Part shown: in pieces, positions 1 to 35,253 of the stretch | Numbering within the stretch: position 1 is the stretch's first letter | How the letters are laid out: each line of letters starts with the position of its first letter | Virus record (IMG/VR): IMGVR_UViG_3300007522_000039 | Location: 1 to 35,253 of that record | DNA length: 35,253 bases | Origin: a virus | Direction: 5' to 3' (one strand) | Notes under the pieces: model-generated | What the model was told of the DNA's origin: nothing | What the model saw: the letters and a program-made list of their open reading frames with translations, nothing else | Databases searched by the model: none | Position numbers and translations under genes: made by a program

Positions 1-143
1 CCACCACCGGACGTTCGATAGGCGGCGGGTCCGTTGCCTCCTGCAAATCCTACGCCGTCAGATGCGATAGAGGCTCCTGCAAGCCCGCCGCTGCCGCCAC
101 CCCCACCGCCGGAGCCGCCATTCAGACCAGCGCCACCAGCGCC
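1..143. repeat. Left copy of the 143-bp terminal repeat
   Basis: Bases 31-143 are identical to 35141-35253, and bases 1-14 to 35111-35124. Between them the two copies differ at seven positions (15, 17, 18, 19, 21, 22 and 29). Joining the ends with an offset of 35110 closes one open reading frame, so this is the overlap of a circular or terminally redundant genome. The seven clustered mismatches all fall in the glycine-rich tail gene and keep its frame. Confidence 0.93.
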
Positions 144-590
144 TCGGCCTCCGCCTCCACCTCCTATTGCAGTGAGATTGACGCCAGACCCAGTTAGCAT
201 GGAGTTTGATCCAGAAAGGCCAGAACCGCCGCTAACTGTGCCAACGCCAAAAGGACCAACAACGATGTTATATTGCGCCGCCGCAATTGTGATTGTGGTT
301 TTTACGAACTCACCACCAGCGCCGCCTCCGCCGGGCTGGCCTCCCGCTTGACCGCCACCCCCTCCACCACCCCCAATGATTTGAACTTCGATCTCGCCGC
401 CTGTTGAGAACGTAAGTGAGCCAGACACGGCAAAGGCTGCAAGCGTGTAGTTGACGCCATCGTCAGTGATGTCGGAAACGGTCGCTTCTTCGTTCGACGC
501 GAGGACGGGGAAGGGTGAGCCCACGCCCCGCTTGCGGCCGATCGGCTGGATCATCGGTCTGATCGCGGATCTGATCGCGGATCTGATCAT
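1..590 (-). CDS. Glycine-rich tail fibre/adhesin protein, N-terminal part (runs off the left edge)
   Basis: This is the N-terminal 196 codons of a protein completed by 34777-35253; the joined protein is 307 residues. The N-terminus carries an arginine/isoleucine-rich repeat (IRSAIRSAIRPMIQPIG), followed by a short beta-rich stretch and then long runs of glycine (GGGGGGGG near residue 75, GGGGGGRGAGGAG near 145). Such polyglycine blocks are known from phage receptor-binding tips, for example the polyglycine-II sandwich of phage S16 gp38. I infer a distal tail or adhesin role from this and from its place just after the tailspike. The ATG at 590 lies 4 nt past the stop of the preceding gene and has no strong ribosome-binding site, so translation is probably coupled. 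A proline-rich frame on the other strand is only its complement. Confidence 0.8.
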   Translation of the reverse strand, partial: MIRSAIRSAIRPMIQPIGRKRGVGSPFPVLASNEEATVSDITDDGVNYTLAAFAVSGSLTFSTGGEIEVQIIGGGGGGGGQAGGQPGGGGAGGEFVKTTITIAAAQYNIVVGPFGVGTVSGGSGLSGSNSMLTGSGVNLTAIGGGGGGRGAGGAGLNGGSGGGGGGSGGLAGASIASDGVGFAGGNGPAAYRTSGG

Positions 591-594
591 GCCA

Positions 595-873
595 TCACAC
601 CCAGTTGATCGTCGCGCGCGCGCGGTCGGTGGCTCGCGCCCAAAGGCGCCCGCCGGTCGGGGCCAGCACGACATCCGCGATCAGCGCCGTGTCGCTGCCG
701 AACCCCGGCGGCACGATGATCGATGGGACATTGCCGGTCGGCTGGGTGGTCGTGCCGCGCACCAGCTCGAACGGCGCGTTGCCGGTGTTTTGGATCTGCA
801 CGGTGGCGGCGTCGCTGGAATTAAGCAGCGTCCAGTCGTCGCCGATGTTGACGGTCGCGGTGCTGAGGGCCAT
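595..873 (-). CDS. Small beta-rich virion-associated protein
   Basis: The 92-residue product has no signal or membrane segment. It is rich in beta-forming residues, with a stretch (VQIQNTGNAPFELV, then IIVPPGFGSDT) that reads like an immunoglobulin-like or head/tail decoration fold. It lies between the tailspike and the glycine-rich tail gene, which suggests a tail accessory protein. A clear ribosome-binding site (AAGAAGGAGCG) precedes the ATG at 873, supporting this start and a real gene. I do not recognise a named family; the structural role is inferred from position and composition. Confidence 0.75.
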   Translation of the reverse strand: MALSTATVNIGDDWTLLNSSDAATVQIQNTGNAPFELVRGTTTQPTGNVPSIIVPPGFGSDTALIADVVLAPTGGRLWARATDRARATINWV

Positions 874-888
874 GGGTGTCGCTCCTTC

Positions 889-3567
889 TTATCCGATGAA
901 AATCCAAGCGCTTGCGCCGCGCCGGTAGAGACCTGCGCCGCTTGTTCCGTCGAACCCGCTGTTCGCGCCGTCCGATATTGCGAGCTGTCCCAGCTTTGGC
1001 GCCGGGCTGGTCGGGGCCGCGGCCGTCTGCGGGATGACGATGCCCGGGGCCGCCACGCCCGAACAGACGATCGCGCCGTCGTAGCTGTTCCAGACATTGA
1101 GCGGCGCGGCGCCCATCGATCGCAGGCTGCCGGGGCAGAGGATCGGATGGCGCCATCTGACGATGTTGGAGCCCAGGCTTTTTAAGAACACACGAACCCC
1201 AGTGTGACCGTCTGCGTTTGTCGTCGTCGGGACGATGAGACTGACAAAACGGTGATGGACGGTGTTCGCGTCTGCGTCCCCGCTCGGTCCCATCGGCCAC
1301 GACACGATCTCGGTGCCGGTCAGATCCGCAAGCCCGAACGTCAAGTTGCTGAGCGCGTTGGTTCCGGCAAGCTCGGCCCAGACCTGCAGCGTCATGATCT
1401 CGCCAGGCACAAGCACCTTGGCCGTCGTGTCGATCGCATCGTGGTGGATCTTGGCGCCACCAGCGGTCGATCCCATGAAGCGCGCGCCGGCCGTCGCGGT
1501 GCCGGTGCCATCGTGCGTCCAGGTTTCCAAATCCCCCCCGCCGCGCGCGAACTGGCGCAGAAGGTTGGCGCAGTCCGTGCCCGGCTTGAACGCGGTGTTG
1601 AAGAATGGCTGCACTTGGAAAGCCCCGCGCGAGCCGATGCCACCAGGCATGTCCGCCGGATCGTAGCGCGGGACCAGCTTGACGTTTTGCCCAGTCAAAC
1701 CCATGCCGTAGGTGTCCGCCCCGGTGCTGGACCATTTCACGCCGACCCAAGTGTGGATCTGCATTTCAAGGTCGACCTCGCGATTGACCAGTCCGCCAAG
1801 GTCAAAGCCCGGCTGCATCACGAAAACACGATCGACGTTAAAGCACTTGAGCGGCCCGATAGACCCCTGCACGTCGTTGCCTCGGTTGCTGCCGTGGCCG
1901 ATATAGACCTTGCCATAAGTGCCATGCAACGCGGGCGGCCCGCTTATGCTGCCGCCGCCGATCTGCACGTCGCCGGTGTTGTTGATCTCCAGCGGGATGC
2001 GGAACCGCTCCAGGTGGATCGCGTCGAAAAGCTGATTGGTGCCGTTCTGGGCTAGGCGGTCCAGCCCCTCGACAACGGTTTTATATCCGCCGATGCGAAT
2101 GCCAGTGCCGCGATAGTCGTGGTCGGAGTTGGCATAGCCGGCATTATAGGCGTGTATCGCCCCGACGCGAAAGTCCACACATGCCGACGCGAAGTTATAA
2201 GCGCCCCCGAACCGATCATTCGACAGCGTAAAGGCCGCGACGCCGCCACAGCGGCGCGTGAACACGTTGTGTTTTAGCGACTTACCCCACAGCTTGTAGG
2301 CGTAAACGCCCCAGCCCGAGGCGTCTTGGACGCACATGTTCAGCATGGTGAGCCCGCCCGATCCACCGACTTGCCCGGTTTCTTCCTGGTCCGCCTCGCC
2401 AGATCCGCCGGTGTCGGTCGTCCGCATCATAAAATTATGGTTGCGCCCGGTCCAGACGCCCACTTGGTAAGGGTAATTCAGATAGTCCCACAGATTAATC
2501 GTTGCCACTGCTCCGCCCGCGGCAAGCACGGTGAAGTCTTGCCAATGCGTCAGGAAATAATTTGCGATCGACGTGGCGCTGTCTGACATCGAAATCATCG
2601 GATTGCCGTTCGACTTGATCACCGTCTTGCTCGTAAAAGCGGCGGCATTTGCTGGGCCGCCAGCTCCGACGATCTTGACGCTGCCGAGGTAGAGCGTCCC
2701 CGCGCAGTAAGCCGTGCCGGGAGGCAGTCGTCCGCTTCGGTTCGTCGCGCGCAGATACGCCGCCCAGGCGTTGATCGCGGCGGTGTCGTCGGTCGTGCCA
2801 TCCCAGCGCGCGCCAAAGTGCTGAGGCAGCGGCCCGGGTTCGATCGTCTCCCACCATTGGCCGTCTGCGGTCTGGAGCTTCGCCAGGTGCGACGGCTCCG
2901 ATGCGCGCCGCACCATCAACATCAGCCCGCCATCGCCGGGCGCATACATGCCCAGCAGCACGATCGCGGCGGGCCCGGCGGGCCCGGCTCGCACGGTCGC
3001 CAGCCCAGCGGCCAGCGCGGTGCCGAACACCGGAATGCCAGCGTCCGACACGGTCAGCGCGATCGCGGGGTTGTAGAGCATGGGCGCGCCCGTCACGTCG
3101 TAGGCTTGTATCCGGTTCGCGCGCGCGCTGGCGACGGGCAGCGCGGCGATCACCGGGTCGCTGGATGGCATGCGCAGCGATCGCGCAGACGCATCTTCCA
3201 GAGCTGACACGTCGCGCGCCAGATCTTGGATGCCGCGCGTCTGGCGGTCCAGCTGCACCTCCAGCCCTGCCTCGCGCTCGCCGCCCTGCGCGGCATAGCC
3301 CTGTTCGTTCACAGTGCGGCGAATGATCCGCAGCTCGGCGCCCGCATATTGCGCCGCGGTGGCGGCGGTCAGCGTGACAGCGCCGGCGGTTGCATCGGCG
3401 GCCGGCGCGACAGTGTATTCGGTCGCCTGCGTCAGCGTCGTTTTCACGGTCGCGACGGTCACGGTCACGCTGATCTCGCTGGCGGCGTGGTATTCGTGCG
3501 GGATGGTATACGGCCCCGCGCCTTGGACGGTCGCGACTTCGGGCTGCTGATAGGTTTCAGTTGTCAT
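889..3567 (-). CDS. Tailspike / tail fibre with T7-gp17-like N-terminus and beta-helix
   Basis: The 892-residue protein begins with a segment like the T7 gp17 virion-anchoring domain (residues ~1-150), ending in the pattern QTRGIQDLARDVSALED. From about 240 it carries the start of a pectate-lyase-type beta-helix (FGARWDGTTDDTAAINAW), the usual opening of phage tailspike depolymerase domains. Glycine- and asparagine-rich repeats follow to about 620, then a beta-rich C-terminal region and a short tip domain. It should trimerise, bind the tail through its N-terminus and recognise or cut host surface polysaccharide. Its ATG overlaps the stop of the upstream internal virion gene by 4 nt. The catalytic residues cannot be assigned by eye. 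Confidence 0.88.
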   Translation of the reverse strand: MTTETYQQPEVATVQGAGPYTIPHEYHAASEISVTVTVATVKTTLTQATEYTVAPAADATAGAVTLTAATAAQYAGAELRIIRRTVNEQGYAAQGGEREAGLEVQLDRQTRGIQDLARDVSALEDASARSLRMPSSDPVIAALPVASARANRIQAYDVTGAPMLYNPAIALTVSDAGIPVFGTALAAGLATVRAGPAGPAAIVLLGMYAPGDGGLMLMVRRASEPSHLAKLQTADGQWWETIEPGPLPQHFGARWDGTTDDTAAINAWAAYLRATNRSGRLPPGTAYCAGTLYLGSVKIVGAGGPANAAAFTSKTVIKSNGNPMISMSDSATSIANYFLTHWQDFTVLAAGGAVATINLWDYLNYPYQVGVWTGRNHNFMMRTTDTGGSGEADQEETGQVGGSGGLTMLNMCVQDASGWGVYAYKLWGKSLKHNVFTRRCGGVAAFTLSNDRFGGAYNFASACVDFRVGAIHAYNAGYANSDHDYRGTGIRIGGYKTVVEGLDRLAQNGTNQLFDAIHLERFRIPLEINNTGDVQIGGGSISGPPALHGTYGKVYIGHGSNRGNDVQGSIGPLKCFNVDRVFVMQPGFDLGGLVNREVDLEMQIHTWVGVKWSSTGADTYGMGLTGQNVKLVPRYDPADMPGGIGSRGAFQVQPFFNTAFKPGTDCANLLRQFARGGGDLETWTHDGTGTATAGARFMGSTAGGAKIHHDAIDTTAKVLVPGEIMTLQVWAELAGTNALSNLTFGLADLTGTEIVSWPMGPSGDADANTVHHRFVSLIVPTTTNADGHTGVRVFLKSLGSNIVRWRHPILCPGSLRSMGAAPLNVWNSYDGAIVCSGVAAPGIVIPQTAAAPTSPAPKLGQLAISDGANSGFDGTSGAGLYRRGASAWIFIG

Positions 3568-6068
3568 CGGTTCGCTCCCGCGCTGTTGGAAAGGTCAGGG
3601 CCGCGGCGCGGCGTCAACTCGCCACGCCGCCACCAGCTGCCGCTGCCCTGATCACGCCGCTGCTTCTTTTCTTGGCGGCGCCATTGCGTCTGTGCCTCCG
3701 GGTCCAACAGATCCTGCAGCTGGTCCCAGACCAGGCGGTCGAGCGCGGTGCGTGCGTAGAAAATCGATGTGCCCGGGGTGTAGCGCCTAAAGACGTTTAC
3801 CACGTCGCGCCCGATCAGCGGGTCTTTGCCTTGGCCGACGCGCACCACGTTCGATTGAACCGCGCGCGCAAGATCGCCGGCCAAGCCGACCACGGGCCCC
3901 GTCAGCGTTTCGGAGAACCCGCCACCTGTGCGGCTGGTTTCCGCCTTGAGGAAGTCGCCGAAAATGCCGAGGCCGCCACCTTGGAAAAAGGCAGCGCCCC
4001 AGAATTTGCTGTCGGTCATCGGGCGCGGATCGTTTCCCTTGGCCATTTCTTTCAGCTGAACGCTCAGCGCACCCAGCATCGTCGTGCCAGCCAAGAACGT
4101 CGCGCCATATTGCGCCCGCGCCAGCGGCGTTGGGCGTGCCATCATTCGGCGATATTGTCCGACCGCCAGAGCCATCGGGTAGGATTTATAGGCGAGCCCC
4201 GATCGCGCCACCTCGCCAAAAAAGCTGCCCGGCCTTGTCCCGCCGTAGAGCGCCGCTGACGCCTCGACCGATCGGGTGGGCACGGCCAGCTCCAGCTGTT
4301 CCTCGATGATCGACTGCAGGTTCAGCGACAGGTTTTCGACGCGCGCCGTGTCCATTCCGCGCGCCAGCGCTTCGCTGCGCCAGTGCTGCGGCGACAGGAA
4401 CACCGCGCCCTGGCGCGGGCGGAACATCAGCGCCGGATCGGACAGCGCGATCCAGTCCGCGTCGGTCATGCCGCGCGATCGCAGCAGCGCCGACAGCCGC
4501 TCAGGGAGCGCGTTCATTGGCTGGCCGGCATGGCGGCCCAGCTCGGCGGCAAAGCTCAGCTGCACCGACAGGCGGTGCATGTCGGTCCAGAACGACAAGC
4601 CCTGCGCCCGCATCACAAAGCCGACCAGGCGGTCGGTGATCTCAGCGCCGAACACATCGTTATAATAGCGCGCCGCGCCCGCCGCGGTGTCGGCCAGCGT
4701 GTCGGCGACATAGCCCATCGATGCGGCCATCTCGCGCTCGCCCTTGCTCGCCATCAGGCGGACGGTCTGGCTCAGCACATTGCCCGGGTTCATGCCGACC
4801 GACTTGGCCGCCATCGCGACCGTGAACAGATCGGTGGACGATGACAGGATCGCCGAGCCGAGCTGGGCGGCGGCCAACACGGCGCGCGTGCCCGCGAGGA
4901 ACCGCGCGACCCCCTCGTTCTCGGCGGCGCTTGCCTTGCCGTCCAGCTGCGCGAGCATGTGCTGCGCGCGCTTGCCCGCGTTGCTGACCGCGGATTTCAT
5001 CGGCTCGTCGTTCGCCAGCGCCGCGCGCTTGGTGGCGGTCTGGATCATATGCTCTAGGCCTGCGCCCGGGTTGGGCCCCAGCACTTGCATCAGCGCGATG
5101 TCGCGGCTCATGCCCTCGATGTGGCTGACCATCGCGTCAAACGGATTGGTCGCCCCGAACTCCGTGTTGTAGGCCAGCCAAGCGTCGGCGTTTTTGAAGT
5201 GCAGCAGCCGCGCCTCGGCGTGGCGGTTATACATCGCCTTGCCGCCCATGCCGGCTGCCATTGACGGAATGCGATCGCTCCAGCCGTCTGTCGTAAGTTG
5301 ATCGTAAATGTCGCGCAGCAGCCGGCCCGATGCGGCGGGGTTCGGCGCAGCGCCGGGCGTGGCGGCGAACGGCTGGTCGGTGGTGCGGTCCACGATCCGC
5401 GACCAGTCCAGCGCCGGGTCGATCGCGTTGCGCCAGGCGTCGAACCCTGCGTTCCTGATCCGGCGCGCGTTGTGCGTGTGCGGCAGACCCCAGTCGTCGA
5501 GCTTGCCGATGTCGCCGCCGAAGCTGTTGAACAGGACGCGCGCGCGCTCGGCCGTCTGGCGCCACGCATCGGCCAGCTGCGCCGCCGCGGTGTCGCCGGT
5601 TGTCTCGCCGTGCAGCTCGCGCACGATGTTCTTCAGCGCCGATTTGTTGCGCACCTCGCCGAAAATGTTGCGGCCGTGCTGTTTCAAGATGCCGCGCAGC
5701 ATTCCGAGGAACTGGCGGCGCAATCCGTCTTTGCGCGATCTTACCGACAGCACCGCGTCTTTGCGGCCCTCGGCATATTCCAGCAGCGACTTGATCGTGC
5801 CCGCCGGGTTGTCGCTGCGCGCGATCATGTCCGCGTTCGCGCGCATCCGGGTCAGCTGGTTCAGCACCACATGGCGGCGGCGCATCGCGCTTTCTTTCAG
5901 GATCTTGCGCACGTCCACCTCTGCGGCCGCCTGCGCGGCGGCGGGTGGCATGGTTGTGCTGTAGCGCTCGACCAGCTCGTTCATCAGCTCCTGCGTCGCA
6001 CGGGCGCGGGTGATGTTCACCTCTTGCGCGTCCATGGCCGTCTGCAGGCAGTCGCGAAGATCAGCCAT
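3564..6068 (-). CDS. Large internal virion (DNA ejection) protein
   Basis: The 834-residue, mostly helical protein is the third of three consecutive large genes between tail nozzle and tailspike. In T7-like and related podoviruses this position is occupied by the ejected core proteins. Alanine-rich amphipathic helices dominate (for example around 390-440 and 610-660). The C-terminus is basic (WRRQEKKQRRDQGSGSWWRR). No enzyme motif is visible. It probably forms part of the trans-periplasmic ejection channel, by analogy with T7 gp16. The start ATG lies 8 nt inside the end of the preceding gene and the stop overlaps the tailspike start by 4 nt, so the three are translated as a unit. The family assignment rests on position and composition. 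Confidence 0.75.
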   Translation of the reverse strand: MADLRDCLQTAMDAQEVNITRARATQELMNELVERYSTTMPPAAAQAAAEVDVRKILKESAMRRRHVVLNQLTRMRANADMIARSDNPAGTIKSLLEYAEGRKDAVLSVRSRKDGLRRQFLGMLRGILKQHGRNIFGEVRNKSALKNIVRELHGETTGDTAAAQLADAWRQTAERARVLFNSFGGDIGKLDDWGLPHTHNARRIRNAGFDAWRNAIDPALDWSRIVDRTTDQPFAATPGAAPNPAASGRLLRDIYDQLTTDGWSDRIPSMAAGMGGKAMYNRHAEARLLHFKNADAWLAYNTEFGATNPFDAMVSHIEGMSRDIALMQVLGPNPGAGLEHMIQTATKRAALANDEPMKSAVSNAGKRAQHMLAQLDGKASAAENEGVARFLAGTRAVLAAAQLGSAILSSSTDLFTVAMAAKSVGMNPGNVLSQTVRLMASKGEREMAASMGYVADTLADTAAGAARYYNDVFGAEITDRLVGFVMRAQGLSFWTDMHRLSVQLSFAAELGRHAGQPMNALPERLSALLRSRGMTDADWIALSDPALMFRPRQGAVFLSPQHWRSEALARGMDTARVENLSLNLQSIIEEQLELAVPTRSVEASAALYGGTRPGSFFGEVARSGLAYKSYPMALAVGQYRRMMARPTPLARAQYGATFLAGTTMLGALSVQLKEMAKGNDPRPMTDSKFWGAAFFQGGGLGIFGDFLKAETSRTGGGFSETLTGPVVGLAGDLARAVQSNVVRVGQGKDPLIGRDVVNVFRRYTPGTSIFYARTALDRLVWDQLQDLLDPEAQTQWRRQEKKQRRDQGSGSWWRRGELTPRRGPDLSNSAGANR

Positions 6069-9000
6069 TTTTCACACCTCCGAGGCCGCACAGGTTCACG
6101 ATGTCCATGAACTCGGCATCATCCGCCAAATCGTTCAGCACCTGCGAAGCGGTCACGCCGGGCTCGATCTCAAAATCTCCAGCGTTCAGGATCGCCGCCG
6201 CACCATCGTCAGCGGGCGGCTTGGCATCGGTGCGCGTCCAAGGGCCCTGCGGCGCGGCGGGCGCGGGCGGGCCATCGGCTGGCGCGGCGGTGGCGGCGGG
6301 CGGGCCATCGCCTGGCGCGGCGTCCAAGCGTGCGCGCAGCGACGCCTCGGCCTGATCCGCACCGGCCTGCGCGGCGGGCGATGTCGCGCCCTCTGCAAAC
6401 AGCCGGCCGTCGGCGCCCTCCACATCGATGACCGAAACGCCTGCGGGGCCCACGGGCTCCGCAGCGGCGGGTTCGCCTTCGCGCGGCGGCGGGGGCGCGG
6501 ATCTGTCAGCGCGCGCGCGCACGCCGTCCAGCACATCGAGAGGCGATGCTGGCGCGATGTCGTCAAGCAGGCCGCCACCGCCACCGCCACCGATCTGCTG
6601 CGCCTCGGTGACATAGCTGCGCAGCGCGCCCGCCACCGCGTCGCGCGACTGGGCCCGCCCGTCGCGATAGGCGATGCCGACCAGCCGCGCCGTGATCGGG
6701 TTGACGCCGCCCGAAAACATATCCCCCTGCGCCAGCGCGTCAGCGATGGCCGCACGCACCGGCACGCCATCGCGCACCGCGATGGCGCGCGCGTCGCGGA
6801 TCAGGCGCACCGCCTCGACCACTTGCGACGTGATGTCGAAGTCAGGCGATCCGCGGCCCGCGGCCGCCTCGGCGCGCATCTGCGCCCAGGCGGGGGCCAC
6901 GTCGGTCAGCGCGTCCAACAGCGATTTGATCTCGGCGCCTGCGGCCTCGGTCGCCGCCTCGATCAGATCGGGCGCGTCGAACGCCTGGGCCAGCATGGCG
7001 CCTTGAATGCGCGTGGCGCCCGCCGGTGTCAGGCGGCCCACGCTGTCCATCACAGATCCCTGCTGGCTGGCCGGCAGACCTGCGACCACGCGGCTTAGGA
7101 ACGCGCGGTTCTCGGGCGATCCGATGCTGGGCGCCTCCGGGTCGAACAGGCCCAGCGTCTCGGGTGTCAACGCGGTGGCGTCGGTGCGCGCCTGCTCGGA
7201 TGGCGACAGCCGCTCGACCACATCGTCGTTCGCCTCTCTCACGAAGCGGCGCAGCTCATCGGGGGGCAGATCAGTGGTGCGCCGCGCGATCAGGACCGGG
7301 CGGTTCATGCCGGCGGGGATCTCGAACCCTGCCGCACGCAATCCGTCCAGGTAGGCGCTGTAGCGGTCCCCAAAATTGTCAGCGGCATGAATGATCGACA
7401 TCACGCGGCCGTTGCCGCTGTCGATGATGTTGTCGGCGCCCACGATCGGCGGGCCCGATCCGGCCAGCGGTGACGGCAGCAGCTGCGCCGGGTCCAGCGC
7501 CGCGGCGCGCTCCGCCACCTTGGCGGTCGGGGCGGCGCGCGATCGGTCGCGTGGCTGACGGTCGCCGCTCGCCAGGATCAGCGTGTCCAGATCGACAATC
7601 TCATATTCGACAGTCACGCGCGTGCCGGCCGGCGTCACCACTTCGCTGCCCGATGTGTAGCCACGCCGCGTCGCGGCGGTGTAGGCATCGCCGGGGTCGA
7701 CGGCTTGGCCCATCTTCACCTCGGACCAGCGGCGCAGATCGCGGACGGTCCAGTGCTGGATCGCACGCCCGGCATAGGTCAGGCTTTTGTTCGCCTCGAT
7801 CGCGCCGGCGCTCATCACCGCGCTGATCGGCGCGTCGGGATCTGCAAGCAGCGCGACGCGCGCGCCACCGGGCCCGAGGAAGTGCGATAGGTAGACGTTC
7901 CCATCAGTCGCCGGGATCTGCGCGGCATTCAGCGCGGCGACGTTCTCGCCCGTATATGCCTCGGTCATCGAACGGTTCAGCGGCCCGTCGCCCTTCATGG
8001 CCAGCAGCTCGGCGCGGGTCTTGGTCTGCGCCAGGTCGGGGCGGTGGCGTCCGATCAGCTCCAGCCAAGTGCTGTCGATGATCTGGCCCAAACCGCCGGC
8101 CGTTGAATTGGGGTTCTGCGCGGCAGCCCGTCCGCCGCTTTCCACGCCGATGATCTTTCCCGTGACGCGGGCGATGTCGGCCTGATCGACAACCGGGCTC
8201 GGCGGCGGCACGCTTTGGCCGTTGCGCAGCGCTTCCTCGGCTGCGTCGACGGCCGCGCCATGATCGCCTGCCTCAACGCCTGGCGGGGCGGTGTCGCGCG
8301 TATGTGTCCGGCGGCCTGCGATGTAAGCGGCGCCACGCTGCGCGCCATGGATCAATGCGCCGAAGCCTGCGCCGAACCCTGCGCCGATCGCGACGCGCGT
8401 GGCCATGTCGCCCAGCGTCAGATCGGGGCGACCCAGCTCCTGCGCCACGCGCGCGCGATCGGGCAGCTTGGCCACCTCGAACGTCGCGCCCAGTCCGCCC
8501 TCGATCGCCATCGTGCGCGCCAGTCCGCCCGCGCCAGCGCCCGCAAGCAGCAGGGGCTGCAGCAAGGGGTCGGTGATCGTGGCGCCCATGGCGCCAATGA
8601 TTTCGGCGCCCATCTGACCGATGCCGTCGCCGCCCATTGACAGGGTGTCGAGATTGTCGCGCGCCTCGGCTTGGCGGCGCCGCACGCTCTCGGCCTGCAC
8701 AGCGGCATCGCTGGTCGGCAGATCCGCCCAAGCCGCGGGGTTGCGCTGCTCCGCGATCGCGGCGCGGCGCAGCAGATCGGCACGCCGATCGGCGGGGAAG
8801 TAGACGCCCGGCGCGCCCTGATCCAGCACCAGACCGGCGATCAGGCCGATGGTCCCGCCGGGGATTGGCTGGCCCATCGGTTGCTCCGGCGCCTCGGAGC
8901 CCAGACGATCGGCGATGTCGGTCAGGATGCGGCGCTCGACCTGCTGGCCATAGTCGCGGATGTCGGCGTCGATCATTTCATTGTCGTAGGCCGCGCCGAT

Positions 9001-9081
9001 AACCTCCCCAAAACTTGCGGCGGGGCGCGGGGCAGGGTTGGTGCGCGGGATGCGCTGGGGCACTTGCAGCTTGAAGGTCAT
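6061..9081 (-). CDS. Internal virion protein with lytic transglycosylase and DdrB-ParB-like domains
   Basis: The 1006-residue protein has a helical N-terminal third with a glycine/alanine-rich segment (~160-260). A soluble-lytic-transglycosylase-like domain follows at ~300-410: catalytic-type glutamate in GVESGG (~313), then AGGLGQIIDSTW. Residues ~490-650 (YEIVDLDTLILASG, later NIIDSGNGRVMSI) match the DdrB-like ParB-superfamily domain found in phage polyvalent proteins. The C-terminal ~200 residues are proline/alanine-rich and disordered-looking. In podoviruses, ejected core proteins often carry the transglycosylase that opens a hole in the wall. Why a ParB-like module is added is unclear; it may act on DNA inside the host. 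The stop overlaps the next gene by 8 nt and the start overlaps the previous stop by 4 nt. Confidence 0.82.
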   Translation of the reverse strand: MTFKLQVPQRIPRTNPAPRPAASFGEVIGAAYDNEMIDADIRDYGQQVERRILTDIADRLGSEAPEQPMGQPIPGGTIGLIAGLVLDQGAPGVYFPADRRADLLRRAAIAEQRNPAAWADLPTSDAAVQAESVRRRQAEARDNLDTLSMGGDGIGQMGAEIIGAMGATITDPLLQPLLLAGAGAGGLARTMAIEGGLGATFEVAKLPDRARVAQELGRPDLTLGDMATRVAIGAGFGAGFGALIHGAQRGAAYIAGRRTHTRDTAPPGVEAGDHGAAVDAAEEALRNGQSVPPPSPVVDQADIARVTGKIIGVESGGRAAAQNPNSTAGGLGQIIDSTWLELIGRHRPDLAQTKTRAELLAMKGDGPLNRSMTEAYTGENVAALNAAQIPATDGNVYLSHFLGPGGARVALLADPDAPISAVMSAGAIEANKSLTYAGRAIQHWTVRDLRRWSEVKMGQAVDPGDAYTAATRRGYTSGSEVVTPAGTRVTVEYEIVDLDTLILASGDRQPRDRSRAAPTAKVAERAAALDPAQLLPSPLAGSGPPIVGADNIIDSGNGRVMSIIHAADNFGDRYSAYLDGLRAAGFEIPAGMNRPVLIARRTTDLPPDELRRFVREANDDVVERLSPSEQARTDATALTPETLGLFDPEAPSIGSPENRAFLSRVVAGLPASQQGSVMDSVGRLTPAGATRIQGAMLAQAFDAPDLIEAATEAAGAEIKSLLDALTDVAPAWAQMRAEAAAGRGSPDFDITSQVVEAVRLIRDARAIAVRDGVPVRAAIADALAQGDMFSGGVNPITARLVGIAYRDGRAQSRDAVAGALRSYVTEAQQIGGGGGGGLLDDIAPASPLDVLDGVRARADRSAPPPPREGEPAAAEPVGPAGVSVIDVEGADGRLFAEGATSPAAQAGADQAEASLRARLDAAPGDGPPAATAAPADGPPAPAAPQGPWTRTDAKPPADDGAAAILNAGDFEIEPGVTASQVLNDLADDAEFMDIVNLCGLGGVKNG

Positions 9082-11522
9082 CGGCGGGCCCGCCGCGCTT
9101 GCTCGACAGCGCCGCGCAGCTGATCATAGCTGATCACGAAATGCGTGGCGCCGGTCGGGTCGGCGCTGTCGGTCACGGTCTGATAGGTGCGGCCGGTCTT
9201 CACCTCGACACGATACACGCCGTCGCCGATGGCGATCAGGCTGGTGCGCCTCGCAGCTTGCGGCGACAGCGGCACGCCGCCGAACATCGGGCTGCCGCCG
9301 GACATCGCCGCCGCGGTCCATGCGTCGAAGACTGGGGGTTGCACCACGGCATCACCGAACGCCGCCCGGCTGGTGCTGGAGAACGGAATTGGCGGTAACA
9401 GCAGATCCGCGGCATCGTCCAGCACCCGCTCGAAGTCGGTGACAGCCACGCCCATCGGAACCCATGTCTGGCGCCCATTGACCTCATGCACACCGCCGGT
9501 CGGCTTGCCTTGCGCGTCGACGCCGGCGCCCATTGCAGTTTGCAGGGCGGCGGTCCAGATCTCGCCAGCGTTTTCGGGCTCGTCCTTGGGGTTCAAGCCT
9601 TGCGCTCGCGACGCATAGATCGCGTCGGCGGTTTTCAGGATCTCGACCTGGGCCGCGGCATCGTCAGGGAACGTCTCCGCCAGCAGCGCGCCGGTCGCCG
9701 CGAACATCAGCGTCTGGCGCATGGCCGCGGCGGGCAGCGTCACAGTGCCGGCCTCGATCGCGGTCTGACCGCTGAACGCGGACAGCGCCACGTCAGGGCG
9801 CCCGCCCGCGGCCAACAGCCCGCCAATGTTTCTGAACACCGGGTCATCACTGATCCCGGCCAGCGCGCGCGGCGCATCAGGGCCGAAGCCTTCGGCCAGC
9901 GCCGACGCCAGCCCGGCCCGAACGCGGGCGTCTTGGCCCGGGGCGACGGCGGCCTTGAGCTGGTCACGCTCGGCAGTGGTGAAGAACACCGGCGCGGCGA
10001 TGTAGCCGCGCGCCACCAGCGACGCGCCGAAGTCGCGGCGCGCGGCGAATGCCGTGGCCCATGCCGCGGGGTCCGACAGATCGGCGGGCAGCGCTGCCGC
10101 AACTCCCAGATCCAGCGCGGCGGCCTGCGCGATCGGGTCGCTGCGCCAGCCTCGGACGGTCGCGGCGCGCGCCGCTTCCATCGCGACCAGGCGATCGTTC
10201 TCAAAGCGCGACGCGATGGGCCGCGCGGCTTCCGCTTGGATTTGCGCCGCCTGCTCGGCGGGGGTCTGCGATGCAAAGCCGGGCAGCTGCCCGCGCAGCG
10301 CCACGCCTTCGACAAGCGCGGCATAGTTTGGCAGATCCTTGGCGGCGGGATTGGCCAGCAGCTTATCTTCGTCGGCGACTTGGCGGCCCGCCGAAGCAAG
10401 CGTCGCCGCATCGGCAAGCTGGGCGTTCAGCTCGGTGGCGCCAGCGCGCGCCAGGGCGGCCTGCTGGCGCACGGTGGCCTCGTTGATCGCTTCCATCGCA
10501 GTCAGCGCTCGGGTCTCGAATGCGCTGGTCACGGTTTTGGCGCGCTCTGTCTCGATCAGCGCCCCTTGCTCGTCAGGCGTCATCGCCGCAAAGCCGGGCA
10601 GCGCTTGGTTCAGCTCCACCGCAGCGACTGCCTCGGCATAGCTTGGGTGGCTCTGCATCGCAGGGTCGGCCAGGAGCGCGGTCTGGCCGTCCATGCTCCG
10701 GCCGGTTCGGGCGATTGCAGTCAGCGCAGACAGCTGCTTGCCCTGCTCCGCGATGCGGCGGGTGGCGGCCATCTCGTCAGCGCGAAGGCCCGCGGCGGTG
10801 CGTCGGTCAATCTCGGTGACGGCGCCGCGGCGATAGCGCTCGCGCGTGTCGGCGGCCAGCTCGGGCAGCTCGCCGCTGTCGATGCTTGCCAGCAGCCTGT
10901 CGGGATCTTCGGACAGCATGCGGATGGCGGCGGCTTCGCCCATCGTCTGGCTTTGCCGCTGTATCCGGTCCTGTGCTTGCGCCGGGGTAATGATCCCGGC
11001 GTCAACAGCGTCCATCACTTGATCGGCGAACTGGCCCAGCAGCGTCGCCCGTTCCTCGCGGTTGCCAATGCCCGGCGATGTGGCCAGCGCATTCGCGTGT
11101 TCCACAAGCAAGCCCAAGCCTTGCGCCTCGCGCAGCTGGATCGCGCGCTGACCTACGGCCAGACTGTGGCGTCCGGCCAGCTCGTCAAATGCCAGCCCCG
11201 CGGCTTCGCTGTTCTGCGGGTCCACCTTGCCAAGCGTGTCGGCGCGCAGCTGGGTCAGGCTATCGCGCCAGCCGGTGTCGATCGCATCGGGGTCGCTGAG
11301 CTTTTGCGTCTCAAGGCGGGCGATCGAAAGAGTGTTCGCGATGTCGACGCGGGCGCGGCCCAGATCACGCGACAGCCGGTTGGTCTCCAGCGCGACGCCG
11401 CCCGCGTGCAGCTGCTGGCCTAGATTTGCAACAGCGCGGCCGATGCCGTTGTCGACCGGCTGCGGCGCTTGCGCCAAGGCGCCGCCCGCAAGAGGCGCGC
11501 GCGGTATTTCGATCCGCGCCAT
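9078..11522 (-). CDS. Helical internal virion (core) protein
   Basis: The 814-residue product is almost entirely alpha-helical by composition, rich in alanine, glutamate, arginine and glutamine. Long repeating segments, such as TPDEQGALIETERAKTV and TPAEQAAQIQAEAARPI, are diverged copies of about 110 residues (near 320-430). No signal peptide, membrane span or enzyme motif is seen. Its place right after the small alanine-rich core protein and before the transglycosylase protein matches T7 gp15, a structural part of the ejection tube. The start shares one base with the preceding stop (TGATG). The function is inferred from order and composition. Confidence 0.72.
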   Translation of the reverse strand: MARIEIPRAPLAGGALAQAPQPVDNGIGRAVANLGQQLHAGGVALETNRLSRDLGRARVDIANTLSIARLETQKLSDPDAIDTGWRDSLTQLRADTLGKVDPQNSEAAGLAFDELAGRHSLAVGQRAIQLREAQGLGLLVEHANALATSPGIGNREERATLLGQFADQVMDAVDAGIITPAQAQDRIQRQSQTMGEAAAIRMLSEDPDRLLASIDSGELPELAADTRERYRRGAVTEIDRRTAAGLRADEMAATRRIAEQGKQLSALTAIARTGRSMDGQTALLADPAMQSHPSYAEAVAAVELNQALPGFAAMTPDEQGALIETERAKTVTSAFETRALTAMEAINEATVRQQAALARAGATELNAQLADAATLASAGRQVADEDKLLANPAAKDLPNYAALVEGVALRGQLPGFASQTPAEQAAQIQAEAARPIASRFENDRLVAMEAARAATVRGWRSDPIAQAAALDLGVAAALPADLSDPAAWATAFAARRDFGASLVARGYIAAPVFFTTAERDQLKAAVAPGQDARVRAGLASALAEGFGPDAPRALAGISDDPVFRNIGGLLAAGGRPDVALSAFSGQTAIEAGTVTLPAAAMRQTLMFAATGALLAETFPDDAAAQVEILKTADAIYASRAQGLNPKDEPENAGEIWTAALQTAMGAGVDAQGKPTGGVHEVNGRQTWVPMGVAVTDFERVLDDAADLLLPPIPFSSTSRAAFGDAVVQPPVFDAWTAAAMSGGSPMFGGVPLSPQAARRTSLIAIGDGVYRVEVKTGRTYQTVTDSADPTGATHFVISYDQLRGAVEQARRARR

Positions 11523-12181
11523 CAGCCGAATACCTTTTTATCTGCCAGCGCCGGCCACAGATCCGGCGCGTCGGTCAGCACGGCGCCCGCCGCGCCAACG
11601 CCGCCCGCGATCAGCGACGATGTGGCCAGCGCTCTTGATTGGCGGGCCGAGGCGGACAGGGTGGCGACGCGCGCGCCGCTGACGCTGCGCGCCGATTGAG
11701 AGGCGAAGGACATTTCGCGCGCGGCCTTCTCGCCCAATGCCAAAGCGGACGGGCTGTCGAGCAGCACGCCGTTCGCTGCCATCTGCGCCATCATCCGGCC
11801 GATCTCGGATCGCATCGCTTGGCGGGTGCGCCGATCCTCGACCTGGCCCATCGCGCGCGCGCCCGCTGCCTGCTGCTCTTGCGCAGCCGCGGCGGCGCGC
11901 TGCTGCTGGCTGGCATTGATCGCGCTGTAAAGCGTGCCGCCCAAGCTGGCGACGGTGCCGGCCGTCATCGCGAAAGATCCCAGCGTCATCCCAGCCGATG
12001 CGGCGGACGCGCCGGCAAGTGCCGCGGCTGAGATAGACGTGGCCGTTCCGACAGCCGCGCCACCGGCCGCAAGGCTGGCAGCGGCGGCGGTGACTGCTGC
12101 AGTCGTGGCGGCGGTGGCGGCGGCGGCGGTGCCAGCGGCGGCGGCGGCGGGCACGGCCGCCGCGAGGACGGGGAAGCACAT
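11522..12181 (-). CDS. Small internal virion protein, T7 gp14-like
   Basis: The 219-residue protein begins MCFP and then has about 90 residues of alanine/glycine/threonine-rich hydrophobic sequence able to insert in a membrane. A helical, glutamine-rich segment follows (SQQQRAAAAAQEQQAAGARAM). A conserved-looking part then reads RRTRQAMRSEIGRMMAQMAANGVLLDSPSALALGEKAAREM. That last pattern, a short disordered hydrophobic start followed by a GV.L.SGSA-like helix, is typical of the podoviral internal virion protein B that enters the outer membrane during ejection. The start overlaps the nozzle stop by one base (TAATG). Host-membrane insertion is inferred from the family. Confidence 0.72.
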   Translation of the reverse strand: MCFPVLAAAVPAAAAAGTAAAATAATTAAVTAAAASLAAGGAAVGTATSISAAALAGASAASAGMTLGSFAMTAGTVASLGGTLYSAINASQQQRAAAAAQEQQAAGARAMGQVEDRRTRQAMRSEIGRMMAQMAANGVLLDSPSALALGEKAAREMSFASQSARSVSGARVATLSASARQSRALATSSLIAGGVGAAGAVLTDAPDLWPALADKKVFG

Positions 12182-14418
12182 TAGCCGGACGCCTCCACAA
12201 TGGGGGTTAATGACAGCACGGTCATCGGCGCAGCTCCGACCGGGGCGAACTCAAGCGCGTTCGTCAGCGACCAGCCGATCGCCACGTTCGGATCATCAAC
12301 CCCAGAATATCCGACGGTCAGATCGCCGGGCACATCCGCGCCCGATCGCGTGCGCCAGTCCGTCATCACCTCGGGCTTGCCCCATTCCTTTTGAACGCCG
12401 CGGATGCGATAGGCTGCCGTGTCGTTCAGATAAACGCCTTGGCGGCGCGTCTGCACTTTGCGCCCCATCGGGTCGCCATCTCTCACGGCGGCATAAAGCG
12501 GCAAGGTGCGCACGCGCTGCTCGTCCAGGTGCAGCCCGATCACAGCGCGCGACACTGGCTGCGACAAAGTGATGGACCCGCCCGCCACAGTCAGCGGGCC
12601 GAACTGACCAAGATCCGTCCAAGCTAAAACCGCTTGACCATTCAGGTGATCCAGTCCGCTGAATGTGGCGGCCGGCGCTGCAGGCGTGGCCACGACAGCC
12701 GCATAAAGGTGTTCCGCTTCTGCGATGTCAGTGGCGCCGGTCAGCAGCCCCCAGAACGGGGCCATCTGCTCGACGTGGCGCCGGGCCTCGCCGCCAATGG
12801 TGCGCGCGACCACCAATGTCACGGCATCGTCGCCGCCACCGGCGGCCGCAGAGACGGACACGTTCTCGACCACGCCGCCCGCGACCGGCATGGTCGCCCA
12901 TCCCAGCACGTCCTCGTCCGGCTCATAGATCATCGCCACCAGATCGCCAGTCTCGCGCCACAGCCAGCCGATGCGGACCGGGGCCGATTGCCAGACGATG
13001 CCAGCAAACTTTCCAGCGCCGAGATGCCGCGCGGGCATGGACAGCTCGCGCGGCGAAACCTTGTCTTCGGTCAACGAATATTTCAATTCAAGGATGCGGC
13101 CACGATCTCGGCTGATGAAAATTGGATAGCCGTCCGGGCTGACGGGCTGCGCATCGTAGACGCCGACGCTCGACACAACGTCGAACCCAGCAGTCGTCGC
13201 GCTGAACCCCTCGCCTTGGACGGTGCTGCGCGCGGCTTGAAGCTCCCCCAGCGCACCGATCGCCAAACCTTTCGCGCCGCTCTCCAGCCACAGGATGCGG
13301 TTGATCCCACGTTTCGCGGCGATGGTGTAAGCGAATGCCAGGTCTGCGTCGGTGCCTAAAGTGAAGTCTTGGAACGCGCCGATCGCAGATGCCCAGATCG
13401 TGCGCGGCTCGCCGGGCGTGGCGGCGAAGACCAGCCGCTGATCATGCAGCGCGATGGCGGCGGGCCAGCCATATTCTGCCGACCATGCAGCGGCGGCCCA
13501 AGTCCATGCACCGTCGCCTGTCACCAGCTCGCCGGGGATGCGATCGACCACCACGGCCGTCGCCGAAGTGGCCGATGCCACGGCGGTGATCCGCATCAAT
13601 CCGGTGTCGGTGCTGACGAATTCCCAGGTGATGCCGCCCTTCTCGGACAGTTGGCGGCCCGACGTGTGGACCGGGGCGTTCACGCCGGTGGACGTAGGGG
13701 CGCCGCTCACGCTGTCGTCGTCGGATCGCCTGTAGACCCGGCCGTCGTATCGCATTTGTGCGTTGGTCGCGATCGTGGTGTTGCCCGTCCAGATCGGCGT
13801 GTCGTCCCAGTTGTCGACGCGCAGCGCAAACAGCCCGCCAACGTAGCCGGCGAGGAACACATCGCCGCCGCTCGCGGTGAGGGTCACGGTTCCGGTGGCG
13901 GCGCTGGCGACGATGGTGATGTCTTCGTCCAGGTTCCAAGCGCGAAACGGGCCGCCATCAAATACGGTCGCCGCGATCGTCCAGTTGTCCAGCGCAAACC
14001 GGCTGAGCTTTTGCGGCGGGCGCTCGCCGTCGACCAGAAAAATCACGTCGGCGCTTTGCACATACTTGAGGCGACGGATCGCAGCCAGATCATAGGGGAT
14101 CACCAGCTCGAAGGGAGACGCGCCGTCCATCACAAGCGAGCCATAGCGCCAAACGCGCATGTAACCAGCGGTGAATTCCAGCGTCACGGCATCCTCGGCG
14201 GAGAATTCAAACGCCACCAACACAGCGGCGGCATCGCCGCGGGTCCGGCCCAGATAGGACGTGCCAGGCGCGCGCGTGAACCCGCCCTCGACCAGCGGCA
14301 GGAAGCCCCGGCAGGTGGCGAGGCCGGTCTGGTGGCGCTGGTAATCGGTGCGGCCAGCCAGAAGCGGCGAGACTTCGCCCGACGAAAAGCTGCGCTGCGT
14401 TGGGGCGGATCTGGTCAT
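12181..14418 (-). CDS. Tail nozzle protein (tail tubular protein B-like)
   Basis: The 745-residue protein opens with RSFSSGEVSPLLAGRTDYQ, then CRGFLPLVEGGFTRAPGTSYLG. This signature is shared by podoviral nozzle or stabilisation proteins, in which a beta-propeller platform is followed by nozzle loops. The rest is beta-rich, with repeated tryptophan-containing strands (VRIGWLWRETGDLVAMIY at ~500). It should form the hexameric distal tail tube that docks to the adaptor encoded by the preceding gene and holds the fibres. I chose the ATG at 14418, seven codons inside the longest frame, because it makes a 4-nt ATGA overlap with the upstream stop. Confidence 0.87.
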   Translation of the reverse strand: MTRSAPTQRSFSSGEVSPLLAGRTDYQRHQTGLATCRGFLPLVEGGFTRAPGTSYLGRTRGDAAAVLVAFEFSAEDAVTLEFTAGYMRVWRYGSLVMDGASPFELVIPYDLAAIRRLKYVQSADVIFLVDGERPPQKLSRFALDNWTIAATVFDGGPFRAWNLDEDITIVASAATGTVTLTASGGDVFLAGYVGGLFALRVDNWDDTPIWTGNTTIATNAQMRYDGRVYRRSDDDSVSGAPTSTGVNAPVHTSGRQLSEKGGITWEFVSTDTGLMRITAVASATSATAVVVDRIPGELVTGDGAWTWAAAAWSAEYGWPAAIALHDQRLVFAATPGEPRTIWASAIGAFQDFTLGTDADLAFAYTIAAKRGINRILWLESGAKGLAIGALGELQAARSTVQGEGFSATTAGFDVVSSVGVYDAQPVSPDGYPIFISRDRGRILELKYSLTEDKVSPRELSMPARHLGAGKFAGIVWQSAPVRIGWLWRETGDLVAMIYEPDEDVLGWATMPVAGGVVENVSVSAAAGGGDDAVTLVVARTIGGEARRHVEQMAPFWGLLTGATDIAEAEHLYAAVVATPAAPAATFSGLDHLNGQAVLAWTDLGQFGPLTVAGGSITLSQPVSRAVIGLHLDEQRVRTLPLYAAVRDGDPMGRKVQTRRQGVYLNDTAAYRIRGVQKEWGKPEVMTDWRTRSGADVPGDLTVGYSGVDDPNVAIGWSLTNALEFAPVGAAPMTVLSLTPIVEASG

Positions 14419-15005
14419 CGCGTCGCCATATCCACCCAATCGGCGAACGGCTCGTCGCGGCCATCCCAGCGCACCGCCGAAGCCTGCGCACGATCGGCGC
14501 GCAGCGCGACGCGGTGCGCCACCTCCGCCTGATCGCGCAGCATGGCGGCGCGATTTGCCGAGCTGGCGAAGTTTGGCGACAGCGCGGCGGCCAGCAGCAG
14601 CGCCACGACATCCTGAAACTCGCCGGGCAGATCCGTTTCCTTGTCGACGGTCACGGTCGCGCGAACGGTCAGGGGCCCGGGCTCGTCCGCGCGCAGCAGC
14701 CGTCCGTCGATGCGCCAGGCGGTCAGCTCGGGTCGCACTTCGCGCAGCGCGAGAACTTCGGGCGGCAGGCGGTAGGTGTAGACCAGCGCCAGATCCACGG
14801 TGTCGGGCGTGATCTGGGGCAGCGACAGCAGCTTGGACGCGAACGACCAGTCGGCACGGCGCAGCGCGCCACTGATTGCGATGGGATACTGCGTTCGGGC
14901 GGCGCGGGCCTCGGCGCTTTCATCGCCAAACGATCCCAGCGGCGACGCCTCCATATAGCGAAAGGCTTGCTGCGCGATGGTGCTGGCGGCGATGGCTTGG
15001 GTCAT
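14415..15005 (-). CDS. Tail adaptor protein (tail tubular protein A-like)
   Basis: The 196-residue protein starts with TQAIAASTIAQQAFRYM and contains the pattern ALRRADWSFA, then ITPDTVDLALVYTYRLPPEVLALR. These are typical of the gp11-type adaptor that forms a ring between portal and nozzle in T7-like tails. It is followed directly by the nozzle gene, as in T7. An upstream GTG at 15017 would add four residues, but it sits within the ribosome-binding sequence GGTGGAGA, so the ATG at 15005 is the better start. The stop overlaps the nozzle start by 4 nt. Confidence 0.82.
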   Translation of the reverse strand: MTQAIAASTIAQQAFRYMEASPLGSFGDESAEARAARTQYPIAISGALRRADWSFASKLLSLPQITPDTVDLALVYTYRLPPEVLALREVRPELTAWRIDGRLLRADEPGPLTVRATVTVDKETDLPGEFQDVVALLLAAALSPNFASSANRAAMLRDQAEVAHRVALRADRAQASAVRWDGRDEPFADWVDMATR

Positions 15006-15029
15006 GGGTATCTCCACCGGGTGGGAACT

Positions 15030-15051
15030 GCCGGGGCCTTGCAGCCCCGGC
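15030..15051 (-). terminator. Intergenic hairpin (possible weak terminator or processing site)
   Basis: GCCGGGGC and its complement GCCCCGGC form a perfect 8-bp stem around a 6-nt loop in the short gap between the decoration-like gene and the tail adaptor gene. There is no T tract after it on the minus strand, so it may set mRNA stability or partial read-through rather than stop transcription outright. Confidence 0.4.
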
Positions 15052-15068
15052 CATCGGTCAGATGTCGA

Positions 15069-15527
15069 TCAGGCGTTATCGATCCAGGCGATGCAGAACG
15101 GCATGGTCCCGGCGCCGGTTGCGTTCGCCTCGGCGTGCGCATAGATCTCGATCGTGCCGCCCGGATCGGCCGCCATGCCCAGCACATCCCACAGCTCCTT
15201 GCCGTGGTTGGCATCGCCGAAAGCAAAGGGCGATTGCGTGGTCGCCGCGCTGATCGCCACGTCGAGGATCTGATCCTGGATCGCCTTCGATCCGATCACC
15301 GCCTGAGCGAACCCCCAGTTTTCAACATCGAACAACGTGTTCGGATGCATGATCGCGTGGCTCGGCACGCTCGCCAGCAGATACGACGAGTTGTCGCTAT
15401 CGCCCGCGACGTTGGCGACGCTGCCGACGGCGTGGCGCACAACGCCGCGCAGCGCATTGGGCATCGGGATGGCGCCAAGCGCGGCGGCATCCCGGAACAA
15501 GTTGGATTTGCGGTTGACGACAGCCAT
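15069..15527 (-). CDS. Probable capsid-associated/decoration protein
   Basis: The 152-residue protein lies directly after the major capsid gene. It has a hydrophilic N-terminus (VVNRKSNLFRDAA), a central loop with histidines (SHAIMHPNTLFDVENW) and a beta-rich C-terminal half. No known catalytic motif is visible. Genes of this size immediately downstream of podoviral capsid genes often encode decoration or head-completion proteins, which is my inference here. A good ribosome-binding site (TTTCAGGAGC) stands before the ATG at 15527. It is flanked on both sides by perfect GC hairpins, suggesting its expression relative to the capsid gene is tuned at the RNA level. Confidence 0.7.
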   Translation of the reverse strand: MAVVNRKSNLFRDAAALGAIPMPNALRGVVRHAVGSVANVAGDSDNSSYLLASVPSHAIMHPNTLFDVENWGFAQAVIGSKAIQDQILDVAISAATTQSPFAFGDANHGKELWDVLGMAADPGGTIEIYAHAEANATGAGTMPFCIAWIDNA

Positions 15528-15562
15528 GGTCGCGGCTCCTGAAACAAGGGGGGGGAAAGGGT

Positions 15563-15584
15563 CGGGCCGGGGTCAGCCGGCCCG
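15563..15584 (-). terminator. GC hairpin after the major capsid gene
   Basis: CGGGCCGG and CCGGCCCG form a perfect 8-bp stem with a 6-nt loop just after the capsid stop codon. On the minus strand it is followed by a weak pyrimidine run (ACCCTTTCCCCCCCTTG). It could be a leaky terminator or an RNase barrier that keeps capsid mRNA abundant. Confidence 0.45.
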
Positions 15585-15589
15585 CCGCA

Positions 15590-16498
15590 TCACTCGGTGC
15601 ATTCGATCGCGAATACGCCGCCGTCCTGCTTGCGCGCGCAGTCCATATAGCAATCGATATTCATATACGGCGTGTTGCGGGCCGCGGTGTCGTTCCACAT
15701 GCCGGACACGACATCCTGCCAAACGCCCAGCATGACCATCTCGGGCAGCCAGACCGGACAGGTGCGGGTGGTGCCCGAAAGCGGCAGGCGCTGGATCTCC
15801 ACGAACTTGAAGCCCATCAGCTGGGTGATCTTGCCGCTCTCCAGCTGCTGCAGCTCGAACGGGTTGAGCGATGAAGCGGTCGCGCTGGCCAAGCCGATCA
15901 GGTCGTCGGCCTGCTCCGCGCCGATCGCCATGACCGGCATCGCGCGGTCCATGTCGTTCTCGGCCAGGGCCAAGGCTTTGCGCACCGCGCGCAGCTTGGC
16001 CAGCGTCAAGCCGGCGCTGCCGTGAACGACGGTGTTCGCGGCGGGCAGGACGCTGGAACCAGACAGCCGCTTGCCGGTCATCACCCTGCCGAGGATGCCG
16101 CCGTCCGTCACGGTGCCGTTGATGTCAAGGCCAAGGATGATGTCATCGATCCCGCGCCCGATCGCGGCGGTGTGCGTGGCGATCAGCTCCGAGGTCGGGT
16201 TCATCGCGGAGCGGAACACGTCCTCCTTGTCGAGATACTGGCCAGTCTCGATCGGGTCTTTGTATTCCAGCCAGCGGCGCTCGCGGGCCGCCGGGTTCTC
16301 GATGTTGCTGCGGCGCCGGCCGCTGCCGCGCTGATAGTTCACAGGGCTGATCAGATCGGACGCCGGGATCGCTTCGCCGCTTGCGGGCTTTTCGGTCACA
16401 TACTGGCGCAGCTTGGAGCCGAATTGCTGCAGCGCCATGCTGACCGCATCGGACAGGCCGAGCTGGTGGGACGCTTCCACGCGGGTGTCGAAGGCCAT
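15590..16498 (-). CDS. Major capsid protein
   Basis: The 302-residue protein follows the scaffold gene and has the features of an HK97-like podoviral coat protein. These are a helical, charged N-terminal arm (residues 1-60), an acidic loop (YKDPIETGQYLDKEDVFRS), a central domain with ALALAENDMDRAMPVMAIG, and a beta-rich C-terminus ending in DCYMDCARKQDGGVFAIECTE. It should assemble the icosahedral shell with the scaffold product. The ATG at 16498 is preceded at the right distance by GAAAGGGAA. Upstream starts at 16504 and 16525 lie on or before that site and are unlikely. Confidence 0.85.
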   Translation of the reverse strand: MAFDTRVEASHQLGLSDAVSMALQQFGSKLRQYVTEKPASGEAIPASDLISPVNYQRGSGRRRSNIENPAARERRWLEYKDPIETGQYLDKEDVFRSAMNPTSELIATHTAAIGRGIDDIILGLDINGTVTDGGILGRVMTGKRLSGSSVLPAANTVVHGSAGLTLAKLRAVRKALALAENDMDRAMPVMAIGAEQADDLIGLASATASSLNPFELQQLESGKITQLMGFKFVEIQRLPLSGTTRTCPVWLPEMVMLGVWQDVVSGMWNDTAARNTPYMNIDCYMDCARKQDGGVFAIECTE

Positions 16499-16638
16499 GG
16501 GCATTCCCTTTCGACAAAAAACCAAAACAGAGGGTTTGTCGCAAGGGGTGCCCGGAACGCCGGACCCTGGCTCGCCATATCGCAGGCGTGGCGCGGCGGT
16601 CTGTTCCCGCTGTCAGCCGGACCGCTGGTGTGGCGGGT

Positions 16639-16669
16639 GCCCGGACATGGGGAACATTCATGTCCGGGC
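16639..16669. promoter_or_regulatory. Perfect 11-bp hairpin with TTGACA-like box upstream of the capsid gene
   Basis: GCCCGGACATG and CATGTCCGGGC form a perfect 11-bp inverted repeat with a 9-nt spacer in the 196-bp gap between scaffold and capsid genes. On the minus strand a consensus -35 box (TTGACA, 16680-16685) lies just upstream, but the matching -10 would fall inside the repeat (CATGAA) and is weak. It could be an operator-controlled promoter boosting capsid expression, an mRNA stability hairpin or a scaffold-gene terminator. The sequence alone does not decide. Confidence 0.45.
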
Positions 16670-16694
16670 CTACATCTTGTGTCAACCCATCAAA

Positions 16695-17735
16695 TCAGCG
16701 GGTGCTGGTCGCCAGCTTGATCAGCCGCTCGCGCATGGGCTCCAGCTCGCGCATCCGCTTCTGGTCCTTGGTGGAATAGGCCTTGCCATAATCGCCATCC
16801 GGGCCCGTGAACCGCTGCAGTTCCGCCTTCGCCTCCTGCGGCGTGGTCATGCCGACCGCGCCGGCGCCACCGACGAATGCATCATCGCCCATTTTGGCCC
16901 CGATGGTGGCGAACAGCCGCATGATCCCAGCGTCGCCGATCTTGGGTTTCAGCATCTGACCGATCGACTGGATCTGCTCAAGGTCCAGCCCTGCCTCGGT
17001 GGCGATCGCCTGCGCCGCGCCCTGCGCCTGTGCGATCTTGGCGGCGTATTGATCGCCCCAATCGCGCTCAAGCTCTTGGCGCATCTGCTGCGTGGCGTCC
17101 TGCAGCTCTTGGTTCGCGACATTGAACATCTTGCCCATATGCCCGGCGAACAGCCCGACGCTGGCGTTCACCTGGTCGGGCGTCATCCCCTGTTCGTGCG
17201 CCAGCGTGCGGAACGTGCCCTCCAGATCCGTGTCCCAGGACATGCCCTCGGGCATATCCGGCTTCGCAATGTCGTAACCGTCCGGCGCTTCGGGAATGCC
17301 GAACGCCTTGGCATTGGCGCGCATCCATTCGCTGGTTTTCTGCCCCTCGGCCGGGCGGTCCATCAGCTTGTCGGCGCCCTTGCCTAGCGCCTTCTCCGCT
17401 GCGATGTGCCCGCGGATCGCTTTGGGCAGCAACGCCGCCGCGTCATCTGTCAGCATCCCGCGCGCGCGCAGCCAATCGCGCTCGGGTCCGGTCAGCGTGC
17501 CCTCCCGCTCGTGCCAAGGCTTGGCGGGCGCAGCGCCATCGCCGCCCGCTGCGCCAGCCGGTGCGCCCGCCGCGGGGTCGCCGCCCGCTGCGCCCGTGCC
17601 AGCAGCCGCGCCGACCGCATCTGCGCCCGGGTCTGCCTCGCCAGTGCCAGCAGCTCCGCCCGCGCCCTCGCTATCTGGGGCGCGGCAGATTTCACGCCAC
17701 AGGCCCGCGGCCATCATCATCATCGTCAGTTTCAT
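16695..17735 (-). CDS. Capsid scaffolding protein
   Basis: The 346-residue protein sits between portal and capsid genes, the usual place for scaffold. Residues ~20-75 are an alanine/glycine/proline-rich, acidic, disordered region. Helical segments rich in glutamine, methionine and glutamate follow (for example ELQDATQQMRQELERDWGDQYAAKIAQAQ, ~205-235), and the C-terminal helix is basic (DQKRMRELEPMRERLIKLA), as scaffold proteins use to bind coat subunits. The ATG at 17735 has a good ribosome-binding site (GCAGGAGC) and lies 44 nt inside the preceding gene in another frame. It is expected to guide prohead assembly and then leave. Confidence 0.82.
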   Translation of the reverse strand: MKLTMMMMAAGLWREICRAPDSEGAGGAAGTGEADPGADAVGAAAGTGAAGGDPAAGAPAGAAGGDGAAPAKPWHEREGTLTGPERDWLRARGMLTDDAAALLPKAIRGHIAAEKALGKGADKLMDRPAEGQKTSEWMRANAKAFGIPEAPDGYDIAKPDMPEGMSWDTDLEGTFRTLAHEQGMTPDQVNASVGLFAGHMGKMFNVANQELQDATQQMRQELERDWGDQYAAKIAQAQGAAQAIATEAGLDLEQIQSIGQMLKPKIGDAGIMRLFATIGAKMGDDAFVGGAGAVGMTTPQEAKAELQRFTGPDGDYGKAYSTKDQKRMRELEPMRERLIKLATSTR

Positions 17736-18057
17736 GGTGTTGCTCCTGCATCATCGAGTGGATTTCAAAACGGTTGACGTGCATCAGCGCCAGCAGCTCC
17801 AGCGCCAGGTCGCGGCGGCCCGCCTCATAGGCCAATTCCTCGACCGTGGCGGACAGGATGTCGTCGCTGGTGCGCGGGGCCATGGCCAGCACGCGGCCCA
17901 TGGCCAGCAGATCGGCGCCCAGATCAGGCGACGCGGCGAACGCAGCGCGCCAGCGACGCGCGCGGCGCGACACGGTGCGCCGGATCGCCTCGCGGATCGA
18001 TCCATCGCGCTCCGTGATCAGCGCCCGAAACAGGATCGACAGTCGATCGAAGATCAT
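17692..18057 (-). CDS. Small head protein, possibly Bbp19-like
   Basis: The 121-residue helical protein is encoded between portal and scaffold. It begins with the basic stretch MIFDRLSILFRALITERDG, has SATVEELAYEAGRRDLALELLALMHVN near residues 70-95, and ends in an acidic tail (ETDDDDDG). The central EGRR-like motif resembles the small Bbp19 family found beside the portal in Bordetella phage BPP-1-like viruses; this match is by memory and tentative. The ATG overlaps the portal stop by 4 nt. The 3' end overlaps the scaffold gene by 44 nt, an unusually long overlap that gives the poly-aspartate and poly-methionine codons in the two frames. Confidence 0.72.
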   Translation of the reverse strand: MIFDRLSILFRALITERDGSIREAIRRTVSRRARRWRAAFAASPDLGADLLAMGRVLAMAPRTSDDILSATVEELAYEAGRRDLALELLALMHVNRFEIHSMMQEQHHETDDDDDGRGPVA

Positions 18058-19685
18058 TGGCCGCCGCCCATGCCTGCCGCTGACAGGTCGCGCGCAATGC
18101 CGCCGCCTGCCTTGGCGGCCTCCATCATCTGCGCCTGTTGGGCCTGCTCCGCGCGCGCCTTGGCGATCTGGTCGGCTTCCTCGCGCGATGCCAGCAGGCG
18201 GGCGGGCACGCCGCGCGCTTCGGCCAGGACTTCGACCATATCGTCGGCGCTGATCCGGTCCATCACGCGCGGCTTGATCGCCGCCATCGGCGCCAGATCC
18301 GCGATCAGGCGCATGGTCGCCGCGCCCTCGGCAGACTTCGCCGCCATCGCCGCGGCGCTGGTGTATTCGATCACCAGATCCGCGCCGGCCGCCTCGGGCG
18401 GGGGCGGCGGGATCTGGCCCGCCTTCCACAGCATGGCGAACCGCTGCGCGATCTTCGGTCCTAGAAATTCCTCTTGCACGCGGCCAAGGTGCGGCGCCAT
18501 CAGCCGCAGCTTTTCCTCCTGCCGCTCGACCACCTCGGTCGCGGTCATCCCGGTGCGGCCCGCCAGGTTCATCAGCGACCAGTGGAACGCATCGCGGATC
18601 TGATCGAGCGCCTGCGCCTGCATTTCCAGCGTCAAGCCGGTGCCGGTGAAGGTGTCGAGCGTGCCCAGCATCTTGCGCCCGCTTATGTCCATGCCGCCAT
18701 AAACGACATCGCCGGGGCGGATGCGGCCCTTCAGGGGCATGACATCGCGATCCGGGGCCAGCAGCGTCGGATCGGCCGCACGCTGGCCGGCGCGCAGGTT
18801 GGCCCGCTCCATCAGATCCATTTTGCGCGCGCTCGCCAAAGCGATCCAACCGGGCCCGACGCCATAGCTCTCGCCCGTCTCGACTTCCCAGCGCGGCGCC
18901 GTCATCGGCATGTCGTCATAACCGCCGTGGCGCAGCACGGCGCTTTCGTCCTGGCTGGTGTGGATCGAATGCCAGCGCTTGCCCTTCGGCCCGAGCTGGC
19001 CCTTCACCCAATCGCGGTTTCTGTAGATATGATGAAAGATCACCTGCTTGTCGCGTGATCCGTCCAGCGCGCGCATCTTCATTTTCTCAGGCAGCACGTC
19101 GATGCCGAAGGAATGCGCCGCCTGCACCGGCGACAGCTTGAACCGGCGGATCACCTCGATCACCTGACCGTCCGCGTCGATGTCGTAGCAGACTTCTGCC
19201 ATGCTGATCGTCTGGTCCACGATCCGCCGATCGGCCACGCGCATCTCGGCGATCTGCGCCCCATTGCCCAGGGCGGACAGGTCGCCATAAAGCTGCGTCG
19301 TGGCGGAGTAGAACGGCGAGACGCTGGGCGAGAAGCTCGCGCGAATGATCGACGCCACCAGATCAAGCCATTCCTTCATCGGCTGGAACGCCGACAGCGC
19401 CGGGTCTGAACTGCTGACGCCGAACCAGCGGTTTGCCGGATTGTTGAGCGTGCCATACAGCCCCGAGCTGAAATGCTGGTTCGCGATGACCGCGCCGCTG
19501 TTCAACGGTTTTTCAGCCCGATAGTCCGATGCGTCGGCGGTCATGAACCCGCGGCGCTGCGGGCGGATCAGCCGCCCGATTTCTTCCCAGTCGCGCTCAT
19601 GGTCGGATCTGGCCGCCTTCAGATCCGACCAGGCGCGCTCGGCCGTGATGGCCCGCGGGTCTTTCTCCATGACCATCGCCATCAT
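18054..19685 (-). CDS. Portal (head-tail connector) protein
   Basis: The 543-residue protein has the pattern of the T7 gp8-type head-tail connector family (Pfam Head-tail_con). It starts with ITAERAWSDLKAARSDHERDW, then IRPQRRGF, NSGAVIANQHFSSGLYGTLNNPANRWFG, and later GRTGMTATEVVERQEEKLRLMAPHLGRVQEEFLGP. It should form the dodecameric ring through which DNA is packaged and ejected. The ATG at 19685 makes a 4-nt overlap with the stop of the small gene before it, so I preferred it to a much longer frame starting near 20018, which would run through two other genes. The C-terminal ~60 residues are alanine/glutamine-rich. Confidence 0.92.
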   Translation of the reverse strand: MMAMVMEKDPRAITAERAWSDLKAARSDHERDWEEIGRLIRPQRRGFMTADASDYRAEKPLNSGAVIANQHFSSGLYGTLNNPANRWFGVSSSDPALSAFQPMKEWLDLVASIIRASFSPSVSPFYSATTQLYGDLSALGNGAQIAEMRVADRRIVDQTISMAEVCYDIDADGQVIEVIRRFKLSPVQAAHSFGIDVLPEKMKMRALDGSRDKQVIFHHIYRNRDWVKGQLGPKGKRWHSIHTSQDESAVLRHGGYDDMPMTAPRWEVETGESYGVGPGWIALASARKMDLMERANLRAGQRAADPTLLAPDRDVMPLKGRIRPGDVVYGGMDISGRKMLGTLDTFTGTGLTLEMQAQALDQIRDAFHWSLMNLAGRTGMTATEVVERQEEKLRLMAPHLGRVQEEFLGPKIAQRFAMLWKAGQIPPPPPEAAGADLVIEYTSAAAMAAKSAEGAATMRLIADLAPMAAIKPRVMDRISADDMVEVLAEARGVPARLLASREEADQIAKARAEQAQQAQMMEAAKAGGGIARDLSAAGMGGGQ

Positions 19686-19873
19686 GCAGCGCCCAGCTGG
19701 CGGTTGCTTGGCCGCTCGGCGCGGATGCCGCTGGGCGACGTGAGGATATTGGCCGCCGCGCCGGCGCGCATCCGTTGCATGGCACGCTGCAGGCTCCCTT
19801 GGCGGTTCGCCTCGGTGTTGTCCGGGGCGGCGATGATGGGGGCGGTCATCTTGGGGGCGCTTCCAAAGCACAT
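19682..19873 (-). CDS. Small protein upstream of the portal gene
   Basis: The 63-residue product starts MCFGSAPK and contains a helical basic part (NRQGSLQRAMQRMRAG) followed by ANILTSPSGI. Short proteins with an MCFG-type start and a later LTSP-like motif recur beside podoviral head genes, but their role is not known to me. It has a clear ribosome-binding site (GAAAGGAAG) before the ATG at 19873. It lies 3 nt after the preceding gene and overlaps the portal start by 4 nt, so I regard it as genuine and co-translated with the portal. The MCF start is shared with the small internal virion protein at 11522-12181. Confidence 0.75.
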   Translation of the reverse strand: MCFGSAPKMTAPIIAAPDNTEANRQGSLQRAMQRMRAGAAANILTSPSGIRAERPSNRQLGAA

Positions 19874-19876
19874 GGG

Positions 19877-20449
19877 TCAGCTTCCTTTCTCGGGGACAAG
19901 CGCGAATTGCAGCCACGGCGTCTGTGACAAGCCGAAGCCGTGCAGCTCCGTCTCGAACGCAAATCCGATCGCGGTCAGCAGGCCGGGGGCGGTGGGATGC
20001 TCGGCCCAGCAACGGCACTCCAGACGGCGCAGCCCGGACTGCGCCATCGCACCGGGCAGATCGGCACGCAGGCCAGCCACCAGACGGCGCAGCGGGGCCG
20101 CGAACCTGACGTGATCGCGAGCGATCAGCGCGGCCGATGCGGTGCCACGCGCCAGCAGCTCGTCGATCATCACGATCGCGAACGGCTCGGCGCCGCCCTC
20201 GGGTCGGTGACGCCAGACGATTTGAAGGTGCGAGCCCGTCGCATCCTGCAGCACGAACTGGCGCAGGATCGCGTCGGGCGTCGGGTCAACGCCGCCCAGC
20301 TGGATCTCCAGCCGATCCATCCGGTCAAGATCCTCGATCACGCGCAGCGCCGACAGCAGCTCGAACGGCGCCAGGCTCAGATCGCGCCAGGCGCGGGCCC
20401 GCGTCAGCAGCTGCGGCAGGATCGGCGCGAAGCGCGCGGCGGCGGTCAT
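19877..20449 (-). CDS. GNAT-like protein (T7 gp13/DUF2833-like)
   Basis: The 190-residue protein lies between terminase and portal. Its C-terminal half contains RRLECRCWAEHPTAPGLLTAIGFAFETELHGFG. This is the acetyltransferase-fold pattern of a strand, an adjacent-position helix and LGF.xE, found in T7 gp13-type proteins of podoviruses. No clear acetyl-CoA loop is visible, so it may be a non-enzymatic relative with a role in virion assembly. The start overlaps the terminase stop by 4 nt (ATGA). Confidence 0.65.
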   Translation of the reverse strand: MTAAARFAPILPQLLTRARAWRDLSLAPFELLSALRVIEDLDRMDRLEIQLGGVDPTPDAILRQFVLQDATGSHLQIVWRHRPEGGAEPFAIVMIDELLARGTASAALIARDHVRFAAPLRRLVAGLRADLPGAMAQSGLRRLECRCWAEHPTAPGLLTAIGFAFETELHGFGLSQTPWLQFALVPEKGS

Positions 20450-22152
20450 CGCCTGCCCTCCGCGCCGCTGGGGTCGGTCACGCTCCAGCCGGTCAGCAAT
20501 CCGCCGGCATCCCCCCCCATCGGACGGCCGCGGGTGGCGGAGCTGCCACGCGGCGCGTCCGTCACGCTCGTGCCGTTGCCCTTCACCTGGCTCAGCAGCA
20601 GATACTGCAGCGCGTCCATCATGTTCGCCTCCACGATCGCCTTGTTCGGCACCTTGCGCTTGTTGCCGGTCTTGTCGATTTCATCCGACCAGACGTATCG
20701 GGCTTGAAAACCAGCGCGCAGATAGCGGCAGCTCGGGCAGATCAGCAGCCCGGGCACGCCACCATTCAGATATTCGAGCGACGCGCGCACCGCCTCCAGC
20801 CGCGGCTGGATGCGGTTGGAGCCGATGCGCTGCGGCCGCACGATGAACCCAGCGGCCTGCCCGACCACACGGTTCCACGTCGCATTCTCGTCTGCGGCTT
20901 GGCTGGCGCCATGCTCGCCAGCCATATCGCCCCACGCGCCGCCGATCTCATGGCCGGGAAAGCGCGTGTCCAGCAGATCGGCCAGCCGCTCGCCGAACAC
21001 GCGCGCCATCAAATGCTCGGTGGGAAACATCATCTCGGCCAGCACCGACCAATGGCGCGGCGCGCGGCGCTGCGCGATGACCGCAGCGCCGGTGAACCCC
21101 TGATCCAGCCCGATCAGCAGCGGCAAGCGCGGATCGGCCTGCAGCCGCGCCTCGGCGACGTGAATGCGCGGGTGGAACTCGCGCCGGAACACCGGATCGC
21201 CGGCGCGCAGGAACGTCACCTCATTGTCGACCAGCCGCGCGATCATGTCGCCGCGTCCCGCGGCCGTGTTGGCCGCGATCTGGCGCGGGTAATAGTCCGG
21301 CGACAGGTTGTGCAGGTTCTCCGCGCCGGGCTGGCGGGCGCCGGGCTGGCGGAAGAACGCGATGCGCACGCCTGCGCCGGTGCTGTCGGCGCCCGACAGC
21401 AGCCCCTCCATGCGGGCCCGCTCGGCCTCGTCGTGAAAAACGCGGTGGGTCCAGTTTTCCTCATCCGGCGCGTTGAAGTCACAAGCGATCTGGCCATAGC
21501 TGCGCTGCTCGGGCGGGTATCCCGCGAAGTGCGGGCGCGCCGGGTGGCGATCGATGCGTCCGATGCCGACAGTCAGCACGTCGACGGGCACGGTGTCCGC
21601 CTCGTTCAGCCAGATGTCGGTTGCTTGAACGCCGCGCATGGCGCTGATGATGTCGTCGCCGAACGCAAGGAACTCGGCGATCCATTCGATCAAACCGAAC
21701 TCGTCTTCGAACGCCACGCGATGCGTCACCGGATCGCCGCGACCACCGGACCATTCGCCCATCGCCTTCGGCACGGTCTCCAGATAGCTCGGGATCGTAG
21801 TCGACCAGAGCTGGCGATAGGTCTGCCGGATGATCAGCAGCTTATAGCGGCGCACCCCGTCGATCGTGCTGCGCGGCATCATCCGCGCGCGCCTGATGCG
21901 CGAATAGATCAGCGTCGTGGTCTTGCCAGATCCGACCGGCCCCTGAATGCCGGCGATTGCGTCGTCGCTCGCAAAGAACGCCTGCGCCACCGGACCGGGG
22001 AAGCTCAGCGCGCCGCCGTCCGGCATGTCGCCGACGGCGCCGCCGTCCAGCTCCGCGATCGCCTCGGCAGCGGTCTGCGCTTCGCGAACCCGCGCCACGT
22101 CCTCAGCCCCGGACCCGTTCCCGGTGTCAGAGATATGACCCATACCCATCAC
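20446..22152 (-). CDS. Terminase large subunit (packaging ATPase-nuclease)
   Basis: The 568-residue protein drives DNA into the prohead. Walker A is GPVGSGKTT at residues 71-79. Walker B is IWLNEAD, with the catalytic glutamate near residue 184. The RNase H-like nuclease domain opens with LLIGLDQGFTGAA, its first acidic residue at about 350. The frame opens with a GTG at 22152 that overlaps the upstream stop. ATG codons at 22149 and 22143 are also possible, because the purine-rich AGGGGG lies very close to the first. The stop overlaps the next gene by 4 nt. Length and domain order are normal for the family. Confidence 0.94.
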   Translation of the reverse strand: MMGMGHISDTGNGSGAEDVARVREAQTAAEAIAELDGGAVGDMPDGGALSFPGPVAQAFFASDDAIAGIQGPVGSGKTTTLIYSRIRRARMMPRSTIDGVRRYKLLIIRQTYRQLWSTTIPSYLETVPKAMGEWSGGRGDPVTHRVAFEDEFGLIEWIAEFLAFGDDIISAMRGVQATDIWLNEADTVPVDVLTVGIGRIDRHPARPHFAGYPPEQRSYGQIACDFNAPDEENWTHRVFHDEAERARMEGLLSGADSTGAGVRIAFFRQPGARQPGAENLHNLSPDYYPRQIAANTAAGRGDMIARLVDNEVTFLRAGDPVFRREFHPRIHVAEARLQADPRLPLLIGLDQGFTGAAVIAQRRAPRHWSVLAEMMFPTEHLMARVFGERLADLLDTRFPGHEIGGAWGDMAGEHGASQAADENATWNRVVGQAAGFIVRPQRIGSNRIQPRLEAVRASLEYLNGGVPGLLICPSCRYLRAGFQARYVWSDEIDKTGNKRKVPNKAIVEANMMDALQYLLLSQVKGNGTSVTDAPRGSSATRGRPMGGDAGGLLTGWSVTDPSGAEGRR

Positions 22153-22433
22153 CCCCTGCCCATCGCCTGCTCGGCATCGCCCAAAAAGCCGTATGGGGTC
22201 GGACGCAGGGGCATGTGATCAGGCCGCGGGCCGGCCCCCCCGGGTGCGCGGCGCGAGCGCGGGCGCGAGGCGCGCGAGCCCGCGCGAAAATCGCGCGCAT
22301 GGGCAGGCGGGCAGGCGCGAGGCGCGATGCGCGCCAGGTGCGGGCAGGCGAGCTGCGCGCGAGGCGCGTCGAACTGATTTACGATCAGTTGCGCCGATGC
22401 GATTTTTCCCTTGTTCGTCAGTGACTTAATCAT
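22149..22433 (-). CDS. Possible small protein between terminase subunits
   Basis: A 94-residue frame exactly fills the gap between the two terminase genes. Its ATG overlaps the TerS stop (ATGA) and its stop overlaps the TerL start. The first ~22 residues (MIKSLTNKGKIASAQLIVN) look like real protein. The middle is arginine/alanine/proline-rich and mirrors a stretch of GCGC repeats in the DNA, which reduces confidence. No family is recognised. It may be a genuine small protein, or the coupled ends may be chance over a DNA region that mainly serves packaging. Confidence 0.42.
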   Translation of the reverse strand: MIKSLTNKGKIASAQLIVNQFDAPRAQLACPHLARIAPRACPPAHARDFRAGSRASRPRSRRAPGGAGPRPDHMPLRPTPYGFLGDAEQAMGRG

Positions 22434-23122
22434 TCTGTCCGACTTTCTGCGTCCGGGTCATCCAGATCACCGGATGCAACGTGTTGATATTGCTGGATTT
22501 CGCCGGGCATCGGCGGCGGTGCGAAGGCGGACGCCGCGTGGCCGTCGATCACCCGCGCGCCATCGCCAGGCGCGGCGCTGCCGGGCATCAGGATCTGCGC
22601 CGCGGCGATGTTCACCGTCGTGTCGGGCGTCATCTTCGCCAGGCCGTAGGGCAGCAGCGCGTCGGCGGCCTGCCGCTGCTCGCGCATCACCGCAAGCAGC
22701 AGCGACCGACGCTCGCCCGGCGCGGCACGGCCGCCGCTCCATTCCTCGATCTGCTCGACGCGCGCCATCGCCAGCTCGATGCCGGTGCGGCCCGATCGAT
22801 CCGACAGGCCGGCCAGCTCCGCCAGCGCGTCCTCGGGCATGCGGAACCCACGGGCCGCCAGCATCCGCCGCAGGTGGCTGGCGCGCTTGTTGGCGGACCC
22901 GACAGGCCGACCGCGACCCGCGGCCCCGGCGGGCCCGGCGGCAGCGGCCACGGCGCGCTCCAGCGTCGCCGGATGGGCGGGCGAGGCGGGCGCGGCCAGC
23001 AGGTCGAGCTGGCGGCCCGTCGCCGCGGCATCGGCCAGGCGCGCGGCGACCTCCGCCGCGGCGGCGGCAGCGGCGGCGTCCCCCGCCGCGGCGCTGTCAG
23101 CGGCGACCTTGGCCCGGCTCAT
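22430..23122 (-). CDS. Putative terminase small subunit
   Basis: The 230-residue protein lies one small frame upstream of TerL. The N-terminal ~70 residues are alanine-rich. A DNA-binding-like segment follows (GRGRPVGSANKRASHLRRMLAARGF, ~68-93; this GRPxGSxNK motif is common in small terminase subunits). After it come helical parts suited to oligomerisation and a proline-rich acidic tail. It should recognise the packaging site and load TerL. The ATG at 23122 overlaps the stop of the frame covering the candidate origin by 4 nt. The assignment comes from motif and position. Confidence 0.75.
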   Translation of the reverse strand: MSRAKVAADSAAAGDAAAAAAAAEVAARLADAAATGRQLDLLAAPASPAHPATLERAVAAAAGPAGAAGRGRPVGSANKRASHLRRMLAARGFRMPEDALAELAGLSDRSGRTGIELAMARVEQIEEWSGGRAAPGERRSLLLAVMREQRQAADALLPYGLAKMTPDTTVNIAAAQILMPGSAAPGDGARVIDGHAASAFAPPPMPGEIQQYQHVASGDLDDPDAESRTE

Positions 23123-23604
23123 GCCTGCAATCCCGAATTGTTTAGGCTTTTCAGCGCCTTGAGGAAGGCGAAGCCGAGGGAGAAGCCGAGGGAGAAGCCC
23201 CAGCCGCTACAGGCTTTGGGCGCTGTAGCGGGCTTGTAGCGGCTCTGTAGCGGCTCTTTATCTATATATAACAACTCTTTAACTACTAACGCTACTACTA
23301 CTACAGCGGACGCGCCTGCGCGCGTGCGTGCCCGCGTCACACGCACATGAGGTAAAATCGAAAAACACTGTAGCGGCTGTAGCGGCATGATGTAAGCCGA
23401 TGAAATTGATGAATAATATGCCGCTACAGTGCCTGCTACAGTGCCGCTACGCTGTAGCGGCTGAGCTGGCCCCCGAACCCGCGCCACGCGCACAACCACC
23501 GCGCGATCGGCGAACAGGCTGGCCTGCGTCTTTTGGCTCTCGACCTTGGGTCCGGGTGCGGACGTTGGATCGCGCCGGCGCTGCTGTGCGGGCTTCATCG
23601 TCAC
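23119..23604 (-). CDS. Uncertain protein spanning the repeat region
   Basis: A 161-residue frame opens with GTG at 23604, four bases after the helicase stop, and ends with a 4-nt overlap on the TerS start. Residues 1-50 (KPAQQRRRDPTSAPGPKVESQ, then LFADRAVVVRVARV) could be a real basic protein. From residue ~50 on the frame reads through the DNA repeats (PLQ.LQ motifs; FSLGFSLGF from a 12-bp tandem repeat), and its composition is unlike its neighbours. Either a short gene has been extended by an open frame, or the whole is coding with origin repeats embedded. No family is recognised. Confidence 0.35.
   Translation of the reverse strand: MTMKPAQQRRRDPTSAPGPKVESQKTQASLFADRAVVVRVARVRGPAQPLQRSGTVAGTVAAYYSSISSAYIMPLQPLQCFSILPHVRVTRARTRAGASAVVVVALVVKELLYIDKEPLQSRYKPATAPKACSGWGFSLGFSLGFAFLKALKSLNNSGLQA
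23203..23461. repeat. Iteron-like repeat cluster with AT-rich core; candidate replication origin
   Basis: About nine copies of CTGTAGCGGC or its complement occur here. Three are direct at exactly 11-bp spacing (23223, 23234, 23245); two abut (23368, 23377). Two are inverted (23203 and 23420), and there is one variant (23432). An inverted pair, GCCGCTAC and GTAGCGGC separated by 3 nt, lies at 23443-23461. Between the first and second groups lies an AT-rich stretch (23255-23290) in otherwise GC-rich DNA, containing a 7-of-9 match to a DnaA box at 23258. The cluster sits directly after the helicase gene. Direct repeats at one helical turn next to an AT-rich stretch are the layout of iteron origins. 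Confidence 0.6.
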
Positions 23605-23607
23605 GCC

Positions 23608-25413
23608 TCAGATCCCCGCGTTCGGGTCGAACGGATCGACGGGCTGATCGGGGCGCTGACGCGCATCATCATCTTTGCCCAAAAGGCCGGGGATCGCGCT
23701 GAGCGGTATCGCGTGCGCCCGGCTCTGCAACGTCTCGAAGCGCAGCGGGTTGGTCTTTTGGCTCCCTGGCACACGCTGGGCCGCCTGCGACCAGCCGCCG
23801 TCTGCCCAGTGGGTGTCGCGATGCAACAGACCCAGCGTGGGGTTGCGGTTCGCGACCATCAGCTGCGCGCCATCGCCTTTCCCTTCCACTTTCAGGCCGT
23901 AGGCGGGCAGCAGATCACGGGCCGTCGCTCGATCGGGCTCGATGTTGTCCGGCAATATCCCGGCCGCGGCCAGCACCCATCTGCCTACGGTGTAGCGCCT
24001 GCCGCCGCGGTGCGCGTCCAGCGGCTGGCCCAGCAGGTGATTGAGCCAGCGGGCCCAGTCGGGCGATCGGTCGAGCTGGTCGGACACGTCCGAGGCGGTC
24101 AGCTTGGCGGTCCACATCGTCAGGCGATCGGGTCCGGGCGCATCTTCATGCATCACCAGATCGGCCATCGCCAGCAGCGTGCCGAATTGGTCCGCGCCGC
24201 GCGCGTTGTGGCCGGCGAGCGTCAACGCCTGGCGATACAGCTCCAGCGTCTCGTGATAGCGCGACCAGCCCTGCACCACGCGCGTGCGCAGCGCACGGCC
24301 GACCTTGCGCATCCGCGTCGGGCTGACGTTGGGCGGCGATTGCGTGCGGGGCAACGGCAGCAGCTCCAGCAGTGCCAGGCGCGACAGATCCTGATCCAGC
24401 ATGGGCGGCCGCAGAATGGAGCTGAACCCGAACACGTTGCGCACGGTGAAGCTGTGCGATTGGTGGTCTGTCGATCCTCGCAACACACGGCCGCCACTGG
24501 CGGCGACGCGCGCCAGACGGATGATGTCGCCCAGCCGCTTGCTGCCCGGCTCTGGCTCGGCCTCATCGATCAGCACCGGAATCGTCGACTGCCTGACCGT
24601 CGCGCGGATGCTCGGCTCGGTTAAATTCGGGGAATGGATCAGCGCGCCATGGCCGCCGATCACCTGTTCCATGATTTCCTGCAGCGTCGACTTGCCGGTC
24701 GCCGCGTCGCCGGTGATCCAGACCATCGGGCGCCACTTCAGCGCACCGCCGAAGATCGCCGCGACGATCCAGCCAAGCATCAGCCAGGCGTCGGTGTCGC
24801 CGCGCTCCCAGTTCCATGATCGCAGGATCTCCGACAGCTCGGCGCCCGGCTCGAAGTCCAGTTCGGATGATGGCAGCGGGCGCGGGATTGGCTCGAACGC
24901 CGGATAGACGAAGCCGTCATGCTCGCCCGGCATCAGCCACTTGCCGCCGATCAGCACGCGCCCGCCGCAATGCAGAATGAGCCCGCCGTCGTCATCGCGC
25001 CAGGCCCCGACGCCGCGCACACGTTCCTCGGCGTTCCACACACCTTTCTGCGAACAGGCGCGGGTCATCGCGCTGGCCAGCTTCTCCTGGTTCCAGCCGC
25101 TGATGTTCCCCTCTTTGTTGTGGGTGGGGAATTGGTATTCCAACAGCGCGCTGTTGCCGCCGTAGATCTTGCGCATCGTATCTTTGTCGTGCCGCGCCAC
25201 GGTGATCAGCTGGCCCAGCGTGTCCAGGTAAAAGCATTTCACGCCCAGCGTGCCCAGTGCGAGCGCAGGCGATCCGGCGAAAATCTCGCCCGGTTTGGTC
25301 GCGGTGTCAGCCTCGCCGCGCGGCTGCTCAGGCAGCGGCGGCGGGGCGGCGTTCATCTCGGCGCCCAGCAGGCGCAGCGTGGGGCGTTGCACCCCGTCTG
25401 CGTTCTCAGTCAT
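23608..25413 (-). CDS. AAA+ replicative helicase (phage D5/P4-like)
   Basis: The 601-residue protein contains an AAA+ ATPase core at ~200-400. Walker A is GDAATGKS (residues 235-242) and Walker B is VLIDEAE (280-286), followed by an arginine-containing region (LRGSTDHQSHSF). The N-terminal ~200 residues include a WNxEERVRGVGAWRDD segment seen in phage primase-linked helicases. The C-terminus ends in a disordered proline/aspartate-rich tail. It follows the Toprim primase gene with a 4-nt overlap, so the pair probably forms the phage primosome. It presumably loads host polymerase at the candidate origin just downstream. No polymerase gene is present. Confidence 0.85.
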   Translation of the reverse strand: MTENADGVQRPTLRLLGAEMNAAPPPLPEQPRGEADTATKPGEIFAGSPALALGTLGVKCFYLDTLGQLITVARHDKDTMRKIYGGNSALLEYQFPTHNKEGNISGWNQEKLASAMTRACSQKGVWNAEERVRGVGAWRDDDGGLILHCGGRVLIGGKWLMPGEHDGFVYPAFEPIPRPLPSSELDFEPGAELSEILRSWNWERGDTDAWLMLGWIVAAIFGGALKWRPMVWITGDAATGKSTLQEIMEQVIGGHGALIHSPNLTEPSIRATVRQSTIPVLIDEAEPEPGSKRLGDIIRLARVAASGGRVLRGSTDHQSHSFTVRNVFGFSSILRPPMLDQDLSRLALLELLPLPRTQSPPNVSPTRMRKVGRALRTRVVQGWSRYHETLELYRQALTLAGHNARGADQFGTLLAMADLVMHEDAPGPDRLTMWTAKLTASDVSDQLDRSPDWARWLNHLLGQPLDAHRGGRRYTVGRWVLAAAGILPDNIEPDRATARDLLPAYGLKVEGKGDGAQLMVANRNPTLGLLHRDTHWADGGWSQAAQRVPGSQKTNPLRFETLQSRAHAIPLSAIPGLLGKDDDARQRPDQPVDPFDPNAGI

Positions 25414-26615
25414 GCGTCGGCTCCCTCGCGCTCAGCATCCAGCGCCGCGCGCAGTGCGTCGTTTGCATCCTTGCCGCCGAACCGATTGCGCCAGACGCTG
25501 ACGGTCCGGCCCTCGCGGGCGAACCGATCGACGGCGCGATCGATGGCGGCCCGCTCCGGCTTGCCGGCGTCGTTGTCGGCGATGATCACCACCGATGTGA
25601 ATTGCGGGGGCAGCCGGATCTCGCGGATGTTGCCCAGATCCACAGCGGCGAACGCATACCAGGGCGTTCCGTCCCGCGGCTCGCCGGTCATGCGGTTGAT
25701 CACGCCGATCGACAGCGCGTCCTCGATCCCCTCGGCGATGTAGGCACGCGATCCTTGCGGCGCGCGCGACATCGGCACGGCGCCGCCGCGCGGGCCCAGG
25801 CCGCGGATCAGGCGGATGAACCCGCCTTTCTTGGTTCCGTAAACTTTTTTCGGGACAGGCACGGGGGCCTTGCCCCAGCTGCCATCGGGGCGCTGCGCCA
25901 GCCAAGTGCGATGCACGCCCCAGAACGGCACGCCGTCCTTGCCTGCCGGCCCGCCGATGGCCGTGACCATGCAGGGCCAGTCGCCTTCGATCACTTGGGC
26001 GTCGCGGATCACCTCGCCGGTGGCGCGGTCGATCTCGGCGCCCAGCTCGTGGCGATAGTGGAGCGATGGCGCGTATCGGATCGCGCGTGGTGCGCGGCCC
26101 AGACGGTCCAGCCCGACGCCGCGCCCGGCCAGATAGGCAGCGACAGGGGTGTCCTCGATCCGCTCGGCGCAGCGCATGAACAGCGCTTGAGCCTCGCCGC
26201 GCTTCTTGGCGGCCAGCGCTTCATGGTCGCGCGCATCGCGCTCGGCTTGCGCCTTGGCCTTGGCGACCTGACGCTGGCGCAGCTCGGCCTGCGCCGGCGT
26301 CTCGGCGTCCATGCCGAGGAAGGCGCGCGCCTCGATCAGCGCGCCCTTGCGGTCGCAGCCCAGCGCCAGCTGGATCAGGTCGAGCATGTCGCCGCCCGCT
26401 CCGCCCGCCTCATCGCGCCAGCGCCCCGCATAAGCGCCGTGCAGCGAGACGTGGAACGATCCGATCCGCTTGTCGTCGCGGCCCGGGTTGCAGCTCCACC
26501 AGCGCCCGCCGTTCAGGTGACCGTTCGGCGCATAGCGCTGCGCCACGTCCAGCGGGCGGGCCTGCAGCGCGTCCACGATCTCCTGAAAAGAAGGGAAGCG
26601 GGCCCGCGCGGTCAT
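25410..26615 (-). CDS. Toprim DNA primase
   Basis: The 401-residue protein carries a Toprim domain near its C-terminus. The conserved glutamate is in AYIAEGIEDALS (E295) and the acidic pair in VVIIADNDAGK (D347, D349), followed by GGKDANDAL. Residues ~35-100 (WWSCNPGRDDKRIGSFHV, then GGDMLDLIQLALGC) have the layout of a primase zinc-finger region, but the four zinc-binding cysteines/histidines are not there. A charged coiled-coil-like linker covers 105-150. The ATG at 26615 overlaps the preceding stop by 4 nt; a longer frame from 26696 would run into that gene. It should make primers for phage replication. Confidence 0.86.
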   Translation of the reverse strand: MTARARFPSFQEIVDALQARPLDVAQRYAPNGHLNGGRWWSCNPGRDDKRIGSFHVSLHGAYAGRWRDEAGGAGGDMLDLIQLALGCDRKGALIEARAFLGMDAETPAQAELRQRQVAKAKAQAERDARDHEALAAKKRGEAQALFMRCAERIEDTPVAAYLAGRGVGLDRLGRAPRAIRYAPSLHYRHELGAEIDRATGEVIRDAQVIEGDWPCMVTAIGGPAGKDGVPFWGVHRTWLAQRPDGSWGKAPVPVPKKVYGTKKGGFIRLIRGLGPRGGAVPMSRAPQGSRAYIAEGIEDALSIGVINRMTGEPRDGTPWYAFAAVDLGNIREIRLPPQFTSVVIIADNDAGKPERAAIDRAVDRFAREGRTVSVWRNRFGGKDANDALRAALDAEREGADA

Positions 26616-26962
26616 GGAAACAGCCACCGGCCAAGCTGTGACCAGCCCGACATCGGCACCGCTATCAGCATGAACAGGCAGGCGGTCCGCATCCATGCCT
26701 GATCGGTCGCGACGACGCGGGTCTTGGCGTAGCGCGCCGCGACAGCTGCCGTGTCGCGCTTGGCCCGTGCCAATTGCAGCTCGTCCGTCCAGAATTCCAG
26801 CTCATCGGCCAGCTCCAGCACGAACGGCACGGGAAGGATGACCATGCCGCTAGGGCCAAAGCCTTGCTGTGCGCAGGTGGCGCTGTCGCGCAGAAGCTGC
26901 ACGAACTCCGGCTCGGTCGCGCGCTCACGCCCGCGCTTGAGATATTCCAGCGATTGCGTCAT
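26612..26962 (-). CDS. Small protein with C-terminal membrane segment
   Basis: The 116-residue product begins with a charged helical part (MTQSLEYLKRGRERATEPEF). It contains PSGMVILPVPFVLELADELEFWTDELQLARAKRD and ends in one hydrophobic segment (ACLFMLIAVPMSGW, then LGRWLF). This suggests a tail-anchored inner-membrane protein. No family is recognised. Both ends overlap neighbours by ATGA, so it is co-translated with the primase. A host-interaction role for an early tail-anchored protein is possible but not shown. Confidence 0.7.
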   Translation of the reverse strand: MTQSLEYLKRGRERATEPEFVQLLRDSATCAQQGFGPSGMVILPVPFVLELADELEFWTDELQLARAKRDTAAVAARYAKTRVVATDQAWMRTACLFMLIAVPMSGWSQLGRWLFP

Positions 26963-27309
26963 GCCGCGTTGCTCCGCGCCATGTCTTCACGCCAGCGCTC
27001 AAGCGCCAGACCCGCGCGCACGCGCTGGATCTGCACCACTTGGCCGCCGATCTTCCAACGCGCGCGCGACCAGTCCGCAGATCGCGGCGACGCCAGCTCG
27101 GCCGTCGGCATCATCGCCAGCAGATCGCAAGCGGCGGCCAGATCGCGGATCACCGGGTGCGCGCGGGTGACATACGGCAGCAGATCCTGCAGATCCAGCT
27201 GATGCATGCGCACCAGCTGGACCTCGGGCGCATGCTCGGCCGCGATGGCGGACGCGATCGCGATCAACGCATGATCGGCAGGGCTCAGCGGCGGGGGCGT
27301 GGCGGTCAT
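26959..27309 (-). CDS. Early protein of unknown function
   Basis: The 116-residue soluble protein is helical and alanine-rich at the start (LSPADHALIAIASAIAAEH). Its middle reads MHQLDLQDLLPYVTRAHPVIRDLAAACDLLAMMPT and its end is basic (WREDMARSNAA). No motif of a known enzyme is visible. It lies between the Tad2-like gene and the membrane protein, with ATGA overlaps at both ends. Being in the immediate-early cluster, it may act on the host or regulate early genes, but nothing in the sequence shows which. Confidence 0.7.
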   Translation of the reverse strand: MTATPPPLSPADHALIAIASAIAAEHAPEVQLVRMHQLDLQDLLPYVTRAHPVIRDLAAACDLLAMMPTAELASPRSADWSRARWKIGGQVVQIQRVRAGLALERWREDMARSNAA

Positions 27310-27683
27310 CGGTTCGTCGCTTCGATGACGCGCCAGTCATCCGCCAGCATATCGGTTTGCGATGCCAGCCATGGGACCAGATCGCCGGTGACGGTCTGCA
27401 TGTAGATATAAGGCAGTGACATTTTCGAATGCCGGTCGGGACGCTGCAAATGCAGCCACATATCTTTGTCGTTCCATCCGGCGCGCGCCACGCTCTCGCC
27501 TGCCTTGAGCGCGTCGAGCGCATGGCCGAAGCTCAAGGCGTCGATCGGCTGATAGGCCGCTTCGAACACATCGCGAGGCGACCAAGATTCATATCCGTCC
27601 TCGTAGGTGCTAAAGCCGGGCTGCCCATCCCTTTCGAGTGGATAGGCGGTGATCCGTTTGGCGCCGTAATAGGTCCGTGTCAT
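27306..27683 (-). CDS. Tad2-like anti-Thoeris protein (DUF2829)
   Basis: The C-terminal 75 of 125 residues match the DUF2829/Tad2 pattern well: ALSFGHALDALKAGESVARAGW, then MWLHLQ, then LPYIYMQTVTGDLVPWLASQTDMLADDW. In known phages, Tad2 proteins form cages that bind and remove the cyclic ADP-ribose-type signal of Thoeris; some members also bind cyclic dinucleotides of CBASS. The first ~48 residues (YYGAKRITAYPLERDG, then YESWSPRDVFEAAYQP) form an added module often seen fused to this family in phages. The ATG at 27683 is supported by AAAGGAGCG upstream, and the start overlaps the previous stop by 4 nt. Activity is inferred from family only. Confidence 0.85.
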   Translation of the reverse strand: MTRTYYGAKRITAYPLERDGQPGFSTYEDGYESWSPRDVFEAAYQPIDALSFGHALDALKAGESVARAGWNDKDMWLHLQRPDRHSKMSLPYIYMQTVTGDLVPWLASQTDMLADDWRVIEATNR

Positions 27684-28009
27684 TTGCAGTCGCTCCTTTG
27701 CTGCCAGTCTGCGTAGCCTGCAGCCGCAAGCGCCGCTTGCGTCCGCGCGGCATGATCCGCGGCGTCTTCCTGCGCGGCTTCCGCGATCACCTGCAGATCT
27801 TCCAGCAGCGCATCGGCCGCGTTCTGCAGGTTGCCGGCCTCGACCAGCTCGCGGAACCGCCCGACCACGCCGGCGATGTCCTCGCGATCGGGGACCACGG
27901 CAAGACGCAGCTCGTCCAGGTCCTTCACATCGCGCCGCGTGATCGACCTGGCGCGGGCTTTCAACGCGCACGACATCGCGCGCAGACCGAACCCGACAGC
28001 CGCGATCAT
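27680..28009 (-). CDS. Early acidic helical protein of unknown function
   Basis: The 109-residue product has a hydrophobic start (MIAAVGFGLRAM), a basic patch (CALKARARSITRR) and a strongly helical acidic remainder (ELVEAGNLQNAADALLEDLQVIAEAAQEDAADHAARTQ). No family is recognised. I chose the ATG at 28009 because it forms a 4-nt overlap with the preceding gene; a TTG at 28066 is possible but weaker. The start lies just downstream of a terminator-like hairpin, so expression may need transcription to pass it. Confidence 0.62.
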   Translation of the reverse strand: MIAAVGFGLRAMSCALKARARSITRRDVKDLDELRLAVVPDREDIAGVVGRFRELVEAGNLQNAADALLEDLQVIAEAAQEDAADHAARTQAALAAAGYADWQQRSDCK

Positions 28010-28290
28010 GCGGGCGCCAAAAAGAAAAGACCCCGACGCGAGGTGAAGGCGCCGGGGCAAGTGCAATCGATCCGCAGCGCTTCACGGACCGAATGCAGGC
28101 GGCGCGCCAGGGCGCGCGCGGCCATCTCGGAAAAGGATCGCGGCGAGACGATGTTGACCCAGCGTCTCGCCGCTGCCGTGCCGACCGGGGAGGATACGGG
28201 CACGGACGCGGCCGGTCCGGCGTCTGCAACGCCAGGGAGGAACGCGCGACATGCGAACCGGCCGTGTTGGATGGGGCGGGCGGCGGTCAT
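28006..28290 (-). CDS. Small protein following the Cro-like gene
   Basis: The 94-residue frame starts by ATGA overlap with the Cro-like stop and ends by ATGA overlap with the next start. It contains GRFACRAFLPGVADAG, then SFSEMAARALARRLHSVREALRIDCTCPGAF, and ends in LFFLAPA. The helical stretch and a CTC pair look protein-like, but no family is recognised. Its last codons overlie the hairpin and T run of the terminator-like element, an arrangement that would let ribosomes disturb termination. Confidence 0.55.
   Translation of the reverse strand: MTAARPIQHGRFACRAFLPGVADAGPAASVPVSSPVGTAAARRWVNIVSPRSFSEMAARALARRLHSVREALRIDCTCPGAFTSRRGLFFLAPA
28019..28057 (-). terminator. Rho-independent-like terminator after the Cro-like region
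   Basis: On the minus strand CCCCGGCG pairs with CGTCGGGG (8 bp, one G-U) around an 11-nt loop, and TCTTTTCTTTTT follows at once. This is the best intrinsic terminator signature in the window. It lies early in the long leftward unit, in the same relative place as lambda tR1 after cro. Confidence 0.6.
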
Positions 28291-28592
28291 GCCGCCACCT
28301 GCTCGGGAGATTGCGCGTCGCGGCGGGCGGCGAACGCGACCAGCAGCGCCAGCTCCTTCTCGCTGGCGCCGAAGATCAGATGCTCGGGCGTCAGCGGGAT
28401 GCCATGCGCTCGCGCATGGGCCAGCAGCTTGCGCATGATGTTGGCGCTGGGAAGGTCGCCCGCCGCGCGGCCCTTGACAGCGCGACGCCAGACATAGGGC
28501 GACTTCGGCTTCATCCCGCAGGCTGCAGCGGTCGCCTCGATGCCGCCGAACAGGCGCAGCACAACGTCAGTTGGTGATTGGTGATCGGTCAT
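28287..28592 (-). CDS. Cro/YdaS-like DNA-binding regulator
   Basis: The 101-residue protein is transcribed divergently from the repressor gene. Residues ~5-60 (VVLRLFGGIEATAAACGMK, then VWRRAVKG, then LPSANIMRKLLAHARAHG) form a helix-turn-helix of the YdaS/Cro type. The second half (LTPEHLIFGASEKELALLVAFAARR) is a helical extension. It probably binds the intergenic operators and shuts off the repressor to commit to lytic growth. The ATG at 28592 has no clear ribosome-binding site, so a very short or leaderless transcript is possible. A -35/-10-like pair (TTGACG, 17 nt, CAATAT) ends close to the start. Confidence 0.75.
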   Translation of the reverse strand: MTDHQSPTDVVLRLFGGIEATAAACGMKPKSPYVWRRAVKGRAAGDLPSANIMRKLLAHARAHGIPLTPEHLIFGASEKELALLVAFAARRDAQSPEQVAA

Positions 28593-28685
28593 GGGGCGGA
28601 TATTGCGCGGGCAGTATCACGGCGTCAATCAAAAAGCTCAAAATTCTATCTTACTATATCGGTGACTACCGATCATCTGCCACAG
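28593..28685. promoter_or_regulatory. Divergent promoter/operator region (genetic switch)
   Basis: This 93-bp, AT-richer gap separates the divergent Cro-like and repressor genes. Leftward, TTGACG and CAATAT are spaced by 17 nt and end next to the Cro start. Rightward, the run TTACTATATC just before the repressor supplies a -10-like box without a good -35, as expected for a promoter needing activation. The only perfect palindrome lies next to the rightward box. Confidence 0.6.
28658..28673. promoter_or_regulatory. Operator-like palindrome ATCGGTGACTACCGAT
   Basis: Six-base arms (ATCGGT/ACCGAT) flank a 4-bp spacer directly at the rightward -10-like sequence. A related half-site (ATTGGTGA) occurs inside the start of the Cro-like gene, near 28574-28581. 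This is a likely binding site for the repressor, the Cro-like protein or both. Confidence 0.55.
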
Positions 28686-29300
28686 ATGGATGCACACTGG
28701 TTTAAAGCGCGCTCACGCGCGAAGGGTTTGACGATCATCGACCTCGGCGATGTGATCGGTCGCGATCGGTCTGCCGTGTCTCGGTTCTACACGGGCCGAC
28801 AGGTCATGACGTTCGACCAGGCGCGTAAGATTGCCGATGCGCTGGAAGAACCGTTGCCGGAGGTGCTGGCGAGGGCCGGCATCGCCAACGCACGCGAGGC
28901 GCAGCAGCTCACGCCCGGGTTTTCGGACAGCGACGCCGCCCTCTGGGTGCCAGCGGTGGGGGTGGATCGATCCTGCGATGATCAGATCGCCGACGCGCTT
29001 GGGCGCAAGCCGGGCGTTGATGTTTGGGAGGTTCGTGGCAGGTCCCTGTCGCTGATCGGTTATCTTCCCGGCGACCGCATTTTGGTCGACACCGGCGCCG
29101 CAGATCGTGCGCTGTCAGGCGATGCGGTGATCGCACAGGTCTATGATTGGGCGCAGGGATCAGCCAAGACACTGCTGCGCCAGCTCCAAACGCCGGTGCT
29201 TGTGTCACATTCCCCAGATGCCGGGGATTGGAAGGCGCATGTGGTCGATCAAGATAGGGTCATCATCAAGGGCGTGGTGCGCGCGTCTTGGCGGCGATGA
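28686..29300 (+). CDS. CI/LexA-type phage repressor with S24 peptidase domain
   Basis: The 204-residue protein keeps the prophage silent. Residues ~12-60 form a helix-turn-helix (GLTIIDLGDVIGRDRSAVSRFYTG, then FDQARKIADALE). A likely Ala-Gly cleavage site follows at 64-65 (RAGIA). Residues 88-204 form an S24-type domain with the catalytic serine in VRGRSLSLIGYLPGDRILVD (S120) and the lysine at K161 (SAKTLLRQL), a spacing of 41 that fits LexA-like proteins. SOS-triggered self-cleavage is therefore likely. I chose the ATG at 28686; GTG at 28662 would add eight residues but lies inside the operator. The 3' end overlaps an opposite-strand gene by 35 nt. Confidence 0.85.
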   Translation: MDAHWFKARSRAKGLTIIDLGDVIGRDRSAVSRFYTGRQVMTFDQARKIADALEEPLPEVLARAGIANAREAQQLTPGFSDSDAALWVPAVGVDRSCDDQIADALGRKPGVDVWEVRGRSLSLIGYLPGDRILVDTGAADRALSGDAVIAQVYDWAQGSAKTLLRQLQTPVLVSHSPDAGDWKAHVVDQDRVIIKGVVRASWRR

Positions 29301-29769
29301 TTTTTGCGTAGATTGGTGGATGCAGAAGCTTCTCCAGTCCCCAGACTACGAATAGCGCCCACCCAAAATTGAATAACAATAGCGCGATGTTTGCAAATTC
29401 ATTGTTGAGAGCAAAGCTTGATAACGCACGGAAATCTTTTGACCACAGTAATGAAAAAAATGGCCCCAAGCCGCCTGAAATAAAAAATGTAGGCACTAAA
29501 ATATATGTAAGTATTTTATTTGTTAGCTGTTTTGCGCTGTAATCTAAATATTTCTTGTATCTTTGATTGTCTTGGTATCTCCTTTCACCGAACTCTGACA
29601 ACTTTCTTTGCGCAGCATCAGCAGCCCATTGGGCATGGCGGGCGTCAGTGATCGCCTCCAAGTTTTTCGGCTCGCGCGCACGCACGATCCATGCCTGGGC
29701 CAGGCGCGCTTCTGCGGCGCTCTTCTCGGCCATCAATATCGTGAAAATGTCGTGCTGATTTTCCTGCAT
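29266..29769 (-). CDS. Two-span membrane protein, candidate lysogenic-conversion gene
   Basis: The 167-residue product has a soluble helical N-terminus (AEKSAAEARLAQAWIV, then ARHAQWAADAAQRKLSEFGERRYQDNQRYKKYL). Two membrane segments follow (LTYILVPTFFISGGLGPFFSLLW and FANIALLLFNFGWALFVVWGL), and the tail is basic. It is encoded against the lysogeny genes, and the DNA at 29300-29630 is clearly more AT-rich than elsewhere, a sign of recent acquisition. Place and strand suggest expression from the prophage. Superinfection exclusion or defence is a reasonable guess, and its architecture is like small two-span effectors, but I recognise no family. The start is uncertain: ATG at 29769 or 29733, or GTG further upstream. 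A much longer frame to 30558 is a shadow. Confidence 0.65.
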   Translation of the reverse strand: MQENQHDIFTILMAEKSAAEARLAQAWIVRAREPKNLEAITDARHAQWAADAAQRKLSEFGERRYQDNQRYKKYLDYSAKQLTNKILTYILVPTFFISGGLGPFFSLLWSKDFRALSSFALNNEFANIALLLFNFGWALFVVWGLEKLLHPPIYAKIIAAKTRAPRP

Positions 29770-29826
29770 GGCGAATGTTACGACGCACGTCTCGATCACG
29801 AAAGATCGAAATTTGATACTCACCTC

Positions 29827-29856
29827 TTGACATGTATCAGTAATCACCACTAACTT
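29827..29856 (+). promoter_or_regulatory. Probable promoter of the rightward integration operon
   Basis: A consensus -35 (TTGACA, 29827-29832) is followed after 17-18 nt by CTAACT/TAACTT at about 29850-29856. It is correctly placed for the gene at 29917 and the chain of overlapping genes ending with the integrase. It lies in the AT-rich gap 29770-29916, which holds no other gene on either strand that I can support. Confidence 0.55.
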
Positions 29857-29916
29857 AAACCCATCGGCGCACATCGCACCCTGCGGTGGCGCACATCCAG
29901 ATGGAGCTTGCACGCC

Positions 29917-30189
29917 ATGCCCTTCCCCCGTCCGATCCAGCTTCCCCCCGTCTCCGATCGCCAGCTGTCCCGCTACATCGCCGTCGCCCATGACCTGCGC
30001 GATGAATGCGCCGATCCCGTCGCGGCGGAGCATATGGCGCATGCGCTGCCCGAGCTGCTTGAGGAATTGAACGGCTACCGCCGCGCCGTCGCCTCGATCC
30101 GCGCTCGCGCCGGGACCATCCATGCCGCAGGTCCGAACGTGGTGTCGCTGCCCGCGCCGCGCCAGTCGCCGGCGCCGATCTGTGCCTGA
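29917..30189 (+). CDS. Small protein, first gene of the integration operon
   Basis: The 90-residue product starts PFPRPIQLPPVSDRQLSRYIAVAHDLRDE and continues with a helical HMAHALPELLEELNGYRRAVASIRARA, ending in a proline-rich tail. No family is recognised; it is soluble and helical. A GGAG motif lies about 10 nt before the ATG at 29917. A TTG at 29908 is too close to that motif. The 3' end overlaps the tiny membrane gene that follows by 8 nt. Confidence 0.65.
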   Translation: MPFPRPIQLPPVSDRQLSRYIAVAHDLRDECADPVAAEHMAHALPELLEELNGYRRAVASIRARAGTIHAAGPNVVSLPAPRQSPAPICA

Positions 30190-30286
30190 TCCCGCGCTCG
30201 TCGTCGCCGCCGCAATGGTCTGGACCTCGGGTCTGATCTGCGGCGGCGCCCTCGCCTGGATGATTTTGCATCGGAACATCAGATGA
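30182..30286 (+). CDS. 34-residue membrane peptide
   Basis: A GTG-initiated frame begins 8 nt inside the preceding gene and ends with a 4-nt ATGA overlap on the excisionase-like gene. The product is one hydrophobic span (ALVVAAAMVWTSGLICGGA, then WMIL) with a short basic C-terminus (HRNIR). Both coupled ends and the clean membrane span support a real gene. Function is unknown. Confidence 0.6.
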   Translation: MPDPALVVAAAMVWTSGLICGGALAWMILHRNIR

Positions 30287-30546
30287 CCGACCCGATATTC
30301 GTTCCCACTCGCGCCGTCGCCGCGCTGCTGGAAATGTCGCCCGGCGAATTCCTGCGCCGCCGTGATGATCTCCAGCGCGATCATTCTTTTCCGGCGCCGC
30401 TGCCCTGGCGCGGCCTGCCCTACGGGTGGCGACGGGCCGAGGTGGTGGCGTGGCTCGACGCCGACGCGGTGCGCCCCGCGCCGCCGATCGACGCGGCGCT
30501 GATCGCCTCCGGGCGCGTCGCCATGTTGGCGGAGGCGCGGCGATGA
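30283..30546 (+). CDS. Excisionase/AlpA-like DNA-binding protein
   Basis: The 87-residue protein has the short winged-helix layout of excisionases and AlpA regulators. A helix-turn-helix start (PTRAVAALLEMSPGEFLRRRDDL) is followed by FPAPLPWRGLPYGWRRAEVVAWLDAD, matching the FPxPxxxGxxxxWxxxEVxxWL pattern. It lies three genes before the integrase in the same coupled operon. It probably directs prophage excision or regulates integration. Both ends overlap neighbours by ATGA. Confidence 0.72.
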   Translation: MTDPIFVPTRAVAALLEMSPGEFLRRRDDLQRDHSFPAPLPWRGLPYGWRRAEVVAWLDADAVRPAPPIDAALIASGRVAMLAEARR

Positions 30547-30773
30547 TCGCGCAAGCATCGAGCCATGCCCATCTCGACGGCAGCTTTGAGCTGGTGCCGC
30601 ATGCCAATGGCGCGCGCATCATCCGGCGCCCGACCCTCAAGCGCCTGCATGGCGACATCCCGCACTTGGTCGCCGGCTTCGAAGTGTGCCGGCTGTCGGA
30701 TCACGCGCCCGAAGGCTTCGCCGATCAGCTGCTGGGGCTGCTCAACGATGCGCACGCATGGGGGCAGATATGA
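30543..30773 (+). CDS. Small protein of unknown function
   Basis: The 76-residue product contains LDGSFELVPHANGARIIRRPTLKRLHG, then HLVAGFEVCRLSDHAPEGFADQLLGLLNDAHAWG. It looks like a compact alpha/beta protein, without a recognised family or membrane segment. Start and stop both show ATGA overlaps, so it belongs to the integration operon. An earlier in-frame start near 30426 would cover the whole second half of the excisionase-like gene and was not used. Confidence 0.65.
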   Translation: MIAQASSHAHLDGSFELVPHANGARIIRRPTLKRLHGDIPHLVAGFEVCRLSDHAPEGFADQLLGLLNDAHAWGQI

Positions 30774-31300
30774 CCGTGCTGTTCAGGGATGAGCGGGCGG
30801 CGATGCGTGCCGCTGCGCTGGCCGAACTGTCGACCGGGGTGATGCCCAACGTGGCCGCCGCCACCGTGGACTTGACGGTCGCGCAGATGCTCGGGCTGTT
30901 CGATGTCGTGCGTGGCCATGTCACCTCGGACGTGGCCGCGATGCTGGTGGCGCGGTTCGACGGCGGCGAGCCGCGACGCTTGACGATGCAGCGGATCAGG
31001 ATCTCGCGCATCGTGCTGAACGATGTGCTGCGCGCGCATCGCTCGGAGGCTTTCGCCGCTGCGCTGCACGTCGAGGGCAAGTCGCGCAGCGACATGATCG
31101 GCAGCTATCAGCTGCCGCCGGGCGTGGTCGATGCCGCGATCTGGGCGGGCGGCGGTGCGGAGCCGCCGCGCGTGCGGCTGTTGTCACGCTCGGGCTTCTC
31201 CTCAATCAGCACGGACAACACGCCCGCGGCTCTGGCTGACGCGCGCGCGCGCATGGCCGCCCGGTTCGGAGCGGACGGCTGGACCGAGGCGACGTTCTGA
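30770..31300 (+). CDS. Protein of unknown function before the integrase
   Basis: The 176-residue protein is mainly helical at its N-terminus (ERAAMRAAALAELSTGVMPNVAAATVDLTVAQMLGLFDVV). It then has GEPRRLTMQRIRISRIVLNDVLRAHR, a loop with SYQLPPGVVDAAIW, and a C-terminal helix (TPAALADARARMAARFG). No catalytic motif is visible. It is coupled to the previous gene by ATGA and to the integrase by TGATG. Its conserved place suggests a helper of integration or operon regulation, but this is inference only. Confidence 0.65.
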   Translation: MTVLFRDERAAMRAAALAELSTGVMPNVAAATVDLTVAQMLGLFDVVRGHVTSDVAAMLVARFDGGEPRRLTMQRIRISRIVLNDVLRAHRSEAFAAALHVEGKSRSDMIGSYQLPPGVVDAAIWAGGGAEPPRVRLLSRSGFSSISTDNTPAALADARARMAARFGADGWTEATF

Positions 31301-32451
31301 TGGCCGTGCGTCCGATGCCCGACGCGCCCGCCCGCGTGCGCCAGCGTCAGCGCGCCGCCGGTGGTTGGCGGATCTGGTGGGAACCCGAGGCCGCCGTGCG
31401 CGAGCTGGGGTTCGCGGCGGTGGAGCTGGACGTGCAGCGCCTCACCTGGTCCGCGCGCGAGGCGTCGCGCCTGAACAAGCTGGTGGCTCAGTCCCGCGCA
31501 GGCGTGGCGCCGACCGCGGCGACGGGAGGCGCGCGCACGGTGGCGGCCCTGATCGCCGCGTTCACCGCCTCCCCGGCGTGGGGGGAGTTGAGCCCCGACA
31601 CCCAGCGCGATTATCGCGGGGGCTTTCGCATCATCGATCAGAAGTGGGGCGGGTGGCAGGTCGTGCTGTTCCGGCGCGGCATCGTGGTGGAATGGTTCGA
31701 GGCGCTGCACCGCGACCGCGGCGCCTATCAGGCGAAGTCGATCATGCGCAAGCTCTCGCTGCTGATGTCCTACGCGGAGCGGCGCGAGTGGATAGAGGCG
31801 AACCCATGCCTGCGCCTGCGCATCCCGACGCCGGCGCCGCGCGATCGCGTGGTGCAATGGCATGAATTCGACGCGCTGCTGTCCGCCGCCGCGCAGCTCG
31901 GGCACGACGGCATGGCGCTGGCCATCGCGATCGGCTGGTTCACCGGCCAGCGGCGGCGCGACATCCTGACCGCGACGGCCGGGCAGGTCGGGGCCGATGG
32001 CGTCTGGCGGTTCACCAGGTCCAAGGCAGCGACCGGATCTGCGCAAGCGCCCGGCGCCATCAAACTTCACAGCGAGCTGCGCCCGCTGGTCCAGGCGCGC
32101 CTCGATCTGGCCGCGACCGACGCCACGCCGTTGTGCTTGGACGCCGCCACCGGCGTCGCGCTCAGCGACGATCTGGCTGGCAAGCGGTGGGCCGCCGTGC
32201 GCGACGCCGCCGCGATCGCTTGCCCTTCCGTCATCGATGTTCAGTTCCGCGACCTTCGCCGCAGCTGGGCGCACTGGTCTCGCGAAGGCGGCGCGTCCGA
32301 TCGTGACCGCGCCGACGGCATGGGCAACCAGTCGGACCGCAACGCACGGCTGTCGCAGACCTACAACCCGCCGACGATGGCCGGCGCCACGCGCGCCGTC
32401 GATGCAGTCCGGCGTCCGATCGCGCCCAAGCGCGCGGCGGGTGGCGCGTGA
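31300..32451 (+). CDS. Tyrosine-family integrase
   Basis: The 383-residue protein integrates and excises the prophage. The N-terminal ~170 residues hold the arm-binding and core-binding domains (AALIAAFTASPAWGELSPDT, then YQAKSIMRKLSLLMSYAERREW). The catalytic domain has the first arginine in TGQRRRDIL (R218), a lysine near 242, the second arginine in FRDLRRSWAHW (R320) and the nucleophile in SQTYNPPT (Y355). The usual histidine before the second arginine is replaced (R318), as in some phage integrases. It starts one base inside the previous stop, and attP lies 230 bp downstream. Confidence 0.9.
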   Translation: MAVRPMPDAPARVRQRQRAAGGWRIWWEPEAAVRELGFAAVELDVQRLTWSAREASRLNKLVAQSRAGVAPTAATGGARTVAALIAAFTASPAWGELSPDTQRDYRGGFRIIDQKWGGWQVVLFRRGIVVEWFEALHRDRGAYQAKSIMRKLSLLMSYAERREWIEANPCLRLRIPTPAPRDRVVQWHEFDALLSAAAQLGHDGMALAIAIGWFTGQRRRDILTATAGQVGADGVWRFTRSKAATGSAQAPGAIKLHSELRPLVQARLDLAATDATPLCLDAATGVALSDDLAGKRWAAVRDAAAIACPSVIDVQFRDLRRSWAHWSREGGASDRDRADGMGNQSDRNARLSQTYNPPTMAGATRAVDAVRRPIAPKRAAGGA

Positions 32452-32558
32452 TGCGCCCGCGCAGACAGCGCCGCTCCTGGTGCAGCGGCTGGTGGCTGGT
32501 GCCCGGGCTGGTGCTGGGCTGCGGCTTTTGGATCGTGGCTGTCTTGGCGCTGCTGTGA
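32451..32558 (+). CDS. 35-residue membrane peptide after the integrase
   Basis: The ATG shares one base with the integrase stop (TGATG). The product has a strongly basic start (RPRRQRRSWCSGWW) and then one hydrophobic span (LVPGLVLGCGFWIVAVLALL) reaching the C-terminus. This is the topology of a small inner-membrane peptide with cytoplasmic N-terminus. Function is unknown. Confidence 0.55.
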   Translation: MRPRRQRRSWCSGWWLVPGLVLGCGFWIVAVLALL

Positions 32559-32595
32559 GTGCCAGCGACCGCGCACAGCCATCCCTGACCGACAC

Positions 32596-32635
32596 GTCCG
32601 ACTGTCCGACTCGGAAGGCAGTCGGACGGTCGGAC
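32596..32635. repeat. Four GTCCGAC repeats forming a 16-bp inverted repeat
   Basis: GTCCGACTGTCCGACT and AGTCGGACGGTCGGAC form arms of 16 bp with one T-G mismatch and an 8-nt spacer. Each arm itself holds two copies of GTCCGAC at 8-bp spacing. The element lies midway between integrase and attP. It could be integrase/excisionase arm sites or a terminator for the rightward operon, though no T run follows. Confidence 0.6.
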
Positions 32636-32683
32636 AACGCAAAACGGGCCCAGCGTGTAAGCGCTTGGACCCCTTACGTTTTC

Positions 32684-32729
32684 TGGTGAGCGGGGTGGGT
32701 ATCGAACCCACGACCCGCTGATTAAAAGT
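32684..32729 (-). other. attP core: 3' half of tRNA-Lys(UUU)
   Basis: Read on the minus strand, this 46-bp stretch runs from the anticodon loop (CTTTTAA, anticodon UUU) through the 3' anticodon stem, variable loop, T arm (GTGGG-TTCGATA-CCCAC), acceptor strand CCCGCTC, discriminator A and CCA. Upstream bases (AAGTAA) cannot complete the anticodon stem TCAGC, so this is not a full tRNA. Phages that integrate in a tRNA gene carry exactly such a 3' fragment, which restores the gene after insertion. With the integrase next door this is the attachment core. Confidence 0.88.
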
Positions 32730-32786
32730 TACTTAGATTTTCTTGCATAACAACAGCTTAACAGATTGGCGATTAAGGCAGCGCCA

Positions 32787-33092
32787 TCATTCCGCCGCAC
32801 CGCACATCGCTGCGCGGCGCGGCGCATCAACCAAGCCAAGCCCCGCCACACAGATCGCGATCGCGTTGACGCGATCCACATCTGCCGCGCCTTGTGGGTC
32901 CGCCGCATCGAGCGCTGACCAGCCGGCGGCAGACAGTCGCAGCGGCAGCAGCTCGCGCCCATCCTCGGCCACATAGACTGTCGCGTCAGTCGTCGCGCGT
33001 GGTGATGTCGCGGAGCTGGTCGCGCATGCCTGGATCAGCGACGCGCCCAGCAACAGCGCGAGCGCGTTGCGCCAGCGCCGCGCCTTGTTCAT
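32787..33092 (-). CDS. Outer-membrane lipoprotein, probable o-spanin
   Basis: The 101-residue protein has a basic start (NKARRWRN), a hydrophobic signal (ALALLLGASL) and a lipobox ending in LIQAC, with the lipid-modified cysteine at residue 23. The mature part is 79 residues, alanine/aspartate-rich. It begins within the preceding small gene in another frame and runs beyond it, the overlapping arrangement known for Rz/Rz1 spanins. It would link to the inner-membrane partner and disrupt the outer membrane at lysis. The mature part is not proline-rich as in lambda Rz1, so the role is inferred. It is the last gene of the leftward block. Confidence 0.65.
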   Translation of the reverse strand: MNKARRWRNALALLLGASLIQACATSSATSPRATTDATVYVAEDGRELLPLRLSAAGWSALDAADPQGAADVDRVNAIAICVAGLGLVDAPRRAAMCGAAE

Positions 33093-33207
33093 GGGCGCGC
33101 AGCAGCTCGGCCGCGCGCCCCGCATCATAGACGCCGCTGTCATGGGCGCGGGCCGCGAAGACATTCGCGAGCCGCACCAGCGCCAGCGCAAGCTGCGCAT
33201 AGATCAC
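32986..33207 (-). CDS. Small lysis-cassette protein, possible i-spanin
   Basis: The 73-residue product has a short hydrophobic start (MIYAQLALALVRLANVFAARA) followed by a charged helical region (DAGRAAELLRAHEQGAALAQRARAVAGRV). An N-terminal anchor plus periplasmic helix fits an i-spanin, and the lipoprotein gene begins inside it in another frame. The hydrophobic part is short and contains an arginine, so the assignment is tentative. Its start overlaps the holin-like stop by 4 nt. Confidence 0.55.
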   Translation of the reverse strand: MIYAQLALALVRLANVFAARAHDSGVYDAGRAAELLRAHEQGAALAQRARAVAGRVADPGMRDQLRDITTRDD

Positions 33208-33425
33208 GCCTTGCCGAGCTTGATAGGCTGGCGCGTGACCAGGCGCAGCACGATGTTCGCGACGATGACGACGGCCGCGGCCAGCTGCGCCTGCGTGTCA
33301 GCGTCCAGCCCGAGGTCCAGCCCAAGCGCGCCCGCGATGACAGCGGCCGCGGCGATGACGTTGACCCACAAGGTCTTGCTTGCCCAGAATGGCTTTGCGT
33401 CTTCCATGTTCTGCTCTCCGATCAT
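33204..33425 (-). CDS. Holin-like membrane protein
   Basis: The 73-residue protein has a short charged start (GEQNMEDAKPFWASKT) and two hydrophobic segments (LWVNVIAAAAVIAGALGL and TQAQLAAAVVIVANIVLRLV) joined by an acidic turn, ending in a basic tail. Size and topology match class II holins and the gene follows the endolysin, so it probably forms the membrane lesion that releases it. The ATG at 33425 overlaps the amidase stop by 4 nt. Longer in-frame starts lie inside the amidase. Confidence 0.7.
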   Translation of the reverse strand: MIGEQNMEDAKPFWASKTLWVNVIAAAAVIAGALGLDLGLDADTQAQLAAAVVIVANIVLRLVTRQPIKLGKA

Positions 33426-34099
33426 GCGGTTTTCGCCGCGGTTGTTGCGACCTGAACGGCCGCGAAAAGCGGCGCCGTGGGTGACGCCGCGATCTGGGTG
33501 ACGCGATGGCGCGCGAGGAACGCCGTCGCGGCGCCTTGCGTGCGCGGCCCCCAATCTCCGTCGATGGCGCCGGGCGCATAGCCGAGGCCGGACAGCGCCA
33601 GCTGCAGCGTGCGCACGTCCTCGATGCGGGGGGCAGGCTGGCGCAAGGTGTCGCCGCGCGATGGCAGGATCTCCGCCAGGTGCAGCGCCACGCGAAAGCC
33701 CGGGCACGCCTTGGCTGCATAATCGTTGTGGCCGGTCACACGCGCGCCAGGATAGCTCGCCAGCAGCTCGCCCATCAGCACGCGCAGCGCGGTCAGCTGC
33801 GCCGGGGTGTAGTGATCCACGGGCGCATCATCGGCGCACGATCCAAAGCCGCCGACCAGGCACACGCCGATGCTGTTGGCGTTGTGGCCATAGACGTGCG
33901 CGCCGACATGCGGTTCGGGGCGGCCCGGTTCGCGCGTGCCATCGCGGCGGATGACCCAATGGTATCCGATACCCGACCAGCCATTGGACCGATGCCACCC
34001 GTCGATCTCCGCCGCGCCGATGTCCTGGTCCGGCCGCGTCGCGGCGCAGTGCAGAATGATTTCGTTGATGCGGCGCATCGCCGGCGTTCTCTCGGTCAT
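33422..34099 (-). CDS. Endolysin: T7 lysozyme-type N-acetylmuramoyl-L-alanine amidase with binding domain
   Basis: The 225-residue enzyme cuts the amide bond between muramic acid and the peptide of the cell wall. Residues ~10-145 match T7 lysozyme closely: zinc ligands H17 (IILHCAAT), H123 (VTGHND) and C131 (KACPGF), with catalytic-type Y45 (GIGYHW) and K129. In T7 these are H17, H122, C130, Y46 and K128. The C-terminal part (~160-200, VRTLQLALSGLGYAPGAIDGDWGPRTQGA) is a peptidoglycan-binding repeat that T7 lysozyme lacks. No signal peptide is present, so export depends on the holin. Both ends overlap neighbours by ATGA. Confidence 0.93.
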   Translation of the reverse strand: MTERTPAMRRINEIILHCAATRPDQDIGAAEIDGWHRSNGWSGIGYHWVIRRDGTREPGRPEPHVGAHVYGHNANSIGVCLVGGFGSCADDAPVDHYTPAQLTALRVLMGELLASYPGARVTGHNDYAAKACPGFRVALHLAEILPSRGDTLRQPAPRIEDVRTLQLALSGLGYAPGAIDGDWGPRTQGAATAFLARHRVTQIAASPTAPLFAAVQVATTAAKTA

Positions 34100-34413
34100 G
34101 GCTCTGGCTCCTTGCGGCGGGCGGTGGCTTGGTCGATCTCCATGCGCGCGACGCGGGCATCGGTGCGCTCCGTCACGCGCAGGATCAATTCAAGGCGCGT
34201 GGCAATCACGGCCACGTCGCGCTCTGCCGCCGTCTGGCGCGCCTCAAGCACGCCTAGCCGTGCGCTGTCGCGGTCTTGGCGGCGGATCAGCTCGTCCAAA
34301 GCTCCGACGCGGACGCCGGCATAGATGCCCGCCACAACCAGCGCGGACAGGATCGTCCAAGCGAGGGCCTTGGAAATTGTGATGCCGCGTTCGGTGTTTT
34401 CGATTCCGGTCAT
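34096..34413 (-). CDS. Membrane-anchored coiled-coil protein of the lysis cassette
   Basis: The 105-residue protein has a short cytoplasmic start, one membrane span (ALAWTILSALVVAGIYAGV, ~16-34) and a long charged helix (LDELIRRQDRDSARLGVLEARQTAAERDVAVIATRLELI) that looks like a coiled coil. Such proteins stand before endolysins in many phages and are called holin-associated or XhlA-like. This one could also be the inner-membrane spanin instead of the 73-residue candidate. Both ends overlap by ATGA. Confidence 0.68.
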   Translation of the reverse strand: MTGIENTERGITISKALAWTILSALVVAGIYAGVRVGALDELIRRQDRDSARLGVLEARQTAAERDVAVIATRLELILRVTERTDARVARMEIDQATARRKEPEP

Positions 34414-34484
34414 GCGGCTCCCTCTGCTGCGGTGCGCCCAACCATGACGACAGCAATGGCGATCAGGTTGCGGAAAAGGATCAT
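34410..34484 (-). CDS. 24-residue hydrophobic peptide
   Basis: The frame runs from an ATG overlapping the preceding stop (ATGA) to a stop overlapping the next ATG. It encodes MILFRNLIAIAVVMVG followed by RTAAEGAA, a minimal membrane peptide. The only support is the double coupling and the clean hydrophobic stretch. It may alternatively be a leader whose translation couples the two larger genes. Confidence 0.45.
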   Translation of the reverse strand: MILFRNLIAIAVVMVGRTAAEGAA

Positions 34485-34780
34485 ACCCGCACCCACCCGG
34501 AGACGCCCGGCTCCCCTACGTTTTCCGCTGTGGTCGAAACCCAAGCAAATCCGGCATGAAAGCGCTTTGCTCCGACCGGAAAGCCGTCTTCACCGGGCTG
34601 GGCCCAAGCGTGAAAGGTTTCCCCATCTTGGAAGTGCCCGCCGATAATGGGGCTTTCGGTGCCAAGTTCCCACCGTCCGGCGGGGAGGTAGGATTGTGGA
34701 AGTGTCGTGCCGAGGGCAAGCACCGCTGCGCCAATGCAAACGCCGCTGGCGTCAAGCTGATATGCGATAAGCTGGGTCAC
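34481..34780 (-). CDS. Small protein between tail and lysis genes
   Basis: The 99-residue product is beta-rich with many aromatic residues (PAGRWELGTESPIIGGHF, then GETFHAWAQPG, then KRFHAGFAWVSTTAENVGEPGVSGWVRV). The end resembles small carbohydrate-binding modules found at phage tail tips, but I cannot assign a family. The GTG at 34780 gives a 4-nt GTGA overlap with the tail gene and lies six bases after GAGGTGG. A GTG at 34789 is part of that site and unlikely. Probably a tail accessory or chaperone. Confidence 0.62.
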   Translation of the reverse strand: MTQLIAYQLDASGVCIGAAVLALGTTLPQSYLPAGRWELGTESPIIGGHFQDGETFHAWAQPGEDGFPVGAKRFHAGFAWVSTTAENVGEPGVSGWVRV

Positions 34781-35253
34781 CTGCGCCACCTCACGTATTG
34801 GATTGCGGTGCTACCGTTCGCACCGGGCGCAGTGCTACCGTCCCTCCCGCTTCCTCCGCCGCCGGAGCCTGTCCCCGTCGCGCCCGCTGTTCCAGTGGTT
34901 AACTCGATACCCCCGTCACCACCGACACCAGATCCGCCCGCCCCCTTAACTCCGCCCTCGGCAGCCGATTTGTTCGCACCACCGCCGCCGCCTCCCGCGT
35001 AGAATGCAGATGTGCCCGTGATTGTGCTGGCAATGCCCAGCCCACCCGGCCCAGCGACGTTATCGTCTCCTCCAACCCCGCCCGCAGTCCCCACGCCTCC
35101 TGCACCACCACCACCACCGGACGTCCTCCACCCGGCGGCTCCGTTGCCTCCTGCAAATCCTACGCCGTCAGATGCGATAGAGGCTCCTGCAAGCCCGCCG
35201 CTGCCGCCACCCCCACCGCCGGAGCCGCCATTCAGACCAGCGCCACCAGCGCC
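34777..35253 (-). CDS. Glycine-rich tail fibre/adhesin protein, C-terminal part (continues at 1-590)
   Basis: This 158-codon stretch completes the protein starting at 590; the frame is continuous when base 35110 is joined to base 1. It is dominated by glycine blocks separated by short variable loops (FAGGNGAAGWRTSGGGGGAGG, FYAGGGGGGANKSAAEGG, TGSGGGGSGRDG) and ends in AIQYVRWRR. The loops between glycine runs are what vary in known polyglycine adhesins. The stop overlaps the next gene by 4 nt. Confidence 0.8.
   Translation of the reverse strand, partial: GAGGAGLNGGSGGGGGGSGGLAGASIASDGVGFAGGNGAAGWRTSGGGGGAGGVGTAGGVGGDDNVAGPGGLGIASTITGTSAFYAGGGGGGANKSAAEGGVKGAGGSGVGGDGGIELTTGTAGATGTGSGGGGSGRDGSTAPGANGSTAIQYVRWRR
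35111..35253. repeat. Right copy of the 143-bp terminal repeat
   Basis: It matches 1-143 apart from seven clustered substitutions at 35125-35139. It codes NGAAGWRTSG where the left copy codes NGPAAYRTSG. The copy is the overlap produced by a circular or redundant genome; the mismatched patch records either two alleles or an end-of-contig assembly error. Confidence 0.93.

Follow-up and report, generated by a model that had tools for sequence, protein, structure and literature searches.

We propose that the 485-bp interval at 23123..23607 (- strand) of a 35,253-bp IMG/VR phage contig, hereafter the window, is a phage replication origin, and that the adjoining helicase is its initiator, acting through its C-terminal domain on 8-bp iterons. 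We give this reading, for which all the evidence is comparative, a probability of roughly 85%. Computation revealed the repeat array, its conserved geometry, AT-rich and alternating purine-pyrimidine elements, and coupling of the motif to the helicase C-terminus, strongest between residue 558 and motif position 3. Binding, melting, self-loading and bidirectionality are expected by analogy with the SaPI Rep and Cch relatives of the helicase. A winged-helix-like C-terminal domain would bind the iterons, CCGCTACA on the gene strand of the window phage, and helicase oligomers would assemble on iterons on both sides of the AT-rich stretch. The oligomers would then open this stretch, load and unwind, and the adjoining TOPRIM primase would supply primers.

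A repeat array between helicase and terminase genes

Within 15-28 kb of the window, the - strand genes run in the order primase, helicase, 485-bp gap, TerS-like gene and TerL. The TOPRIM primase (25410..26696, -) was identified by profile matches to DUF7146 and Toprim_3, and the AAA+ helicase (23608..25413, -) is the proposed self-loading initiator. The TerS-like gene (22430..23122, -) has no family match and was assigned from position and conservation. TerL shows a weak Terminase_3 match and a tblastn match to annotated terminases, and relatives also keep, next to TerL, the protein encoded at 18054-20018, which we take for the portal. A Pfam scan of 10 neighbouring proteins found no classical iteron-plasmid Rep (RepA/TrfA/Pi, WH1-WH2). 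Elsewhere in the window, the C-terminal third of the protein at 27306-28229 is a Tad2-like domain (Thoeris anti-defence 2; PF11195, 2.9e-24), and tblastn places similar proteins near TerL in several relatives. A sub-threshold carph-isopro domain at 28287-28592 (NF046037, 26.5 bits against a cut-off of 38) marks a possible phage regulator, and the lower GC of 29001-30000 (0.53 against a background of 0.65-0.70) may reflect a recent insertion.

An earlier note, made from the sequence alone, described about nine repeats at 23203-23461. The array is real and lies downstream of the helicase gene, with 6 exact, 2 one-mismatch and 2 weaker copies that occur in both orientations and flank an AT-rich stretch. 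Exact copies of the 10-mer CTGTAGCGGC are found at 23452..23461 (+; slot -75 from the central pair), 23420..23429 (-), 23245..23254 (+) and 23203..23212 (-), and in the central pair itself, formed by the anchor copy at 23377..23386 (+) and a second at 23368..23377 (+). Copies with one mismatch lie at 23234..23243 and 23223..23232 (both +). Together with degenerate CCGCTACG (23444..23451, -) and CTGCTACA (23433..23440, -; exact CCGCTACA in the near-identical strain L023), the array totals 10 sites with at most one mismatch over 8 bp. A very weak iteron-like site, ACGCTACT (23289..23296, -), sits in a conserved << slot. The noted 11-bp period is exact for the copies at 23223, 23234 and 23245, but the copies at 23368 and 23377 overlap by one base rather than abut. 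The AT-rich stretch is located within the array as claimed (23255..23300) and is a candidate DNA unwinding element; an alternating purine-pyrimidine, Z-like tract (23307..23350) separates it from the central pair. Next to the array, 23176-23199 consists of a 12-bp tandem unit, GAGGGAGAAGCC, of which L023 has one fewer.

Counting CTGTAGCGGC against shuffled controls, a check the note had suggested, gave 11 matches with at most one mismatch in the window; shuffles gave a mean of 3.06 and a maximum of 8. All 6 exact matches fall within 23203-23461, and of the 5 one-mismatch matches 2 are inside the array and 3 outside. The 8-bp core TGTAGCGG has 8 copies inside the same interval and 2 across the remainder of the 35 kb. 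Likewise, the top 8-mer of the 485-bp gap occurs 8 times, and none of 100 dinucleotide shuffles had more than 3. The note had suggested looking for an inflection of GC skew at the array, but no clear switch is visible there, and Rfam returned no match.

Conserved layout and motif turnover in related phages

We retrieved 62 loci via TerL and a second, held-out set via the helicase. The order primase-helicase-gap-TerS-TerL is kept in most relatives reaching far enough, and among 38 TerL relatives the helicase-TerS gap mostly measures ~420-570 bp and holds an equivalent array of iterons. In 36 of 38 gaps the commonest 8-mer exceeded all 100 dinucleotide shuffles (exceptions, L032 and L048). Relatives thus keep the repeats in the same place, and the loss of repeats that the note had listed as evidence against an origin is not what we found. 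A related helicase in L008 has no array within the 8 kb covered, and the primase used as query against viral contigs gave no matches.

The geometry of the array is preserved in 61 loci as >> << >> [alternating purine-pyrimidine tract] << [AT-rich] >> <<. When these loci are aligned on the central pair, the slots fall at -88/-80 (>>), -56/-44 (<<) and 0/+8 (>>), followed by +72..+92 (<<(<)), +132..+156 (>>(>)) and +164..+188 (<(<)). Mean AT content in the 61 loci peaks at 0.62-0.68 between +100 and +140. Purine-pyrimidine alternation reaches 80-90% at +30..+60 over 62 loci; the longest alternating run has a median of 23 bp across loci against 6.3 in shuffles, and is shorter, 15 bp, in the window. 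From its composition, the tract may be a Z-prone or supercoil-sensitive element.

The 8-bp motif varies from phage to phage (CCACAACG, CTACAACG, CCACGACA, CAGCAACG, GTGCAACG, GCCATACC, CTGAAACC, GCGGTACA and others), but nearly every relative has AC at positions 6-7. Copies inside one phage agree at ~6-7 positions, and between phages the motif switches across all copies at once, a concerted turnover. L034 has the window's own motif although its helicase is only ~40% identical.

Most loci first scored as array-less do have clusters, located 0.5-3 kb further along and beyond inserted sequence. Ten loci (L105, L134, L142, L150, L156, L157, L162, L046, L048 and L059) carry 0.2-3 kb extra between helicase and array, and their array lies near TerS where TerS was found. 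The helicase-array junction, beside the proposed origin, is a hot spot of insertion.

An exact 19-mer scan of IMG/VR gave 13 loci, of which one was the near-identical strain and nearly all others were coding AAT/VAA repeats. The exceptions, L016:7998-8190 and L012:5588-6007, are mixed-orientation CTGTAGCGGC/CGCTACA arrays in GC-rich, apparently actinobacterial elements, each in the 3' part of one gene. We take this gene to encode a DUF3631-like ATPase, and these arrays are perhaps a convergent helicase-origin pairing. Circular phage-plasmids of Phaeobacter (pGal_G40) and Leisingera encode a 24-27% identical helicase, after which comes a gap of 327 bp that holds GTAAC-type repeats as well as an AT-rich stretch. 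Partition genes of the RepA/ParB type, present on both plasmids, suggest that maintenance depends on a separate replicon. On pGal_G40 (L168, NC_023143.1), positions 36575-37848 hold genes for an acyl-homoserine-lactone synthase and a LuxR regulator.

One gene-strand frame runs through the origin core without a stop in 31/33 training loci and in 24/29 held-out ones, where 5.4 and 4.3 are expected. This frame usually begins near the helicase stop and ends near the TerS start; in the window it comprises 161 codons (23119..23604, -) coupled to both, without sign of amino-acid selection. Its dN/dS is mostly 0.7-1.2 (range 0.3-3.3), whereas the helicase gives 0.02-0.45 when the same pairs are compared; the dS of the frame is below helicase dS in most pairs, and the 161-aa ORF belongs to no conserved protein family. 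Since dN/dS is ~1 and dS is low, constraint appears to act on DNA rather than protein, and we read the frame as combining DNA-level constraint with selection to stay open. Our guess is that an open frame serves to avoid premature transcription termination.

The helicase C-terminus and motif recognition

The AlphaFold2 model of the helicase (pLDDT 88) is closest to SCCmec Cch (5dgk, Z 17.0, 432 residues; residues 36-579). The next matches are MCMs and SaPI5 Rep (7om0, Z 14.8), and by structure the fold is of the AAA+ Cch/SaPI Rep/MCM-like type. This does not support the note's view that the repeats lack a neighbouring initiator from a known iteron family. The helicase scores 13.1 bits for Pfam DUF927, the family of Cch and SaPIbov1 Rep, below the gathering cut-off of 22.6; for this reason we say that it works like Cch/SaPI Rep and do not class it as a DUF927 member at the sequence level. 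The C-terminal domain modelled alone (pLDDT 91) weakly resembles winged-helix DNA-binding domains (Z ~3), including the C-terminal region of SaPIbov1 Rep (8tch, Z 2.5). A Foldseek search with this domain gave no significant match; we do not take this as a sign of a new fold.

We examined which protein follows the motif by sliding-window partial correlation of protein distance with motif distance, with TerL distance partialled out. The best segment was helicase residues 555-578 (partial correlation 0.595), and motif divergence follows the helicase C-terminal domain (residues ~550-578 in the window). Median partial correlations were 0.27 for the helicase, 0.11 for the primase, 0.02 for TerL and -0.08 for TerS, disfavouring the last three as readers. 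The note had named the helicase, the primase and the small protein at 23119-23604 as candidates. Only the helicase keeps its place, the primase being weakly coupled and the 161-aa ORF drifting neutrally in sequence, which makes it an unlikely reader. The helicase C-terminal domain is most likely the reader of the repeats. The proposed reader domain spans residues 466-583 (23665..24018, -), and its key residues, R558 and Q563, are located on the terminal beta strands of its model.

Residue 558 is R, K or H in 22 of 24 G3 loci and in 0 of 38 others (Fisher 8e-15), and T558 goes with A at motif position 3 in 27/27. The association recurs in the held-out set (14/15 vs 0/15, p 2e-7). The loci share ancestry, so that these raw p-values overstate independence; the conservative figure comes from phylogenetically independent pairs, for which the tree left out the helicase C-terminus: 8-9 of 10 change in the same direction and 0 in the opposite one (p ~0.004). 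Among 587 helicase columns, residue 558 was the best predictor of position 3 in held-out loci (0.69 against a baseline of 0.28; training accuracy 0.94). Held-out motifs had been put in register by hand via the AC rule, and we therefore ran a register-free permutation test, which gave 55/60 hits; the 5000 permutations averaged 28.7 and never exceeded 42. L105 (R558, S563; array CCGCGACA) and L142 (R558, Q563; array TGCTACG) are consistent with the rule.

R563 accompanies A at motif position 5 in 17/17, Q563 mostly T and S563 mostly G. This rule runs one way, from R to A; the reverse prediction is incomplete, and 563 is not the best held-out column. An association of residue 561 with position 2 (training p 8e-5) failed in the held-out set (p 0.56). 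On held-out loci, the codes for positions 2 and 5 hold only in part or fail. Since the layout is fixed and the 8-letter motif changes with one helicase residue, the recognition rule is partly readable from sequences.

Alternative readings and known systems

The array, its conserved geometry and the relatives support the iteron-type origin beside primase-helicase genes that the note had put forward. Could the array instead be a packaging site (pac/cos) bound by the neighbouring small terminase subunit? It sits immediately upstream of the TerS-like gene, and where genes are inserted they fall between helicase and array, so that the array moves off from the helicase and stays ~300-350 bp upstream of TerS, a finding that counts against our main reading. 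The motif, however, does not track TerS (whole-protein rho 0.12, besides the negative median partial correlation) but the helicase C-terminus, and we judge a packaging site very unlikely. A location at the boundary of replication and packaging genes would also suit an early/late transcription operator, regulated by the helicase or another protein, with replication beginning elsewhere. Yet a search at the array found no promoter- or terminator-like site, and the anatomy, ~11 sites within 270 bp together with a Z-like tract and an AT-rich element, is origin-like; an operator in place of an origin is unlikelier still, and the array may have a secondary regulatory role. We give least credence to the repeats encoding a repetitive protein (the 161-aa ORF) rather than a DNA signal: the open frame does span the interval in nearly all relatives, but the repeats occur in both orientations, and the frame evolves at near-neutral dN/dS, far above the helicase, with lower dS in most pairs.

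Beyond the helicase-read origin itself, a more far-reaching picture is tentative and, in our estimate, slightly less probable than an even bet. Here, in a widespread phage family, the terminal beta strands of the helicase would read the 8-bp iteron by a partly one-residue-to-one-base code; 10-13 sites and their reader would switch together repeatedly; and the origin would form a stop-free, protein-neutral frame in which ribosomes follow transcription from helicase to terminase. Under such a code, R558T and Q563R would be predicted to move preference from CCGCTACA toward CCACTACA and CCGCAACA sites. Our main reading already gives a large phage family, with Roseobacteraceae phage-plasmids among its distant relatives, a helicase-read origin whose initiator specificity is predictable from sequence at one motif position and partly at a second. 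The loci offer a natural dataset of an initiator and ~11 binding sites changing together many times, which is relevant to heteroimmunity, to replicon incompatibility and to counter-defences that target origins, such as Odn (PMC8263062). Furthermore, the open but neutral frame leads to a testable idea of how an operon can contain an origin and still be transcribed and translated.

SaPI Reps recognise iterons just downstream of their own gene through the C-terminal domain, as stated in a passage of PMC7581432 that cites Ubeda et al. 2007, and the isolated C-terminal domain of Cch2 binds its putative origin, direct repeats downstream of its gene (PMC7581432). The proposed mechanism therefore has precedent, and the window shows the corresponding arrangement, in which iterons flank an AT-rich region just after the helicase gene. 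Because the helicase resembles these known readers of downstream iterons, the pairing that the note had thought undescribed is rather a phage version of a known one. The array is most probably an iteron origin of SaPI-Rep type that a large family of phages uses, and we see no new class of initiator in it.

With the SaPI replicon (SaPIbov1/SaPI5 Rep) the system shares downstream iterons and, as proposed here, a self-loading helicase initiator and C-terminal reading. Unlike the satellite SaPIs, it belongs to phages that have terminase and structural genes of their own, is too distant in sequence for Pfam/NCBIfam cut-offs, and has an 8-bp motif family with a partly decipherable code, a Z-like tract and a separate TOPRIM primase. 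A phage-inducible chromosomal island (PICI) was rejected as identity of the window, which encodes a large-terminase relative and the portal-like protein conserved beside TerL. SCCmec Cch is the best structural match, and Cch2 too has repeats downstream of its own gene; its origin holds three 5-nt iterons, whereas here 10-13 sites follow a fixed multi-block geometry. As in the lambdoid O protein/ori system, a phage origin has iterons and an AT-rich region inside an open frame. Lambda O, whose own gene contains the lambda iterons, is not a helicase; the frame in the present system is separate from the initiator gene and free of amino-acid selection. In the V. cholerae PLE, the RepA DNA-binding domain and ori covary between element variants, plausibly under interference (PMC8263062). 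Initiator and origin covary here as well, but the PLE initiator is of the RepA_N family, with ~30-bp iterons and few variants. We found no description of the present origin family in the open-access literature. New here are the phage family and its origin architecture, a reader code that can be deciphered in part, the concerted turnover of the motif, the conservation of a Z-like tract, and a frame that stays free of stops through the origin while its protein sequence drifts.

Follow-up and report, generated by a model that had tools for sequence, protein, structure and literature searches.

Why does a viral genome carry the 3' half of a bacterial tRNA-Lys gene next to an integrase gene, and does this half point to the site and the host of integration? 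The window analysed here is an entire virus record of 35,253 bases. Its first and last 143 bases (positions 1-143 and 35111-35253) are identical at 136 of 143 positions, the final 114 being exact up to the contig end. Judged from this overlap, the genome is probably closed and excised, with a length of about 35.1 kb; the overlap falls within a repetitive glycine-rich gene, however, and is not proof. If closed, the genome would carry the tRNA half as a free attP and not as a host junction. No DNA nearly identical to positions 25000-35253 was found in the phage collection. The elements considered first are the following.

32684-32729, minus strand: attP common region, tRNA-Lys(UUU) positions 31-76 with the encoded CCA and without the 5' half.
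31300-32451, plus strand: gene for a tyrosine integrase of 383 aa, oriented toward the att site (PHROG_1 integrase, E 1.2e-25).
30283-30546, plus strand: gene for a putative excisionase, or recombination directionality factor, of 87 aa (weak match to PHROG_66 'excisionase and transcriptional regulator', E 5.7e-4).
28578-29300, plus strand: candidate prophage repressor with an N-terminal helix-turn-helix (PHROG_4 transcriptional repressor, E 3.9e-12).

On the minus strand the 46 bases of 32684-32729 read ACTTTTAATCAGCGGGTCGTGGGTTCGATACCCACCCCGCTCACCA. They comprise, in order, a single base of the 5' anticodon stem (its last), the anticodon loop CTTTTAA with anticodon UUU, the 3' anticodon stem, a 5-base variable loop, a T arm with all its pairs, the 3' acceptor strand, A73 and CCA. 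A degenerate pattern for the tRNA-Lys 3' half matches the window only at this place, and none of 100 shuffled sequences; the second-best ungapped match of the window to the 46-mer reaches 25/46. ARAGORN calls no tRNA gene in the whole window, where both a complete tRNA and the 5' half of tRNA-Lys are absent. In Rfam searches of the window and the att region the half gene gives no tRNA match, the one sub-threshold match being Plastid-ycf2 (E 0.36). The initial annotation, which had described this segment as a tRNA-Lys(UUU) 3' half with anticodon loop, T arm, acceptor and CCA but no 5' half, was thus exact in both coordinates and content. Six hybrids were assembled in silico from the phage 3' half and the 5' halves of six complete tRNA-Lys genes of bacteria, and all were called tRNA-Lys(ttt). 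This test is weak because five of the 5' halves are identical, leaving only two distinct hybrids, and because the sixth, with the 5' half of genome G337 and two acceptor mispairs, was called as well.

The integrase gene ends 232 bp from the CCA end of the tRNA half, and an amidase gene lies on the opposite side of the att site. Pfam and NCBIfam searches gave no integrase match for the 31300-32451 product. The best PDB match of its structural model (mean pLDDT 84, pTM 0.66) is full-length lambda Int (1z1b_A, Foldseek E 1.1e-9 over 371 columns), with a whole-chain TM of only 0.36-0.39 and about 16% identity; the catalytic core 1ae9_B gives a TM of 0.74 by target length. Judged by the fold of this model, the product is a lambda-type tyrosine integrase with predicted N-terminal, core-binding and catalytic domains. 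Residues R218, K242, R320 and Y355, which we take from their motifs to be the catalytic Arg, Lys, Arg and Tyr, are invariant in 12 aligned family integrases. Tyrosine recombinases have two further catalytic-site residues that are usually His; at these two positions all 12 sequences carry R317 (motif QFRDLRR) and N343 (motif GN). The putative excisionase has relatives (35%) directly ahead of two integrases of Albimonas donghaensis. The candidate repressor, searched as 28620-29297, also matches Pfam HTH_31 at E 2.1e-5, below the cut-off of that profile. The window terminase and portal have distant relatives (25-33% among the matches listed) in podovirus-type phages, e.g. BcepC6B and Pelagibacter phages, which we take to be of podovirus morphology.

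A relative integrated in A. donghaensis provides the arrangement expected of a phage that uses this site. On contig NZ_FNMZ01000001.1 (genome G001), a complete tRNA-Lys(UUU) gene at 344977-345051 and a bare 3' half at 306486-306531 lie on the same strand, 38.4 kb apart, and form 46-bp direct repeats, one of them within the complete gene. The prophage integrase (339315-340427) faces the complete tRNA, as the integrase of the window faces its att site. Of 21 proteins of the window used as queries, 18 have a counterpart in this prophage, in conserved order, with identities of 66-67% for terL, 62% for the portal, 56% for the major capsid protein and 52% for the integrase; the repressor, a 204-aa ORF before int and the amidase are without a match. 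Integration at tRNA-Lys had been predicted from the window alone, with a search for prophages flanked by a direct repeat of the 46-mer proposed as a check; the prediction is borne out here, by a syntenic relative and not by the window phage itself. A second family integrase (301201-302301) is found beyond the bare 3' half, so that two elements lie in tandem at this tRNA-Lys gene. The outer one looks truncated, since no further att copy occurs past its integrase (240-306 kb).

Together these data indicate that the 46-mer is almost certainly the attP common part of a temperate, podovirus-like phage of Rhodobacterales, whose adjoining integrase would act on attP and on the host tRNA-Lys(UUU) gene, recombining the two at the anticodon stem-loop. 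The stem would supply the inverted core sites and the loop the overlap:

32722-32728, minus strand: anticodon loop CTTTTAA, the 7-bp overlap in which crossover is predicted, as judged by aligning the phage and A. donghaensis genes and by the anticodon stem-loops of the family targets.

Phage and A. donghaensis host sequences diverge from one base past the loop on its 5' side, which places the probable crossover in the loop. As for the stem as inverted core sites, among 23 distinct att sites of the integrase family a YTNNTAA loop is followed by TCAG in 13 and by TCAA in 8; the His and Arg(ACG) sites differ. Insertion of the window phage would then leave a hybrid tRNA gene (host 5' half and phage 3' half) next to the integrase and, at the opposite end, the host 3' half that it displaces. 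The carried half would in this way let the phage insert without breaking the host tRNA-Lys gene.

The host was sought through the tRNA sequence. Neither genome_contigs nor viral_contigs yielded the exact 46-mer, in a search from which records very near the window were possibly excluded. With position 44 left free, five matches were found in four genomes of genome_contigs, Cereibacter ovatus, C. johrii, Luteovulum (now Cereibacter) azotoformans and A. donghaensis, all Paracoccaceae of the Rhodobacterales. Four of the five are complete tRNA-Lys(UUU) genes and the fifth is the bare direct repeat bounding the A. donghaensis prophage. Position 44 is thus the single mismatch between the phage and the tRNA-Lys(UUU) of Albimonas, Cereibacter and L. 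azotoformans. Among 390 Rhodobacterales genomes, seven match the 46-mer with one or two mismatches and none exactly; genome G333 has the G of the phage at position 44, but a T-stem pair is changed. No lysogen of the window phage was seen in the genomes searched. The host is very probably a Rhodobacterales bacterium, as judged from these sequence matches, and its species was not found. The view that the host could be traced from this sequence therefore holds down to the order, all matches being Paracoccaceae, and fails below it, where neither a genome with the exact sequence nor a lysogen was found. An uncultured phage genome can in this manner be assigned to a host order and to a precise predicted insertion site.

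Two other genomes, G233 (G233:C21:331500-346851; L044, L047, L063) and G116 (C4 and C28; L045, L048), each carry two tRNA-Lys 3' ends, one of which is not called as a complete tRNA. No family integrase was detected in either at E <= 1e-50, and other elements possibly occupy the same gene.

Does the integrase family as a whole favour tRNA-Lys? A family integrase (E <= 1e-50) is present in 7 of the 390 Rhodobacterales genomes. The terminase (E <= 1e-60, 56-67% identity) is present in six genomes, all of them among these seven. In 385 genomes of the class, the terminase limit is passed only by A. donghaensis (67%) and by two others at 41%. In the six genomes besides A. donghaensis, the tRNA by the integrase is Lys(UUU) in G292 and G337, Arg(UCU) in G239 and Thr(UGU) in G224 and G348, while no tRNA gene was found near the family integrase of G363. 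The G292 and G337 integrases are 41% identical to that of the window, and the complete tRNA-Lys(UUU) gene adjoins them. At locus L004 (integrase 48%) a tRNA-Lys(CUU) 3' half lies 569 bp past int. Viral contigs add Asn(GUU), His(GUG) and Arg(ACG) as targets, the isotypes being taken from the anticodons. The wider family is therefore no predictor of tRNA-Lys, since other genomes of the order use tRNA-Arg, tRNA-Thr or none that could be found; as far as sequence can tell, the tRNA-Lys target is predicted by the att sequence and the nearest relatives. A third family integrase of A. donghaensis (G001:C28:132582-133724) lies 3.7 kb from a complete tRNA-Lys(CUU) gene.

The integrase tree (24 family rows of known target and two distant rows) groups the window with the A. 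donghaensis-type integrases (support 100/99) and next with L067 (91/81), all of which are tRNA-Lys users. Targets are clustered on this tree: seven changes suffice in total, for a mean of 14.3 after shuffling and a value as low in 0 of 200 shuffles. Lys alone needs four changes on the tree, although its users may yet share a single origin.

Among 46 viral family loci with an integrase identity of at least 36% (L064-L107, L121, L127), 19 have a tRNA 3' end downstream of the integrase. The other 27, L095 (53%) included, show no such end, the sequence available past the integrase match being between 4 bases and 9.5 kb long; in L065, one of these 27, the tRNA sits just past the record end. The scan omitted L113-L120, L122-L126 and L128-L142, among them L132, whose 52% identity extends only over residues 3-60.

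The sequences on both sides of the tRNA half carry further conserved elements; the IHF-like sites among them were scored against the IHF consensus YAANNNNTTGATW.

32748-32760, minus strand: IHF-like site on the phage side of the core, at -31, TAAGCTGTTGTTA, one mismatch to the consensus.
32658-32670, minus strand: weak IHF-like site between CCA and the arm array, at offset 13 past CCA, GTCCAAGCGCTTA, three mismatches.
32596-32635, no strand assigned: candidate integrase sites of the arm type (P'-like), with GTCCGA units +49 and +57 past CCA, inverted units at +76 and +84, and one degenerate unit in between.

The phage-side flank was compared over 11 viral sites, leaving out L099 (near-identical to L098) and the sites with a host tRNA half on the 5' side; L066 was kept, even though a complete tRNA-Lys (L016), its 5' half unusual, is called there by ARAGORN. 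The best IHF-like match falls exactly at -31 in 8 of these 11 flanks, window included. L098 has its second-best match there and L076 has TAAGTAACTGAAT, with two mismatches, by eye, which brings the -31 site to 10 of the 11 flanks (one by eye), L066 being without it. A match with at most one mismatch anywhere in the 60 bases occurs in about 7% of shuffled flanks. Between CCA and the array, the best match lies at offset 12 or 13 on the same strand in 13 of 27 family loci, the window among them, and a site with at most one mismatch is found in 12 of the 27, versus about 3.6% of shuffles; the window's own site has three. These IHF-like sites may correspond to the bending sites of a lambda-like attP.

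The array follows CCA in the direction of the integrase and has the form GTCCGAcnGTCCGAnnncGTCCGAGTCGGAC. It was counted over 27 family sites with a tRNA end, of which 23 are distinct (flanks less than about 85% alike). At least three GTCCG/CGGAC units occur in the 130 nt past CCA in 22 of the 23 distinct sites, covering five tRNA isotypes, and in 18 of 2958 control tiles taken from the same loci away from att; for at least four units the figures are 19/23 and 2/2958. None of ten other tRNA genes used as controls has two or more units, although the second A. donghaensis integrase is only 4.6 kb away from one of the ten (tRNA-Arg, L032). The units begin at +47-50, +55-58, +65-68 and +73-76 in 20, 18, 15 and 17 of the distinct sites, respectively. 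The unit pair GTCCGNNNGTCCG is found twice in the window, both times inside the array (chance mean 0.28). In L036 and L104 the array is shifted by 21-22 bases, about two helical turns, and L064 fails the array test with two units. No tRNA end was found for the arrays of L081, L097, L101 and L121, which stand outside these counts. The distant integrases of L108, L109 and L110 (28-31%) have tRNA ends and no array, and L111 and L112 have neither; the array thus seems confined to the closer integrase family.

This array may represent the arm-type sites of a lambda-like attP. In bacteriophage lambda the attP layout comprises a core, IHF sites and clustered arm-type sites. The window resembles it in the full-length Int fold match and, at the sequence level, in its core, IHF-like sites and clustered candidate arm-type sites. 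Its array is farther from the core than that of lambda, because the target is a tRNA gene and the tRNA half intervenes. It is conceivable, if rather doubtful, that the fragment is attP while the array binds an excisionase, a repressor or a host regulator, or belongs to a terminator; the palindrome GTCCGAGTCGGAC could fold into a hairpin or be recognized by a dimeric regulator. Against this, the position of the array is tied to the tRNA end and not to the integrase gene, the spacing being kept even where that gene is 2-8 kb off. Moreover, the last base of the unit is concerted within some arrays (GTCCGC in L083, L093 and L106; GTCCGT in L085 and L086; GTCCGG in L060), though mixed in others. 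No report of the GTCCGA array was found in open-access papers, which says little about print at large.

With the array read as arm-type sites, a more general picture takes shape, which we are somewhat inclined to accept. A single integrase lineage, seen in Rhodobacterales, would have kept a fixed attP scaffold (the IHF-like site at -31 and GTCCGA arm units near +48, +56, +66 and +74) even as its tRNA target shifted between Lys(UUU), Lys(CUU), Asn, Thr, Arg and His, the anticodon stem-loop serving as the core each time. Together with the concerted last base of the arm unit in some arrays, this would mean that target choice and arm recognition evolve separately, in a way readable from sequence. 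An array at a near-fixed distance past the tRNA CCA would also be a signature marking attP across the integrase family. Related integrases that use different tRNA genes with one scaffold form a ready data set on how integrases change target; for specialists, the part worth pursuing may be that the att scaffold is conserved while the tRNA target changes.

Phages often carry tRNA genes, and the presence of a half gene only could suggest that the fragment is what is left of a decayed tRNA gene of the phage and has no part in integration. This is highly improbable: the fragment starts at the anticodon stem, stops exactly at CCA and adjoins an integrase, and the same layout is common to relatives, one of which is integrated at tRNA-Lys in A. 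donghaensis. Scarcely credible is a tRNA-dependent lysogeny, in which the phage supplies a tRNA to replace the host one that is broken on integration, for although the target isotype is that of the mycobacteriophage case as given in the relevant part of that report (PMC10865867), ARAGORN finds no tRNA gene in the window, hence no phage-encoded complete tRNA of the target isotype, and the shared part extends to CCA, which would give a complete hybrid gene.

The 46-mer is almost certainly the attP common part of a temperate phage predicted to insert at a host tRNA-Lys gene, a well known kind of site. It is an ordinary tRNA attP whose anatomy is well resolved. Sinorhizobium meliloti belongs to an order other than Rhodobacterales. 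The section on its tRNA-Lys(CUU) integration hot spot describes a 46-bp att at the 3' end of the gene (PMC11476347). A tRNA-Lys target, an att of 46 bp and an alphaproteobacterial host are shared with the window, whereas the isoacceptor and the order are not. For mycobacteriophage Boilgate, the part of the report dealing with attP and attB-4 gives a 43-bp common core that is the 3' half of tRNA-Lys-TTT, with five single-base differences from the host, where the window has one to the nearest genomes found (PMC10865867). There too, a tyrosine integrase adjoins the core and putative arm-type sites flank it; unlike the case of the window the host is actinobacterial (PMC10865867). In the Islander collection 2083 of 3919 islands are anticodon-centred, with a complete tRNA at one end, a displaced 3' fragment at the other, a tyrosine integrase inside and tandem arrays known; from the portion of that paper describing them, the window phage does not differ in principle (PMC4383910). 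Podovirus-type prophages of Paracoccus carry tyrosine integrases and are inserted in tRNA-Thr(TGT) and other genes (PMC6536676). Members of the present family also use tRNA-Thr(UGU), while the window phage is predicted to use tRNA-Lys; the pertinent passages describe no arm sites (PMC6536676).

Several minor observations concern the neighbouring loci. The outer tandem element of A. donghaensis (L021/L064, NZ_FNMZ01000001.1 301201-306531), apparently truncated, has a degenerate arm array, and the array at the tRNA-Lys(CUU) gene of the same genome (L036, 18835-18910) lies 22 bp nearer the tRNA than usual. The distant integrases of L108 and L110 adjoin tRNA-Lys(CUU) 3' halves, with no array. Finally, six viral contigs (L007, L008, L010, L013, L014, L015) share a tRNA-Lys 3' half (ACTTTTAATCATGTGG...) and a similar 3' flank; the GTCCGA array is absent from the 60 flank bases shown, and these contigs perhaps represent another tRNA-Lys-using lineage.
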